A stretch of DNA of 64,000 bases from an uncultured Oscillospiraceae bacterium. GTDB taxonomy: Bacteria; Bacillota; Clostridia; Oscillospirales; Oscillospiraceae. The stretch covers positions 124,001 through 188,000 of the forward strand of contig CATKZP010000002.1 of assembly GCA_949841355.1 (NCBI GenBank), given 5' to 3'. Numbering within the stretch: the stretch's first letter is position 1; every line of letters starts with the position of its first letter. The notes under the pieces were generated by a model. It searched no databases, had not been told where the DNA came from, and saw only the letters and a list, made by a program, of their open reading frames with translations. Below are positions 1 through 64,000 of this stretch, piece after piece. The translations under genes and the position numbers were made by a program.

Positions 1-1034
1 AGTACCTGAATCTGCTCCACGCTGTGACTCTTTTCAATGGCCTGATCCAGCATGGCCATGATGGCTTCCGTCTTGCCCCGGATCACCTCGGTCTCCGTAT
101 GGGCGGTACGCTCCATCCCCTCAGCCCGTTCCCGCATTTCCGCTGAGTAGGCGGTAATGGCGGAGCACTCCTCCGCCATGCGCTGGGTATCCCCCTGGGT
201 GCCGGCGGCGCTGGAGGTGATGGCGGCCGCGCTGCCGGCGATTTCCTCCAGCACGGCGGAGAGCTGCTCCGTCAGTTCCGAGAGGCTGCGAACGCTGTCG
301 TTGGAATGCTTTGTCCGCCGGCGCACCTCCCCCACCACGCCGCTGATCCGGTCTGAGCTGTCCTGAAGCGTGCTCATGGTGTCCCGGATGGGGGTGAGCA
401 CATACTTTCGTATGATTCGGAACGCCGCCGCCACCAGGAAAATGCCCACGATCAGGGTGATGGCGCTGATGGCCAAAGAGATCATGTAGACCAGCGTAAG
501 CCGCCCCCGCGCCTCTCCCGCCTCAGCGCTCACCGCAGCGGAAAGCGCGTCAATCTCCGCCTCCGCCGCCTCGCCCCAGCGGGCCACGTCTCCGTTGGCT
601 GTGGCGTATGCCTCCTGCGTCTTGCTGGCGGCGCTGGCGCTCACCAGATAGACCAGAGCGTGCTTGAATTCCGCGTAGCCGCTGAGCAGAGACTGGTACG
701 CCGCTTCCTCCTCTTCGGAGACAAAGTCTGCGTAGGCGCTCAGCTTTTCATCCAGCGCCGCCTCCTCCGCCTTGATCTCCTGCACCAGCTGGATCATGGT
801 GGCGTGGTCCTCCGCCACGATGTGAGACAGGGCCAGGCGGTGGATGTCCATAACGGACCGCCTGATCTCCTCCAGCCGCTCTTCGCTGACCATGCTCTTA
901 TCCACGATGCTCCCCGCGTTGGCGTGGACATTGTTTATGCTGAATACCGCCAGGATATTGGACAGCAGCGTAATCAGGCCCAGCAGGATAATGGGCAGGA
1001 TCAAGCGCTGCTGAAGTGTCAGTCTGCCTTTCAT
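1..1034 (-). CDS. Methyl-accepting chemotaxis protein, 5' part of gene (truncated by window edge)
   Basis: Reverse-strand translation starts MKGRLTLQQRLILPIILLGLIT (TM), then a helical sensor region, a second TM and a signalling region (TEQLSAVLEEIAGSAAAITSSAAGTQGDTQRMAEE) typical of MCPs. Confidence 0.8.
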   Translation of the reverse strand, partial: MKGRLTLQQRLILPIILLGLITLLSNILAVFSINNVHANAGSIVDKSMVSEERLEEIRRSVMDIHRLALSHIVAEDHATMIQLVQEIKAEEAALDEKLSAYADFVSEEEEAAYQSLLSGYAEFKHALVYLVSASAASKTQEAYATANGDVARWGEAAEAEIDALSAAVSAEAGEARGRLTLVYMISLAISAITLIVGIFLVAAAFRIIRKYVLTPIRDTMSTLQDSSDRISGVVGEVRRRTKHSNDSVRSLSELTEQLSAVLEEIAGSAAAITSSAAGTQGDTQRMAEECSAITAYSAEMRERAEGMERTAHTETEVIRGKTEAIMAMLDQAIEKSHSVEQIQV

Positions 1035-1061
1035 GCGATTCCCTCCCAATGTATGATATGC

Positions 1062-2297
1062 TCAGCGCTCAATTACGCCTTCCACCATCCGGTCCAGCTG
1101 GGCCTGAAGAGACGCGCCGGAGGGATTTCCTTGGGCCATGCTGGCGGAAAACTCCGCCACAGGGTCCCAGAACTTCCCTCCCACCCGCTGGAGCTGCGAG
1201 TAGTTGGACTGCTCCAGCAGGGCCGCAATGGCCAGAGACGACTGAACCTCGGGGGAGTTGGCCGCGCTGACATTGGCCGGTCCCTGACCTCTCACCTCAA
1301 AGCGCAGGCGCTGGTTTTCCTCGCTGGTAATCCACTCCGCCAGCCGCGCCGCCCAGTCCGGATGCGAAGAATAGGCGTTCACCCCGATGAGCTTGCAGCC
1401 GGAGAAGGACGCCATCTGGATCTGCTGTCCCGCGCAGGTGTATGCAGGCAGCTTGGCCGCTCCCATGTCGGTGCCCCACGCCTCCTCTATGGCCACCGCG
1501 TTCCACACGCCGCTGATGCCGGCGATCACGGTGCCGTCCCGCACGCCGGCGAGAAAATCTCCGTCCGTCCGGTTGGAGAAGGCAGGGCTGGCCGCGATGT
1601 CCAGCATGGCCCGGGCCACATCTGTTCCCCGAATGGGACCGTCGGTACTGTTCCAGGTACAATAGTTGGTCAGGCCGTCCTCGTTGAGCCCTACCTCCAG
1701 CCCGGTGTTGCCGAAGAAGGCATAGACGTACCAGGCCGAGGACCAGTCCATGGACACCAGCTTCTCCGCTTGGGCGGCCACCTCCAGCATCCGCTCCAGG
1801 CTCTGGACGTCCTCGCCGGTGAAATAGGCCTTATTGTAGTACAGGAAATAGCCGTTATCCGCCGTCAGCGGGTAGGCATACAGGGTATTCCCCACGCTGG
1901 CCGCCTCCACCGCGGCGGGGAGAGATGCGCTGCGGATGGCCGCCTCGTCCGCAATCGGGTCCAGCCCGCCTGCGGCGGCCAGCGCGGCCACTTGGTCGTC
2001 GGCAAAGGCAAACACGTCCGCCCCGCCCTCCAGATCGCCCAGCAGAGCGTCCTTGCAGTTGGATTCGCTCTGAGGCTGATAGGTAATCTGAAAATCGGCC
2101 TGCCCGGCATAATGCGCCTGGAAGGACTCGAATATCTGTTTAAGCAGGGCCTCATCCTCCTCGGCGCCCCATACGGTCAGCGCAACGGTTTCCGTCACCG
2201 GCCGGCTCTCATCCGGAACAGGCGTCCGAGCGTCGCAGGCGGCAAGCAGGAATAACAAACAGGCGGATAAAATTAGAAGAAAAATCCGTTTTACCAT
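1062..2297 (-). CDS. Extracellular solute-binding lipoprotein (family 1, sugar-type ABC binding protein)
   Basis: Lipobox LLAAC; VALTVWGAEEDEALLKQIFESFQAHY; typical SBP length. Confidence 0.85.
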   Translation of the reverse strand: MVKRIFLLILSACLLFLLAACDARTPVPDESRPVTETVALTVWGAEEDEALLKQIFESFQAHYAGQADFQITYQPQSESNCKDALLGDLEGGADVFAFADDQVAALAAAGGLDPIADEAAIRSASLPAAVEAASVGNTLYAYPLTADNGYFLYYNKAYFTGEDVQSLERMLEVAAQAEKLVSMDWSSAWYVYAFFGNTGLEVGLNEDGLTNYCTWNSTDGPIRGTDVARAMLDIAASPAFSNRTDGDFLAGVRDGTVIAGISGVWNAVAIEEAWGTDMGAAKLPAYTCAGQQIQMASFSGCKLIGVNAYSSHPDWAARLAEWITSEENQRLRFEVRGQGPANVSAANSPEVQSSLAIAALLEQSNYSQLQRVGGKFWDPVAEFSASMAQGNPSGASLQAQLDRMVEGVIER

Positions 2298-2443
2298 GGT
2301 TCCCCATTCCTCCCATCAATTGCGGAAACATTATAGCATTCCGCAGGCTGGATTTCAACTAAAACTCAGCGCCGCAGTCTAACTTGTTCTTCAGTCTTTC
2401 TAAACGCAAAGCATATTTTGCAGAAAATAGCTTGTGATTAGGC

Positions 2444-2472
2444 TTGATTTTCTCACTGCCATCATTTAAAAT
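2444..2472 (+). promoter_or_regulatory. Candidate sigma-A promoter for the receiver/kinase operon (TTGATT-17-TAAAAT)
   Basis: -35 TTGATT at 2444-2449, 17-bp spacer, -10 TAAAAT at 2467-2472, upstream of the ORF at 2524. Confidence 0.5.
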
Positions 2473-2523
2473 AGATCTTATGGGCTGGGAAAGGCCTGAT
2501 AACAACATGGGGAGGCAGCCGCA

Positions 2524-2886
2524 ATGCAGAAACGCGTTTTGGTGGTAGATGACGACGATATGAACCTGATGAGGACCAAACGGATCCTGGGATATGACTA
2601 CGATGTGTTTTTTGCCAGTTCAGGGGTTGAGGCGCTGGATACATTGAAGCGTGAAATGATGGATCTCGTTCTTTTGGATATTGAGATGCCCAGGATGAAC
2701 GGTTTTGAAACATTTGAACGAATGAAGGAATTCGTCCCTGACATACCCGTGATTTTTTTGACGGCGTCGGGACAGGAGGATGATGTGGTCAGCGCAATCC
2801 GGCTGGGTGCGGTGAATTACCTGAAAAAGCCGTTCCCGCCGCAGGAGCTGCTGGCGCGGGTTACGCAGGAGCTTGAGAAGCAATGA
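2524..2886 (+). CDS. Stand-alone receiver-domain response regulator (CheY-like)
   Basis: VLVVDDDDMN..., LVLLDIEMPRMNGFE, FLTAS, KKPF: complete REC motifs and no output domain. Confidence 0.93.
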   Translation: MQKRVLVVDDDDMNLMRTKRILGYDYDVFFASSGVEALDTLKREMMDLVLLDIEMPRMNGFETFERMKEFVPDIPVIFLTASGQEDDVVSAIRLGAVNYLKKPFPPQELLARVTQELEKQ

Positions 2887-5447
2887 GAGCGGAGGAGCAA
2901 ATAAGCAGACACCTGCTGCTGGCTGTTATTGTCACAGTATTCAGCGCAATGCTGGGTCTGGTTACGGCCGTTATGGCGTGGGAACTCTGGATGGTCCCCC
3001 TGATGGCGGCCGGCTGCTTCAGCGTATGGCTCCTGCACATTGCCAAAATCGGTTCAAACGCATTTTATGAAAATCTCTGCGCCGGATTGATTTTACTGGA
3101 ATTCTTTTTCTTTGGCGTACACGCATCCACCCTTTATGAGATCCCCGCTGTGGCCTGCGTCGTGATTCTTGCCCTGTTCATGCTGAACAAAAGATGGGTC
3201 CTGTATGTGCTTCAGGCTCTGTATGTGGTGGACCTGCTGTACCATGCGCTGATTCTCCATACTATTTCCCGCAACATTGAGTTCCAGGATGCCTTTCGCC
3301 TGGGACTTGGTGTTGTTATGACCTTTGGCGGAGCCGCGCTGGCGGGATACTGGATCAAGCGGCGCACCGCCCAGCGGAATTGGTACGAGCATGTCTTTAC
3401 CGAGCTGGAGACAGCCGGAAAGCAAAACGCCGTCTTTTTGTCCAACGTCTCCCACGAGCTCCGCACGCCAATTAATATGGTAATCGGAATCAGCGAAGTA
3501 GCGCTGGGAAAAGAGCTTTCTCCTGACGTGCGAACGGATTTGAACTCCATAAAGCTGGCGGGAAAGCGCCTGTCCAACCAGATCAACAATATGCTCGACT
3601 ACACGGAAATCGTGGAGGGTACGCTGACGCCGGCCAAGGAAGAGTACATGATTACTTCGGTGCTGAACGATGTAATCACCATGACCGCGCTTCAGAGCAA
3701 CCGGCAGCACCTGGAGATCGTGTTCGATATCGACCCGAAGGTGCCGGCGGTCCTTATCGGAGATGCGGAAAAGATCTCCCATGTGCTCAAAATCCTGGTG
3801 GAAAACTCGATTAAGTTCACGGAAGACGGCGGCGTAAACGTCCGCATCGGATACCGGATGGAAAGCTACGGCATTAACCTGATCATCGACATACGCGATA
3901 CGGGAATCGGGATGACAGATTCCCAGATGCTCCAGATGTACGACGACTTTTACCAGGCGGATTCCGGAAGCAGCCGTTTTGTGGGCGGGCTCGGCCTTGG
4001 GCTCCCCATTGCCCGAGGGCTGCTGAACGCTATGGGCGGCTTCATCCACTTCGAAAGCAAGGGCCGGGAGGGCCTGCACGCCCATATTGCGATTCCCCAG
4101 GGACTGGTGGACAAGCGGCCCTGCATTATGCTCAACGAACCGGATAAACTGTGCATCGCGTGCTATTTCAGGCCAGAGCGGTACAGCTGCGACGAGGTGC
4201 GGGAATACTATGACGGGCTGATTTACAATCTGGTGGAAGGGCTGGGCATCAAAGGGTATCAGACGCATAATTTTGAGGGCCTGCTCAGATTGCAGCGCAC
4301 CCAAAAGCTGACCCATGTGTTCATCGCCCAGTCGGAATACGAGGAGAACCGCGTCTATTATGAAGATCTGGCGGCCACCCTTCAGGTCGTCGTGATTGCC
4401 GATAAAGAGTTCAGCCTGGACAGCGAGAGCAGCCTGCTTATGATACATAAGCCCTTCTCCGCCCTTTCCGTTGCAAACCTGCTCAATGGAGAGCTGGGCG
4501 CGCGCGGCTTTGCGGAAGCCCAGGCCGCGGGCCGGAAGCCGTTCACCTGCCCCGGCGTGCGGGCGCTGGCGGTCGATGACGAAGAGATGAACCTGGTGGT
4601 AGCCAAGGGCGTTTTGGGAAGCTATGGAATCCAGGTGGATACCTGTCTGAGCGGACGGGAGGCGGTGGCGCAGTGCGACAGCGTTTCCTACGACATTATT
4701 TTCCTGGACCATATGATGCCGGGATTTGACGGCGTGCAGACGCTGAAAAAGATCCGGGAGCTCCAAAACAGCGTCTATCAGGATCTGCCGGTGATTGCCT
4801 TGACCGCAAATACTGTCAGCGGCGCGCGGGAGATGTTCCGCGGCGAGGGATTTACAGAATTTGTCCCCAAGCCCATTGAGCGCACGGTTTTGGAGCGGGT
4901 GCTGAGAAGGGTGCTGCCGAAGCATCTCATCCAGTATGTCGAAGAATCCGCAGGCGCGGGCGGGGATGCGCCCAGCGAAGAAGCGCAGGCCGTTCCGGCT
5001 CCGGCGGAGGAGACGCACGCGGCGCCTGGTCCGGCGCAGCCCGCGCAGAGCCCCCAAGCCGCCGTTTTGACCCAAGCCCCGGCGGACGGGCTGGCTCCCC
5101 TCTACGACCGGCTGGCCCAGGCCGGCATCAATGTTGAGGTGGGATTAAATTACTGCGGCGGGGACGAAGGCTTTTTCAGGGAAATGCTGCAAATGTTCCA
5201 AGCCCAAAGCGGAACCAAAAAGGCGGAGATCATTTCGCTGTATGACGAAGCCAATTGGGCGGACTATGCGGTGAAGGTCCACGCATTAAAGAGCACATCG
5301 CTGACCATCGGCGCGGAAGCCCTTTCCTCGCAGGCAAAGGAGCTGGAGCTGGCCGGCAAAAGGGGCGATGCGGACTTCATCCGGGAGCACCACTCTGCGC
5401 TGATGCATGCGTACGACGAGCTCTGCGGACAGCTCGCCGCACTATAA
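2883..5447 (+). CDS. Membrane hybrid sensor histidine kinase (HisKA-HATPase-REC-HPt)
   Basis: N-terminal TM segments; SNVSHELRTPINMVIG (H-box); DTGIGMT and GGLGLGLPIA (N/G boxes); REC (ALAVDDEEMN, IIFLDHMMPGFDG); C-terminal HPt (VHALKSTSLTIG). Confidence 0.93.
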   Translation: MRAEEQISRHLLLAVIVTVFSAMLGLVTAVMAWELWMVPLMAAGCFSVWLLHIAKIGSNAFYENLCAGLILLEFFFFGVHASTLYEIPAVACVVILALFMLNKRWVLYVLQALYVVDLLYHALILHTISRNIEFQDAFRLGLGVVMTFGGAALAGYWIKRRTAQRNWYEHVFTELETAGKQNAVFLSNVSHELRTPINMVIGISEVALGKELSPDVRTDLNSIKLAGKRLSNQINNMLDYTEIVEGTLTPAKEEYMITSVLNDVITMTALQSNRQHLEIVFDIDPKVPAVLIGDAEKISHVLKILVENSIKFTEDGGVNVRIGYRMESYGINLIIDIRDTGIGMTDSQMLQMYDDFYQADSGSSRFVGGLGLGLPIARGLLNAMGGFIHFESKGREGLHAHIAIPQGLVDKRPCIMLNEPDKLCIACYFRPERYSCDEVREYYDGLIYNLVEGLGIKGYQTHNFEGLLRLQRTQKLTHVFIAQSEYEENRVYYEDLAATLQVVVIADKEFSLDSESSLLMIHKPFSALSVANLLNGELGARGFAEAQAAGRKPFTCPGVRALAVDDEEMNLVVAKGVLGSYGIQVDTCLSGREAVAQCDSVSYDIIFLDHMMPGFDGVQTLKKIRELQNSVYQDLPVIALTANTVSGAREMFRGEGFTEFVPKPIERTVLERVLRRVLPKHLIQYVEESAGAGGDAPSEEAQAVPAPAEETHAAPGPAQPAQSPQAAVLTQAPADGLAPLYDRLAQAGINVEVGLNYCGGDEGFFREMLQMFQAQSGTKKAEIISLYDEANWADYAVKVHALKSTSLTIGAEALSSQAKELELAGKRGDADFIREHHSALMHAYDELCGQLAAL

Positions 5448-5477
5448 CGCATCCCGGAATTTTCCCATCGTGCCGTA

Positions 5478-8198
5478 TTGAAAGGAGTGGGAGTCGGCGT
5501 GATTAAGAAATGGTTAGACATCCTCTCAGATCACAAAATCAGTATGCGGGAGCGCATGTTCCGCATTGTGACCTTGATCTGCATGATTGCGCTGGTGTTT
5601 ACCCTGCCCATGGGCAGAAGTATTTTGAACATTGTGATCCTTGTGGCAAGCCTGACGGCCATCGCAATGATTGTGAAGATCAGCGTTCGCAAAGCGTGCA
5701 TCCAAACAGGGGCCACGGCTATCGTTGTCTTGCTGCTGGTGCTGTTCCCGTTCACGTTTTTTTCCGCCGGAGGCTTCTACAGCGGAGTGCCGGAGTGGTT
5801 CGTACTTTGTTTTCTTTATATCTGCATCACCTTGCAGGGAAGGCGCATGGCCGTGTTTTTCGGATTGTGCACGGCGGAGACGCTGCTCTGCTATGGCATC
5901 GCCTTTTATTTCCCGGAGGTCGCCGCCCTGAACACCCAGCAGCGGTCCTTCTTTGATTCCGCCTTTTCCATGATTATGGTGGGTCTGCTCACCAGCGTGC
6001 TGCTCATGTTCCTGAATCGGATGTATGAGGAGGAAAACGCCCTGACGCAGCAGCAGAAAAAGGAAATTGAGGAGCTGAACCAGGCGGAGAACAATTTCTT
6101 TTCCAGCATGAGCCATGAGATCCGCACGCCCATCAACACGATCATTGGGTTAAATGAGATCACGCTGCGGGGGGATATCCCGGACGACGTGGCGGAGAAC
6201 GCCAGAAATATTCAGGGCGCCAGCAAGCTGCTGCTCACGCTGATTAACGACATCCTGGACATATCCAAGATCAAATCCGGAAAAATGGAGATCGTCAACA
6301 CCTCTTATGAGACGGGGATGCTTTTTTCCGAGATTGTCAACATGATCTGGATTAAGGCGAAGGAAAAGGGGCTGGAGTTTAAGCTGCATGTGGACCCATC
6401 CATCCCCAGCATGCTCTGCGGCGACGAGGTGCGCATCAAGCAGGTCCTGATCAATTTGCTGAATAACGCGGTGAAATACACCAGCGAGGGTTCGGTGACT
6501 CTCTCCATCCGCTGTGAGCGCCAGGGGGTCAACCGGGTGCGGGTCTGGTATTCTGTGGAGGATACCGGGCAGGGGGTGAAGAAGGAAAACATCCCGTATA
6601 TTTTCAACGCGTTCCGGCGGGTGGACGAGGAAAAAAACCGCCATATTGAGGGCACCGGGCTGGGGCTGAGCATTGTCCAGCAGCTGGTGGAGCTCATGGG
6701 CGGCGAGATCAGCGTAAACAGCGTTTACACGAAGGGCTCAAAATTTATCGTCACGCTGGATCAGGATATCGTAGACGACAAGGAGCTGGGGACCTTTACC
6801 CTGGCTTCCCGGGCGAAGCTCCATGACAACGGGCCGTACCAGCAGAGCTTTGAGGCGCCGGAGGCGCATATCCTGGTGGTAGACGACAACGACATGAACC
6901 TGATGGTGGTGACCAAGCTGCTGGCGGAGACCAAAATCCAGATTGACACCGCATCCAGCGGCGTGGAATGCCTGAAGCTGACCCAGAGCCACCGCTACGA
7001 CTGCATCCTGATGGATCATTTGATGCCTGAAATGGACGGGATTGAATGCCTTCACGCCCTGCGGCGGCAGCCGGGAGGGCTGTGCCAGGATGTGCCCGTG
7101 GTAGCGCTGACCGCCAATGCGGGCAGCGACAACCAGCTGCTTTACAAAAAGGAAGGGTTTAGCGGCTATCTGGCCAAGCCGGTGGGCGGCGCGCTGCTGG
7201 AGGCTGCTGTGCTGAGCCTTCTGCCAAAGAAGCTGGTGCGGTTGTGTGAGCAAACCGGCCATCTGGACCTGGACAAGGATATCCTCATCTTTGAACAGGC
7301 AAAGCGGCGGTCTATCCTCGTGACGACAGACAGTGTGTGCGATCTGCCGGAATCTCTCATCAAGGAATTCGGCATTTCCGTCTGCCCCTACTATATCTGC
7401 ACAGACGAGGGCCGTTTTTTGGATGGTCAGGAGCTGCAGCCGGACGAGCTGCTCGCCCACATAGCGCAGGGACGGAAGGGGTACTCTCAGTCTCCTGACG
7501 TGGAGGACTATGAGCGATTCTTCGCGGAAAAGCTGACAGAAGCGCAGAACGTGATCCATATTACCATGGCAAAGCACGTGAGCGTGGGGTATCAAAACGC
7601 CCTCGAGGCAGCCAAATCCTTTAATAACGTTACGGTGATAAACTCCGGTCACCTCTCCAGCAGCATGGGTCTGGCGGTGCTGTTGGCGGCTCAGCTGGCG
7701 GAACATCATGTCCCCAAGGCGGAGATCGTGGCGTCGGTCAAGCGGATTGAGCGTTTTATTTCCTCCGCTTTTATCATAAACAGCACTCATATGATGTGCC
7801 AGTCCGGGCGGATCTCCAAACGGATACAGGTTTTATGTGACGCGCTGCTGCTGCACCCAGTTCTCGTACTGCGAAAAAGCAAAATGGCAGTGGACAGCAT
7901 GGAGATGGGCAGTTTCAACCATGTGGCGAAAAAATATGTCCGAAAGGTGCTCCAAGAGACCAGAAGCATCGACCGGCGCATCCTGTTTATCACCTATTCC
8001 GGCCTGGATCAGAAAAAGCTCCAGTACATTCAGAATTTGGTCCAGCAGTACTGCCCGTTTGAACGGGTCTACCTACAAAAAGCATCTGCCGCCATCGCAA
8101 GCAACTGCGGCCCGGGTTCCTTTGGACTGCTGTTCATGCGAAAAGACGAATCCTCGCTCCCAGATGCCCAGGCGCCCAGGCAGGACGGGGCGGCCTAG
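5478..8198 (+). CDS. Hybrid sensor histidine kinase with C-terminal DegV-family domain (TM-HisKA-HATPase-REC-DegV)
   Basis: SSMSHEIRTPINTIIG; GTGLGLSIV; REC (ILVVDDNDMN, CILMDHLMPEMDG); then SILVTTDSVCDLPESLIKEFGISVCPYYI...SGHLSSSMGL...QSGRISK...HPVLVLRKSKM, a full-length DegV-like region in one uninterrupted ORF. Confidence 0.92.
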   Translation: MKGVGVGVIKKWLDILSDHKISMRERMFRIVTLICMIALVFTLPMGRSILNIVILVASLTAIAMIVKISVRKACIQTGATAIVVLLLVLFPFTFFSAGGFYSGVPEWFVLCFLYICITLQGRRMAVFFGLCTAETLLCYGIAFYFPEVAALNTQQRSFFDSAFSMIMVGLLTSVLLMFLNRMYEEENALTQQQKKEIEELNQAENNFFSSMSHEIRTPINTIIGLNEITLRGDIPDDVAENARNIQGASKLLLTLINDILDISKIKSGKMEIVNTSYETGMLFSEIVNMIWIKAKEKGLEFKLHVDPSIPSMLCGDEVRIKQVLINLLNNAVKYTSEGSVTLSIRCERQGVNRVRVWYSVEDTGQGVKKENIPYIFNAFRRVDEEKNRHIEGTGLGLSIVQQLVELMGGEISVNSVYTKGSKFIVTLDQDIVDDKELGTFTLASRAKLHDNGPYQQSFEAPEAHILVVDDNDMNLMVVTKLLAETKIQIDTASSGVECLKLTQSHRYDCILMDHLMPEMDGIECLHALRRQPGGLCQDVPVVALTANAGSDNQLLYKKEGFSGYLAKPVGGALLEAAVLSLLPKKLVRLCEQTGHLDLDKDILIFEQAKRRSILVTTDSVCDLPESLIKEFGISVCPYYICTDEGRFLDGQELQPDELLAHIAQGRKGYSQSPDVEDYERFFAEKLTEAQNVIHITMAKHVSVGYQNALEAAKSFNNVTVINSGHLSSSMGLAVLLAAQLAEHHVPKAEIVASVKRIERFISSAFIINSTHMMCQSGRISKRIQVLCDALLLHPVLVLRKSKMAVDSMEMGSFNHVAKKYVRKVLQETRSIDRRILFITYSGLDQKKLQYIQNLVQQYCPFERVYLQKASAAIASNCGPGSFGLLFMRKDESSLPDAQAPRQDGAA

Positions 8199-8228
8199 GC
8201 GGTCAGCGCAGGCATCTCCTGCATCGTT

Positions 8229-8267
8229 AAAAGGCGCGGAAGGCTGAAGCCTTCCGCGCCTTTTTCT
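8229..8267. terminator. Bidirectional rho-independent terminator between convergent genes
   Basis: AAAAGGCGCGGAAGGCTGAAGCCTTCCGCGCCTTTTT. Confidence 0.9.
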
Positions 8268-8277
8268 TTGACAGCCG

Positions 8278-9381
8278 TCACCGCGCGCCTTCCGCCGGTA
8301 CGGCTTTTTTGATCCGTTCCGCCGTTTGAGGCAGCCGGACTCCCGCCTCCGCCCCGACGGATGCTTTTCTCCGGCGCATCCGCCGGCCCGCCGCCAGGAT
8401 GATGGCGGTGGCGGCCAGCACCAGATAGCAGTTCAGCGTCCGGCTCAAAATCATGGCGGGCGCCACCAGCCCCTGGCCATACACCAGCAGGAACCCGCGC
8501 AGGAACACGCTTTCCGCCGCCCCGGCGGACCCGGGCAGGGGCAGATAGCCCACCGCGATGGCGCACAGCGCCTGGAGGGCCATCACCTCCCACAGCGAGA
8601 AGCCGGACAGCCCGAAGGCACGGTAGACCACATAGGGCATGGCGTAGGAGCAGGCCAGCTGAAGGGCGCTCAGCCCCACCACCTTGGCCAGCAGTTCCGG
8701 GGAACGGCGGATGAGATTCGCGCCCCGGCGGTATTCCGCCAGGTGCTCGTCCGCCCTGGCCTCCAGCCCCGCCCTGTCCAACGCGGGGAACAGCTTCGCC
8801 CCCAGGGCGATGCAGCCATACAGCAGCTTTTTGGCGGGGCCGGGGAGGAACAGGAAGAGGAACATGGCCGCATCCAGCAGGGCGAACACCGCCAGGCCGA
8901 AGCCCAGCAGCAGCCCCACCTGTCCCCCCAGGCGCTCGGTGAGCCCGCCTGCGGCACACAGGGCAAAGACGCCCCACCCCATGGCCGCGGTATTGTAGCC
9001 GATGGTGACCAGCAGCATGTCCAGCGCGCCGGTGGCGGCAGGGGTGCCGTCCTTGCTCATGGACACCACCTGGGCGGGCTGGCCGCCGGTGGCAGAGGGG
9101 GTGATGGTGCTGAAAAAGAAGCCCACACAGGAATAATACGCGCACCGCCGGAAGGGCTGGGGACTGCCCAGAGCGCGCAGAATGGAGTGGGTGGCCTTAG
9201 CCTCGCAGCAGATGAACAGCGCCATCAACGGCACGCCCAGCAGCAGCACCCGCCAGTCGGCGCTGAGCAGGGCGGCGGCCAGCTGCCCCGGCGTCTGCTG
9301 CTGGAAGATGGTGTATACTGTCCAGGCCAGCAGGGCAAACACCGCCCCGGTGCACACAATATTTTTCAGCTGGTTTTTCAC
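8278..9381 (-). CDS. YbhN/UPF0104 (LPG synthase TM-region-like) flippase family membrane protein
   Basis: About eight TM helices, YLPLPGSAGAAESVFLRGF, TPSATGGQPAQV; GTG start at 9381 overlaps the upstream gene's stop (listed ORF runs to 9426). Confidence 0.75.
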   Translation of the reverse strand: MKNQLKNIVCTGAVFALLAWTVYTIFQQQTPGQLAAALLSADWRVLLLGVPLMALFICCEAKATHSILRALGSPQPFRRCAYYSCVGFFFSTITPSATGGQPAQVVSMSKDGTPAATGALDMLLVTIGYNTAAMGWGVFALCAAGGLTERLGGQVGLLLGFGLAVFALLDAAMFLFLFLPGPAKKLLYGCIALGAKLFPALDRAGLEARADEHLAEYRRGANLIRRSPELLAKVVGLSALQLACSYAMPYVVYRAFGLSGFSLWEVMALQALCAIAVGYLPLPGSAGAAESVFLRGFLLVYGQGLVAPAMILSRTLNCYLVLAATAIILAAGRRMRRRKASVGAEAGVRLPQTAERIKKAVPAEGAR

Positions 9382-10451
9382 GCGCGGACACTCCCTTCCT
9401 CCGCCAACGAGCGCACCACGGCGCACGCGGCGGTGCGGCTGAGGTCGGCGGCCATCTCGTCCATGGCCCGCTCCATGGCGGACAGGGCCAGGTCGTCATA
9501 GATGGTCTCCCGGATGGCGGCGAGACAGGCGCTCTCCTCCTTGGCGGCGATGCGGGCCATGCCCCGGCGCACCAGGAAGTTGGCGTTCTCCTGCTCCTGC
9601 TTCAAAAACGGCTGCCAGGCCAGGATGGGCAGCCGGGCGGCAATGGCCTCGAAGCAGGTGATGCCGCCGGGCTTGGACAGCATGAGGCTGGCCCGGGCCA
9701 TGTACTTCTCCACCTGAGTGGTGAAGGGAACGGCCTCGATGTTCTCATACCTGCCGTCCAGGCGCTGGAAGAGCTTGTCGTTGCGGCCGGTGAGGATCGT
9801 GGTGTGCACGCCGGGCAGGGCGTTGAGGGCCTGGTAAAAGGAATCCCTCCGGGGCATGAGGCCCAGGCCGCCCCCCATGATGAGCAGCTCCCGCCGTTTG
9901 GAAGCGTCCTTGCGGGCGGGTTGGAACCGCCCGCTGACGGGGATGCCGGACACCACCACGGCGTCCGGATCGGCGCCCTTGGCGATGAATCCCTGGCGCA
10001 CGGACTCCTCCGCCACCAGATAGCAGTCGGTGCCCGGGTGGAGCCATTCGCTGTGGCAGGTCACGTCGGTGACGCAGGTGACCAGAGGGATGTCCGACGG
10101 CCCCTCCTCCTTGTATTTGGCCATGGCGGCGGAGCAGATGGGGTGGGTGGACACCACCACGTCGGGCGCGTACTCGTCCAGCAGCCGGTCCAGCCCGCCC
10201 AGCAGGTTGTCCCCCCGGCCGTCGCCGGAGTCGTTCACCGTCAGGTCGTGGTAGATGTTATAGAACACCCCGCCGTAAGTCACCAGCACGTTAAACCACC
10301 AGTACATGGCGGGGGCCGCCTCGGGGACGGCGTATTCAAACAGGTCGATGACATCGGCCTTATGGCCCTCCTGCTCCAGCTGCTCCCGCAGCGCGTTGGC
10401 GGCGGACAGATGGCCCATGCCGAATTTGCCTGTCAAAATCAAAATGTTCAT
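9378..10451 (-). CDS. MGDG synthase/UgtP-like glycosyltransferase (processive diacylglycerol glucosyltransferase family)
   Basis: MNILILTGKFGMGHLSAANALREQLEQEGHKADVIDLFEY; SKPGGITCFEAIA. Internal ATG at 10451 chosen. Confidence 0.85.
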   Translation of the reverse strand: MNILILTGKFGMGHLSAANALREQLEQEGHKADVIDLFEYAVPEAAPAMYWWFNVLVTYGGVFYNIYHDLTVNDSGDGRGDNLLGGLDRLLDEYAPDVVVSTHPICSAAMAKYKEEGPSDIPLVTCVTDVTCHSEWLHPGTDCYLVAEESVRQGFIAKGADPDAVVVSGIPVSGRFQPARKDASKRRELLIMGGGLGLMPRRDSFYQALNALPGVHTTILTGRNDKLFQRLDGRYENIEAVPFTTQVEKYMARASLMLSKPGGITCFEAIAARLPILAWQPFLKQEQENANFLVRRGMARIAAKEESACLAAIRETIYDDLALSAMERAMDEMAADLSRTAACAVVRSLAEEGSVRA

Positions 10452-10599
10452 GAAGCTCCTCCTTACGTCGGCACAAGCTGCGCTCGCCTGCTTCCGCCTG
10501 CGGCGGAAGCTCATGCAGATGTCGTTTGACAGTACCGATTATAGAGGACAAATCTTCATTTTCAATACAGATGCGTCTTATATTTTGGTGGGGTTTTCC

Positions 10600-11121
10600 T
10601 TAAGAATCTCTTAAGCCCGGCAGCTCTCCGGCCTCCAGCCACACCACCCCCTCCGGCGGCGCGCCGTGGCAGCACACCGCCCCCCGCCAGCCCTCTCCTT
10701 CAAAGCCGGCGCAGCAGCCCTGGGGCACCGCCGCCTCCCTGGGGGGATAGAGGGGGGCGTCCTCCCGCTTGCACCAGCTCTCCTTCCTGGTCCACAGGCG
10801 GTAAAAGTCCTCCCAGCTGCCGTCAAATTCCTCCCGTTCCACCTCGCTCAGAACGTAGGCGGGCAGGCCCGGCCGCCGGGGGCGGACCACCTCCACGTCC
10901 ACCCCCACCGGGGCGTCGGACAGCGCGCACAGCGCCAGCCCCCCGCTGTGGGACAGGGAGAACCACCGCCCCGCATCCCCCGCGAACAGCGGCTTGCCCC
11001 GGGGGGAGCGCTCCACCGGCGGCAGCTCCTCCCACCCCCAGCAGAGCCTTACCGCCGCGGCCAGCAGCGGCCAGGCCAGCGTCCGCCCGTCTCCACCCGC
11101 CGTGCCATACACTCGGGTCAT
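10600..11121 (-). CDS. 4'-phosphopantetheinyl transferase (Sfp-type)
   Basis: GRWFSLSHSGGLALCALSDAPVGVDVEVVRP and FYRLWTRKESWCK motifs. Confidence 0.88.
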   Translation of the reverse strand: MTRVYGTAGGDGRTLAWPLLAAAVRLCWGWEELPPVERSPRGKPLFAGDAGRWFSLSHSGGLALCALSDAPVGVDVEVVRPRRPGLPAYVLSEVEREEFDGSWEDFYRLWTRKESWCKREDAPLYPPREAAVPQGCCAGFEGEGWRGAVCCHGAPPEGVVWLEAGELPGLRDS

Positions 11122-11185
11122 GGTATCCCTCCCAGTTTCATCTGCCGGAAGGCCGCCCTCCTCCCGGAGGGCGGCCCTGCTCTCA

Positions 11186-11863
11186 TCAAATCCCGGACGG
11201 CTCGATGTCCGTCACCGTCAGCACGCCGTCCTGGACGGTGAAGCGCACCTCCAGCCCGGCGAAGCCGAACCCATACACCCGCCCCGGGTCGTCCTGGTAA
11301 GAGGGCCGGGGGTCCTGGGCCAGCACCCCAAACAGCGCCGCCCGGCGCTCGGGCTCCACCCGGGAGAGCAGCTCCGGTGGTATGTCCACCGTCAAAACCC
11401 CCTCCGGCGCGCTCCCGGCAAAGCCCCCGGCCGCCTCGGGGCGGCAGTCGGCGTAGGGCACGTAGGGCTTCACGTCCAGAATGGGGGTGCCGTCCAGCAG
11501 GTCCGCGCCGGACACATGGAGCACCGGGCCGTCGGGCGTGTCCCACTCCACCCCCTCCAGCCTCACACAGGACAGGCCGATGGGGTTGGGCCGGAAGGGA
11601 GACCGGGTGGCGAACACCCCCAGCCGCTTATTCCCCCCCAGCCGCGGGGGGCGCACGGTGGGCGACCAGCCCCGCCCCCGGTTCTGGGAGAACTCCCAGA
11701 TCAGCCACAGGTGGGAAAAGCCCTCAATGCCCCGCAGGGCCTCCGGCATCCGGAAGGGCGGGGCAAACACCACCTGGGCCCGCAGCTCCTCCACCAACCC
11801 CGCCTGCCGGGGCACGCCGAACTTGGTGGCGAAGTCGGAGCGGATATGGGCGATGGGCTCCAT
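11186..11863 (-). CDS. trmO: tRNA (N6-threonylcarbamoyladenosine(37)-N6)-methyltransferase TrmO-like
   Basis: MEPIAHIRSDFATKFGVPRQ; GIEGFSHLWLIWEF; GVFATRSPFRPNPIGLSCVRL; YVPYAD. Confidence 0.9.
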   Translation of the reverse strand: MEPIAHIRSDFATKFGVPRQAGLVEELRAQVVFAPPFRMPEALRGIEGFSHLWLIWEFSQNRGRGWSPTVRPPRLGGNKRLGVFATRSPFRPNPIGLSCVRLEGVEWDTPDGPVLHVSGADLLDGTPILDVKPYVPYADCRPEAAGGFAGSAPEGVLTVDIPPELLSRVEPERRAALFGVLAQDPRPSYQDDPGRVYGFGFAGLEVRFTVQDGVLTVTDIEPSGI

Positions 11864-11895
11864 CGGGGCGGCCGGCAGGCGGCCGGACTGGCCGT

Positions 11896-12465
11896 TCATC
11901 CTTCGGATGAATGGCTGTCCTGGCTGGCGCGCATGGCCAGAATGGTCTTGCCGATGAGCTCGTCCAGCTCCCAGCCCAGCATGGCCGCGCCCTGCTCAAT
12001 GACCTCCCGGGAGCACCCGGCGGCAAAGCGCTTATCCTTATACTTCTTCTTCACCGACTTGACCTCCAGGTCGGACACGCTTTTGGACGGGCGCATCAGG
12101 GCTACCGCGCCGATGAGCCCCGTCAGCTCGTCCACGGCGAAGAGCACCTTCTCCATCTGGCTTTCCGGGGCGATGTCCACGCACTCGCCATAGCCGTGGC
12201 TGGCGGTGGCGCGCACCACAGACTCGTCGATATCCCGCGCCCGCATCAGCTCCTGGCTCTTGACGCAGTGCTCCTCGGGCCACCGCTCAAAGTCCAGGTC
12301 GTGGAGAATGCCCACCGTCTCCCAGAGGGCGGCCTCATCCCCGCAGCCCAGCTCCTGGGCGAACCAGCTCATCACGCCGCCCACCGTGCGGGCGTGCCTG
12401 CGGTGGAACTCACCCTCATTGAACTCACATAAAAGCTCCCACGCCTGTTCCGGGGTCGGGATCAT
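11896..12465 (-). CDS. HD-domain (HDIG-type) hydrolase-like protein
   Basis: GILHDLDFERWPEEHCVKSQELMRARDIDE...ATASHGYG. Confidence 0.78.
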   Translation of the reverse strand: MIPTPEQAWELLCEFNEGEFHRRHARTVGGVMSWFAQELGCGDEAALWETVGILHDLDFERWPEEHCVKSQELMRARDIDESVVRATASHGYGECVDIAPESQMEKVLFAVDELTGLIGAVALMRPSKSVSDLEVKSVKKKYKDKRFAAGCSREVIEQGAAMLGWELDELIGKTILAMRASQDSHSSEG

Positions 12466-12615
12466 AGAAATCTCTCCTTTATATATGATATTCTCAAATC
12501 ATATACCGCCCTTCCTCTATTGTCAAGGGCGGTCATTTCCCTGTTGACTTTCCCCGTGGGAACCAGTACAATACAAGGACCATCTCAGCCACTTCACCCA
12601 GGGGAGGACTCCGCC

Positions 12616-13761
12616 ATGGACCAAAACAGCCTGATCTATTTCGATTACGCCGCCACCACCCCGGTGCGGCGGGAGGCCGCCGCCGCCCTGCTGGACGCGC
12701 TGGCGCACTTCGGCAACCCCTCCTCCCGCTACGGCTTCGGCCGGGAGGCCGCCCGGCGGGTGAAGGAGGACCGGGAGGCGGTGGCAACCGCCTTCGGCTG
12801 CTCCCCCGACGAGCTGTTCTTCACCTCCTGCGGCACGGAGGGCGACAACTGGGCCATCCGCCGGGGGGCGGAGCTGAACCGCCGCCGGGGGAAGCACATT
12901 GTCACCACCGCCATCGAGCACGCCGCCGTGCTGGAGACCTGCCGGGACCTGGAGCGCCAGGGGTATGAGGTCACCTGCTTGAAGCCCGGCCGGTCGGGCC
13001 GGGTCACGGCGGAGCAGCTGGCCGCCGCCCTGCGGCCGGACACGGCGCTGGTGTCCATGATGCTGGTGAACAACGAGACCGGGGCCGTCCTGCCCGTGGC
13101 GGACTGCGTTCGGGCCGTCAAGGCTTTCGACCCCGCCATCCTCTTCCACTGCGACGCGGTGCAGGGCTTTTTAAAGACGCCCGAGCCCCTCGCCCGCCTG
13201 GGGGCGGACCTTGTGGCCGTCAGCGGCCACAAGATCGGCGCGCCCAAGGGCGTCGGCGCGCTCTACATCAAAAAGGGCGTGCGCCTGCCCCCCCTGCTCA
13301 CCGGGGGCGGCCAGGAGGAGGGCCTGCGCTCCGGCACCGAGGCCACGGCCCAAATCGCCGCCTTCGCCGCCGCCGTCCGGGCGGTGGCGGCGGACGAAAC
13401 CCGGCTGGAGCGCACCGCCTCCATCAAGGACTACACCCTCTCCCGGCTCAAGCAGGCCCTGCCCCGCCTGGAGGTCATCTCCCAGGGGGACGCCCCCCAT
13501 ATCTGCGCCGTCACCCTGCCGGGGTACAAGAGCGAGGTGGTGGTGCGGGTGCTGGGAGATCGGGGCGTATGCGTCTCCTCCGGCTCCGCCTGCCACAAGG
13601 GCAGGCCCAGCCACGTGTTCGCCGCCATGAACCTGCCCAAGTCCTGGCTGGACGGGGCGCTGCGGCTGTCCTTTTCGCCGGACTCCACGAAGGAGGAGGC
13701 GGACGTCCTGGTGTCCGCCCTCAGGGACGCGGCGGGCAGCCTGTTCACCACATTATCGTAA
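12616..13761 (+). CDS. Cysteine desulfurase (NifS/IscS-like class V aminotransferase)
   Basis: MDQNSLIYFDYAATTPVRREA; HFGNPSSRYGFG; FTSCGTEGDNWAI; AVSGHKIGAPKGVGALYI; GSACHKG. Confidence 0.92.
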   Translation: MDQNSLIYFDYAATTPVRREAAAALLDALAHFGNPSSRYGFGREAARRVKEDREAVATAFGCSPDELFFTSCGTEGDNWAIRRGAELNRRRGKHIVTTAIEHAAVLETCRDLERQGYEVTCLKPGRSGRVTAEQLAAALRPDTALVSMMLVNNETGAVLPVADCVRAVKAFDPAILFHCDAVQGFLKTPEPLARLGADLVAVSGHKIGAPKGVGALYIKKGVRLPPLLTGGGQEEGLRSGTEATAQIAAFAAAVRAVAADETRLERTASIKDYTLSRLKQALPRLEVISQGDAPHICAVTLPGYKSEVVVRVLGDRGVCVSSGSACHKGRPSHVFAAMNLPKSWLDGALRLSFSPDSTKEEADVLVSALRDAAGSLFTTLS

Positions 13762-13777
13762 AAGGAGCATCCACGCC

Positions 13778-15175
13778 ATGTTCAAGCTATTCCGGCGGGA
13801 GCCGGGCTTTTATCCCAAGCTGCTCTCCCTGGCTCTGCCCATCCTGCTGCAAAACCTCATCACCAACTCCCTGGGCCTGGTGGACACCTTCATGGTGGGC
13901 ACCATGGGGGAGGGCCCTCTGGCCGGCGTCACCCTGGCCAACATCCCCGTATTCGTGGTCCAGCTGATGATGTTCGGCATACAGAGCGGTTCCTCCGTCC
14001 TCATCAGCCAGTACCGCGGCAAGGGGGACACCCAGGCCATCAACCGGGTCATGGGCATCGGCATGTACGCCGCCGGGGCCATCGGCCTCACCTTCGCCCT
14101 CATCATGGGCTTCCTGCCCACCCAGTTCATGGGTCTGTTCGGCACCGACGCCGCTGTGGTGGCCACCGCCGCCCGCTACGCCCGCATTGTGGGCTGGTCC
14201 TATTTCTTCGACAGCTTTGTGCAGGTCTACATCGGCGTCCACCGGGCCATGGGCAATCCCAGCCGGGGCCTGGTGATTCTGGGCGCCTCCATGGCCAGCA
14301 ACACCTTCCTCAACTGGGTGTTCATCTTCGGCAATCTGGGCGCTCCCCGGCTGGCGGAGGAGGGCGCGGCCCTGGCTACCCTGCTGGCCCGGGTGCTGTC
14401 CTGCTCCATCGCCGTGGGCTGGGCGGTGCTGGACAAACGCTTCAAGCTCTCCCCCGCCCTGCTCTTCCGCCCCGGGCGGGAGATGACCCGGCGCTTCATC
14501 CGCTTCTCCACCCCCGTGATGTGCAATGAGACCTTCTGGGGCCTGGGCACCTCCCTGTTCCCCACCATCATGGGACATATGGACGGCTCCCAGGAGATCC
14601 TGGCCGCCTACGCCATCGCCGGCAACATCACCAACCTGTGCACCGTGGGGGTGTTCGCCATCTCGGGCACCGCCGCCATCCTCATCGGCCAGGAGATCGG
14701 CTCCGGCCGCACCGACCGGGTATACTCCCTGGGCGCGCTGCTCAACGCGCTGGCCTTTCTGTTCGGGCTGGGAGCGGGGCTTTTGTTCCTGGGACTGCTG
14801 CACTGGTTCGTCGTCCCGGTGCTCTACCCGCTGTTCGGCCTGTCCTCCGCAGCGGGGGACATCTGCACCATGATGCTCACGGTGGTGTTCACCATGATGC
14901 CCCTGCGGTCCTTTGAGTGCACCAACATCGTGGGGGTGCTCCGGGGCGGCGGGGATGTGAAAATGGCCACCCTCATCGACCTCACCCCGCTGTGGGTGGT
15001 GGCCCTGCCCATGGCTGTGCTGTCGGGGCTGGTGTTCCAGGTGGGCATATTCTGGGTGTACCTGTCCATGATGAGCGAAAACGTGGTCAAGGGCATTCTG
15101 GGCATACACCGATTCCTCAGCGGCAAATGGATCAACGACGTCACCATCTCCGCCCGCACCCAGGCCGGGGCGTGA
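13778..15175 (+). CDS. MATE family efflux transporter
   Basis: Twelve-TM-like; LALPILLQNLITNSLGLVDTFMVGTMGE...; ECTNIVGVLRGGGDVK. Confidence 0.92.
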   Translation: MFKLFRREPGFYPKLLSLALPILLQNLITNSLGLVDTFMVGTMGEGPLAGVTLANIPVFVVQLMMFGIQSGSSVLISQYRGKGDTQAINRVMGIGMYAAGAIGLTFALIMGFLPTQFMGLFGTDAAVVATAARYARIVGWSYFFDSFVQVYIGVHRAMGNPSRGLVILGASMASNTFLNWVFIFGNLGAPRLAEEGAALATLLARVLSCSIAVGWAVLDKRFKLSPALLFRPGREMTRRFIRFSTPVMCNETFWGLGTSLFPTIMGHMDGSQEILAAYAIAGNITNLCTVGVFAISGTAAILIGQEIGSGRTDRVYSLGALLNALAFLFGLGAGLLFLGLLHWFVVPVLYPLFGLSSAAGDICTMMLTVVFTMMPLRSFECTNIVGVLRGGGDVKMATLIDLTPLWVVALPMAVLSGLVFQVGIFWVYLSMMSENVVKGILGIHRFLSGKWINDVTISARTQAGA

Positions 15176-15204
15176 CAACCCAGGAAAATATTTGGAATAG
15201 GCCC

Positions 15205-15233
15205 TTGCATTCCGCCGCCTCTCGTGCTAAACT
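15205..15233 (+). promoter_or_regulatory. Candidate promoter (TTGCAT-17-TAAACT) for the Cys/His repeat protein
   Basis: -35 at 15205-15210, -10 at 15228-15233, 17-bp spacer. Confidence 0.45.
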
Positions 15234-15293
15234 GATTTTGGCGGACGCTGTGCCGCCCATCCAACGGAATGATTTTTTGGAGGTAAAAGCATC

Positions 15294-15770
15294 ATGTCTC
15301 TGAGAAGGTTTTTGATTTCCGCCGCTGCGGCCGTCTGCGCCGCCTCACTGCTGGTTCCCGCCGCCTTTGCCCACGGCGGCTGCCATGGCCGCGCCGCCCA
15401 GCGGACCGCCCAGCCCTGCGCGGTGGAGGACTGCACCCTCATCGGTTGGCACTACCACAGCCGTTCCCTTTACTGCGGCCACACCCACGGCGGCACGCTG
15501 TGCGGCGGCGACTGCGCCCCCCTGTGCGAGGTGGAGGACTGCCAGCTCGTTGGCCGCCACGATCACGACGGCGTGACCTACTGCGGCAATTGCCACGAGG
15601 ACGGATACTGTAACGGCAGCTGCCTCCCCCTGTGCGAGGCGGACGGCTGCACCCTCACCGGCCGCCACAATCACGACGGCGTGACCTACTGCGGCAGCAA
15701 TCACAGCAGCGGCTGGTGTGACGGCAGCTGTCCCATCTACTCCGGCGGCCGTCACGGCTGCCGCCATTGA
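15294..15770 (+). CDS. Secreted Cys/His-rich protein with three 36-aa tandem repeats, function unknown
   Basis: Signal peptide MSLRRFLISAAAAVCAASLLVPAAFA; three repeats beginning CAVEDC/CEVEDC/CEADGC with conserved Cys/His spacing. Confidence 0.8.
   Translation: MSLRRFLISAAAAVCAASLLVPAAFAHGGCHGRAAQRTAQPCAVEDCTLIGWHYHSRSLYCGHTHGGTLCGGDCAPLCEVEDCQLVGRHDHDGVTYCGNCHEDGYCNGSCLPLCEADGCTLTGRHNHDGVTYCGSNHSSGWCDGSCPIYSGGRHGCRH
15417..15740 (+). repeat. Three in-frame tandem 108-nt repeats encoding a Cys/His motif
   Basis: Pattern C-x4-C-x5-H-x-H-x5-C-x3-H-x4-C-x3-C in each 36-aa unit. Confidence 0.85.
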
Positions 15771-15787
15771 CAATTCAATCCAACGCG

Positions 15788-15822
15788 CAAAGGGCGGGCC
15801 TTGAAAGGCCCGCCCTCGTTTT
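15788..15822. terminator. Rho-independent terminator between convergent genes
   Basis: AAAGGGCGGGCCTTGAAAGGCCCGCCCTCGTTTTATT. Confidence 0.85.
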
Positions 15823-16069
15823 ATTCCCCTTTGTACTTTTTTCTGGTAGCGATGCCCCCCCGTATGTGGCGCTCCGCTTTGTTTTCGTTTAGAATCGCCT
15901 TCACCTGCTGGTACAGCCCCCGGTTGATGGCGGGCAGGCGTTCGCTCAGATCCTTATGTACGGTGGACTTGCTGATGCCGAAGCGGCTGGCGGCAGCCCG
16001 GACGGTGGTCTTGTTCTCAATGATGTAAAGCGCCAGCTCCTGGGCGCGCTCTTCCATGTTCCCCTTCAC
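15821..16069 (-). CDS. spoIIID: Stage III sporulation transcriptional regulator SpoIIID
   Basis: MEERAQELALYIIENKTTVRAAASRFGISKSTVHKDLSERLPAINRGLYQQVKAILNENKAERHIRGGIATRKKYK. GTG start at 16069 or ATG at 16057. Confidence 0.93.
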   Translation of the reverse strand: MKGNMEERAQELALYIIENKTTVRAAASRFGISKSTVHKDLSERLPAINRGLYQQVKAILNENKAERHIRGGIATRKKYKGE

Positions 16070-16257
16070 AAAAACAACACTCCCCGTTGTGGTTCTCTCA
16101 CAGGGAAATGTATATGCGGCCGTTGATGAATCTATGCAGCCCCGAAGTAACGCTCACCGCTCACAAGCGAGGGCGCCGCAGCCCCGCTTGTCCAGCACCG
16201 TACCCCCCTCGGCCTCAAACGCCATGCGTCGAACAAAATGCTGGAAACCCGGGATTT

Positions 16258-17604
16258 CTACGAGCGTTCTCTTTGCAGCAGCGCGATAGTCTCCACATGC
16301 TGCGTTCTCGGAAACAAATCCACCGCCTCCGCCCGCGCCGGAACGTACCCCAGCGCGCCAAAGCGCTTCACGTCTCTGGCCAGGGTGGCCGGGTCGCAGG
16401 AGACGTATACCACCCGCGCCGGAGCCATGCGGGCAATGACGTCCACCCCCTCCGGGGCCAGCCCCTTCCGGGGCGGGTCCACCACCACCACATCGGGGCG
16501 CACTCCCTCCTGCTCCAGCTTCGCGGCCAGCGCCGCCGCATCGCCGCATATAAAACGGGTTTTGTCCTCCAGGCCGCTGCGCCGGGCGTTCTCACGGGCG
16601 TCGGCCACCGCCTGGGGCGTCACCTCCACCCCGATGACCTGTCCGGCCCTTTCCGCCAGGGTGAGGCTGATGGTGCCCGTCCCGCAGTAGAGCTCCACCA
16701 CCGTCTCCCGCCCCGTGAGGGCGGCAAAGTCCAGCGCCCGGCGGTACAGCACCTGGGTCTGCGCCCGGTTCACCTGGAAGAAGGAGGGCACCGACAGCCG
16801 GAACACGTGGCCGCACAGCTCCTCCTCCAGCCAGTCCCGCCCCCAGAGGGTGCGAAAAGCGTCGCCCAAAATCACGTTGGTTTTTTTCCTGTTCACCGAT
16901 AGCACCACCCCAGCCAGACCGGGGGCCGCCGCCCTCAGGGCGTCCACCAGCTCCTCCTCGTGGGGGAGCTCTCCGCCGTTGGCCACCACGCAGCACAGCG
17001 CCTCGCCCGCGCTGTTGGTGCGCAGAAACAGGTGCCGGATCAGCCCCCGGCCCGTTTTCTCCTGGTAGGCGGGCACGTGAAAGCGCTCCATCCACTCCCG
17101 AAAGGCGGCGCGGCACGCCGTGTCCAGCTCCGGCTGAAGCAGGCAGTCGTCAATGTCCACCACCCGGTGGGTCCGCCCCTGGTAGTAGCCCACCGCCCCG
17201 TCCGCCACAGGGAACTGCACCTTGTTGCGGTAGCGTTCGGTACAGTCCGCCCCGTGGATCACCGGCACCGAAATCTGCGCCCCGCCGATGCGCCTCAAAG
17301 CGTCCTCCACCCGCCGGCGCTTGGCCTCCAGCTCCTCGGCATAGGTCATATGCCGGAACTGGCACCCCCCGCAGCTGCCGTAATAGGGGCAGTCCGGCTC
17401 CACCCGGGCAGGGGAGGGCTCCAGCAGCTTGTCCACATGGCCCCAGGCGGCGCTGTGGCCGATGTGCTCGATGAACACATCCGCCCGCTCTCCCTGGAGG
17501 GCCCCCTTGACGAACACCGCCATGCCCTCAATGCGGGCCACCCCCTCGCCGCCGCTGGCGTAGCCCTCGATGCGGGCGGGATAGACCATTCCCTCTTTCA
17601 GCAT
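16258..17604 (-). CDS. rlmD: 23S rRNA (uracil-C5)-methyltransferase RlmD/RumA-like
   Basis: TRAM-like N-terminus; DCPYYGSCGGCQFRHMTY; VELYCGTGTISLTLA; VVDPPRKGL; VYVSCDPATLARD. Start MLKEGMVYPARIEG at 17604; the longer listed ORF is out-of-gene upstream. Confidence 0.9.
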   Translation of the reverse strand: MLKEGMVYPARIEGYASGGEGVARIEGMAVFVKGALQGERADVFIEHIGHSAAWGHVDKLLEPSPARVEPDCPYYGSCGGCQFRHMTYAEELEAKRRRVEDALRRIGGAQISVPVIHGADCTERYRNKVQFPVADGAVGYYQGRTHRVVDIDDCLLQPELDTACRAAFREWMERFHVPAYQEKTGRGLIRHLFLRTNSAGEALCCVVANGGELPHEEELVDALRAAAPGLAGVVLSVNRKKTNVILGDAFRTLWGRDWLEEELCGHVFRLSVPSFFQVNRAQTQVLYRRALDFAALTGRETVVELYCGTGTISLTLAERAGQVIGVEVTPQAVADARENARRSGLEDKTRFICGDAAALAAKLEQEGVRPDVVVVDPPRKGLAPEGVDVIARMAPARVVYVSCDPATLARDVKRFGALGYVPARAEAVDLFPRTQHVETIALLQRERS

Positions 17605-18185
17605 TGAGCCGCCCCCCTTCCCTGTTCCTTGTGCAGCTTGTGGAGCTCCTTCTTCCGGCGGTTGGAAAAGCGCTCCTCCTCGCTGTATACGCACCCGCAG
17701 TATTTCTGCATGTAAAGCCCCAGCGCCCGAGCCTCCTCCTGCCCCTCCCGGAAGCGGGGGCGGAAATCGTAGGGGATGAACTCCACCCCGTACCGCTCCC
17801 CCATCCTCGCCCCCGTGGCGCAGATCAGCGCCCGGTCCTGGTAGGGGGACACCAGCAGCGTGGTGGAAAAGGCCGCGAAGCCGTTTTCCGCGGCATACCG
17901 GGCGGTGTGCTCCATGCGGCAGGCGTAGCAGTAGCCGCACCGGTGGTCACAGTCCTGGGCCACGGCGGCGGTGAACTGCCGCAGGCCGTAGTCATCCTCC
18001 TCCCGCAGCTCCAGGCCGATGTCCCGGGCGTACTGCCGCAGGGTGTCCCGCCGGGCCTTGTACTCCAAAAAGGGGTGGATGTTGGGGTTATACCAAAAGC
18101 CGGTGGGCTCTGTCCCCTCCTCCCGCAGCGTTTTGACGCAGGCCACGGAGCAGGGGGCGCAGCAGATATGGAGCAGAGTGCTCAT
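17598..18185 (-). CDS. queH: Epoxyqueuosine reductase QueH (DUF208)
   Basis: MSTLLHICCAPCSVACVKTL; FWYNPNIHPFLEYKAR; RCGYCYACRMEHTA; FSTTLLVSPYQD; KYCGCVYSEEER. ATG at 18185. Confidence 0.93.
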   Translation of the reverse strand: MSTLLHICCAPCSVACVKTLREEGTEPTGFWYNPNIHPFLEYKARRDTLRQYARDIGLELREEDDYGLRQFTAAVAQDCDHRCGYCYACRMEHTARYAAENGFAAFSTTLLVSPYQDRALICATGARMGERYGVEFIPYDFRPRFREGQEEARALGLYMQKYCGCVYSEEERFSNRRKKELHKLHKEQGRGAAQC

Positions 18186-18268
18186 CTCGCGTGCCTCCTT
18201 TATCAGCAATGCGGAGCCCGCGCCCGCAGGCGCGGACCCCGCGTCAAAACCGCAAATCCTCTCCCAGA

Positions 18269-20158
18269 TCAGGGGATGATGCCCAGCCCCGCCAGCACCG
18301 CGTACATTCCGGCGGCCGCCTCCTCCCGGAGGACCGGGGCGGAGGGGGAGATGTCCTTCAGCGGGGCGAACAGCATATCCCCCCGCTCCTCGCCCAGAGC
18401 GTACTCCCGGCCCCAGGCCAGCGCGGCCACATTGGGCCTGGCCCAGCCGGCATAGGGCTCCAGCTCCAGCCACCTGGATACGGGCAGGGACACCAGCTCC
18501 AGCTCAAAGGCCTCGCCAAAGTCGTCAATGGCGAAGTTGAGGTACCGGGCCGCGCGGCCCAGGATGGTGAGAAACTCCTCCTGGGTGAGGACCTTGCCGG
18601 GGTCGAACCGGCCGCCGCCCACGCCGTTCACCAGCCCCAGCTCCGCCATGGCGTTCACCGCCCCGGCGTACCAGGCGTCCTGGGATACGTCGCTGAACCG
18701 GCTGGGGCCGTTCCACGTCACGTTAATCACCCGGGAGAGCATGACGCACAGCTGGGCCCGGGTGAGCTGTCCCTCCGGGTCAAACACACCGGGCTCGGTG
18801 CCGTTGAGCAGCCCATAGGTCCCCATGGCGTTGATGGCCTTGGCGTAGAGGCTGTCCGCCGCGTCCTCAAACCAGCGGCTTTCGTAGTCCACACCCAGCT
18901 TGTCCGCCGCCTCGGACACCGTGCAGTCCCGGAAGCTCCCGTCGTTGTAAAACACCTCCATCTGGGGGGAGAGGGCGGACAGCAGCGCGGCCACTACCCG
19001 GCTGTCCGCCTCCGGGTCCACATAGAAGGGGTCGTTCCCCGGCATGACGCACAGCTTGGAGGTCTCCGGGCTGCCGCCGCACAGGGCCGCGGCCACCGCC
19101 TCGGCGTAGACGTCGCTCACCAGCAGGGTGGGAATCACGCCGATCTTGTCGGTGGTGGTGCCCCCTGCGGAGTAGAACCGGGCGGTGGTCACCTTCAGCC
19201 CGTCGCCGTCAAAGTACTCCGGGACGGTCTCCTCGTCCAGCATATTCTGCCCCACCCCCTTGCCGAAGGTGCGGCTGCCGATGATGATGCCCCGCCCGGT
19301 GTCCCGCACGCCGGCGGAAAACGCCTCGGAGGCGCTGGCGCTCTCGCCGTTCACCAGCACGATCACCGGCTTGCCGGTGGCGGGCTCCCCCTCGCGGTCA
19401 TAGGCGCCCATGCTGCCGCCGTTCACCTCGTAGTAGAGGTAGTAGCCCGGGCCGTTCACACCCTCCAGCATGTCCATGGCGGAGTCGGTGTAGCCGCCCA
19501 CGTTATTGCGCAGGTCCACCACCCACACGTCCACCTGGTCCTCATACTCCTCCAGGTACTGCACGAAGGCCGCGCCGGTGTCGGAGCCGAAGCTGTTGCA
19601 GTCGATGTAGCCCACGCCCCCCTCCATCAGGGTGATCTCGGTGTTGGGGATGTGGATGACCCGCCGGGTGAGGGTATAGTCCCGGGTCTGGCCGTCCCGG
19701 AGGACGGTCACCGTCACGCTGGTGCCCGCCTCCCCCACCAGCAGCTCCCGGTGGCTGTCCAGCGCGGGGACGCAGGAGGCGCCGTTCACCGCCACGATCA
19801 GGTCCCCGGCCTGTATGCCGGCCTCCTTAGCACTGCCGCCGGACACCACGCTGTCCACCAGCAGCCCCTCCTGGGTGAAGCGGATCATGGTGCCGATGCC
19901 CACCGCGTCCACGTCGCCCTCCACCGAGCCGAGGAATTCCTCGTACTCCTCCTGGTCCATGTAATAGGTATACGGGTCGCCCAGCCGCTGAAACAGCTCG
20001 TCCAGGCTGTCCGCCTCATAGGCTTCCTCGGGTATGTCGAAATAGAAGTGGTCCTCCAGCAGCTCCAGCGCCTGGTCCACCGTGAGGGCGGAGGCGGGGG
20101 CTGCCAGCATCGTCAGCGCCAGCAGGGCGCAGGCAAAACGGATGAGGTGCTTTTTCAT
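18269..20158 (-). CDS. Secreted S41-family C-terminal-processing protease with PDZ and C-terminal SLH repeats
   Basis: Signal peptide MKKHLIRFACALLALTMLAAPASA; PDZ (GSAKEAGIQAGDLIVAVNG); catalytic VLVNGESASASEAFSAGVRD and IIGSRTFGKG; SLH-like segments (LLNGTEPGVFDPEGQLTRAQLCVML; LVNGVGGGRFDPGKVLTQEEFLTIL). Confidence 0.9.
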   Translation of the reverse strand: MKKHLIRFACALLALTMLAAPASALTVDQALELLEDHFYFDIPEEAYEADSLDELFQRLGDPYTYYMDQEEYEEFLGSVEGDVDAVGIGTMIRFTQEGLLVDSVVSGGSAKEAGIQAGDLIVAVNGASCVPALDSHRELLVGEAGTSVTVTVLRDGQTRDYTLTRRVIHIPNTEITLMEGGVGYIDCNSFGSDTGAAFVQYLEEYEDQVDVWVVDLRNNVGGYTDSAMDMLEGVNGPGYYLYYEVNGGSMGAYDREGEPATGKPVIVLVNGESASASEAFSAGVRDTGRGIIIGSRTFGKGVGQNMLDEETVPEYFDGDGLKVTTARFYSAGGTTTDKIGVIPTLLVSDVYAEAVAAALCGGSPETSKLCVMPGNDPFYVDPEADSRVVAALLSALSPQMEVFYNDGSFRDCTVSEAADKLGVDYESRWFEDAADSLYAKAINAMGTYGLLNGTEPGVFDPEGQLTRAQLCVMLSRVINVTWNGPSRFSDVSQDAWYAGAVNAMAELGLVNGVGGGRFDPGKVLTQEEFLTILGRAARYLNFAIDDFGEAFELELVSLPVSRWLELEPYAGWARPNVAALAWGREYALGEERGDMLFAPLKDISPSAPVLREEAAAGMYAVLAGLGIIP

Positions 20159-20264
20159 AAACAGTTCTCCTTTGTGCGCTGCGGGGATTTTGTAAATTGA
20201 CAAACGGAGCGGCGCATAGTAAAGTAATTATACCACATATCAACAAGGTTAGGGTGAATAAAAT

Positions 20265-21191
20265 ATGACCAAATTTTCGGAATTTACATTTCCCTCCAAG
20301 GACGGCGTCCACCGCTGCCACGCGAGCCTCTGGGAGCCGGAGGACGCGCCCCGGGCGGTGGTACAGATCGTTCACGGCGTGGCGGAGTACGCCGGGCGGT
20401 ACGACCACTTCGCCCGGTACCTGGCGGACCACGGCGTGGCGGTGTGCGCAGAGGACCACCTGGGCCACGGCAAAACAGTGGACGACGGCAAGTACGGCTA
20501 TTTCGCCAAAAAGGACGGCTGGGCGCTGGTGACGGCGGACGTGCGCCAGCTGCGCGTCCTCATGGGGGAGAAATTCCCCGGCGTGCCCTACTTCCTGCTG
20601 GGCCACTCCATGGGGTCCTTCCTGGCCCGGACCTATTTGTGCACCTATCCCGGCACGGTGGACGGCTGCATCCTGTCCGGCACGGGGCAGGAGAAGCCCG
20701 CCCTGGTGGCGGCGGGGGAGGCGGTGGCCTCCGCCATCTGCGCCCTGCGCGGCCCGGAGACGGTGAGCAAGCTGGTGGACCAGCTCTCCCTGGGGGCGTA
20801 TAACAAGCAGTTCAAGCCCAACCGCACCACGGCGGACTGGATCTGCCGGGACGAGGCGGTGGTGGACGCCTATCTGAAGGACCCCTTCTGCACCTTCAAG
20901 CCCACCGCCGGCATGTTCCGGGACATGATGGGCGGCCTGCGGTTCATCGCCAGCGAGGACGCGCTGTCCCGGATGGACCCGTCCACCCCCGTCTATCTCT
21001 TCTCCGGAGATCGGGACCCGGTAGGCTCCAACGGGGAGGGCGTAAAGACGGTCTACGGCTTCTTCAAGGACCACGGCACCGCCGACCTGACCGTGAAGCT
21101 CTACCCCGGCGGGCGGCACGAAATGCTCAACGAGATCAACAAGGGCGAGGTCTACGCCGACGTGCTGGCCTGGCTGGACAAACACATCTAA
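20265..21191 (+). CDS. Alpha/beta hydrolase (monoacylglycerol lipase/lysophospholipase-like)
   Basis: VQIVHGVAEYAGRYDHFARYLADHGVAVCAEDHLGHGKT; LLGHSMGSFLAR; GGRHEMLNE. Confidence 0.9.
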   Translation: MTKFSEFTFPSKDGVHRCHASLWEPEDAPRAVVQIVHGVAEYAGRYDHFARYLADHGVAVCAEDHLGHGKTVDDGKYGYFAKKDGWALVTADVRQLRVLMGEKFPGVPYFLLGHSMGSFLARTYLCTYPGTVDGCILSGTGQEKPALVAAGEAVASAICALRGPETVSKLVDQLSLGAYNKQFKPNRTTADWICRDEAVVDAYLKDPFCTFKPTAGMFRDMMGGLRFIASEDALSRMDPSTPVYLFSGDRDPVGSNGEGVKTVYGFFKDHGTADLTVKLYPGGRHEMLNEINKGEVYADVLAWLDKHI

Positions 21192-21227
21192 GCGCAAAGC
21201 GCCGGGTCTCCCCGGCGCTTTTTTATG
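21192..21227. terminator. Rho-independent terminator
   Basis: GCGCAAAGCGCCGGGTCTCCCCGGCGCTTTTTTA. Confidence 0.8.
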
Positions 21228-22110
21228 CCTTACCCGCCTTGCGCAGGAACCTGAACTGGGTCTCGGAGCACACCATAGCCAGGAAGATGACGCAGAAGCC
21301 CAAGTAAATCAGCGGCGTGGGCCGCTCCGCCCCGAACAGCACCGAAAACAGCACCCCAAAGGGGGCCTCCAGCGAGAGCAGCAGGGCGGCGGAGGCGGGG
21401 TCGGTGTACTTCTGCCCCACGTTCTGGAACAGCAGGGCCACGGCGGTGGAGCCGATGGCCAAATACAGCATCACGCCCCAGGCCGAACCGGGCAGGCCGT
21501 CCACCGGAACGCCCCGGGTAAAGGCCGTCCCCACCCAGCACATCAAAGCGATCATGGCGAACTGGAGGGTGGTGAGCAGAAAGATGTCCCGTCCTTCGGA
21601 GAATTTGGCCACCGCGATGATATGGCAGGCCAGGAAAAACCCGGCCGCCAGGGTGAGCACGTCCCCCAGCGCCAGGGACAGCCCCCCGTCCCAAGACACA
21701 AGGCCGATGCCCGTCACGCTCAAGAGGGCGGCCAGCACATTCCAGCGGGAGGGCCGCTTCCAGTCCACCGCCCAGTAGAGGAAGGGGACGATGACGCAGT
21801 ACACGGCGGTGAAAAAGGCGTTTTTCCCCGGCGTGGTGCCCATCAGGCCAAAGGTCTGAAGGATGTAGGCCGCCCCCATCAGCAGCCCCAGCACCGCGCC
21901 CTGCCAGACGTAGGCCCGGTCCATGTCCTTCCACCGCCGCCAGAACACCGCCGCCAGCAGCGCCGCCGCCAGGGTGAAGCGGAAGGCCAGCATAAACAGC
22001 GCGTCCACATCGTCCAGCGCGTCCTTAATCATGAAAAAGGTGGACCCCCAGATGACAGGCGCGCACACCAGCATGGGCTTGGCCAGCTTTTTCAGCATGG
22101 TTTCGTTCAT
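21223..22110 (-). CDS. EamA/DMT superfamily transporter
   Basis: Ten-TM-like; PVIWGSTFFMIKDALDDVDALFMLAFRF; SLEAPFGVLFSVLFGAE. Confidence 0.88.
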   Translation of the reverse strand: MNETMLKKLAKPMLVCAPVIWGSTFFMIKDALDDVDALFMLAFRFTLAAALLAAVFWRRWKDMDRAYVWQGAVLGLLMGAAYILQTFGLMGTTPGKNAFFTAVYCVIVPFLYWAVDWKRPSRWNVLAALLSVTGIGLVSWDGGLSLALGDVLTLAAGFFLACHIIAVAKFSEGRDIFLLTTLQFAMIALMCWVGTAFTRGVPVDGLPGSAWGVMLYLAIGSTAVALLFQNVGQKYTDPASAALLLSLEAPFGVLFSVLFGAERPTPLIYLGFCVIFLAMVCSETQFRFLRKAGKA

Positions 22111-22155
22111 AAAATATTCAGCTCCTAGTTTTCAAATGGGGAAAAACGCGGTATA

Positions 22156-22800
22156 ATGGCAGCAAGAATGGAAAAAGGGGGCAAGGCCATGCTGGCCCAG
22201 CGCTTTTTCGAGGGTGACACCGTACAGACCGCCCGCTCGCTGGTGGGAAAATATCTGGTGCGGCGGTACGATGGGCTCACCCTCGCCGCCCGCATCACCG
22301 AGACCGAAGCCTATGTCGGCCGGACGGACAAGGCGTGCCACGCCTACGGCTACCGAAAAACGGAGCGGACCCGCACCCTCTTCGCCCCGCCGGGAACGGC
22401 CTACGTCTATCTCATCTACGGCATGCACTGCTGCCTGAACTTCGTCACCGAGCCCGAGGGGGAGCCGGCGGCGGTGCTCATCCGGGGGCTGGCCCCGCGG
22501 CATAACCAGGACATCATAGCAGAAAACCGCTTTCATTGCAAGTGCGCGGACATGAGCGCCTACCAGAAGAAGAACTTCCTCAACGGCCCCGGCAAGGTGT
22601 GCGCGGGCATGAACATCGACCGTTCCCTCAACGCCCTGCCCTGGGGCTCTCAGGAGCTGTTCGTCTGCCAGAGCCTGGACGAGCTGGGCCTGCCCACGCC
22701 GGAGGAGGACCTGGCCCCCCTCCGCATCCGCGTGGGCAAGCGCATCGGCATCGACTACGCCCAGGAGGCCGTGGATTTCCCCTGGCGGTTTTACCTATAG
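22156..22800 (+). CDS. DNA-3-methyladenine glycosylase (AAG/MPG family)
   Basis: LVGKYLVRRYDGLTLAARITETEAYVGRTDKACHAYG; GTAYVYLIYGMHCCLNFVTEPEG; NGPGKVCAGMNID. Confidence 0.92.
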   Translation: MAARMEKGGKAMLAQRFFEGDTVQTARSLVGKYLVRRYDGLTLAARITETEAYVGRTDKACHAYGYRKTERTRTLFAPPGTAYVYLIYGMHCCLNFVTEPEGEPAAVLIRGLAPRHNQDIIAENRFHCKCADMSAYQKKNFLNGPGKVCAGMNIDRSLNALPWGSQELFVCQSLDELGLPTPEEDLAPLRIRVGKRIGIDYAQEAVDFPWRFYL

Positions 22801-22883
22801 GCCCCGTCCCTTGACGGGCGGAGGGTTTTTTGGTACTATAATCGGGCACTGTCAATTATCACCAAGGAAAAAGCCCACAGCTT

Positions 22884-23885
22884 TTGGAGGTCACGGCCAT
22901 GCGCGGCAACACCCTTTACATCGTCGTTCCCTGTTATAATGAGGAGGAGGTCCTCCCCGAAACCGCCCGGCGGCTGGGGGACAAGCTCAAAGCCCTGATG
23001 AACGCCGGAAAAATCAGCCCCCGCAGCCGGGTGCTGTTTGTCAATGACGGCTCCAAGGACCAGACCTGGGCGGTCATCACCCGCCTGCACGGGGAGAACC
23101 CCCTGCTGTGCGGAGCGGACCTGTCCCGCAACCGGGGGCACCAGAACGCCCTGCTGGCCGGGCTCATGGCCGCCAGGGACAAGGCGGACATGGTCATTTC
23201 CATGGACGCCGACCTCCAGGACGACGTGGACGCGGCGGACGCCATGGTGGACAAGTATCTGGCCGGGGCGGACATCGTATACGGCGTGCGCTCCTCCCGG
23301 AAAACCGACACCTTCTTCAAGCGCACCACCGCCGAGGCCTTTTACCGCCTGATGGACCTGCTGGGGGCGGAGACGGTGTTCAACCACGCCGACTACCGCC
23401 TCATGTCCCGCCGGGCGCTGGAGGGGCTGGCTCAGTTTAAGGAGGTCAATCTCTTCCTGCGGGGCATCGTGCCCATGATCGGCTATCCCTGCGACACGGT
23501 GGAGTACGAGCGGGGGGAGCGCTTCGCGGGCCAGAGCAAGTACCCCTTGAAAAAAATGCTGTCCTTCGCCCTGGAGGGGGTCACGTCCCTGTCGGTGCGC
23601 CCCCTGCGGATGATTACGACACTGGGGTTTCTGGTGTTTTTCGTCTCCCTCGTCATGATCGCCTACAACGTGGGGCGCTGGGCCACGGGGAATACGGTGG
23701 CGGGCTGGGCCAGCCTGTCCTGCTCGGTGTGGTTTATCGGGGGGCTTATCCTGCTGTCCCTGGGGGTTATCGGGGAGTACCTGGGCAAGCTGTACCTGGA
23801 GAGCAAGGGACGGCCCCGCTTCCTCATCCAGGAAGAGCTGGGCCTGGACGGGGAAACTGAGAAGGAATCTTTGACAGATTGTTAA
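22884..23885 (+). CDS. Family 2 glycosyltransferase (DPM1/GtrB-like) with C-terminal TM pair
   Basis: LYIVVPCYNEEEVLPETARRL; VLFVNDGSKDQTWAVI; NRGHQNALLAGL; DADLQDD. Start could be 22899. Confidence 0.92.
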   Translation: MEVTAMRGNTLYIVVPCYNEEEVLPETARRLGDKLKALMNAGKISPRSRVLFVNDGSKDQTWAVITRLHGENPLLCGADLSRNRGHQNALLAGLMAARDKADMVISMDADLQDDVDAADAMVDKYLAGADIVYGVRSSRKTDTFFKRTTAEAFYRLMDLLGAETVFNHADYRLMSRRALEGLAQFKEVNLFLRGIVPMIGYPCDTVEYERGERFAGQSKYPLKKMLSFALEGVTSLSVRPLRMITTLGFLVFFVSLVMIAYNVGRWATGNTVAGWASLSCSVWFIGGLILLSLGVIGEYLGKLYLESKGRPRFLIQEELGLDGETEKESLTDC

Positions 23886-23912
23886 ACCTTTCTAAATATT
23901 GGGCAAAGTCCC

Positions 23913-23941
23913 TTGCAATTTTCCGCCGCCCGGCATACAAT
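23913..23941 (+). promoter_or_regulatory. Candidate promoter (TTGCAA-17-TACAAT) for the repeat/CCC protein
   Basis: -35 at 23913-23918, -10 at 23936-23941. Confidence 0.45.
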
Positions 23942-24044
23942 AGGGCCAGTGGATCGGAGGGGCGGACAAGGCCCTTCCCTAGAGGCGGCGAACACCGCGC
24001 CGCTGGGCGGCGGCCCACAACAATTTCATCAGGAGGTAATTCCC

Positions 24045-24527
24045 ATGAGCATTGATTTTGAGAGCCTGAAGGACAAAGCTGTGGTCGCAGCCCAAACCGG
24101 CGTGACCAAGGCCAAGGAAATCACCGAGACCGGCATCGCCAAGGCCAAGGAGCTGGCCGACACCGGCGTGGCTAAGGCCAAGGAGCTGACTGAGATCGGC
24201 AAGCTGAAAGTGAACAACTCCGCCGAGCAGGAGGCCATCCGCAAGGCCTACTCCGAGCTGGGCAAGCTGTATTACGCTGAGCGGGCCTCCGCGCCCGAGC
24301 CCGCCTACGCCGACATCTGCCAGCGGATCACCGACGCCCTGGCCCGCATCTCCTACAACAACGAGCGCATTGCGGACATCAAGGCCGCCGGCCAGATCAC
24401 CGACGAAGAGGTGGAGGCCGTGGGCACCGAGAACGTCTGCGGGGAAGATGCGCCCTGCTGCTGCCAGGAGGAGGATCAGGGCGAGGGGAGCTGCTGCTGC
24501 CAGGACGAGGATAAGCCCCAGGAGTAA
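24045..24527 (+). CDS. Uncharacterised protein with 11-aa amphipathic repeats and CCC motifs
   Basis: GVTKAKEITET/GIAKAKELADT/GVAKAKELTEI repeats; C-terminal CCCQEEDQGEGSCCCQDED; RBS AGGAGG upstream of ATG at 24045. Confidence 0.75.
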   Translation: MSIDFESLKDKAVVAAQTGVTKAKEITETGIAKAKELADTGVAKAKELTEIGKLKVNNSAEQEAIRKAYSELGKLYYAERASAPEPAYADICQRITDALARISYNNERIADIKAAGQITDEEVEAVGTENVCGEDAPCCCQEEDQGEGSCCCQDEDKPQE

Positions 24528-24544
24528 CCGGACAAACAAGGCAA

Positions 24545-24580
24545 GGGCCCGGCGCTGTGCGCCGGGCCTTCTTTTATTTT
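24545..24580. terminator. Rho-independent terminator between convergent genes
   Basis: AAGGGCCCGGCGCTGTGCGCCGGGCCTTCTTTTATTTT. Confidence 0.85.
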
Positions 24581-25017
24581 GTGCCCGTGGAGCCGAAGCC
24601 CCCGCTTCCCCGCTGGGTCGCCTCCAGCTCCTCCGCCTGGGTGAACTGGGCGGTGAGATAGGGCACGATCAACAGCTGGGCTACCCGGTCACCGTCCTCC
24701 ACCACCTGGGGGACGCTGCCGTGGTTGTGGAGGGCCACGCGTACCTCCCCCCGGTAATCGGCGTCAATGACGCCCACCTTGTTGGCGGGGGCCAGGCCCC
24801 TTTTTGCCCCCAGACTGGAGCGAGCGCATACCAGTCCCACATACCCCTTCGGGATGGCGAAGGCCAGACCGGTGTGAAGCATCACCGTCTCCCCGGGGGC
24901 GATGACCACCGGGCCATCAGTGAGGGCGTGCAGGTCGGCCCCGGCGGCGTCCGGAGTGCCGTAGGCGGGCAGCTTGGCCCGGGGGTCCAGCAGCTTGACG
25001 CGGACAGTATCATTCAT
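24574..25017 (-). CDS. dut: dUTP diphosphatase (dUTPase)
   Basis: GTPDAAGADLHAL; ARSSLGAKRGL; GVIDADYRGEVRV; DRVAQLLIVP; GSGGFGSTG. Confidence 0.95.
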   Translation of the reverse strand: MNDTVRVKLLDPRAKLPAYGTPDAAGADLHALTDGPVVIAPGETVMLHTGLAFAIPKGYVGLVCARSSLGAKRGLAPANKVGVIDADYRGEVRVALHNHGSVPQVVEDGDRVAQLLIVPYLTAQFTQAEELEATQRGSGGFGSTGTK

Positions 25018-25030
25018 AGCTCCGGCCTCC

Positions 25031-25579
25031 TTACACCGTGATGGGCTGAATGGTCGTCTCCCCGTCCCACAGCACGGGGGCATGGGCTTTGATGCTGGCG
25101 GGGACGTTCAAAATCCGCTGGTTGGCAGACCCCCGGAAGCGCAGGTTCAAATCCTTCTCCGCCTCCACAAAAGGCCCGTCCACCAGCACGTCGAGGAGGG
25201 AAAGCATCTCGTCGGTACACTCGCACCGGGCGCGGCTGTCCCGCCACAGCGCCCCGTCCAGGGTGTAGCCGGAATAGCACCAGATCTCTTTGTCCGGAAA
25301 GCGCTCCTTCACCCGGCGCAGGAAGGGGAGCAGCGAGCGCTGGTTGTCCGGCTCAAAGGGCTCGCCCCCCAGCAGGGACAGCCCCTTGATGTACTCGGGA
25401 GCCAGAGCGTCCAGAATCCGCTCCTCCTCCTCGCCGGTGAAGGGCCTGCCGTAGCCGAAGTCCCACGCCTCCTCGTTGAAGCAGCCCGGGCAGCGGTGGG
25501 TGCAGCCGGACACGAACAGGGACACCCGCACCCCGGGGCCGTTGGCCACGTCGGCCCATTTGATGGTGGCGTAATTCAT
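25031..25579 (-). CDS. nrdG: Anaerobic ribonucleoside-triphosphate reductase activating protein NrdG
   Basis: Radical SAM CTHRCPGC; MNYATIKWADVANGPGVRVSLFVSGCTHRCPGCFN. Confidence 0.95.
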   Translation of the reverse strand: MNYATIKWADVANGPGVRVSLFVSGCTHRCPGCFNEEAWDFGYGRPFTGEEEERILDALAPEYIKGLSLLGGEPFEPDNQRSLLPFLRRVKERFPDKEIWCYSGYTLDGALWRDSRARCECTDEMLSLLDVLVDGPFVEAEKDLNLRFRGSANQRILNVPASIKAHAPVLWDGETTIQPITV

Positions 25580-25598
25580 ATGAATCTCCTTGATATGG

Positions 25599-25632
25599 AA
25601 ACGGGGCGGTGGTGAACCCGCCCCGTTTGCGC
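25599..25632 (-). other. GC-rich hairpin between nrdD and nrdG (attenuator, partial terminator or RNA-stability element)
   Basis: AAACGGGGCGG-TGGTGAA-CCCGCCCCGTTT inverted repeat in the nrdD-nrdG spacer. Confidence 0.6.
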
Positions 25633-25637
25633 TTATT

Positions 25638-27764
25638 TTACAGGTGGAGCACCCGGGAGGCGATCTCCTTGGTCTTGCCCTCGTTCCAGAAGTTCTCGCC
25701 CAGGTAGCCGCAGGTGCGGCGCGTCACGTTCATCTTGGCGTGGTCCTTGTTGTGGCACATGGGGCACTCCCACTCGTTGTCCTCGTTGACGATGATCTCC
25801 CCGTCGTAGCCGCACACCTGGCAGTAATCGCTCTTGGTGTTGAACTCGGCGTACTGGATATTGTCATAGATGAACCGCACCAGGTCCTTCAGCGCCTCCA
25901 GATTGTGGCGCATGTTGGGGATCTCCACGTAGGAGATGCACCCGCCGGAGGAGATCTTCTGGAACTGGCTCTCAAAGGTAAACTTGGCGAAGGCGTCGAT
26001 GTCCTCCCGCACGTCCACGTGGTAGCTGTTGGTGTAATACCCCTTGTCGGTGATGTCGGGGATGGTGCCGAAGCGCTCCTTGTCAATGCGGGCGAAGCGG
26101 TAGCACAGGCTCTCCGCCGGGGTGCCGTAGAGGGCGAAGCCGATATTGGTCTCCCGGCGCCAGCGGTCGGTGGTCTCACGCAGGTGCTTCATCAGGCGCT
26201 GGGCGAAGTCCTCTCCCTCGGGCTCGGTCTGGGAGCAGCCCTTCACCAGCTTGGTCACCTCATACAGCCCGATATAGCCCAGGGAGATGGAGGAGTAGCC
26301 GCCGAACAGCAGCTTGTCGATGGTCTCGCCCTTGTCCAGCCGGGCCACCGCGCCGTACTGCCAGTGGATGGGGGACACGTCGGACCGGATGCCCTTCAGG
26401 GCGTTGTGGCGGCACATAAGGGCCTCGAAGCACAGCTCCAGCCGCTCCTCCAGCAGGGGCCAGAACTTGTCCTCATCCTGGCCGGAGAGAATGCCGATCT
26501 GGGGCAGGTTGAGGGACACCACGCCCTGGTTGAACCGGCCCTCGAACTTGTAGTTCCCCGCTTCGTCCTTCCAGGGGGACAGGAAGGACCGGCAGCCCAT
26601 GGGGGAGAACACGTTCCCCTCGTAGTGCTCCCGCATCTTCTTGGCGGAGATATAGTCGGGGTACATCCGCTTGGCGGAGCACTTCACCGCCAGCTCGGTG
26701 AGGTAGTCGTACTCGCCGCCGGTGAGGTTATTGCACTCGTCCAGCACATACACCAGCTTGGGGAAGGCGGGGGTGATATACACGCCCTTCTCGTTCTTGA
26801 TGCCCTCCAGCCGCTGGGAGAGGATCTCCTGGATGATGGCGGCGTTCTCCCTGATATAGGGGTCGCCCTCCCGCAGCACCAGGAACAGGGTGACGAAGGG
26901 GGACTGGCCGTTGGTGGTCATCAGGGTGTTGATCTGGTACTGGATGGTCTGCACGCCGCTCTTCAGCTCGTCCCGGGTGCGGGCGGCGGCGATCTTCTCC
27001 ACGGTGGCGTCGGACAGCTCGGGGGCGGCCTCCCGGGTGCGGCGGATATACTTCTCATAGGACGCCCGCAGGTACTTGCCCAGGTGGCTCATCTCCACGG
27101 ACTGGCCGCCGTACTGGTTGGAGGCCACGCAGGAGATGATCTGAGTGACCACGGTGCAGGCCACCTGGAAGCTCTTGGGGGACTCGATGAGCTTGCCGTT
27201 AATCATGGTGCCGTTGTCCAGCATGTCCCCGATGTTGACCAGGCAGCAGTTGAAGATGTGCTGCACAAAATAGTCCGCGTCGTGGAAGTGGATCACGCCG
27301 TCGTCGTGGGCCTTGGAGATATGCTCGGGCAGCAGGATGCGCCGGGTGAGGTCCCGGCTCACCTCGCCGGCGATGTAGTCCCGCTGGGTGGAGGCGATGG
27401 CGGTATTTTTGTTGGCGTTCTCCTCCGCCAGCTCCTTGTTGTCGTTGCGGATGAGGGAGAGGATGGACTCGTCGGTGGTGTTGGCCTTGCGCACCAGCGC
27501 CCGGGTGTAGCGGTAGATGATATAGGCCTTGGCCAGCTCGTACTTGCCGGCGGCCATCAGCTTGGTCTCCACCATATCTTGTATGTCCTCCACCAGCAGG
27601 CGCTTGCGGCCCTTGGTGGACGCCACGGCGTCAGCGATGGCGTCGATGGACCCCTCGTCGATGCGGCAGGGCTCGTCCACCGCCTGGTTGGCCTTCTGGA
27701 TGGCGGCGACGATTTTTGCTCGGTCAAACTCCACAACGGAGTCGTCTCTTTTGATGACTTTCAT
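25638..27764 (-). CDS. nrdD: Anaerobic ribonucleoside-triphosphate reductase NrdD
   Basis: ATP-cone N-terminus; HFHDADYF; zinc-site CQVCGYDG...CPMC; C-terminal RRTCGYLGENFWNEGKTKEI. Confidence 0.95.
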   Translation of the reverse strand: MKVIKRDDSVVEFDRAKIVAAIQKANQAVDEPCRIDEGSIDAIADAVASTKGRKRLLVEDIQDMVETKLMAAGKYELAKAYIIYRYTRALVRKANTTDESILSLIRNDNKELAEENANKNTAIASTQRDYIAGEVSRDLTRRILLPEHISKAHDDGVIHFHDADYFVQHIFNCCLVNIGDMLDNGTMINGKLIESPKSFQVACTVVTQIISCVASNQYGGQSVEMSHLGKYLRASYEKYIRRTREAAPELSDATVEKIAAARTRDELKSGVQTIQYQINTLMTTNGQSPFVTLFLVLREGDPYIRENAAIIQEILSQRLEGIKNEKGVYITPAFPKLVYVLDECNNLTGGEYDYLTELAVKCSAKRMYPDYISAKKMREHYEGNVFSPMGCRSFLSPWKDEAGNYKFEGRFNQGVVSLNLPQIGILSGQDEDKFWPLLEERLELCFEALMCRHNALKGIRSDVSPIHWQYGAVARLDKGETIDKLLFGGYSSISLGYIGLYEVTKLVKGCSQTEPEGEDFAQRLMKHLRETTDRWRRETNIGFALYGTPAESLCYRFARIDKERFGTIPDITDKGYYTNSYHVDVREDIDAFAKFTFESQFQKISSGGCISYVEIPNMRHNLEALKDLVRFIYDNIQYAEFNTKSDYCQVCGYDGEIIVNEDNEWECPMCHNKDHAKMNVTRRTCGYLGENFWNEGKTKEIASRVLHL

Positions 27765-27868
27765 GGGGCGGGCTCCCTTCTCTTGATGGTTCTTTTGTGC
27801 GCTGGGCCGGTTCCGGCGGCCCGCTCCGCCCTGGAAAGATCTGGGGTGGCAAGCTGGGGCGCTCCATT

Positions 27869-27897
27869 ATGATACTATATCTTGTGGTCGGTGTCAA
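27869..27897 (-). promoter_or_regulatory. nrdD promoter on minus strand (TTGACA-17-TATCAT)
   Basis: Reverse complement TTGACA (27892-27897), 17-bp spacer, TATCAT (27869-27874). Confidence 0.65.
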
Positions 27898-27918
27898 CTA
27901 GCATTCTATATAAATGGC
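27872..27918 (-). promoter_or_regulatory. Paired NrdR-like boxes upstream of nrdD
   Basis: ATACTATATCTTGTGG at 27872-27887 (13/16 to ACACTATATATTGTGT) and a weaker ATTCTATATAAATGGC at 27903-27918; 31-bp centre spacing; box 1 lies between -35 and -10. Confidence 0.55.
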
Positions 27919-28101
27919 CCCCTATTTTTTTGTCCAGGTTTTTTTGCTCCGGGGCTTGACAGCTCCGGTGGCCGTCCCTCCGCCCCGGGCATAGACTGGA
28001 GTGCACCCAGGCGGGCGCTGCGCCCTGCCCCCGCGTCCGACTCCGGCCCCGGCGGAGGCGGCGGGCCCCCTGGGCTCAGGGCCGGTGAAAGGAGCGTACT
28101 C

Positions 28102-29094
28102 ATGAGTCAATTCTATTGGAACGAACCCTCCAAGGGCTACGCCATGTCCGCGGAGGAGTTTGCCGCCGGGACCTGCCAGCGCCCCGGTCCTCAGCCCTGC
28201 CCGCCGTCCCAGCCCGGCTGCGGCTGCAATCCCGCCCCGCCCCCCATGCCCCCCACGGGCTGCGACTGCGGCGGAGCCATCCCCGGCTGTCCGGACGGCG
28301 GCTGCGGCCAGGGGCCGGAGTACTGCCAGCAGATGATCTGCTGCTGCCGTCCCGCCCCCGGACCCAACCCCCAGCCCCCCCAGGTGGAGGAGGGCTGCTG
28401 CTGCAAGCAGAGCTTCCGGGCGGCGCTGAGCCTTTTGTGCGACGAGCGCATCTCCAGCCTGCTGGACTTCGACATCGCCGCCTTCCTGACGGGCACCTAC
28501 GCCGCCGGGACGGTGCTCACCCCCATCACGCCCCCCGAGGAGGGGGCCGCCGCCCCTGCGGCGGTGGTGCCCACCGTCACCCCCGCCGACAACCTGGGGG
28601 TGCCCACGGGCAGCTTCCGCCGTTTCGCGCCGTGCAGCTGCGACCTGCTGGACATCAGTGCCGAGCTGTATACCGCCGCCGGCGCCGCCGTGGGCTTCAC
28701 CGCGGCCCAGGTAAACCTGTGCGAGCTGGACGCGGTGGTCATTCAAGGCGCCGCCGCCACGGCAGAGGGCGATCTCACCGCCGAGGAGGTGGCGGCCCGG
28801 AACTTCCGGTGCGTCCGCACCCTGCTGGCCCAGCGGCTCAGCCCGGTGGGCGCTCCCTGCGGCCAGACCGCCTGCTCCTGCGCCTGCGACGGCCGGGACT
28901 GCTGCTGCGCCGCCGGGCTGCTGTCCACCCTGGCTCAGAACAACCTCAGCCGCCGCGTGTCCCTGACGGCGGGGCTGCTGGTGCTGCACAACGTGCAGCT
29001 GCTGGGCACCGTGGGCAATGTGCTGGTGCTGGCCAACGAGGCCAACAACCGGCTGTACTTCGTGTGCGTGAACAGCGTGCAGTTCATCGGGTAA
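28102..29094 (+). CDS. Uncharacterised Cys/Pro-rich protein (possible spore-surface or envelope protein)
   Basis: 330-aa ORF with RBS; N-terminal CGCNPAPPPMPPTGCDCGG..., CCC clusters; apolar C-terminal domain LLGTVGNVLVLANEANNRLYFVCVNSVQFIG. Confidence 0.7.
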   Translation: MSQFYWNEPSKGYAMSAEEFAAGTCQRPGPQPCPPSQPGCGCNPAPPPMPPTGCDCGGAIPGCPDGGCGQGPEYCQQMICCCRPAPGPNPQPPQVEEGCCCKQSFRAALSLLCDERISSLLDFDIAAFLTGTYAAGTVLTPITPPEEGAAAPAAVVPTVTPADNLGVPTGSFRRFAPCSCDLLDISAELYTAAGAAVGFTAAQVNLCELDAVVIQGAAATAEGDLTAEEVAARNFRCVRTLLAQRLSPVGAPCGQTACSCACDGRDCCCAAGLLSTLAQNNLSRRVSLTAGLLVLHNVQLLGTVGNVLVLANEANNRLYFVCVNSVQFIG

Positions 29095-29150
29095 GGGACG
29101 CAGTCCTCCCGGCGGACCGGCCCGGCGCGGTTCATGGGATGAACAAATTT

Positions 29151-29181
29151 GCGCCCCCTCCGCATTCAGCGGAAGGGGCGC
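29151..29181. terminator. Stem-loop between convergent genes
   Basis: GCGCCCCCTCCGC-ATTCA-GCGGAAGGGGCGC, near-perfect 13-bp arms; only weak T-run. Confidence 0.6.
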
Positions 29182-29241
29182 GCCCTTATATGGTGGAAAA
29201 AGACCCGTCGTTTGGGCATGTTGACAATTTTCAAACAAGCC

Positions 29242-29685
29242 CTAGCTCTCCGTCTGCTCCTTTTCCCGGGCCAGCTCCCTGCGCACCGCCCGGGCCAGCC
29301 AGATCTGATAGGCCAATGCGCCGATCACAGAGGCCAGCGCAATCCACGGCAGCTCCGGCAGCGCCAGAGCGAACACCGCCCCGATTCCCATGAGAATCAC
29401 CGCCCCGTAGGGCATAACGGGGGCGAATGTTCCGAACATGGCCCGGTAGACGCGCCTTCCCGTCCGGCCGTTTTCCACGTCCTTCCGGTGTCCCTCTTCC
29501 GTCAGGGACGCCTCCAGGCCCTCCACCGCCATGCCCAGGGCCATCACGGCCAAGACCGCCCCGAACAGCCAGTCTCCCCGGCAGATCCGGACCACCGCAT
29601 ACGCCAGCATACCTCCAGCCCCCAATATTGTGACCAGCAGGGTTTTCCAACTGTATACCTTCACCGCTCCGCCCTCCTTGTCCAC
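29242..29685 (-). CDS. Small integral membrane protein, unknown function
   Basis: 147 aa, about four TM segments (VTILGAGGMLAYAVVRI; LFGAVLAVMALGMAV; APVMPYGAVILMGIGAVFAL; ALASVIGALAYQIWLA). Confidence 0.65.
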   Translation of the reverse strand: MDKEGGAVKVYSWKTLLVTILGAGGMLAYAVVRICRGDWLFGAVLAVMALGMAVEGLEASLTEEGHRKDVENGRTGRRVYRAMFGTFAPVMPYGAVILMGIGAVFALALPELPWIALASVIGALAYQIWLARAVRRELAREKEQTES

Positions 29686-29736
29686 ACGCCCTCTTTGTCT
29701 CTTCCAGTATACCTCAGCCAGCCGGGAAAGTCAAAG

Positions 29737-29752
29737 CGTTTCACGTGAAACA
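29737..29752. promoter_or_regulatory. Candidate parS (ParB-binding) site
   Basis: CGTTTCACGTGAAACA contains the perfect 14-bp palindrome GTTTCACGTGAAAC; one mismatch to TGTTNCACGTGAAACA. Confidence 0.75.
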
Positions 29753-29757
29753 ATCGT

Positions 29758-29786
29758 TTGACAAATCGAAACGGACGCTGTATACT
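29758..29786 (+). promoter_or_regulatory. dinB promoter (TTGACA-17-TATACT)
   Basis: -35 at 29758-29763, -10 at 29781-29786. Confidence 0.65.
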
Positions 29787-29807
29787 ATCCCCAAAGGGGG
29801 AAGCGCC

Positions 29808-31046
29808 ATGGAACGGATCATCTATCACTGCGACTGCAACAGCTTTTACTGCTCGGTGGAGCTGCTCTCCCACCCGGAGCTGCGGCGTGTTCCCACGGCG
29901 GTGTGCGGCGACCCCAAGAGCCGCCACGGCATCATCCTGGCCAAAAACGAGCCCGCCAAGCGGTGCGGCGTGCGCACGGCGGAGACCATCTGGCAGGCCC
30001 GGCAGAAGTGCCCCGACCTGGTCCTCCTCCCCGCCCACCAGGGGCTGTACCGGGAGTATTCCCAGCGGGTGAACGCCGTCTACGACCGCTTCACCGACCT
30101 CATCGAACCCTTCGGCATCGACGAGAGCTGGCTGGATGTCACCGGCTCCCTCCACCTGTTCGGCGGCGACCCCAAGGCCCTGGCCGACCGTATCCGCGGC
30201 ATCGTCCGGGAGGAGCTGGGACTGACCATCTCGGTTGGGGTGTCCTTCAACAAGGTGTTCGCCAAGCTGGGCAGCGACTACAAAAAACCGGACGCCACCA
30301 CCGTCATCTCCCGGGAGAACTTCAAGCAAATCGTCTGGCCCCTGCCGGTGACCGACCTGCTCTTTGTGGGCCGGGCGGCGGCCAGGGTGCTGCGGCAGTA
30401 CGGCGTGTCCACCATCGGGGATCTGGCCGTTTTTGACCGGGGCGCCCTCATTGAGCTGCTGGGCAAGCAGGGCGGGCAGCTGTGGGAGTACGCCAACGGC
30501 CTGGAGCACAGCGCCGTGGCCCCGGCGGGGACGTACACGCCCCCCAAATCGGTGGGCAATGGGGAGACCTTCCCCCGCAATCTCATCCGCCGGGATGAGG
30601 TGGGCCGGGGGGTGGCCATGTTGGCCGACCAGGTGGCGGTGCGGCTGCGCCGGCACGGCATGAAGGCGTCCACCCTTCAGGTGACCATCCGGGACCCCAA
30701 GTTTCACGACATCTGCCGCCAGCGGCCCCTGCCCGCCCCCACCAACACCGCCCGGGAGCTCTCCCAGGCCGCCATGGACATCATTGCCCGCAGCTGGAAG
30801 TCCAACGCCCCCATCCGGGCCATCACCCTCACCGCCCACAACCTCATCCCCGAGGGGGAGGCCGCGGTGCAGCTGGACCTGTTCCAGTCCTCCGCCCCCC
30901 AGCGGCGGGAGCGGGTGGAGACGCTGGAACGCACCATGGACGCCATCCGCTCCAAATACGGCCGGAAGGCGGTGACTGTGGCCGTCCTGGCCCCCCGGGA
31001 GCGGCCGGAGGAGGACCCCGGCGCGGAGGGAGCCCTGCCCTTCTGA
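29808..31046 (+). CDS. dinB: DNA polymerase IV (Y-family, DinB)
   Basis: IIYHCDCNSFYCSVELL; YSQRVNAVYDRF; IDESWLDVTGSLHLFG; ISVGVSFNKVFAKLGSDYKKPD. Confidence 0.94.
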   Translation: MERIIYHCDCNSFYCSVELLSHPELRRVPTAVCGDPKSRHGIILAKNEPAKRCGVRTAETIWQARQKCPDLVLLPAHQGLYREYSQRVNAVYDRFTDLIEPFGIDESWLDVTGSLHLFGGDPKALADRIRGIVREELGLTISVGVSFNKVFAKLGSDYKKPDATTVISRENFKQIVWPLPVTDLLFVGRAAARVLRQYGVSTIGDLAVFDRGALIELLGKQGGQLWEYANGLEHSAVAPAGTYTPPKSVGNGETFPRNLIRRDEVGRGVAMLADQVAVRLRRHGMKASTLQVTIRDPKFHDICRQRPLPAPTNTARELSQAAMDIIARSWKSNAPIRAITLTAHNLIPEGEAAVQLDLFQSSAPQRRERVETLERTMDAIRSKYGRKAVTVAVLAPRERPEEDPGAEGALPF

Positions 31047-31067
31047 GCCCAGCGCCCCGCAAAAAGC

Positions 31068-31106
31068 GAAGCCGCCCGAAACAGCCCGGGCGGCTTCGTT
31101 TATTCG
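31068..31106. terminator. Bidirectional rho-independent terminator
   Basis: GAAGCCGCCCGAAACAGCCCGGGCGGCTTCGTTTATT. Confidence 0.85.
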
Positions 31107-33841
31107 TCCATGTCAAAGGGCGGGGCCTCCCGGTCCTGGGGGAGGGCGTCCCCCTCGAAGGGCAGCTCGTCGGGGACGGCGGCCACCATGTTCTGCCGGT
31201 ACTGCATCTCCGCCCACTGCTCTTTGGTGATGAGCAGCTGCCGGGGCTTGGAGCCCTCGAAGGGGCCAACGACCCCCTTTTCCTCCATCTGGTCCACCAG
31301 CCGGGCCGCCCGGCCGTAGCCCAGCTTCAGCCTGCGCTGGAGCATGGACACGCTGGCCTGCCCCACCTCCAGCACCACGTCGATGGCGGCGGGGAGCAGC
31401 TCGTCGTAGTCGTCCCCGCCCGCCGGGTCGGAGCCGCCCACGCCCTTGTCCGCCTTGCTCTTGTCCTCGGCGTTCTTCTCGATCTCGTGCATGACCTGCT
31501 CGTCGTACTGGGCGGACGCACCCTCCTTGATGAAGTCCACCACGTTGGCCACCTCTTCCTCGGTGATGAAGCAGCCCTGCACCCGCAGCTTGTCCTGCCC
31601 CAGAGGGGCGTACAGCATGTCCCCCTTGCCCACCAGCTTTTCCGCTCCGGTGGTGTCCAGAATGATGCGGGACTCCAGGCTGGAGGCCACCGCGAAGGCG
31701 ATGCGGCTGGGGATGTTGGCCTTCATCAAGCCCGTGATCACGTCCGCCCGGGGGCTCTGGGTGGCGATGACCAGGTGCATCCCGGAGGCGCGGCCCATCT
31801 GGGCCACCCGGCAGATGGATTCCTCCACCTCCTTCGCCGCCACCAGCATCAGGTCGGCCAGCTCGTCGATGACCACCACGATCTGAGGCATGGGCTCCAG
31901 GCCGTCCCGCCGGGCGTGGTTGTTGTAGGACGCCAGGTCCTTCGCCCCCACCTCGGAGAACTTCTGGTAGCGCTTCATCATCTCGCTCACCGCCCACTGG
32001 AGGGCGCCCGCCGCCTTTTTGGGGTCGGTGACCACCGGGATGAGCAGGTGGGGGATGCCGTTGTAGACGCTCAGCTCCACCATTTTGGGGTCCACCATGA
32101 TGAGGCGGACCTCCTCCGGCGTGGCCTTGTAAAGCAGGGAGATGATGAGGGAGTTGGTGCACACCGACTTGCCCGACCCGGTGGTGCCCGCGATGAGCAT
32201 ATGGGGCAGCCGGGCGATATTGCCCACGATGGGGCTGCCGCTGATGTCCTTGCCCACGGCGAAGGACACCTTGGAGGAGCTGTCGGTAAACGCCTTGGAC
32301 GCCAGCACGTCCCGGATGCACACGGGGCTGACATGCCGGTTTGGCACCTCGATGCCCACGGTGGAAATCTTGTCGGGGATGGGGGCCACCCGGACGGCGG
32401 ACGCCCCCAGAGCCAGGGCGATGTCGCCGGACAGGTTGGTGATCTTGTTCAGCTTCACCCCCTGGTCCAGCTCCAGCTCATACCGGGTGACGGCGGGGCC
32501 CCGGATGACGTTGACAATCCGCGCGCTGACGCCGAAGGACTGAAGAGCGTCCTGAAGGCGCTGCTGGTTGGCGTGAAGCTCCCCCTCCGCGGCGGAGGCG
32601 CTGCCCCCTCCCCCCTGGTTGAGCAGGGTGACGGGGGGATAGCGGTAGGCGGGGGCGTCCTGCTCCATGCCGGCCTCGATCTCCCGGGCCACCTCCTCCC
32701 GGACCTGCTCCCGCTCCTCCTCCTTGGAGCGCTTCGGAGGGGCGGGCTCGCGGATGACGGGGGGCGGCACCGGGTCCTCCCGGACCACCGGAGGGGGCGG
32801 GGTCTCCGCGCGCAGGGGTGTGGGGGCCGGCGGGGCCGTCAGCTCCCCCGTGTCCGGCGGCGGGGCCGCCGGGGAGGGCTTGGGGGTGCGGGAAGGCTCC
32901 TTCATGGGGCGCAGCTCGGCCACGTCCTCGTACTCCGGGGGCTCCTCCTCCAAAACGGGCTTGTCCTCCCGGCCGGGGACGGCCACCCCCGCCACCTTGT
33001 CGAAAAAGGACTTCTTGCGCACGGTGGACACCGGCGTGGTGGGCTTTTTGCTCAGCAGGGGGCCGTCGTCCACGGGAATGTCGATGGCGGCGTTTTTCCG
33101 CCGGGCGGGGGCAGGCTCCTTGGGAGCCGCCCGGCGGGGTTCGGGCTCCGGGTAGTCGTCCGGGTCATACTCCGGGCGCTCCTCCCGGCGCTGGCGCAGG
33201 TAGTCCAGGATATCCGCCGGGGTGAGCCGCAGGGCGCACAGCGCCGCCGCCGCGGTGAACAGCAGCAGCACCACCACCGCTCCCACCGTGGTGAAGGCGA
33301 AGCGGAAGGCCATGGCCAGCGTACCGCTGACCACGCCGCCGCAGGCCGCCGCCCGGCCGTCCGCCCACAGCTTGCCGAACAGCGCCCAGCCCCACTCATA
33401 CTCCCCCCTGCTCAGCAGCAGGTGGAGCAGGGCCCCGATAAACACCGGCAGGCTCACCGCCCCCGCCACCCGCAGGCGGACGGGGCGGCCCCGGTGGAAC
33501 ACCAGTATGCCCGCTGCGGCCAGCAGCATGGGCGGGGCCAGGTAGAAGCCGTAGCCGCACAGCCCCTTGAGCAGGTCGCAGAACAGGGCGATGACCGCCC
33601 CGTCCTCCGTTTTGAAGTAGCCGATAGCCCCGAACAGGGCCAGCAGGAAGCACACCGCTCCCCCCACCTCCCGGCGGTAGGGCTTCTTCTGGGGCGCGGA
33701 CCGGCGGGACCGGCTCTTGGAGCCGGTCGAGGACCCGGACCGGGCCGCGGCGCGTTTGCCGCCGCTCTTGGACGGGCTGGACGAGGAGCGGCTCTTGGAC
33801 GGGCCGCTGGACGATGAAGTTCTCTTTTGTGTGGATGCCAT
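31100..33841 (-). CDS. DNA translocase FtsK/SpoIIIE
   Basis: Four-TM N-terminus; PHMLIAGTTGSGKSVCTNSLI (Walker A); VVVIDELADLM (Walker B); C-terminal winged-helix gamma domain (GQASVSMLQRRLKLGYGRAARLVDQMEEKGVVGP). Confidence 0.95.
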   Translation of the reverse strand: MASTQKRTSSSSGPSKSRSSSSPSKSGGKRAAARSGSSTGSKSRSRRSAPQKKPYRREVGGAVCFLLALFGAIGYFKTEDGAVIALFCDLLKGLCGYGFYLAPPMLLAAAGILVFHRGRPVRLRVAGAVSLPVFIGALLHLLLSRGEYEWGWALFGKLWADGRAAACGGVVSGTLAMAFRFAFTTVGAVVVLLLFTAAAALCALRLTPADILDYLRQRREERPEYDPDDYPEPEPRRAAPKEPAPARRKNAAIDIPVDDGPLLSKKPTTPVSTVRKKSFFDKVAGVAVPGREDKPVLEEEPPEYEDVAELRPMKEPSRTPKPSPAAPPPDTGELTAPPAPTPLRAETPPPPVVREDPVPPPVIREPAPPKRSKEEEREQVREEVAREIEAGMEQDAPAYRYPPVTLLNQGGGGSASAAEGELHANQQRLQDALQSFGVSARIVNVIRGPAVTRYELELDQGVKLNKITNLSGDIALALGASAVRVAPIPDKISTVGIEVPNRHVSPVCIRDVLASKAFTDSSSKVSFAVGKDISGSPIVGNIARLPHMLIAGTTGSGKSVCTNSLIISLLYKATPEEVRLIMVDPKMVELSVYNGIPHLLIPVVTDPKKAAGALQWAVSEMMKRYQKFSEVGAKDLASYNNHARRDGLEPMPQIVVVIDELADLMLVAAKEVEESICRVAQMGRASGMHLVIATQSPRADVITGLMKANIPSRIAFAVASSLESRIILDTTGAEKLVGKGDMLYAPLGQDKLRVQGCFITEEEVANVVDFIKEGASAQYDEQVMHEIEKNAEDKSKADKGVGGSDPAGGDDYDELLPAAIDVVLEVGQASVSMLQRRLKLGYGRAARLVDQMEEKGVVGPFEGSKPRQLLITKEQWAEMQYRQNMVAAVPDELPFEGDALPQDREAPPFDMDE

Positions 33842-33862
33842 GGAAGAGACCCTCCTGTTTTG

Positions 33863-34732
33863 TTATGCGCCGGCGGGTGCCAGCAGGGGGAGAAGAACGC
33901 TGGCGGCCAGGGCCGCGGCCCCGGCGATCCAGCAGTAGTAGGCAAACATGCCGAACTTGCCCTTGCGGGCCAGCAGCTTCACCAGGGAGATGGAGAAATA
34001 GCCCACCACCCCGGCCACCGCCATCCCCGTCAGGTACATGGGAAGCAGGGCCATGTCGATCTCCCCCGCGCCCGCCACCTTGATAACCTTCAGCAGGGTG
34101 GCGCCCAGCACGGCGGGCAGGGACAGCAGGAAGGAAAAGCGCACGGCGAAGTTGCGCTCAAAGCCCAGGGCCATCCCGGCGGAGATGGTGGCGCCCGACC
34201 GGGACAGGCCGGGGATGGTGGCCGCCCCCTGGGCCAGCCCCACCAGCAGCACGTCCTTCACCGTGGCGGTGCGGCCGTTCTTCCGCCCGCCGCCATACCG
34301 GTCGGACAAATACAGAATGCAGCCGGTGACCAGCAGCATGACGGACACGAACACCGGGTTGGCCCCCAGCTCCTCCACAAAATCCTCGATGGGCAGCACC
34401 AAAAACAGGGGCAGGGTGCCCAGCACCAGCAGCAGCACCAGCCGCCGGGCCTCGGGGGGATTGCTCCGCTCCCGCGCGCCCCCCCGGGAGAACAGCGACG
34501 CCAGCCCCCGGAAGAACTCCACGATCATGTCCGCGATGTCCCCCCGGTACACCACGCACACCGCCAGCAGCGTGGCAAAGTGGAGCAGAATGTTATAAAG
34601 GGCGTCCGGCTCCTCCATACCGAAGAAATGCTGTAACAGGGACAGGTGCCCCGAGCTGGATATGGGCAGAAACTCCGCCACTCCCTGCACCAAACCCAGA
34701 ACAATTGCCATCCAGAATTCCAATGTATCCAC
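33863..34732 (-). CDS. uppP: Undecaprenyl-diphosphatase UppP/BacA
   Basis: VLGLVQGVAEFLPISSSGHL; GLSRSGATISAGMALGFER. Confidence 0.95.
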   Translation of the reverse strand: MDTLEFWMAIVLGLVQGVAEFLPISSSGHLSLLQHFFGMEEPDALYNILLHFATLLAVCVVYRGDIADMIVEFFRGLASLFSRGGARERSNPPEARRLVLLLVLGTLPLFLVLPIEDFVEELGANPVFVSVMLLVTGCILYLSDRYGGGRKNGRTATVKDVLLVGLAQGAATIPGLSRSGATISAGMALGFERNFAVRFSFLLSLPAVLGATLLKVIKVAGAGEIDMALLPMYLTGMAVAGVVGYFSISLVKLLARKGKFGMFAYYCWIAGAAALAASVLLPLLAPAGA

Positions 34733-34915
34733 CTCGTTTCCCCCAGGCCCCAGCGGGGCGGGTCAAATATGTTCAAGATACTATATTACCACACTTCGCC
34801 GCAAAATTCCAGTGTCAATCGAAAAAGGATGGCCGCTGTGCTTCCTCCATGGGAAGCGGTGGGGACCGGAGAATTTTATTGTGCATTTTGATGCGGGTAA
34901 AATGCCCCGGTTTTC

Positions 34916-34944
34916 TTGCTTTTTCCCCGGTAATTTGCTACACT
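34916..34944 (+). promoter_or_regulatory. Candidate promoter (TTGCTT-17-TACACT) for hydratase gene
   Basis: -35 at 34916-34921, -10 at 34939-34944. Confidence 0.5.
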
Positions 34945-34974
34945 AAAGTAAATCACCCACGGGAGGGAATACAC

Positions 34975-37212
34975 ATGATTACCGTTCAAACCGCCCCCGT
35001 CCGCTTCCAGTGCGGCCGCTTTGTCCCCGCCGGGGACTGCCACAGCCGGGAGGGAACCATGGCTCACGCCATCCTCATGGCCCACAACGCCTCAAAGGAC
35101 CCGGACCGCCTGTCCATCCGCTTTGACGCCATGGCGTCCCACGACATCACCTACGTGGGCATCATCCAGACCGCCCGGGCCTCCGGGATGAAGGAGTTCC
35201 CCCTGCCCTATGTGCTCACCAACTGCCACAACTCCCTGTGCGCCGTGGGGGGCACCATCAACGAGGACGACCACGTGTTCGGCCTTTCCGCCGCCAAAAA
35301 GTACGGCGGCGAGTTCGTCCCCGCCCATCAGGCCGTCATCCACTCCTACATGCGGGAGCGGTACGCCGCCCCCGGCAGCATGATTCTCGGCTCCGACTCC
35401 CACACCCGCTACGGCGCTTACGGCTGTATGGCCATCGGTGAGGGCGGGCCGGAGTTGGCCCGGCAGCTGCTGCGCAAGACATACGACATCGCCTACCCCA
35501 AGGTGATCGCCGTCTACCTCACCGGCGCGCCCCGGCCTGGGGTGGGGCCCCAGGACGTGGCCCTGGCCCTGGTAGCGGCCACCTTCCAAAGCGGCGCGGT
35601 GAAGAACGCCGTGCTGGAGTTCTTCGGCCCCGGCGTGGCCAGCCTGTCCATGGACTACCGGTCGGGCATCGACGTGATGACCACCGAGACCACCTGCCTG
35701 TCCTCCCTGTGGCAGACCGACGCGCAGACCAAAACCGCCCTCGCCCTGCTGGGCCGGGGGGACCGCTACCAGGAGATGGCCCCGGCGGAGGGCGCGCGCT
35801 ATGACGGCGTCGTCACCGTGGAGCTGGACAAGGTGGAGCCCATGATCGCCTTGCCCTTCCACCCCTCCAACGCCTTCCCCATCCGGGAGTTCAAGGCCAA
35901 CATGGCCGACCTGCTCCACCGGGCGGACGTGGACGCCGCGGAGCAGCTGGGTGTGAAGAACACCCCCTCCCTGCTGAACAAGATCGTAAACGGCCGGTTC
36001 CTGGTGGACCAAGGGATCATCGCCGGCTGCTCCGGCGGCACCTACCAGAACCTGAAGCGGGCCGCCGAAATTCTGAAGGGCTGCTCCACCGGCTCCGGGG
36101 CCTTCTGGCTGAGCTGCTACCCCGGCTCCATGCCCATCAATCTGGAGCTGACGAAAAACGGCTGCATCGCCCAGCTTATGGCGGCGGGGGCGTCTATTCG
36201 CTCCTGTTTCTGCGGGCCGTGCTTCGGCGCGGGGGACGTGCCCGCCAACGGGGCCTTCTCCATCCGCCACTCCACCCGCAACTTCCCCAACCGGGAGGGC
36301 TCCAAGCCCGGGGACGGGCAGATCTCCTACGTGGCCCTCATGGACGCCCGGTCCATCGCCGCCACCGCCCGGATGGGCGGCGTGCTCACCGGGGCGGACG
36401 AGCTGCCTCCGGAAATCATTCCCGCCGACCGGCCCGACGAGCAGTGGAGCTATGACGATTCCGCCTACCGCTCCCGGGTGTACTTCGGCGTGGGCAGGCC
36501 CCAGCCCGACGCCCCGCTGGTCTTTGGCCCCAACATCGCTGACTGGCCGGAGCAGATTCCCCTGCCGGAGGACCTGCTGCTCACCTGCTGCGCCGCCATC
36601 TACGACCCGGTGACCACCACCGACGAGCTCATCCCCTCCGGGGAGACCTCCTCCTACCGCTCCAATCCTCTGCGGCTGTCCGAGTTCGCCCTGAGTCGGA
36701 AGGACCCCCAGTACGTCCCCCGGGCTAAAGCTGTCCAGGCGGTGGAAACGCTGCGCAGGAGCGATCCCGGCGCCCCCGAGGTGCGGGAGGCGCTGGGCGA
36801 ATTCGACCCCGCCAAAACCGGCCTGGGTTCCCTGGTGATGGCTCTCAAGCCCGGGGACGGCTCCGCCCGGGAGCAGGCCGCCTCCTGCCAGCGGGTGCTG
36901 GGGGGCTGCGCCAACCTGGCGGAGGAGTACGCCACCAAGCGCTACCGCTCCAACGTGGTGAACTGGGGTATGCTGCCCTTTGTGTCCGGCGGCCTCCGGG
37001 AGCTGAACCTCCAGCCCGGCGACCGGCTGCATATCCCCGGCATACGCGCCCTGCTGAAGGGGGACGGGGAGGAAATTGCCGCCACCCTCATTCAGGCCGG
37101 GACCGACGGCCCCACCGCCCGGGCTGTGACCCTCACCCTGCCCGGCCTCACCCGGGAGGAGCGGGACATCATTCTCGCCGGCTGCCTCATCAACTACTAC
37201 GCGGAGGGGTAA
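34975..37212 (+). CDS. Aconitase-superfamily hydratase (YbhJ-like)
   Basis: GSDSHTRYGAYGCMAIGEGGPELARQLLRKTY; CFCGPCFGAGDVPANGAFSIRHSTRNFPNREGSK; internal ATG at 34975 follows GGGAGG. Confidence 0.85.
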   Translation: MITVQTAPVRFQCGRFVPAGDCHSREGTMAHAILMAHNASKDPDRLSIRFDAMASHDITYVGIIQTARASGMKEFPLPYVLTNCHNSLCAVGGTINEDDHVFGLSAAKKYGGEFVPAHQAVIHSYMRERYAAPGSMILGSDSHTRYGAYGCMAIGEGGPELARQLLRKTYDIAYPKVIAVYLTGAPRPGVGPQDVALALVAATFQSGAVKNAVLEFFGPGVASLSMDYRSGIDVMTTETTCLSSLWQTDAQTKTALALLGRGDRYQEMAPAEGARYDGVVTVELDKVEPMIALPFHPSNAFPIREFKANMADLLHRADVDAAEQLGVKNTPSLLNKIVNGRFLVDQGIIAGCSGGTYQNLKRAAEILKGCSTGSGAFWLSCYPGSMPINLELTKNGCIAQLMAAGASIRSCFCGPCFGAGDVPANGAFSIRHSTRNFPNREGSKPGDGQISYVALMDARSIAATARMGGVLTGADELPPEIIPADRPDEQWSYDDSAYRSRVYFGVGRPQPDAPLVFGPNIADWPEQIPLPEDLLLTCCAAIYDPVTTTDELIPSGETSSYRSNPLRLSEFALSRKDPQYVPRAKAVQAVETLRRSDPGAPEVREALGEFDPAKTGLGSLVMALKPGDGSAREQAASCQRVLGGCANLAEEYATKRYRSNVVNWGMLPFVSGGLRELNLQPGDRLHIPGIRALLKGDGEEIAATLIQAGTDGPTARAVTLTLPGLTREERDIILAGCLINYYAEG

Positions 37213-37214
37213 GC

Positions 37215-37742
37215 ATGGAGCTGGAACTGTATATCCCCAAGCTAGAGGACCTGTGGTTCTACCAAAAAATGATGTCCGACCCGGCCACCATGTCCTATAA
37301 CGCGGGCTACGACCCCTGGCCCGGCTACCACCGGGACACCGGCTGCATCGACTTCCCCCGGGAGGAGTGGGAGGACTGGCACACCCAGTGGGTGAGCCGG
37401 GAGCCGGAACGGTTCTATGCCTACATCCGGCGCAGGTCCGACGGGGAGTGGATTGGAGACATCTGCTTCCACTACACGCCGGACAAAGACTGGTGGGACA
37501 TGGGCATCGTGATCTACGCCCCCTGCCGGGGTCAGGGGTATGCCGTTCCCGCCCTGCGGCTGATGCTGGACCACGCCTTCCGGGTCTGCGGTATCAGCCG
37601 CCTCCACAACTACTTTGAAACCACCCGGGATGCCGCCTGGAAGGCTCACCTGGCGGCGGGCTTCCGGGACGCGGGCACGGTGGACGGCATCCGCCACCTG
37701 CTGCTCACCCGGGAGGAGTACCTGGCTGACCAGGACGGATGA
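37215..37742 (+). CDS. GNAT family N-acetyltransferase
   Basis: GEWIGDICFHYTPDKDWWDMGIVIYAPCRGQGYAVPALRLMLDHAF...NYFETTRDAAWKAHLAAGFRDAG. Confidence 0.85.
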   Translation: MELELYIPKLEDLWFYQKMMSDPATMSYNAGYDPWPGYHRDTGCIDFPREEWEDWHTQWVSREPERFYAYIRRRSDGEWIGDICFHYTPDKDWWDMGIVIYAPCRGQGYAVPALRLMLDHAFRVCGISRLHNYFETTRDAAWKAHLAAGFRDAGTVDGIRHLLLTREEYLADQDG

Positions 37743-37760
37743 ACCAGCTGCTGTCACATA

Positions 37761-37796
37761 AAAAGGACCGGCCGATTGCTCGGCCGGTCCTTTTTT
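37761..37796. terminator. Bidirectional rho-independent terminator
   Basis: AAAAGGACCGGCCGA-TTGC-TCGGCCGGTCCTTTTTT, perfect stem. Confidence 0.93.
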
Positions 37797-37824
37797 GGTT
37801 TGCTCTGCTCAGTCCTTACGCCGC

Positions 37825-40800
37825 TCAGACCATCTTCAGGAAGGTCTGGCAGTAGCGGGTCAGCATGGTGGCCGCCTGATAGCGGGTCGCCGTGCCGTTG
37901 GGGCTGAGGGTGTTGGGGTTGGTGCCGGTGATGATGCCGTTGCCCACGGCCCACTGCATGGGAGTCAGGGCGTAATTGTCCACGTAGCCCCGGTCAGTGA
38001 ACTGGCTCAGGTTGGACAGGTTGCCGCTGCTCAGGCCGCGGAAGTTGTTGTAACGGTACAGAATGGCGGCCAGCTCCTGGCGGGTGATCGCCGCGTTGGG
38101 ATCGAAGGTGGTGGTATTACGGCCGTTCACAACGCCGCTGGCGGCGGCCCAAGCCACGGGATACGCATAGTACTCATTGGCGGGCACGTCCTTGAAGCTG
38201 GTGTTCAGCGCCACGACGGGGCTGCCCTGGAGACGGTACAGAATGGTGACGATCTGACCGCGGGTGATGCGGCCGTTGCCGTTGAAAGTGTAGTCGTTGC
38301 CGTCGCCCTTCATCATGCCGTGGTTGTAAACAAACTTCACGTAGGGCAGGTAGTACTCGGTGGCGGCCACATCCAGGAAGGGCAGGCCGGTGTCCACGCT
38401 GAAGCTGGGCGTGATGCTCACGGTGGTGACATTGGCGGGCACGCTGAAGCTCCAGGTATTGGTGCCGGTGTTGGTGGCGTTCACCGTGGTGCCGTTGCTG
38501 AAGCGCACGCTGACGCCGGTGGCGCGGTAGCCGGTCTTGGGCGTGGTGTAAACGGTGACGGTGCTGCCCTGCGCCACGGTGTTGGCATTGCCGGCCACGA
38601 TGGCGGAGCCGTTGGTGTTGTTGTTCACGCTGACGGTGGCCTGACCGGCGACGCCGAAGCGCGGGGTGACGGTGATGCTGGTCACGTTCTCGGGCACCTT
38701 GAAGGACCAGCTGTTGCCGGAACCGGTGACGGGAACAGTGACATTGCCGTTGCCAACCGCGGTCATGCCCAGAGTGGAGAAGCCGGCTTTCGGCGTGGCG
38801 GTGATGGTCACAGTCTGGCCGACCTTGGCGATGGTGGCAGAAGCCACGGCAGTGCCGTTCTCAGCGCCGTTGACGGCGATGGCCACAGAACCGGCCGCAA
38901 CAGCGTCCTGCTTCAGCTCCATCACGTAGCGGTGGCCGCCCGCGGTCTGCAGGCTCACATCCTTGCCGTTGGTGGTCACATCCTGCTGGCCCTCGGCCAC
39001 CAGGTAAACCTTACGGGACATGCCGGTCATGTTCACCGCGCAGCTGCCGGTGTACTGGCCGTCAATCTTGACGGTGTCCATGGTCTCAGCCGTGATGCCG
39101 GTCACGCCGCCGCTGGTCTGGATCGTGGCGCCTCGCACGGTGTCGTCAATGGCGGCCTGGAGGGTGTCGTACTTGCAGGCCAGAGCAGTCAGAGCGGGCG
39201 CACGATTGTCAATGGCAGCCGGACCGCCCGTCACAGCCGTATCTTCAATGGTGACAAGGCCGTCCTTGCCGTTGATGACCATGGTGCCCAGCGTGCCGTT
39301 GGCGCCCAGATGGGTGATCTTCCAGCCGTTAGCCTGAGTGCCGGCATAAACGTACTTGCCGTCCTGATGCATGAACTGCGTCTCGAAGGCGGCGCCAAGA
39401 TTGAACTTCACCTTCACGGGCTCATTGGTCATGCCGCCGGTGAGCGTGAGGGCGCGGCCCTGCTGCACGGTGTAGGCCATATCAGAGTCATAGGTACCCG
39501 CGCTCACATCCACACGGTAATAGGGGGTCAGGGTAACGGTCATGCCGCCCGCGGGATCGTAGTCGGTGACGTTCACCACCAGGTAGGGCACGATATAGGC
39601 ATTGCTGAACGCCGCCTCAATGGCCGCGCCGTCGGCGGAGGCGCTGTTGTAGGCGCCGGTGTGGGGAGCCATCTTGTCCACATAGCCGTAGTGGATATTC
39701 TGAGTGGTGTCGGGGCTCTTGAATCCCTGGCGCCAAATGGTGTTCTTGGCGTTGGTGATCCAGCCGGTGACAGTGTTGTTGGCGGTAATGGTGGCCTGGG
39801 CGGCGTTGATCGCCTGCTGCATGGCCTGGTTATTGCCGTAGAGGAAGCTGGTGCCAGTACCGGCCAGCTTATCGGTCAGCTCCTCCTTCTGCTTCGCGCT
39901 CCAGCTGGAGAGCTTGCCGCCGAAGGTGACCACGATACCCTGGCCCACATTAGCCTCCGTGACGATGCCCAGCCGGGAGGCGGGCTCGGTCAGGCTGGCG
40001 GTGACGGTATACCGCTCGCCGGTGCCGTTGTTCAGCACCAGCTGGCCGTTCTGCACGATGATGCCCACATGGTTCACGGTCTTGGGCTGAATCGCGTTGA
40101 AGGCGACCCGCTTGCTGTCCACGTAGTAGTCGATGACGACGCCTTCCAGGGTGATGTACTCGCCCTGGTCATCCACCACGTCAGTATCCAGGTCCACCTT
40201 GATGGTGGCGATGCCGCCGGCGGCGGAGGTGACCGCGCCGCTCACGTGGATGTTGTTGCCGTTCAGGGTAACGGTCACATTCTGGTTATTCACAATGTCG
40301 CCGGGGGTGTTGGCGACGGCCACGGTAGCCTTGGTGATCTTGTTCACCGCCGCGCTGGTGGTGGTGCAGTTCAGGGTCAGATCACCGGCCAGGGCGGGCA
40401 CGCCCTCTTCCTTACCGGCGGGCAGGATGATGTTGTGGTTATCCACCGCGAACCACTGGGAAATGACCATGCCGTTGATCTTGTCGGGGAGGATCAGCGG
40501 AGTGGTGGCGCTGTAGACGATCTTCGCCAGCTCGTTCTGGCCGTTCTTCAGGACGAGGTTATGGCCGCCGGCCTGACCCAGAACAACAATCTTATTGGGC
40601 TGAATGGCCTGGGCGGTGCCGATGTCGGAGATGGCGCGGGCCAGCTCGGTCTTGGTGTAGAGGTCGTAATTGGCGCCGTTGTCCACAAAGAACTGGAGGT
40701 TCTTCACATCCAGCCAAGCCTTGGCGGTGGCGTTGCCGAACGCGGTGGCATTGGTCTTAGCGAAGGTGCCGCCGGTGATCTTGCCGCCGTCGTAGGTGCT

Positions 40801-42177
40801 CAGGTCCAGCGTGCCGTAGTTGTTTCCGCCGTCCCGCTGACGCGCGCCGTTCCAGGCGCTGATGGTCAGATTGCTGTTGCCCACGATGCCGCCGAAGGTA
40901 CTGTTGCTGGCGGACATGCGCAGGGTGGTGGGGGCCTTAGCCGCCAGGGTCACATTGCCGGTAATCTGCACGCCGGAGCCCGCGATGGACACGGTGCCCT
41001 TGTCCACCTTGACGGCGGCGCCGTCGGCGTCGGTGATGCTCACATTGCCGTTGACCTCGGCGGTGATCGTGCCGAACTGGGTGCCCGTGCCAGTGACGGT
41101 GACGTTCAGGACCTTGTCGTTATTGGCGACTTGGCCCTGGGTCACGCCGGCCACAGTGCCGCCGGTGATCCGCACCTGGGCATAGCTGCCGTTCACGGTG
41201 CGCGGGGTCACGGTGATCAGATCAGTGGTGGACGCGCCGCCCACCTGAATGGTGCCGCCGTCGCTGGTGAAGCCGATGGCGCCGCCCACAGTGGAATCCT
41301 GCAGGGTAACGCCGCCGCCGTTGCTGTTGGCGATGGTAATGGCGCCGGTGGTGGTGCGGGTGGCGTTAATGGTCTGGGCGCCCCAGGAGTTGGGGGTGGC
41401 GCCGCCCACGGTGGTGATGGTCGCGCCGTCCATGGTGATCGCGCCCACGGTGCAGTCGGTCAGGCGCAGGGTGTTGGCCCGGCCGGTCAGGTTGATGGAA
41501 TCAATGTTCACATTCTCAGCGGTGATGTTCAGGCCGCTGTTGGTGCCGCCAGTGACCTGGGTGCTGCGATCAACCGAGATCGCGCCCACATGGCCCTGGT
41601 TCATGACACCGGCGGGAGTATCCTGGAACTTGCCGGTGACGTTGAGGGAGGTCAGGGTAGTGGGAATGGTGAGGCTGGCGGTATCGTTGGCGATGGCCAG
41701 CGTCAGGCTGGTGTCCTTGTAAGCGGACAGGTTGATGGCCGCAGTGCCCAGCGCGGTGAACGCGCCGCGCACCTTCTCACCGCCGCCGGTCACAGCGGTG
41801 CTGTAGTCCTCAACGCTGGCGTACCACTGGCCGCTGCCGCTGGTGCCGGCGACGATGCCGGTGTTAACGGCAACGTACTGGGGGGCCTTGGCGTCAGTGC
41901 CCTTGTTCTTCTGCCAGTACCAAGTGCCGTACACCTGGCCGGTGAGGGGATTGCTGGCGTTGCAGCGGGTCACGGTGACCGTGCTGGTCACTTTGCCGTT
42001 TGCGTCCTTCACATAATAATCCTTTTGCTCGGGATTTGTGTCAGACACTTGATACTTTTGCCCCTCGGGCGATGTGGGGGTGCTGTCAGTCGTCCAGTCC
42101 ACCGCGAACGCGGTGGCGGGCAGTAATGCCAGCACCATCACGAGCGCGAGCAGGGCTGACAAAATCCGTTTCTTCAT
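37825..42177 (-). CDS. Very large secreted surface protein with three C-terminal SLH domains and repeat-rich N-terminus
   Basis: Signal peptide MKKRILSALLALVMVLALLPATAFAVD (ATG at 42177); beta-helix-like T/V/G/N-rich repeats; two repeats ending SWSFKVPENVTSITVTPRFG / TWSFSVPANVTTVSITPSFS; three SLH units (FLDVAATEYYLPYVKFVYNHGMMKG..., FKDVPANEYYAYPVAWAAASGVVNG..., FTDRGYVDNYALTPMQWAVGNGIITG...). Confidence 0.92.
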   Translation of the reverse strand: MKKRILSALLALVMVLALLPATAFAVDWTTDSTPTSPEGQKYQVSDTNPEQKDYYVKDANGKVTSTVTVTRCNASNPLTGQVYGTWYWQKNKGTDAKAPQYVAVNTGIVAGTSGSGQWYASVEDYSTAVTGGGEKVRGAFTALGTAAINLSAYKDTSLTLAIANDTASLTIPTTLTSLNVTGKFQDTPAGVMNQGHVGAISVDRSTQVTGGTNSGLNITAENVNIDSINLTGRANTLRLTDCTVGAITMDGATITTVGGATPNSWGAQTINATRTTTGAITIANSNGGGVTLQDSTVGGAIGFTSDGGTIQVGGASTTDLITVTPRTVNGSYAQVRITGGTVAGVTQGQVANNDKVLNVTVTGTGTQFGTITAEVNGNVSITDADGAAVKVDKGTVSIAGSGVQITGNVTLAAKAPTTLRMSASNSTFGGIVGNSNLTISAWNGARQRDGGNNYGTLDLSTYDGGKITGGTFAKTNATAFGNATAKAWLDVKNLQFFVDNGANYDLYTKTELARAISDIGTAQAIQPNKIVVLGQAGGHNLVLKNGQNELAKIVYSATTPLILPDKINGMVISQWFAVDNHNIILPAGKEEGVPALAGDLTLNCTTTSAAVNKITKATVAVANTPGDIVNNQNVTVTLNGNNIHVSGAVTSAAGGIATIKVDLDTDVVDDQGEYITLEGVVIDYYVDSKRVAFNAIQPKTVNHVGIIVQNGQLVLNNGTGERYTVTASLTEPASRLGIVTEANVGQGIVVTFGGKLSSWSAKQKEELTDKLAGTGTSFLYGNNQAMQQAINAAQATITANNTVTGWITNAKNTIWRQGFKSPDTTQNIHYGYVDKMAPHTGAYNSASADGAAIEAAFSNAYIVPYLVVNVTDYDPAGGMTVTLTPYYRVDVSAGTYDSDMAYTVQQGRALTLTGGMTNEPVKVKFNLGAAFETQFMHQDGKYVYAGTQANGWKITHLGANGTLGTMVINGKDGLVTIEDTAVTGGPAAIDNRAPALTALACKYDTLQAAIDDTVRGATIQTSGGVTGITAETMDTVKIDGQYTGSCAVNMTGMSRKVYLVAEGQQDVTTNGKDVSLQTAGGHRYVMELKQDAVAAGSVAIAVNGAENGTAVASATIAKVGQTVTITATPKAGFSTLGMTAVGNGNVTVPVTGSGNSWSFKVPENVTSITVTPRFGVAGQATVSVNNNTNGSAIVAGNANTVAQGSTVTVYTTPKTGYRATGVSVRFSNGTTVNATNTGTNTWSFSVPANVTTVSITPSFSVDTGLPFLDVAATEYYLPYVKFVYNHGMMKGDGNDYTFNGNGRITRGQIVTILYRLQGSPVVALNTSFKDVPANEYYAYPVAWAAASGVVNGRNTTTFDPNAAITRQELAAILYRYNNFRGLSSGNLSNLSQFTDRGYVDNYALTPMQWAVGNGIITGTNPNTLSPNGTATRYQAATMLTRYCQTFLKMV

Positions 42178-42447
42178 GTACGTATTCCTCCTGTTCTGGT
42201 TTAGGTCTCTTTCTGGGGAGTGCTGTTTCGGTCCGCCGGTCCAGCCGGCTGAAAATAGATTCCCCCGCACGGGGGGCGTGGCCGGGCATTCGGCCCTCCT
42301 TCCATCGGAATGATTGGCTGACGCCTCCGACGCCACAGTTATACGGCTACTATTATACTATATCGGCAAAAATTTGCAAGGGATTAGCAAAACTTTTTAG
42401 AAAAATTCATGGGCGAATTTCCACGCCCTTCCAGCGAGGCGCGGGCC

Positions 42448-42476
42448 TTGCAATCCCATGTCCGCCATGGTATAAT
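42448..42476 (+). promoter_or_regulatory. Candidate promoter for 31-aa hydrophobic peptide (TTGCAA-17-TATAAT)
   Basis: -35 at 42448-42453, -10 TATAAT at 42471-42476. Confidence 0.6.
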
Positions 42477-42543
42477 TGGAATAAGGTGCCGTTACATAAT
42501 AGGCGGTCAGCAGCCTTTCCCCGCAAGGGGGGAGGTGACGCGG

Positions 42544-42639
42544 ATGGGTGGAAGTCGCAGGGCGAAGGTCCTGCGGGTCCTGTTTTGGTTCATCATCGTG
42601 CTTTTTCTGATGATCATAAACGCCCAACATGCTTGTTGA
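42544..42639 (+). CDS. 31-aa hydrophobic peptide; candidate type I toxin
   Basis: GGGGGGAGG RBS 7 nt before ATG; MGGSRRAKVLRVLFWFIIVLFLMIINAQHAC (basic N-terminus plus a single TM helix). Confidence 0.6.
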   Translation: MGGSRRAKVLRVLFWFIIVLFLMIINAQHAC

Positions 42640-42667
42640 CCGCCCGGCTAGCCCCCGAGCGGTCAAC
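42635..42667. other. Stem-loop overlapping the toxin stop codon
   Basis: GTTGACCGC-CCGGCTAGCCCCCGA-GCGGTCAAC, perfect 9-bp arms. Confidence 0.7.
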
Positions 42668-42726
42668 GTAAAACTTGACATAGCTATTCAGGGGAAAAGC
42701 TGACCGCCGTAACGGCACCCCTTGTA
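42640..42726 (-). ncRNA. Candidate antisense RNA (antitoxin) facing the 31-aa ORF; 3' end unknown
   Basis: Driven by minus-strand TTGACA(42754-42759)-16-TATAAT(42732-42737); start inferred near 42726. Confidence 0.5.
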
Positions 42727-42731
42727 TGTTC

Positions 42732-42759
42732 ATTATACCATTTCCACTCTATTTGTCAA
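42732..42759 (-). promoter_or_regulatory. Consensus sigma-A promoter on minus strand (TTGACA-16-TATAAT)
   Basis: Both hexamers match consensus exactly, reading into the small ORF locus. Confidence 0.7.
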
Positions 42760-42786
42760 GCACATCTCAGTTCAGGAGGTCCTTCC

Positions 42787-44010
42787 ATGGACTACGACAC
42801 CCTGCTTTCCGGCTGCTGCGAGGTGGCCCGGGAGCTTCTGCGCCACGGCGCGGAGATTCAGCGCGCGGAGGACACCATGCGCCGCCTTCTGGCGGCCTAC
42901 GGCCTGGAGGGGGAGGTGTTCGCCATCCCCAACTGCGTCTGGGCCAGCGCCCGGGAGCCGGACGGCCGGGTGTGCACGGTGATGCGCCGCGTGCCCCCCT
43001 CCACCTTAAATATTGAGGGTATTGAACGCTTCAACGATCTGTCCCGGCGTCTGTGCGCCGCCCCGCCGGACGATCCCGGCGAGCTGCTGCTCCAGTGCCG
43101 CCGGGAGGCGGCGCAGCTGCGGCGCTATCCCATGCGCCTGCGGGTGGCGGGGTATTTTGTGGGGGCGTTTTTCTTTGCGCTGTTTTTCGGCGGCGGCCTG
43201 CCGGAGGCCGGAGCGGCGGGGCTGGCGGGGCTGGCCTGCGGCGCGTGCCTGGCCTATTTGGAGCAGGCGGGGGCCAACGCCTTTCTCTCCACCCTGGCGT
43301 CGGCCTTTGTGCTGGGCGGGTCGTCCTGCGCCCTGCTGGCCCTGGGCGCGCCCATCAGCCTGGAGGTCACTCTGGCCGGGGGCATCATGGTGCTGGTGCC
43401 CGGGCTGGTGTTCACCAACTTCATGAGCAATCTGCTCACCGGGGACATGGTTTCCGGGCTGGCCACCTGCGCCCGGGCGCTGCTGTCGGCGGCGGCCATT
43501 GCCCTGGGGGCGGGAGCCGCCATGGCGCTGTTTCAGGGGCTGTGGCCCGTCCAGGCCGGGGGAAGCACCACGGCCTATCCGCCCCTTGTGTCCTGCGCGC
43601 TGGCCTACGTGGCCTGCCTGGGCTTCTGCCTGCCCACCAACGCCCAGGGAGTGGGGGCGGCGCTGTGCGGGCTGGGGGGCGCGCTGGGCTGGGCGGTGTA
43701 CCTGTTTCTCTTCGGACTGGGGACCAATATCTTCCTGGCCAACCTGCTGGCCGCGGTGGCGGTGTCCGTCTGGTCGGAGGCCATGGCCCGGCGGCGGCGC
43801 TGTCCGGCCACCTCCTATCTGGTCATCGGCATCTTCCCCCTGGTCCCCGGCCTGACCATCTACCAGGCCATGGACTATGGCCTGCGCGGGCATACCGAGC
43901 TGTTTTGGGACACGTTTTTCCGCACCTTCGGCATCGCGGGCTGCCTGGCGCTGGGGCTGCTGCTGGTGTCCGCCTCGCTGGAGCTCCAGCGGCGCAGGCT
44001 GCGGGGATGA
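42787..44010 (+). CDS. Threonine/serine exporter ThrE family, single-chain
   Basis: ELLRHGAEIQRAEDTMRRLLAAYG...; ALGAPISLEVTLAGGIMVLVPGLVFTNFMSNLLTGD; second domain GIFPLVPGLTIYQAMDY. Confidence 0.88.
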   Translation: MDYDTLLSGCCEVARELLRHGAEIQRAEDTMRRLLAAYGLEGEVFAIPNCVWASAREPDGRVCTVMRRVPPSTLNIEGIERFNDLSRRLCAAPPDDPGELLLQCRREAAQLRRYPMRLRVAGYFVGAFFFALFFGGGLPEAGAAGLAGLACGACLAYLEQAGANAFLSTLASAFVLGGSSCALLALGAPISLEVTLAGGIMVLVPGLVFTNFMSNLLTGDMVSGLATCARALLSAAAIALGAGAAMALFQGLWPVQAGGSTTAYPPLVSCALAYVACLGFCLPTNAQGVGAALCGLGGALGWAVYLFLFGLGTNIFLANLLAAVAVSVWSEAMARRRRCPATSYLVIGIFPLVPGLTIYQAMDYGLRGHTELFWDTFFRTFGIAGCLALGLLLVSASLELQRRRLRG

Positions 44011-44121
44011 CCCCTGCCCTGTCACAATTTTGACCCCGCTTTGTAACCTTTCCCGTCTTGACCTTCCATGGGCGCCGTGTTAACATAACACGGAAGTAAA
44101 CACAAAGGAGCCCTGACCGAA

Positions 44122-45024
44122 ATGCACGTCAAAACCCTGTCCCTGCTGCTGTGTATGCTGCTGTTGGTCCCGCTGGCCGCCTGTGGGACCACCTCTGGGC
44201 ACTATGTGCCCAACCCATCCCCGTCCCCCGTCCCCACGGCGGCCTCCTCCGCCCCAGAGACCACACCTGCTCCCACGCCCACGCCGGAGCCGTCCCCAGA
44301 GCCCACGCCGGAACCCAGCGCGGAGCCCACGCCCGTCTGGACGGAATCGGACCTCTATGAATTCGGCGCCCCGCTGGAGGAGAACGAGCCGCTGGAGGAC
44401 GACTCCTTTTTTGACACGGCGGTCTACCTGGGGGACTCCCGCACCGAGGGCTTGCAGCTGTTCAGCGGTCTGAAGCGCGGGGATTTCTACTGGGCCCGGG
44501 GCATGACCGTGTTCAAGGCGGACAGCGAGGACTACCGGGTGTTCGAGGTGGACGCTCAGAAGTACAATCTGATGGAGGTCCTGGCCCTGAAGCAGTACGA
44601 GAGCGTGTATATCATGCTGGGGGTGAACGAGCTGGGCTTCTCCGCCGCAAGCTACCAGGAGGGCCTGGGCCAGCTGCTGGACAAGGTCATCGAGCTCCAG
44701 CCGGACGCGGTGGTGTACCTCCAGCTCATGCCCCCGCTGAATGACGGGCTGTGCCGCCAAAACAAGCTGGCCTCCTACATCAACAACCAAAATCTCAGCC
44801 AGTTCAACGACGCCATCGCCCTGCTGGCCGCAGAGAAAAAGGTGGTGCTGCTCAACACCGCTGAGGCGTACGCCGGGGCGGACGGCCAACTGCCCGCGGA
44901 GCTGGCCAGCGACGGGTGCCACTTCGCCTATTCGGCCTACAGCCGCTGGGCCGACTACCTGCGCTGCCACGTCATCGACCGGGAGCGGTACTTCCTCAGC
45001 CGGGCCCATGCGCTGGAGCAGTAA
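44122..45024 (+). CDS. Lipoprotein with SGNH/GDSL-hydrolase-like domain
   Basis: Lipobox PLAACG; Pro-rich TPEPSPEPTPEP linker; VYLGDSRTEGL (block I), IMLGVNELG (block III), DGCHFAYSAYSRWADYL (catalytic D/H block). Confidence 0.82.
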   Translation: MHVKTLSLLLCMLLLVPLAACGTTSGHYVPNPSPSPVPTAASSAPETTPAPTPTPEPSPEPTPEPSAEPTPVWTESDLYEFGAPLEENEPLEDDSFFDTAVYLGDSRTEGLQLFSGLKRGDFYWARGMTVFKADSEDYRVFEVDAQKYNLMEVLALKQYESVYIMLGVNELGFSAASYQEGLGQLLDKVIELQPDAVVYLQLMPPLNDGLCRQNKLASYINNQNLSQFNDAIALLAAEKKVVLLNTAEAYAGADGQLPAELASDGCHFAYSAYSRWADYLRCHVIDRERYFLSRAHALEQ

Positions 45025-45077
45025 TATTGAATAAGGTAGGGCGGCCAGCCGGCGCAATCCGGTCGGCCGTCTTTTTT

Positions 45078-45239
45078 AGAAGCTGTACCAATCGTCGAAG
45101 TATTCCGATTCGCGATCCAAAATTGCCGGTGGCAAGGCGAAAAATCGCGGGAATACTTTGTGTATTTCAAGATTTTTCAACGCAGCCAGCGGCAATTTGG
45201 GCCGCTAAGCTGGGTGCTGAGGCGATTGGTACGGCTTCT
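45078..45239. mobile_element. MITE-like fold-back element with terminal inverted repeats
   Basis: Left AGAAGCTGTACCAATCG (45078-45094) and right CGATTGGTACGGCTTCT (45223-45239): 17-bp TIRs with one mismatch; internal halves also complementary (CCAAAATTGCCGGTGGC... vs ...GCCAGCGGCAATTTGG); direct TTA beside both 16-bp cores (45076-45078, 45239-45241). Confidence 0.7.
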
Positions 45240-45406
45240 TAGAAAATTTCCCGGGCCCTGTGATAATCGGGCCGTCTCAATCGTTTTATAAGCGTGGCCA
45301 CAAAGAAGCGCGGAGAGGCGGACAGGACGCTCGGCCGTCTCGCAGCGTGACAGCAGCAAAGCAATGAGCGCGACAACAAAACGGCGGCAAAAGGAAGTGA
45401 CCCGCA

Positions 45407-45904
45407 ATGGACGCAGAAAAACTGGCGGACCTGTTCCGCAAATACGGCGACGACGTGTTCCGGATGGCCTACAGCTATCTGGGGTCCCGCGCCGACGGGG
45501 AAGACGTGTGCCAAAGCGTATTCCTCAAGCTGGCGGAGGGCAAAACCGTCCTCCTGCCGGGACGGGAAAAAAGCTGGCTGCTCACCTGCGCCGCCAACCT
45601 GTGCAAGAGCCAGCTGAGATCTTTCTGGCGGCGGAACGTGGGGGAGCTGGACGAATCCGTTCCCTTCCGTGACCAGTCCGACCGGGATCTGTGGGACGCG
45701 GTGATGGCCCTGCCCCCCAAATACCGGGCGGTGGTCCACCTCTACTACTGGGAGGGCTACGACCAGGGGGAAATCGCGGACGTGCTCCGCATCTCCCGCA
45801 CCGCGGTCCAGACGCGCATGTCACGGGCCCGAGACATGCTGAGAAAGGAGCTGAGCGACGATGAACAACTATTGGCACATGATGGAACAGGTCACACTCA
45901 GTGA
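45407..45904 (+). CDS. RNA polymerase sigma factor, sigma-70/ECF type
   Basis: DLFRKYGDDVFRMAYSYLGSRADGEDVCQSVFLKL; LPPKYRAVVHLYYWEGYDQGEIADVLRISRTAVQTRMSRARDML. Confidence 0.93.
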   Translation: MDAEKLADLFRKYGDDVFRMAYSYLGSRADGEDVCQSVFLKLAEGKTVLLPGREKSWLLTCAANLCKSQLRSFWRRNVGELDESVPFRDQSDRDLWDAVMALPPKYRAVVHLYYWEGYDQGEIADVLRISRTAVQTRMSRARDMLRKELSDDEQLLAHDGTGHTQ

Positions 45905-46517
45905 CCAGAAAAAGGAGGAAATCATGGATATGCTGGAAAACAAGGGTGCTCAGAAGGGGCGCAGGCCCTCTGTCAAGGTACTGGTGCTGGCGGCGGCGCT
46001 GGCGGTGGGCTGCGTGCTGTCCATCGCGGCGGGCCTGCCCGCCCAGGTGTACAACTTCATGAGCGGCGGCACGATGGTCAATATGCCCGGAAGCAACCAT
46101 GCGGAATTTACGATGCCCGCGGGCAGTCCCCTCACCTTGGAGAACGGCCGTATCTGGCTCACCGCCAACGGTGAGAAGCTGGATATCACCGACAAGATGG
46201 ACGAGAACACCCCCTATATCCAGGAGCACACAGACCCCGCCACCGGTAACAAAGGCTACTTCGTCGCGGGCGGCACCCCTGAGAGATTCGGCTGGGCCGA
46301 GTTCCCCGTGGTCGACGGCGCTGTTTCGGCGGTCTCGGGCAGCAGCTATGAGGACTGGTGGTACACGATGCCCGACGGTTCCGAGATCATCCTCAGCGAC
46401 CTCCCCATGGAGGAGCAGATGAAGCTGTCGGAGGAGAACGGCGGCGGCCTCACGTTCACCCCCGTCAACCGTCCCTGGTTCCAGGCCGCGCTGGACCAGC
46501 TGGGCCTGGAGGATTGA
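45861..46517 (+). CDS. Single-pass membrane protein; likely anti-sigma factor partner
   Basis: Overlaps the sigma gene by 44 nt; short cytoplasmic N-terminus, TM (VKVLVLAAALAVGCVLSIAAGL), large extracytoplasmic domain. Confidence 0.65.
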   Translation: MNNYWHMMEQVTLSDQKKEEIMDMLENKGAQKGRRPSVKVLVLAAALAVGCVLSIAAGLPAQVYNFMSGGTMVNMPGSNHAEFTMPAGSPLTLENGRIWLTANGEKLDITDKMDENTPYIQEHTDPATGNKGYFVAGGTPERFGWAEFPVVDGAVSAVSGSSYEDWWYTMPDGSEIILSDLPMEEQMKLSEENGGGLTFTPVNRPWFQAALDQLGLED

Positions 46518-46535
46518 CGCCGCTCCGCTCAAATG

Positions 46536-46575
46536 CAGCGCCCCGCCCGGATCGTTCCGGGCGGGGCGTTCTTTC
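46536..46575. terminator. Bidirectional rho-independent terminator
   Basis: CGCCCCGCCCGGATCGTTCCGGGCGGGGCGTTCTTTCATT. Confidence 0.85.
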
Positions 46576-48748
46576 ATTCTTTGGGTCCTTCGGGCGTTTC
46601 CGGCTCTTCCTCCGGCGCGGGCGACTCCTCCCCGTCCTCATCGTGGGCGGGCATGGGGATCGGCTCGTCGATGATGTGGACGTGCCGGGCGGGGGGCTCG
46701 ATGTCCCCCGGCAGCTGCTTGGCGTGGGTGGAGGTGTAGGCCCCCTCCACCAGCGCCGGGTCCCGGCCCTCCAGAATGGCCACCATCTCGCCGCCGGTGA
46801 TGGTCTCCTTCTCCAGCAGGTAGGCCACCACCTTGTCCATGTCCTCCCGGTTGGCCTGGATGACCTTCACCGCCTCGGCGTAGCACACGTCCAGCACCGC
46901 CTTGACGGCCTTGTCCATCACGGCGGCGGTGTCCTGGGCGCAGTCCAGGCCGTAGCCCCCGTCCAGATACTGGTTGCGCACGGAGCCCAGGGCCATCATG
47001 CCGAATTCCTCGCTCATGCCGTACATGGCCACCATGTTCCGGGCGATATTGGTGGCCTCCTGGATGTCCTGGGAGGCGCCGTTGGTCATGGTGTTCATCA
47101 CCACTTCCTCGGCGGCGCGGCCGCCCATGGACACGGTGATCTTGGCCATCAGCTCTTCCCGGGTGCGCAGGTTGGTCTTGTCCTCCTCGGGCATCAGCAG
47201 GGTGTAGCCCAGGGACCCCTCGGTGTGGGGGACGATGGTGATTTTCTGCACCGGCTCGGCGTTTTTCTGCTTATAGGCCACCATGGCGTGGCCCACCTCG
47301 TGATAGGCCACCAGCTTGCGCTCGAACTCGGTGAGCACGGAATTTTTCTTCTCGCTGCCCGCGATGACGAACTCGAAGGAGGCCAGCAGGTCCTCCTGGG
47401 TGACCAGCCTGCGGCCCTTGCGCACCGCACGGAGGGCGGCCTCGTTCACCAGGTTGGCCAGGTCCGCGCCCACGCAGCCCGCGGTGGCCAGAGCGATCTT
47501 GTTCAGGTCCACGTCCTCGGCCAGCTTGATCTTGCGGGTGTGGACCTGCAAGGTGGCCAAGCGGCCTGCCAGATTGGGCCGGTCGATGGTGATGCGCCGG
47601 TCGAACCGCCCCGGACGCAGCAGGGCCTTGTCCAGCACCTCGGGCCGGTTGGTGGCCCCCAGCACGATGACGCCCTTGCCGGGGTCGAAGCCGTCCAGCT
47701 CGGCCAGCAGCTGGTTCAGGGTCTGCTCCCGCTCGTCGTTGCCGCCCATGCGGTTGTCCCGGGATTTGCCGATGGTGTCGATCTCGTCGATGAAAATAAT
47801 GCAGGGGGCCATCTTGGACGCTTCCTTAAACAGGTCGCGGACGCGGCTCGCGCCCACGCCCACAAACATCTCCACGAAGTCGGAGCCGGAGATGGAAAAG
47901 AAGGGCACGTTGGCCTCGCCGGCCACGGCCTTGGCCAGCAGGGTCTTGCCGGTGCCCGGCGGGCCCACCAGCAGCGCGCCCTTGGGCAACTTGGCGCCGA
48001 TCTCGGTGTACTTGCCCGGGTTATGGAGGAAGTCGATGATCTCCTCCAGGCTCTCCTTGGCCTCGTCCTGGCCCGCCACGTCCTTGAACGTGACGCCGGT
48101 TTTTTTCTCCACATACACCTTGGCGTTGGACTTGCCCACGCCGCCGATGCCGCCAAAGCCGCCGCCGGACCCCATTTTCTTGAACATATAGCGGTAGAGC
48201 AGCAGCAGCCCGCCCACCATCAGCAGGATAGGCAGCACCGTCCCCGCCACCATGGAGAGCATCTGCTGCTCCTGGGTCACCGGGTCGGTGCCGAACTCGT
48301 CCACTCCACTCTCGGCCAGCCAGCCGGCCAGGTCCTCGCGGATGGGGCCGGTCTGAAAGCGGATGGAGCTGCTGGCGGCGCTCTCCAGGTCCTCGCGGTC
48401 CATCTGGTTGAACAGATTGCCCAGCGCCCCGGTCCCATAGCTCTCCGACATCTTGTCCACCAGCTCCTTCAGCGGCGGCGCGTCCTCCTTCAGGGTGAAG
48501 CTATACACATTGGCGTCCAGCTTCACCTCCGCCACGTAGCCCGCCTCCACCCACTCATAGAAGGTGGAATAGGGGATGGTCTGTACCGTGGCGTTCTCCA
48601 CCCTGCTGCGGCACATGTTCAGCAGGAACACCAGCATCACCGCCCACAGGACAATGCTGAAAAACCCCAGCGGGGCGCGTTTTTTATCGTCGCCGCCATT
48701 GGGGTCCTCCCGGCGGTTGGGGTCGTTTGGTTTCATTGGGCCGGCCAT
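46574..48748 (-). CDS. ftsH: ATP-dependent zinc metalloprotease FtsH
   Basis: [40 protein letters not shown]. Internal ATG at 48748 ([15 protein letters not shown]) preferred over the listed 48823. Confidence 0.95.
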
Positions 48749-48813
48749 TCTTGCAGCCTCCTTTTCAAAAACCGAAGCGGAGCTCCGGTCTGTTTTTGGG
48801 ATACTATTATGGC

Positions 48814-48842
48814 AGTATACCACACCTTTCCAGTAAACACAA
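48814..48842 (-). promoter_or_regulatory. Candidate ftsH promoter on minus strand (TTGTGT-17-TATACT)
   Basis: -35 revcomp at 48837-48842, -10 revcomp at 48814-48819. Confidence 0.45.
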
Positions 48843-48978
48843 GAAATGTTCTTAACCGGGGTGTAAACTTTCTATGACGAAAAATGGGGAGACGGAAAAA
48901 GACGCCCTCCCCCTTTTCCCCGGCGGAAGTTTATGATATACTACACTCATTATAGCCAGATGCAAAGGAGTTCTTTCC

Positions 48979-49752
48979 ATGCGAGACGATAAAAACCGCC
49001 GCCCGCCCCAGGACGGGCTGGCCGACGGCCTCATCGAGGGCCGCAACGCCGTCATCGAAGCCCTCCGGGCCGGGACGGCCATTGATAAAATTTACATCGC
49101 CCGGGGCGAGACCGACGCCACCCTGGGCCACATCGCCTCCACCGCCCGGAGCAGGGGCGTGGTGGTCACCGACGCGGACCGGCGCAAGCTGGACGGCATG
49201 AGCCGCACCAAAAGCCATCAGGGCGTTATCGCCGTGGCCGCCGTGCGGGAGTACGCCAGCGTGGACGACATTTTGAACGCCGCCCGGGACAAGGGCGAGG
49301 CCCCCCTGGTGGTGGTGTGCGACGAGCTCAGCGACCCCCACAACCTGGGCGCGGTGATCCGCACCGCCGAGTGCGCCGGGGCCCACGGCGTCATCATCCC
49401 CAAGCGGCGCTCTGCGGGGCTCACCGCCATCGTGGCCAAGACCAGCGCCGGGGCGGTGAGCCATCTCCCCGTGGCCCGGGTGCCCAACCTCACCGCCCTG
49501 CTCAAGGAGCTGAAGGCGGCGGGGATCTGGGTGTTCGGCGCCGCCGCCGACGGCGGGACAAGCCTGTATCAGGCCGACCTGAAGGGCCCCGCCGCCATCG
49601 TCATCGGCAGCGAGGGGGACGGCATGGGCAGGCTCGTCCGGGAACAGTGCGATTTTCTGGTGTCCATCCCCATGAGAGGCCAGCTCAATTCCCTCAACGC
49701 CTCCACGGCGGCGGCGATTGTATTATATGAAGCTGTTCGTCAGCGGGGCTAG
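48979..49752 (+). CDS. rlmB: 23S rRNA (guanosine-2'-O)-methyltransferase RlmB-like (SpoU/TrmH family)
   Basis: LIEGRNAVIEALRAG; DELSDPHNLGAVIRTAECAGAHGVIIPKRRS; IVIGSEGDGMGRLVREQCDFLVSIPMRGQLNSLNASTAAAIVLYE. Confidence 0.94.
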   Translation: MRDDKNRRPPQDGLADGLIEGRNAVIEALRAGTAIDKIYIARGETDATLGHIASTARSRGVVVTDADRRKLDGMSRTKSHQGVIAVAAVREYASVDDILNAARDKGEAPLVVVCDELSDPHNLGAVIRTAECAGAHGVIIPKRRSAGLTAIVAKTSAGAVSHLPVARVPNLTALLKELKAAGIWVFGAAADGGTSLYQADLKGPAAIVIGSEGDGMGRLVREQCDFLVSIPMRGQLNSLNASTAAAIVLYEAVRQRG

Positions 49753-49763
49753 GAGGCGCGTTC

Positions 49764-51881
49764 ATGTCCGATGAGACGAAAAAAAACGGCGGGCGGGAGT
49801 ACACTGTGGACGAAATTCTGGCGGAATACGGCTCCAAGGGCAAGGGGAAGCCGTCCCCCAAGGCCGGGCGTCCCCCCAAGGTGGTGGACTTCCCCACCGG
49901 GGAGATCCCGCCCGTACCCTCCCCCCTGCCGGAATCCGGCGACGACGAGCCCACCATCCGGCTGGTGAAAAAGCCCTCCAAGCCGGAGGACAAGCCCATC
50001 CCGGAGATCGTGCCGGAAAGCATGGGCCGGCGCTTTGGCGCCCGCCTGCACACCCTGCTGCGCCGGGCGGACCACTTTGCCGACCACATGTACGACCAGG
50101 CCGAGCCTGATCCCGAGGCCCGCAAGGCGGAGAAATACACCCCCGGCGTGGACCAGGAGGTGCTGCCCGGCGATGACAGCGCCCCGCCCCGCCGCCCCAG
50201 GCTGAGGCTCGTGAAGCCCAGGCAGCTGCCCCCCGACACCCCCCCCGCCAAGCTGGCCGCCCAGTACCAAAAGGGCCTCCGGGGGCAGGGCGCGCGGGTG
50301 CGCCTGGCCATGGTCCTGTCCCTGCTGGCCGCGGCCTGCTCGACAGATCTGCCCTTTCTGCCCTGGGGCTCCCTGTCCCAGGCCGCCGGGCTGGACGAGT
50401 TCCAGCTGCAATGCTGGGTCCTCACCGCCCTGCTGCTTTTGACGGGACCGCTGTGCTATGAGATCATCGCCGCCGGGGCAAAGCAGTTCTTCACCCTGCG
50501 CCCCCGGGCGGAGAGCGTGCTGCTGTTCGCCTTTTTCTTCACCCTGGCCGACGGCCTCACCGCCCCCCGGGTGGAGGGGCGGGAGCAGTCCCTCCCCTTC
50601 TCGGCGGTGACCGCCCTGGGGCTGGCCTTCGCCCTGTGGGGGGAGCACCGCCGCCGCCGGGCCGACCGCATGTCCGCCAAGGCCGCCTCCCAGGTCAAAG
50701 CCCCCTACGTGGTGTGCATGAACGACACCCTCTGGTCCAGCAAGCCCACCTATACCAAGGCCTCCGGCTCCAGCCTGGGCTTCGGCAGCCAGCTCCAGGC
50801 GGAGGACGGCGGCCACGACGCCTACCGCATCGCCGCCCCGCTGCTGCTGCTGGGGGCGATGCTGTGCGCGGTTATGGCCTCGGTGGGGCAGCAGGCCCCG
50901 GGGCGGCTGTTGTGGGCGGCCTCCGCCTGCTTCACCGCCGCCGGCTCCTGGACCGCCCTGCTGGCCTTCGCCCTGCCCTACCAGAAGCTCACCGTCCGGC
51001 TCAACCGCGTGGGGGCCGCGCTGGCCGGCTGGCCGGCCGCCGCCCGGTGCGGCCAGGGGGGCGTCATCCTCAGCGACCTGGACCTGTTCCCCACCGGCTC
51101 GGTGAGCGTGGCCCAGGTGAAGGTGTTCGGCGGCGCCGCCACGGAAAAGGTAGTGGGCTACACCGCCACCATGCTCCGGGTGATGGACTGCGGCCTCACC
51201 CGGCCCTTTCACGACCTGCTGCGCACCTACGGCGCCCTCTACCGGGAGGTATCCGGCCTGGAGTGGCACGAGGGCGGCGCGTCCGGCATCATCCGCAACC
51301 ATGAGGTGCTGGTGGGCACCTCCGCCTACATGCACCTGATGGAGGTGCCCCTCCCCCCGGGACACAACATCAAAAACGCCATCTTCTGCGCCATCAACGG
51401 CCAGCTGTCCGGCCTGTTCCTGCTGGAGTACGCCATGAGCCCCGCGGTGAACCCCAGCCTGTCCGCGCTGATGAAGGCGGGGGCCGCCCCGGTGCTGGCC
51501 ACCCGGGACCCCAACCTCATCCCCGCCCTGCTGGAGCAGAAGTTCAAGCTGCCGGTGGACAAAATGGAGTTCCCCCCGGTGGACCGGCGGCTGGAGCTGT
51601 CCAAGCCCACCCCGGAACAGGCGGGGGAGCTGGTGGCCCTGCTCAGCCGGGAGGGGCTGGGCCCCTACTGCGACGCGGTGGTGGGCGGGCGGCGGCTCCG
51701 GATGGCGGTCTGGCTGGGGCTGGCTTTCTCCCTGGCGGGGTCGGTGATCGGGCTGTGCCTCACCTTCTACCTCACCTCGGTGGGGGCCTTCGCCTCCCTC
51801 ACCGCGGCCAACTTCCTCGTTTTCATGGCCGCCTGGCTGGTCCCCCAGTGGCTCATCGCCAACTGGGTGAATCAATACTAG
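49764..51881 (+). CDS. Multi-pass membrane protein resembling a catalytically degenerate P-type ATPase
   Basis: SGIIRNHEVLVGTSAYM and AINGQLSGLFLLEYAMSPAVNPSLSALMKAGAAPVLATRDP mimic N/P-domain motifs of P1-type ATPases, but the phosphorylation site reads SDLDLFPTGSV and no GDGxND is present. Confidence 0.6.
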   Translation: MSDETKKNGGREYTVDEILAEYGSKGKGKPSPKAGRPPKVVDFPTGEIPPVPSPLPESGDDEPTIRLVKKPSKPEDKPIPEIVPESMGRRFGARLHTLLRRADHFADHMYDQAEPDPEARKAEKYTPGVDQEVLPGDDSAPPRRPRLRLVKPRQLPPDTPPAKLAAQYQKGLRGQGARVRLAMVLSLLAAACSTDLPFLPWGSLSQAAGLDEFQLQCWVLTALLLLTGPLCYEIIAAGAKQFFTLRPRAESVLLFAFFFTLADGLTAPRVEGREQSLPFSAVTALGLAFALWGEHRRRRADRMSAKAASQVKAPYVVCMNDTLWSSKPTYTKASGSSLGFGSQLQAEDGGHDAYRIAAPLLLLGAMLCAVMASVGQQAPGRLLWAASACFTAAGSWTALLAFALPYQKLTVRLNRVGAALAGWPAAARCGQGGVILSDLDLFPTGSVSVAQVKVFGGAATEKVVGYTATMLRVMDCGLTRPFHDLLRTYGALYREVSGLEWHEGGASGIIRNHEVLVGTSAYMHLMEVPLPPGHNIKNAIFCAINGQLSGLFLLEYAMSPAVNPSLSALMKAGAAPVLATRDPNLIPALLEQKFKLPVDKMEFPPVDRRLELSKPTPEQAGELVALLSREGLGPYCDAVVGGRRLRMAVWLGLAFSLAGSVIGLCLTFYLTSVGAFASLTAANFLVFMAAWLVPQWLIANWVNQY

Positions 51882-51945
51882 AGACCGTAAAAACCGAAGT
51901 CTTTGGTCCGCTTTTTCAGCCATTTCATCAGAGAGGAACCCGAGC

Positions 51946-52227
51946 ATGAAGGACAAATACGAATTTGACGCCGTCATCCACGAGATGAGGGACAGCGGCG
52001 GCGCCTATGTCGTCTTCCCCTGGGACATCCGGGAGGAATTCGGCGCGGGCCGGGTGAAGGTCTCCGCCACCTTTGACGCCGTGCCCTACGACGGCAGCAT
52101 CGTCAACATGGGCCTCAAGGACAGGCAGGGCAATCCCTGCTACATCATCGGCGTGCTCAAGGCCATTCGCAGGCAGCTGGGCAAAGGGGACGGGGACCTG
52201 GTCCATGTGACCGTGACCAAGCGGTAA
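51946..52227 (+). CDS. DUF1905-family protein
   Basis: KYEFDAVIHEMRDSGGAYVVFPWDIREEFGAGRVKVSATFDAVPYDGSIVNMG...QLGKGDGDLVHVTVTKR. Confidence 0.8.
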   Translation: MKDKYEFDAVIHEMRDSGGAYVVFPWDIREEFGAGRVKVSATFDAVPYDGSIVNMGLKDRQGNPCYIIGVLKAIRRQLGKGDGDLVHVTVTKR

Positions 52228-52270
52228 AAAAGAGACGCTCCGGCCGACTGCGCCGGGGCGTCTCTATATT
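52227..52270. terminator. Rho-independent terminator between convergent genes
   Basis: AAAAAAGAGACGCTCCGGCCGACTGCGCCGGGGCGTCTCTATATTT. Confidence 0.75.
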
Positions 52271-52845
52271 TGTCTCAGGGGCGGGCCGTCCAGGGCGATG
52301 AGCCGGTCGCAGGCGGCCAGCACCTGGGGCTGGTGGGTGGCCAGCACCACCGGCACGCCCAGCCCCCGCAGCCGCTCCAGCATCCGCTCCGCCCGCTGGG
52401 GGTCCACCCCGGCAAAGGGCTCGTCCAGCAAAAGCGCCTCGCCCCCCAGCGCCGCGCACCGGGCCAGCGCCAGCCGCCGGGCCATTCCGCCGGACAGGGC
52501 GGCGGGGCGGGCGTCCCCCTCCCCCTCCAGCTCCGCGAAGGCCAGCCATTCCGCCGCCTCCCCCCGGCGGGACCGGGGAAGCACATCCGCAATGTGCTGC
52601 GCCGCCGTCCGCCAGGGCAGCAGCCGGTCCTCCTGGAACAAAAACGCCGTTCGGGCGGGGTCCACGCCGGACACCTCGCCGCTCTCGGGAGCGCTCAGCC
52701 CCCCCATCACCCGCAGCAGCGTGGTCTTGCCGCACCCGGAGGGACCGCACAGAGCGGTAAGCCCCTGGGCGGGGATTTCCAGGGAAAAGCGGTCCAGCAC
52801 CAGCTTGTCCCCATAACGCAGGGTGATATCCTTCAGCTTTATCAC
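52264..52845 (-). CDS. ABC transporter ATP-binding protein (nitrate/sulfonate/taurine type)
   Basis: GTG start: [75 protein letters not shown]. The listed long ORF fuses this frame to an out-of-gene upstream part. Confidence 0.9.
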
Positions 52846-53576
52846 GCTTTGTTCCCCCTCTCCAGCCCCCGGCGCAGCACCTTCTCCAGCATCAGGGACA
52901 ACGCCACGATGGTGAGGGTCCAGGCAAACAGGTCCGGCGTCTCCAGCCCCAGCTTGGCCTGCTGGATGCGGGAGCCTACGGCGTGGGCGGGGGGACACAG
53001 CACCTCCGCCGCCACTCCGGACTTCCAGGCCAGCCCGAAGCCGGTGAGCAGTCCGGCGGCAAACTGGGGCCGCAGGGCGGGCAGATAGACCACCCGCAGG
53101 GTCTTGAGGGGCGAAAAGCGGTAGGCCCGGGCCAATTCCAGCAGCTTTTGGTCCATGCTGTCCAGCCCGGCGGACAGCGACCCCCACACCACCGGCAGCA
53201 CCATCAGCCCCGCGATGGCCCAGGGGATGGCGCTGCGGGCCACCCACAGGTACACCAGCAGGATGAAGGACACCACCGGCGTGGCCCGCACCACCCGGAT
53301 GGCGGGGGATATGAGCCGGTCCGCCCAGGGGGAGAAGTGGGTGGCGAAGGCCAGCGCCGTCCCCGCCAGCGCTCCCCAGCCAAGGCCCAGAAACACCCGC
53401 GCCAGGGTGGCCCCCACCGACAGCCAGAAGTCTGTCCCCCCCGCCAGCGCCAGCAGGCGCCCGCCCACCGACAGCGGGCCGGGCAGGAGCAGCTCCCGCC
53501 CCACCGCCGCAGACGCCAGCGCCCATACCCCCAGCCAGAAGGCCAGGGGCGCGGCGGCATTCAGCAGCTTTTTCAA
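52842..53576 (-). CDS. ABC transporter permease (SsuC/TauC-like)
   Basis: [52 protein letters not shown]-like loop [27 protein letters not shown] start at 53576 overlaps the upstream stop. Confidence 0.88.
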
Positions 53577-54664
53577 TTGCCCAGCCAGTAGATCCCGTCG
53601 TCGGGCAGGGAGCCGCCCACGGCGGCGGGGTCCACGGACCACAGCACCGAGTAGTAGTCGGAGATGCCCGCCACCATGTCATGCCCGGCCAGGAAGGCCA
53701 GATGGCACTGGGGAATGGCCTGCTTGGCGATGCCCGCGCTGGGGGTGAGGCCCAGCCCCGCGATCATCTCCGCCGCCGCGTCCTGATTGTTGTTCACGAA
53801 GTCAATGGACGCCTCGTAGTCGGTGAGGAAGGCCGCCACCCGGTCCGGGTGGGCCTCGGCAAACTCCGTCCGCACCACCACGGCGGTCATAATGAGCTGG
53901 CTGCCGTTTTTCAGGCCCTCCCACGCCTCGGTCAGGTCGATGGCGGCGCGCACCTTGCCCTCGCTCTTCATGATGGCGGCGGTGGCGGCGGGGACGGGCA
54001 GCATGGCGCACTCAATCTCGCCGGACAGCAGCTTGGCGCTGATCTCAGAGGCGTCGGCAAACACCACCTCCACGTCCTTGCCCGCCTCCAGCCCGTTTTC
54101 CTGTAATAAATAGCGCAGAATATACTCCGGGTTAGCGCCCTGGCCAGCGGCGTAAACGGTTTTGCCCGCCAGATCGGCCATAGAGCTGATGGACGTCCCG
54201 CCGCCGCTCTCCAGAATGTGGAGGACGCCCAGAGTGCCCGCGGCGATGATCTGCACCCCGCCGTCCGTCTTGTTGTAGAGGTTCACCGCCACGTTGGAGG
54301 CCACGGTGGCAATGTCGATCTCCCCGTTGGACAGCCCCGCCACCAGCTCGCTGTTGTCGCTGGCGATGGTGTAGCTGTAGCCGCTGCGCTGAAGGGCGGC
54401 GGGGTTGTTGTCGATGTTGTCCAGCAGCTTGGCCGCCCCCACCCCCGTGGGGCCGGACAGCACCGCGATGCGCGTACCCGGACCGGGCTCCACGTCGGTG
54501 ATCTCACCGGTGGGCTCCACCGAGGGCTCCTGGGTGGGCGCGGGCTCGGAGGAGGGGGCCTGGGTGGGCGGAGCCGTGGGGTCCGCCGCCGCCGGTTTGC
54601 AGGCGGCCAGCGTAAACAGCAGGGTCAAGGCCAGCACAAGCGCCGGGAATTTTACGTGTTTCAT
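53573..54664 (-). CDS. ABC transporter substrate-binding lipoprotein (NMT1/SsuA-like)
   Basis: Lipobox [55 protein letters not shown]. Confidence 0.88.
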
Positions 54665-54808
54665 GGTCTGATTCCTTTCTTCACGGACGGGGCGGACGTC
54701 CCGCCCACAATGGAAAATTTGTCGCGGCTACAATTTTAGTCGTGGAAGTTCCCAATGTCAAGGGCTGGAACGGGGGAATTTATTTACCATTTCTTAACGA
54801 AGCTCCTC

Positions 54809-54837
54809 TTGTATTTTCCAGCGCGGTCCGCTATACT
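54809..54837 (+). promoter_or_regulatory. Candidate promoter (TTGTAT-17-TATACT) for the LCP gene
   Basis: -35 at 54809-54814, -10 at 54832-54837, flanked by GCGGTCC direct repeats at 54823-54829 and 54843-54849. Confidence 0.45.
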
Positions 54838-54907
54838 AGGGAGCGGTCCAAAGTTGACATAATCCGAGGCCCTTCGACATGGCCTTTTTGGAAAGGAAGC
54901 CTCTCCC

Positions 54908-55924
54908 ATGAGCACTTCGGCTAAACGTCAGGCCCGGCGCGGGCCCTCCCCCCTGGTGCGCCTGGCCAAGACCCTCTACTTCGTGCTGTTCGGCCTGTCC
55001 CTGGTGGTGGTGATCGGCTTCGCTGCCCTCAAGCTGTTCGCCCCCGAGCCCACGGTGGACGATCAGGTCACCATCCCGCCCCAACCCGCCGGGCCATCCG
55101 CTCCCCCCGCCGTCACCGACGGGCCGGACGCCTCCGCCGAGCCCACTCCCCTGGTGCTCACCCGCCGCAAGGGGGTCCATACCTGCCTGCTGCTGGGTGT
55201 GGCCGACATGGGCGGCAGCGATACCATCATGCTGGGCGTGTTCGACACCAATGCCAAAACCGCCTCCCTCATCTCCATCCCCCGGGACACAGTGATCCTC
55301 CAGGACGGAAAATACCGCAAAATTAATTCCACCTACGCCGGCGGGCCGGAGGCGGTGGTGTCTGCGGTCCACGAGCTGCTGGGCGTGCCGGTGGACTCCT
55401 ACGTTTCGGTGAATCTGAAGGCGTTTTCCTCCATCGTGGACCAAATCGGCGGGGTGTGGTTCGACGTGCCGGTGCGGATGGATTACAAGGACCCCCTCCA
55501 AGATCTGGTCATCGACATCCAGCCGGGCTATCAGCTGCTGGACGGCAAAAAGGCGGAGGGCGTCATGCGCTGCCGCAACTGCTATCCCAGCGCCGACATC
55601 GGCCGCGCCGCCACCCAGCGGGCTTTCCTCACCGCCCTGGTGAAGCAGACCATCACCCTTTCCAACGTGGCCAACGTCACCTCCCTCATCAACACCTTCA
55701 TCCAGTATGTGGACACCGACATGCCGCTGAGCGACATGGTGTTTTTCGCCACCCAGGCCATCGGCATGGACCTGGACGCCGCCCTGACCGCCTCCTCCCT
55801 GGAGGGCGAGTGGATCAGCCCCTACTGGCAGCTGGACGACGAGGCGGTGCTGGCGCTGGTCAACAGCCTGGACATTTACGAGGAGGCCGTCCCCGCCCAG
55901 GCCCTGCGCATCGTCCATCCGTAA
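54908..55924 (+). CDS. LytR-CpsA-Psr (LCP) family protein
   Basis: TM anchor; LLLGVADMGGSDTIMLGVFDTNAKTASLISIPRDTVI; INSTYAGGPEAVVSAV; VDQIGGVWFDVPVRMDY. Confidence 0.92.
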   Translation: MSTSAKRQARRGPSPLVRLAKTLYFVLFGLSLVVVIGFAALKLFAPEPTVDDQVTIPPQPAGPSAPPAVTDGPDASAEPTPLVLTRRKGVHTCLLLGVADMGGSDTIMLGVFDTNAKTASLISIPRDTVILQDGKYRKINSTYAGGPEAVVSAVHELLGVPVDSYVSVNLKAFSSIVDQIGGVWFDVPVRMDYKDPLQDLVIDIQPGYQLLDGKKAEGVMRCRNCYPSADIGRAATQRAFLTALVKQTITLSNVANVTSLINTFIQYVDTDMPLSDMVFFATQAIGMDLDAALTASSLEGEWISPYWQLDDEAVLALVNSLDIYEEAVPAQALRIVHP

Positions 55925-55940
55925 GCCCTTCCCCTCAAAA

Positions 55941-55986
55941 CCGCCGCGGGGCGGCATGGCCAAACGCCATGCCGCCCCGCGTTTTT
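55941..55986. terminator. Bidirectional rho-independent terminator
   Basis: GCGGGGCGGCATGGCCAAACGCCATGCCGCCCCGCGTTTTTT, long stem. Confidence 0.93.
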
Positions 55987-57087
55987 TCACTCAAAGATCT
56001 GGGCCGTCCGGGCCAGCAGGCTGCGGATCTCCAGGTGCTGGGGACAGATTTCCTCGCATTTTCCGCACTTCACGCACTGGGAGGCCCTGCCCCGGCCCTC
56101 CACCGCCGCCTGGTAGGACACCGCCCGGCCCTGGGCCCTGTCGTTGACGCAGGCGAACAGCTCGGGGATGGGAATGGACGCGGGGCAGCCGTCCACGCAG
56201 TAGCGGCAGCCGGTGCAGGGGATGGCCTTCTGGGCGGCCAGCACGTCCCGGGCGCGGAACACCGCCGCCATCTCCTCTTCTCCCAGGGGGCCGGGGATGG
56301 ACATGGCGGACAGATTGTCCTCCATCATGTCCATGCTGCCCATGCCGGACAGGATCATGCACACATTGGGAAAGCTGGCGCAGAAGCGCAGCGCCGCCCC
56401 CGCGGGGCTCAGCCCGCCCAGGGGCTCCAGCTCCGCCCGGGCCGCCGGGGGCAGGTCGGCCAGCTTGCCCCCCTTCACCGGCTCCATGACGATGACGGGC
56501 TTGTTGTGCTTCACGCACACCTCATAGCAGGCCCGGCTCTGCACCCTGGGGTCGTCGAAGTCCAGGTAGTTGAACTGGAGCTGCACCACCTCCAGCTCCG
56601 GGTGGTCGGTGAGGATGCGGTCCAGCACATCCGCCGTGTCGTGGAAGGACATGCCCACGTGGCGGATCTTCCCCTCCGCCTTCAGCTCCTGAACGATCTG
56701 AAAGGCGCGGCAGTCCGTGTACTGCCCGTACCGGGATGCGCTCATGGCGTGAAGCAGGTAAAAATCGAAGTATTCCACCCCGCAGGCGGCCAGCTGGCGC
56801 TCAAAGAGGGGGCGGATATCCGCTTGCGTCTCGAAGTAGTTCCCGCTGAGCTTGTCGGTGAGGATGTAGGACTCCCGGGGGTGGCGGGAGGTGAGGCAGG
56901 CGCGGATGGCGGTCTCGCTCTTCTCGCTGATGTAGCCGTGGGCGGTGTCGAAATAGTTGAAGCCCCCCGCCAGAAAGCGGTCCGTCATGGCGGCGAAGTG
57001 GTCCAGGTCCACCTCCTCGCCCGCCATGGGCAGGCGCATACAGCCAAAGCCAAACCGGCCCTTGACCTCGGGAAACAGGGTATTCAT
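55987..57087 (-). CDS. Aldo/keto reductase with C-terminal ferredoxin-like cysteine motifs
   Basis: GFGCMRLPM; YFDTAHGYISEKSE; CTGCRYCVDGCPASIPIP and CVKCGKCEEICPQHLEI. Confidence 0.93.
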   Translation of the reverse strand: MNTLFPEVKGRFGFGCMRLPMAGEEVDLDHFAAMTDRFLAGGFNYFDTAHGYISEKSETAIRACLTSRHPRESYILTDKLSGNYFETQADIRPLFERQLAACGVEYFDFYLLHAMSASRYGQYTDCRAFQIVQELKAEGKIRHVGMSFHDTADVLDRILTDHPELEVVQLQFNYLDFDDPRVQSRACYEVCVKHNKPVIVMEPVKGGKLADLPPAARAELEPLGGLSPAGAALRFCASFPNVCMILSGMGSMDMMEDNLSAMSIPGPLGEEEMAAVFRARDVLAAQKAIPCTGCRYCVDGCPASIPIPELFACVNDRAQGRAVSYQAAVEGRGRASQCVKCGKCEEICPQHLEIRSLLARTAQIFE

Positions 57088-57230
57088 CCAAAAAACTCCT
57101 TTCGGGGGCCGCGCCCCAGCGTTTCCCACAGTATATCACACACCGCTCCCCGCCCGTCAAGTGCGGGGAGGAAAATGTGAGAAAAATTTTTGTCATCCTT
57201 TCCCCGGTCCCTGCATACACTGGTCTGTAT

Positions 57231-57253
57231 CGCGCAGCTTGAGAAGCTGTGCG
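57231..57253 (+). other. Leader hairpin upstream of 36-aa ORF
   Basis: CGCGCAGCTT-GAG-AAGCTGTGCG; one arm mismatch that could be G-U in RNA. Confidence 0.5.
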
Positions 57254-57272
57254 CAGAATAGAAAAAGGAGCG

Positions 57273-57383
57273 ATGAACATGACAGAAAGATATCACCCTG
57301 CCCGGAGCGCCGAGCCCGCCCAGCAGGATGTGGACGACCTGATCTTCCTGGGCCAGACCGGCCCCCAGGTCAGCCAGCGCTGA
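57273..57383 (+). CDS. Free-standing 36-aa peptide, unknown function
   Basis: AAAAAGGAGCG RBS then ATGAACATG; MNMTERYHPARSAEPAQQDVDDLIFLGQTGPQVSQR; followed directly by its own terminator. Confidence 0.55.
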   Translation: MNMTERYHPARSAEPAQQDVDDLIFLGQTGPQVSQR

Positions 57384-57425
57384 GCCGCCTGTCCCCCCGC
57401 CTTCGCGGGGCGCGGGCGGTTTTTC
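57384..57425 (+). terminator. Rho-independent terminator
   Basis: GCCGCCTGTCCCCCCGCCTTCGCGGGGCGCGGGCGGTTTTTC. Confidence 0.8.
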
Positions 57426-57435
57426 GCTTTTCCTC

Positions 57436-57464
57436 TTTACATTTGGCCCGGCGTTCTATATAAT
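57436..57464 (+). promoter_or_regulatory. prfB promoter (TTTACA-17-TATAAT)
   Basis: -35 at 57436-57441, -10 at 57459-57464. Confidence 0.6.
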
Positions 57465-57508
57465 TGTACGGAAAATAACGGCAAGCGCCGCGGAAGGATG
57501 AAAACGCA

Positions 57509-58630
57509 ATGCTTCAATTTGACGAATACCGGGTGAAGCTCAACAATTTAAAGCCGGAGCTGGACAAGCTGGGCCAGGCGCTGGACCTGGAGGCCGCCGC
57601 GCGGGAGCTGGACGAGCTCCACGCACAGTCCGCCGCCGACGGCTTCTGGGACAATGTGGAGAAGGCCCAGAAGGTCCAAAAGCGCATCAGCAACCTGGAG
57701 GACAAGGTGAGCGCCCAGGCCAAGCGCCAGGGCGCCTGGGACGACCTGATAACCCTGTGCGAGATGGGCAATGAGGAGGAGGACGAGTCCCTCATCCCCG
57801 AGGTGGAGGCGGGCTTTGACGCGCTGGTGAAGGAGATGGAGACCGCCCGGCTGTCCACCCTGTTGTCCGGGGAGTACGACGGCTCCACCGCCATCGTCTC
57901 CCTCCAGGCCGGGGCGGGGGGCACCGAGGCCCAGGACTGGGCCCAGATGCTCTACCGCATGTATACCCGCTGGGCGGAGCGCCACGGCTTCACCTACTCC
58001 GTGCTGGACTATCAGGACGGGGACGAGGCGGGCATCAAGTCCGCCGCCATCCGCATCGAGGGCGACAACGCCTACGGCTACCTGAAGAGCGAGCACGGCG
58101 TCCACCGCCTGGTGCGCATCTCCCCCTTCGACGCCAACGCCCGGCGGCAGACCTCCTTCGCCGCCGTGGAGGTGATGCCCGAGCTGGACGACAGCGTGGA
58201 GGTGGACATCCGGGACGAGGACATCGAGCGTCAGGTCTACCGCTCCTCCGGCGCCGGCGGCCAGCACATCAACAAGACCTCCTCCGCCGTGCGCCTCATC
58301 CACAAGCCCACCGGCATTGTGGTGTCCTGCCAGACCGAGCGCTCCCAGTTCCAGAACGAGGAGACCTGTATGAAGATGCTGCGCTCCAAGCTGATGCAGA
58401 TTAAGGAGCAGGAGCACCTGGACAAGATCTCCGACATCAAGGGCGTGCAGCTCAAAATCGAATGGGGCAGCCAGATCCGCTCCTATGTGTTCATGCCCTA
58501 CCAGCTGGTGAAGGACAACCGCACCGCCTACGAGACCTCCAACGTCAACGGCGTGATGGACGGCGACCTGGACGGCTTTATCAACGCCTACCTCACCGCC
58601 GCCGCCACGGGGAGCTGGGCCGCAAAGTAA
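57509..58630 (+). CDS. prfB: Peptide chain release factor 2
   Basis: GGTEAQDWAQML...; RIEGDNAYGYLKSEHGVHRLVRISPFDANARRQTSFAAVEVMP; SSGAGGQHINKTSSAVRLIHKPTGIVV; single uninterrupted frame. Confidence 0.96.
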   Translation: MLQFDEYRVKLNNLKPELDKLGQALDLEAAARELDELHAQSAADGFWDNVEKAQKVQKRISNLEDKVSAQAKRQGAWDDLITLCEMGNEEEDESLIPEVEAGFDALVKEMETARLSTLLSGEYDGSTAIVSLQAGAGGTEAQDWAQMLYRMYTRWAERHGFTYSVLDYQDGDEAGIKSAAIRIEGDNAYGYLKSEHGVHRLVRISPFDANARRQTSFAAVEVMPELDDSVEVDIRDEDIERQVYRSSGAGGQHINKTSSAVRLIHKPTGIVVSCQTERSQFQNEETCMKMLRSKLMQIKEQEHLDKISDIKGVQLKIEWGSQIRSYVFMPYQLVKDNRTAYETSNVNGVMDGDLDGFINAYLTAAATGSWAAK

Positions 58631-58632
58631 TC

Positions 58633-58670
58633 AAAACGGCTCTGGTCAGGGGACCGGGGCCGTTTTTGCC
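58633..58670 (+). terminator. Rho-independent terminator
   Basis: AAAACGGCTCTGGTCAGGGGACCGGGGCCGTTTTTG. Confidence 0.8.
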
Positions 58671-58701
58671 GCTTTGAAAAAATTGGGAGGATTTTTGGAA
58701 T

Positions 58702-58746
58702 AACTGCGCAGATTTGGTTGAAAATCCGGCGCAGTTTTTGTATAAT
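58702..58746 (+). promoter_or_regulatory. Promoter (TTGAAA-17-TATAAT) with overlapping operator-like palindrome
   Basis: -35 at 58718-58723, -10 at 58741-58746; AACTGCGC...GATTT-GGTTGA-AAATC...GCGCAGTT palindrome at 58702-58736. Confidence 0.6.
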
Positions 58747-58806
58747 AGACCCACAGCCTTCTTGAGAAGGGGAGGCTGAACGAAACCAGAAGGGAAAGGT
58801 GAGCAA

Positions 58807-60654
58807 ATGAAAGTAAAAAGCAAGCTGCTGGCGCTGCTGCTGGCGTTGGTGATGGCCGTCGGTCTGGCTGTCCCCGCGTTCGCGGCGCCGGCGGGCCCCT
58901 CCTCCGGAGAGGCCGAGGTGGATCTGGAGGGTAAAATCGTCATCCTCCACACCAACGATGTCCACGGCGCCATCGACAGCTATGCCAAGGTGGCCGCCCT
59001 CAAGAGCACCTATGAGGAGGCCGGAGCCGACGTCCTGCTGATGGACGCGGGCGACTTCAGCCAGGGCGAGCTGGAGGTGGGCGCCGACCGCGGCGCCTAC
59101 GCCGTGGAGCTGATGAATCTGGCGGGCTACGACGTGGCCGCCCCCGGCAACCACGAGTTCGACTATGGCTTTGACAACCTGAAGGCCATGGTGGAAAAGG
59201 CGGACTTCCCCGTCCTGGCCGCCAACGTCCAGTACGAGGGCAAGAACGCCTTCGGTGACCGCATCGTGCTGACCGCCGGCGAGAAGAAGATCGGCGTGTT
59301 CGGCCTGGACACCCCGGAGAGCGCCACCAAGACCCATCCCGCCAAGACCGTAGGCGTCACCTTCGCGGAGAAGGAGGCCATGTTCAAGATCGCCCAGGAG
59401 CAGGTGGACGCGCTGAAGGCCGAGGAATGCGACTACATCATCTGCCTGGGCCACCTGGGCATCGACGATGAGTCCGCGGGGAACCGCTCCATCGACCTGC
59501 TGGAGAAGGTCAGCGGCATTGATGTGTTCATCGACGGCCACTCCCACTCCACCCTGGAGGCCGTCAAGGAGGCCACCGGCGGCGCCGGCAAGGTGGGCGA
59601 CACCTACCTGACCTCCACCGGCACCAAGCTGGCCAGCGTGGGCCGGGTTATCCTGGACGGCGAGACCATCGCCATCGACAGCGTTTCCACCGAGGGCATC
59701 GAGGCGCCCGAGGACAGCGCCGTGGCCGCCCGCGCCGCCGAGATGAAGGCCGACATCGCCAAGCGCTATGACAACGGCAAGGTTGGCTCCACCGAAGTAC
59801 TGCTCAACGGCGACCGCGATCCCGGCAACCGCACCGAGGAGACCAATCTGGGCGACCTGATCTGTGACGCGCTGCTGTGGCGCGCCAAGAAGGAGGGCCT
59901 GGATGTGGACGCCGCCTTCACCAACGGCGGCGGCATCCGCGCCCCCATCAAGGCGGGCGACATCACCAAGCGCGACGTGTTCAATGTGCTGCCCTTCTTC
60001 AACACTCTGGCCGTGGCCGAGGTGACCGGCGAGCAGCTGCTGGAGATCCTGGAGGCGTCCACCTACTGTACCCCCACCGCCGTGGGCGGCTTCCCCCAGG
60101 TGTCCGGCATTGAGTACACCATCGACACCACCGTGGAGTTCGACCAGGGCGGTCAGTACCCCGGTTCCACCTACTACGGCCCCGCCTCCATCAAGCGCGT
60201 GACCATCCAGACCGTGGGCGGCGAGGCGTTTGATCCCCAGGCCGTCTACCACATCGCCACCAACGACTTCCTGGCCGCGGGCGGCGACACCTGCTACACC
60301 CTGAAGAGCCTGGACGCCGACAAGAACAAGAGCATCGAGGTGTTCCTGGACGAGGCCCTGATGTCCTACATCGACGAGGAGCTGAAGGGCACCGTCACCG
60401 CCGAGCAGTATGGCCAGCCCCAGGGCCGCATCACCATCAAGAAGGCCGAGGTGCAGCCAGAGCCCAATCCTCAGCCCGATCCTAAGCCCGAGGGCGCCTA
60501 TACCGTGGTGCCGGGCGACAACCTCTCCAAGATCGCCAAGAACCAGTACGGCGACAGCTCCAAGTGGCGCGTGATCTACGAGGCCAACAAGAACATCATC
60601 TCCAATCCCAACCAGATCTGGCCCGGCCAGACCCTGGTTCTCCCCGCCGCCTGA
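58807..60654 (+). CDS. Secreted 5'-nucleotidase/metallophosphoesterase with C-terminal LysM domain
   Basis: Signal peptide; IVILHTNDVHGAID; LLMDAGDFSQGE; PGNHEFDYGFDNL; FTNGGGIRAPIKAGDITKRDVFNVLPF; LysM YTVVPGDNLSKIAKNQYGDSSKWRVIYEANKNIISNPNQIWPGQTLVLP. Confidence 0.95.
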   Translation: MKVKSKLLALLLALVMAVGLAVPAFAAPAGPSSGEAEVDLEGKIVILHTNDVHGAIDSYAKVAALKSTYEEAGADVLLMDAGDFSQGELEVGADRGAYAVELMNLAGYDVAAPGNHEFDYGFDNLKAMVEKADFPVLAANVQYEGKNAFGDRIVLTAGEKKIGVFGLDTPESATKTHPAKTVGVTFAEKEAMFKIAQEQVDALKAEECDYIICLGHLGIDDESAGNRSIDLLEKVSGIDVFIDGHSHSTLEAVKEATGGAGKVGDTYLTSTGTKLASVGRVILDGETIAIDSVSTEGIEAPEDSAVAARAAEMKADIAKRYDNGKVGSTEVLLNGDRDPGNRTEETNLGDLICDALLWRAKKEGLDVDAAFTNGGGIRAPIKAGDITKRDVFNVLPFFNTLAVAEVTGEQLLEILEASTYCTPTAVGGFPQVSGIEYTIDTTVEFDQGGQYPGSTYYGPASIKRVTIQTVGGEAFDPQAVYHIATNDFLAAGGDTCYTLKSLDADKNKSIEVFLDEALMSYIDEELKGTVTAEQYGQPQGRITIKKAEVQPEPNPQPDPKPEGAYTVVPGDNLSKIAKNQYGDSSKWRVIYEANKNIISNPNQIWPGQTLVLPAA

Positions 60655-60656
60655 GC

Positions 60657-60697
60657 GCACACGGGACCCCGGCCAATGGCTGGGGTCCCGCTTTTTC
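60657..60697 (+). terminator. Rho-independent terminator
   Basis: ACGGGACCCCGGCCAATGGCTGGGGTCCCGCTTTTT. Confidence 0.88.
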
Positions 60698-60734
60698 GCC
60701 TCTTCCGTCGAAAAAGAAACTTTTGGAAATTTTC

Positions 60735-60763
60735 TTGACACTCCGGCAAAATAAGAGTATACT
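60735..60763 (+). promoter_or_regulatory. Promoter (TTGACA-17-TATACT)
   Basis: -35 at 60735-60740, -10 at 60758-60763; drives a ~250-nt leader. Confidence 0.7.
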
Positions 60764-61021
60764 CAAAGTAAAGAAAAGGAAAGTTTTGACTTTTGAATGA
60801 TGGTCCAAGCCATGCAGAGTCCTACTTGCGGCACAGCGCCACACAGGCAGGGACGGCTGCCGGCATGGACTTTTATTTTATTCCGCCGGCAGCGCTCCAG
60901 TCCGCCGCCGTCTCGGAATACGTCCTGTTATTCCCTGCGTCCCGGGAGCTTGTCAGCGGGCCGGCGGGCGCAGGGCCGCGCCCCGCGCGTCCACCGGCGC
61001 GGGCGGAGAGGAGAGAGAGAT

Positions 61022-61867
61022 ATGAAAAGCGCATTAATCAAGCTGCGGGAGACCCAAAACTCCATGAGCGCCACCGAGCGCGCCGTCTCCAACTACCTGC
61101 TGACCCACCAGGGGGAGGCCATGGGGCTGAGCATCCATCAGCTGGCTGAAAAAACCTTCGCCTCCCCTTCGACCATCATCCGAATGTGCCAGCGCATCGG
61201 CTTCGCCGGATACAAGGAATTCCGCCAGGCCGTAACGTGCGAGGTGGCGGTGCGCCGCTTCAGCCAGAATGAGCAGCGCCCCCGGGAGATCTCCTCCTCC
61301 GACAGCATGGAGGACATCGTGGAAAAGGTCACCCAAAAGAACATTCTCTCCCTGGAGGACAGCAAAAACCTGCTGGACGCCGCCACCCTGGACGCCTGCG
61401 TCGAGCTGCTCAAAACCTCCCGCACGGTGCTGCTGTTCGGGCTGGGCGCGTCGCTGTACGCCGCGCGGGACGCCTATTTGAAGTTCCTGCGGCTGAACAA
61501 GCCCTGCGTCATCAACGACGACTGGCCTTCCCAGCTGCTCCAGGCCAAAAACTCCGGCAGCCAGGATCTGGCCATTGTGGTGTCCTACTCCGGCGAGACG
61601 GCGGAGGTCATTCAGTCCATGCGCATCCTCCGGGAGAACGGCACTCCCATCATCGCCATCACCCGGTGCTCCCCCACGCCGGTCTCGGAGCTGGCCGACT
61701 ACCGGCTCTACACCACCGACGACGAGGCCACCCTCCACGACGGCACCATGTCCTCCCGCATCGCTCAGCTGAACGTCTTTGACATCCTTTACACCGCCTT
61801 CACCACCGCCGAGCTCAGGTACCACATGGAGCAGTTTTCCGTCGCCCGCGAGGCCGGAACCGCCTGA
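61022..61867 (+). CDS. MurR/RpiR family transcriptional regulator (HTH + SIS)
   Basis: MSATERAVSNYLLTHQGEAMGLSIHQLAEKTFASPSTIIRMCQRIGFAGYKEFR; SIS domain VLLFGLGASLYAARDAYLKFLRL; VVSYSGETAEVI. Confidence 0.92.
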   Translation: MKSALIKLRETQNSMSATERAVSNYLLTHQGEAMGLSIHQLAEKTFASPSTIIRMCQRIGFAGYKEFRQAVTCEVAVRRFSQNEQRPREISSSDSMEDIVEKVTQKNILSLEDSKNLLDAATLDACVELLKTSRTVLLFGLGASLYAARDAYLKFLRLNKPCVINDDWPSQLLQAKNSGSQDLAIVVSYSGETAEVIQSMRILRENGTPIIAITRCSPTPVSELADYRLYTTDDEATLHDGTMSSRIAQLNVFDILYTAFTTAELRYHMEQFSVAREAGTA

Positions 61868-61885
61868 TCCGCCATCCATCCATAA

Positions 61886-61929
61886 AAACAGCTGCCGGAG
61901 CCAAATGGCTCCGGCAGCGTCTTTTTGAT
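61886..61929. terminator. Rho-independent terminator
   Basis: AAACAGCTGCCGGAGCCAAATGGCTCCGGCAGCGTCTTTTTG. Confidence 0.88.
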
Positions 61930-61937
61930 ATACCGTC

Positions 61938-62996
61938 TTATCCCAGCCGGCGGCGCAGCAGTTCCGGGTTGTCCGCGTGGGCCAGGGCTGTCTCCCGGCT
62001 GATCTTGCCCGCCTGGCACAGCGCCAGAATGGACTGGTCCATGGAGATCATGCCCTCCGCGCCGCCCGCGGCGATGGCGTTGTCGATCTGGTGGCTCTTG
62101 CCGTCCCGGATCAGGCCCTTGATGCCGCTGGTGGCGTGCATGACCTCGAAAGCGGGCACCAGCCCGCCGTTCTCCCCCACAATCAGCTGCTGGGACACCA
62201 CGGTGCGCAGCACCATGCTCAGCTGAATGCGCACCTGGGCCTGCTGCTCGCTGGGGAAGGAGTCGATGATGCGGTCGATGGCGTTCACCGCCCCCTTGGT
62301 GTGCAGGGTGGCGATGAGCAGATGGCCGGTCTCCGCCGCGGTCATGGCGGTGAGGATGGTCTCATGGTCCCGCATCTCGCCCAGCAGAATCACGTCAGGC
62401 GCCTGGCGCAGGCAGGCCCGCAGCCCGGAGATGTAGTCCTCCGTGTCAATGGAGATCTCCCGCTGGCTGATGACGCTGCGCTGGTTGCGGTGCAGGTACT
62501 CGATGGGGTTCTCCATGGTGATGATGTGGCACTCCCGGGTGCGGTTGATGCGGTCGATGATGCAGGCCTGAGTGGTGGACTTGCCGCTGCCCGCCTTGCC
62601 GGTGACCAAAATCATGCCGGAGCGTTCCTCCGCCAGGTCGATCACCCGGGTCGGGATGTCCACCGACCGCCAGTCGGGGATGCCGAAGGCCACCACCCGG
62701 ATCACCGCCGCCATGGAGCCGCGCTGGCGGTATGCGTTCACGCGAAACCGGGCCAGCCCCGCCACAGAGAAGGAAAAGTCGTCGTCCCCCCGCGCCCGGA
62801 AGCCGTCAATGGGGCGGTTGGCCTGGGCGTAGATGGCGGCAATCAGCCGCTCGCTCTCCTCGGGGGTGACCCGGTCGGCGCCGATGGGCTGCATCCGCAC
62901 GCCCAGCTTCTCACACACGGGGCTGCCCGCGATGATGAACATGTCCGACCCCTCGTCCTTCACCACCCGGGTCAGATATTCCAGCAATTCCGCCAT
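61938..62996 (-). CDS. PilT-type (twitching motility) ATPase
   Basis: MILVTGKAGSGKSTTQACIIDRIN (Walker A); LHRNQRSVISQREI; LLGEMRDHETILTAMTAAETGHLLIATLHTKGAVNAIDRIID. ATG at 62996. Confidence 0.93.
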   Translation of the reverse strand: MAELLEYLTRVVKDEGSDMFIIAGSPVCEKLGVRMQPIGADRVTPEESERLIAAIYAQANRPIDGFRARGDDDFSFSVAGLARFRVNAYRQRGSMAAVIRVVAFGIPDWRSVDIPTRVIDLAEERSGMILVTGKAGSGKSTTQACIIDRINRTRECHIITMENPIEYLHRNQRSVISQREISIDTEDYISGLRACLRQAPDVILLGEMRDHETILTAMTAAETGHLLIATLHTKGAVNAIDRIIDSFPSEQQAQVRIQLSMVLRTVVSQQLIVGENGGLVPAFEVMHATSGIKGLIRDGKSHQIDNAIAAGGAEGMISMDQSILALCQAGKISRETALAHADNPELLRRRLG

Positions 62997-63013
62997 AATA
63001 TGGTCCGTCCTCC

Positions 63014-63451
63014 TTAAAACAGCGTGCTGTCTCCGTCCCAGACGTCCAGCTCGTCGTCCGCCTCCCACTGTCCCACGGGAACCGCCTTCCAGCACACGAT
63101 TTCATAGTTTTCCAGGTCCAGCGCGTCGGGGAAGCGCACCTCCACCCGCAGCTCCTGCTGGTCCGAGATGGGGCAGCTGTAGCTGGCGCTGAGCTCGCCA
63201 AGGCCGTCCCACTCCACGCCCTCCGGCTCCTCTCCCGCCCGCAGGCGGGCCAGAATCTCCTGGGCCTTCACGTCGGCGGCGTAATAGTCGGCCACCGCCC
63301 GGGCGGAGGTCTCGCTGAGCCGCCCGTTGGCCCGCACGGTGGACAGGCTGAGCAGCGCGAACACCGTCAGGCACAGCACCGCGAACACCACCAGCAGGGA
63401 CGCGCCCCCCACCGGCGGCGGCGACAGCTCGGTCTGCTTCCGCTCATCCAT
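63014..63451 (-). CDS. Single-TM protein in type IV pilus-like cluster, unknown function
   Basis: MDERKQTELSPPPVGGASLLVVFAVLCLTVFALLSLSTVRANGRLSETSARAVADYYAADVKAQE; ATG at 63451; the listed 63799 start reads through another gene. Confidence 0.65.
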   Translation of the reverse strand: MDERKQTELSPPPVGGASLLVVFAVLCLTVFALLSLSTVRANGRLSETSARAVADYYAADVKAQEILARLRAGEEPEGVEWDGLGELSASYSCPISDQQELRVEVRFPDALDLENYEIVCWKAVPVGQWEADDELDVWDGDSTLF

Positions 63452-63887
63452 GGAAAAACACCTCCTGCTGCCAGGCCACTTCGATCTCGAACAGCGCCTC
63501 TCCCTCCGCCTCGGACACGCAGACGGACGCCTTGCCCATACCGGCCACACCGATGTCAACAGATTCGGCCCGCAGGCAGTAGGCATATTCCCGAGTATCG
63601 GAAAGGCTCCAGTCCTCGTTGTAATGGGCAGAAAAGGCGGGCTCCTCCTGGGCATACGCCCCGAACGGGATGCCCAGCTGCTGCGCCGCCGCTTCAAAAT
63701 CGCCGCCACTGTGCCGGATGGCCTCCGCCGCGTTCTGGCACAGCACCACCGCCGCGTCCCGGGCCTCGTTCCGGGCGGAGGCCGCGTCGGAGCGCACAAA
63801 GGCCTGGACGCACAGCGCCGCCGCCAGGGCGAACACCACCAGCATCACCATCTGCTCCATGAGCAGCAATGGGGCCTTGCTTTTCAT
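63444..63887 (-). CDS. Pseudopilin-like single-TM protein
   Basis: MKSKAPLLLMEQMVMLVVFALAAALCVQAFVRSDAASARNEARDAAVVLCQNAAEAIRHSGGD. Confidence 0.65.
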   Translation of the reverse strand: MKSKAPLLLMEQMVMLVVFALAAALCVQAFVRSDAASARNEARDAAVVLCQNAAEAIRHSGGDFEAAAQQLGIPFGAYAQEEPAFSAHYNEDWSLSDTREYAYCLRAESVDIGVAGMGKASVCVSEAEGEALFEIEVAWQQEVFFHG

Positions 63888-64000
63888 GACCCAGCCCCCT
63901 CTCCGCTGCGCAGGGACAGCACCAGCTCCACCGCCGCGCCCTGCTCCGGCGTCACGCTCAATTCCAGCAGCCCGTCCGTCAGCGACACCGACAGGGCCTG
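63884..64000 (-). CDS. 3' end of an upstream gene in the pilus-like cluster (truncated by window edge)
   Basis: Open frame ...QALSVSLTDGLLELSVTPEQGAAVELVLSLRSGEGAGS* with ATGA overlap to the next gene. Confidence 0.5.
   Translation of the reverse strand, partial: QALSVSLTDGLLELSVTPEQGAAVELVLSLRSGEGAGS

Follow-up and report, generated by a model that had tools for sequence, protein, structure and literature searches.

The window analysed here, a stretch of 64,000 nucleotides from an uncultured Oscillospiraceae bacterium, contains a gene in which a DegV domain follows the receiver of a membrane-anchored hybrid histidine kinase. It raises two questions: whether the fusion is real, and whether its DegV domain serves FakA as FakB proteins do, acts as an output of the kinase, or feeds information into a signalling pathway.

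The HK-REC-DegV gene

Positions 5478-8198 of the forward strand form a single unbroken ORF of 906 aa. An initial annotation had read from it a continuous succession of membrane segments, HisKA, HATPase, REC and DegV, and both the frame and the Pfam matches bear this out: HisKA covers residues 204-268 (1.2e-15), HATPase_c 315-429 (1.1e-27), REC 465-578 (6.3e-24) and DegV 613-888 (PF02645, 2.3e-38). The profile search that the annotation had proposed as a check on the DegV domain gave a near-full match (positions 2-279 of 280), with a score of 132.6 bits against a cut-off of 27; the NCBIfam DegV model TIGR00762 scores the fusion at 148.7 bits against a curated cut-off of 99.7. The N-terminus has five to six predicted membrane segments (five by hydropathy) and a conserved GG...SG.P.WF motif. 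The annotated span of the ORF stands, but its start codon does not: translation probably begins at GTG 5499 rather than at TTG 5478, because a putative ribosome-binding site, AAAGGAG, sits just after the TTG and the homologues start with V(I/L)KKW.

The HisKA His, the G1 Asp, the G2 Gly and the REC Asp, Thr and Lys are all kept in 93 of 93 fusions, and the N box position in 86 of 93. Judged by these active-site residues, the protein qualifies as a predicted hybrid histidine kinase.

Occurrence of the fusion in other genomes

The same fusion is found intact in about 90 other loci, isolate genomes included. Three further genomes of the genus carry orthologues with an open frame, about equal length and an identical junction. 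A search of 401 genomes of the family at an E-value of 1e-45 gave matches in 20, namely the window's own genome, 15 others with the fusion and four with free DegV only. The 15 are spread over 10 more genera; two of their copies are cut by contig ends, and two of the genomes hold several copies. The fusion is also carried by 80 named genome contigs, with DegV parts that are 71-85% identical; contig ends cut five of the 80, leaving 75 loci testable for upstream gene order. The initial annotation had itself raised the danger that a frameshift or an assembly error had joined a kinase gene to a degV gene. The intact copies exclude this: fusion length and junction are equal in about 90 independent loci, no support for an artefact was found, and we consider its probability negligible.

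In a class-level search, matches of at least 246 bits all lie in long open frames of 724-1145 aa and those of at most 242 bits are free DegV proteins, a gap which sets the fused domains apart as a separate group. In the tree of DegV domains the fusions form one clade with 100/100 support on a long stem (1.74 changes per site); L033 and L119, two 'free' rows inside it, are really fusions cut by contig ends. Three loci considered as carrying extra N-terminal extensions (L013, L016 and L023) were rejected as free DegV genes with an upstream frame that is open but non-coding-looking, from the sequence itself for L013 and L016 and by analogy for L023.

The three-gene operon

What the initial annotation missed is the setting of the DegV kinase, which is the third gene of a conserved unit, preceded by a lone receiver and by a second hybrid kinase, HK-REC-Hpt, whose start codon overlaps the receiver stop (ATGA). 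All three genes occur in this order at 73 of the 75 testable named loci, with the receiver and the first kinase mostly 0-6 nt apart. The phospho-Asp of the lone receiver is kept in 77 of 77 relatives; in the partner kinase the HisKA His and the REC Asp are kept in 88 of 88, and the Hpt His in 85. Across 80 loci DNA similarity typically starts at 2440-2524 (about 2435-2524 in most relatives) and ends at 8138-8161, which are the limits of the operon, and no other flanking gene family recurs in more than 10 of 89 loci. A promoter-like match and a strong terminator flank the operon on either side (Table 1).

In the partner kinase (2883-5447), the interval between HATPase and REC (residues ~410-555) is long and resembles a degenerate receiver; it has no Pfam match.

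Downstream, a flippase-like and an MGDG-synthase-like gene converge on the operon from the opposite strand and are lipid-related in appearance. A functional link to them was rejected, as they are absent beside other operon copies. Just upstream lie an extracellular solute-binding protein and a methyl-accepting chemotaxis protein (window 1062-2297 and L026:13448-15049, both on the minus strand); a link to this pair was set aside, since only four other loci (L070, L071, L075 and L091) have it close to the operon.

Table 1. Features of the window and of remote relatives of the operon. Positions without a locus prefix are those of the window.
Feature	Position	Strand	Basis or remark
Putative promoter TTGATT-17-TAAAAT	2440..2475	+	Promoter-like match 2444-2472; putative function
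Lone receiver, 120 aa, single-domain response regulator	2524..2886	+	Pfam Response_reg 3.6e-31
Hybrid kinase 1, TM-HisKA-HATPase-REC-Hpt	2883..5447	+	Pfam HisKA, HATPase_c, REC, Hpt
Ribosome-binding site AAAGGAG for GTG 5499	5481..5487	+	Read in the sequence; putative function
Hybrid kinase 2, TM-HisKA-HATPase-REC-DegV	5499..8198	+	Longest ORF from TTG 5478; probable start GTG 5499
DegV domain	7314..8141	+	Pfam PF02645; AF2 model and Foldseek
Intrinsic terminator, 12 bp GC-rich stem, TGAA loop, T run	8233..8268	+	Fold -30.5 kcal/mol, z -6.4
Flippase-like membrane protein	8278-9426	-	Name from sequence reading
MGDG-synthase-like glycosyltransferase	9378-10514	-	Name from sequence reading
HK-REC-DegV-Hpt, long forms, 1129-1145 aa	L064:7419-10829, L204:7669-11106, L061:287-3682, L063:7611-11000		
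REC-HD-GYP regulator	L060:13573-14580, L207:2033-3163; L062		L062 by sequence
REC-GGDEF-REC regulator	L205:14025-15827		
REC-GGDEF-REC-HD-GYP regulator	L203:13877-16255		
Regulator with GGDEF and/or HD-GYP	L206:2329-4122		
REC-GGDEF regulator with Hpt	L064		

Remote relatives and the position of the Hpt domain

The relation between the two kinases is illuminated by remote relatives, in which the Hpt domain changes place. In L064 and L204, the complete loci among the long HK-REC-DegV-Hpt forms, it forms the C-terminus of the DegV kinase and the partner kinase has none. The reverse holds in L060 and L206: the Hpt is on the partner kinase and missing from the DegV kinase (judged by length in L060). 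L208 shows no Pfam Hpt match in either kinase, and it has a separate gene that aligns to the REC-Hpt part. A further Hpt sits on the response regulator of L064, so that a strict rule of 'exactly one Hpt' does not hold. A shifting position is what would be expected if both kinases shared one phosphotransfer step. Because the Hpt moves between the partner kinase, the DegV kinase and a separate gene, and because the regulator varies as well, the three genes probably form one phosphorelay, in which the two kinases may exchange phosphate.

Regulators beside the remote operons bear HD-GYP or GGDEF domains (Table 1), and these forms are therefore probably tied to c-di-GMP turnover. An HD-GYP domain is absent from the operon in the window, which has the lone REC instead; the main group likewise has a lone receiver.

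These arrangements bear on the possibility that the DegV domain is an output, phosphorylation of REC opening or closing its lipid pocket so that the kinase controls a membrane-tethered fatty-acid carrier. The domain does lie directly after REC, where response regulators place their output domains. In some members, however, an Hpt follows the DegV domain, so REC probably hands its phosphate onward, and an Hpt and a receiver accompany the fusion in the loci examined. With HK-REC-Hpt and receiver partners so conserved, a sensor arm of a phosphorelay is a likelier role for the protein than a phosphorylation-gated carrier.

The DegV domain and the FakB residues

The AF2 model of the DegV domain has a pLDDT of 76 and a pTM of 0.75, with one of five models above pLDDT 70; its confidence is moderate and rests on close homologues. 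Its best Foldseek match is 2dt8 (TM 0.81/0.83, E 1.3e-22), and it superposes on FakB1 with a TM of 0.80. The modelled domain thus has the DegV/FakB fold. A model of REC and DegV together reached a pTM of 0.39 with a low-confidence linker, and the packing that it proposed was discarded.

In FakB1 the fatty-acid carboxylate is held by a network of Thr62, Ser95 and His270 (Ser171-His270-Thr62-carboxylate-Ser95), Arg173 is both latch and catalytic residue, and Arg205 is the FakA-docking and membrane-encounter residue; Arg173 and Arg205 are completely conserved in FakB (PMC8892158). We mapped these positions in 98 fusions and 44 free relatives, with the numbering checked on the pairwise alignment; the cut fusions L033 and L119 were counted as free, which slightly understates the contrast. 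The hydroxyls are mostly kept: the Thr62 position is Ser or Thr in 94 of 98 fusions and in all 44 free relatives, and Ser95 is present in 88 of 98 against 44 of 44, the window having Ser at both. Arg173 is found in 53 of 98 fusions against 44 of 44 free relatives, and is kept in the window. Arg205, present in 38 of 44 free relatives, remains in one of 98 fusions, and in the window the aligned residue is Met or, in a different alignment, the Gly next to it. His270 also survives in a single fusion against 41 of 44 free relatives, Asn replacing it in 96 of the 98 and in the window. The domain had initially been described as a complete DegV domain; this is true of the fold, but not of the residues by which FakB works. 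Its reading as a full FakB-type carrier finds no support: Arg205 and His270 are replaced throughout the clade and Arg173, kept in the window, is lost in nearly half of the fusions.

No fakA was seen in the window, as had been noted initially, and a FakA-like frame of 574 aa is encoded elsewhere in the genome, along with four free DegV proteins. One free DegV gene (L026:6563-7405, minus strand), about 7 kb upstream of the window, adjoins a MarR-like regulator and a histidine kinase. Since Arg205 and His270 are replaced and the free proteins could serve the FakA-like protein, the fused domain has probably left FakA-dependent metabolism while keeping the carboxylate-binding hydroxyls. Its residues suggest a sensor or gating domain, probably not a carrier for FakA.

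An ordinary FakB, tethered to a kinase by chance and still feeding FakA, would account for the full-length DegV match and for the FakA-like protein in the genome. It is very improbable, given that docking and carboxylate-network residues are replaced clade-wide and that four free DegV proteins are already available to FakA. The output role considered above gains something from the retained hydroxyls and from the same FakA-like protein, but the exchange of Arg205 and of His270, each in 97 of 98 fusions, speaks against it, and we regard it as unlikely.

The changes at these positions could also mean that the fold has ceased to bind a ligand and has become a module for docking or dimerisation, linking the two kinases or bringing in a partner. 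The long stem of the fusion clade, the near-invariant Asn in place of His270, the variable Arg173 and the joint inheritance of both kinases are all compatible with such a module. Against it, the Thr62 and Ser95 positions are highly conserved, which would be unexpected of an idle pocket; we think this explanation improbable, though less so than an output role.

The leading idea is that lipid binding serves as an input. The pocket residues suggest that the DegV domain may bind a lipid, and binding of that ligand would then act as the input; as nearly half of the fusions lack Arg173, that ligand could be something other than a fatty acid. In the mechanism we propose, HK-REC-Hpt and HK-REC-DegV would constitute one signalling unit with a single common Hpt step, through which phosphate would pass to the receiver that the first gene of the operon encodes. 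DegV would be a derived FakB-fold module, not a substrate carrier for FakA. Near the membrane it would hold an acyl or related amphipathic ligand, and its ligand state would alter the adjacent kinase or receiver. We give an even chance to such a three-protein phosphorelay, with DegV as a cytoplasmic, membrane-proximal ligand sensor modulating the kinase or REC.

Spread between families

Comparison of Oscillospiraceae with Lachnospiraceae gives 72-77% identity for the fusion and only 63-68% for RpoB; L078 is left out of it, and group averages involving Oscillospiraceae are not used. Within Lachnospiraceae the relation is reversed (L112 and L146: RpoB 94%, fusion 77%). The full-length tree nests the window's Oscillospiraceae group (11 rows, support 100/99) in a mostly Lachnospiraceae set, and L058 and L059, also of the window's family, branch elsewhere. 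The identity contrast and the nesting indicate at least one move of the operon between the two families, and probably more than one.

Carriage of the operon by plasmids or phages was considered and rejected, as neither plasmid nor phage records hold a full-length match. The sole match in the plasmid records was a Treponema kinase covering 46% of the query, and the matching phage records, unannotated faecal contigs, align with DegV only, at 25-32% identity. Many carriers among L070-L149 are presumably mouse-gut isolates or mouse-gut catalogue genomes, to judge from their strain and catalogue names, and an association with the host niche is possible.

Comparison with known systems

The fused domain shares its fold with FakB/DegV proteins such as S. 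aureus FakB1 and T. thermophilus 2dt8 (TM 0.8, ~20-27% identity; PF02645, TIGR00762) and keeps most of the hydroxyls that hold the fatty-acid carboxylate. It differs from them in standing behind HK-REC and being membrane-anchored, with Arg205 and His270 replaced and Arg173 variable. Its HisKA-HATPase-REC core is that of BarA/TorS/ArcB-type kinases, which rank first among its NCBIfam kinase matches, with scores that all fall far short of the cut-off; those kinases lack DegV, whereas the putative relay here is divided over two membrane kinases. The lone 120-aa REC has the phosphorylation residues of Spo0F/CheY-like single-domain receivers, but is encoded here at the head of an operon with two kinases.

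In function, the DSF system of Xanthomonas comes closest: its membrane hybrid kinase RpfC, which has REC and Hpt, binds a fatty-acid signal and works with the HD-GYP regulator RpfG. A short N-terminal region of RpfC senses DSF, and a DegV domain is not described in this kinase (PMC5391125). The resemblance is one of working, not of membership: here there are two hybrid kinases, in a different phylum, and an HD-GYP partner occurs only in the remote relatives L060, L062, L207 and L203, the partner in the window being a lone REC.

Searches of the openly licensed PMC literature on DegV together with kinases, receivers or lipid sensing turned up no description of a histidine kinase-DegV fusion, and within that scope the initial impression that the architecture is not well described holds. 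We tentatively propose, at somewhat less than even confidence, that the operon represents an undescribed class of lipid-sensing phosphorelay in Clostridia, in which a FakB fold released from the fatty-acid-kinase pathway has become the intracellular acyl sensor of a relay with two kinases; in its remote forms this relay would control c-di-GMP enzymes, and its three genes would travel between gut bacterial families as a cassette.

The fused domain is a version of a well-studied lipid-carrier fold that clear residue changes set apart from metabolic FakB. The proposed mechanism predicts a ligand in the pocket, an Asn-for-His switch and phosphotransfer through one common Hpt. The operon is a signalling unit shared by two dominant gut families, both conserved and horizontally transferred. 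Little is understood of how gut Clostridia detect host and dietary fatty acids inside the cell, and it is there that this operon would be relevant.
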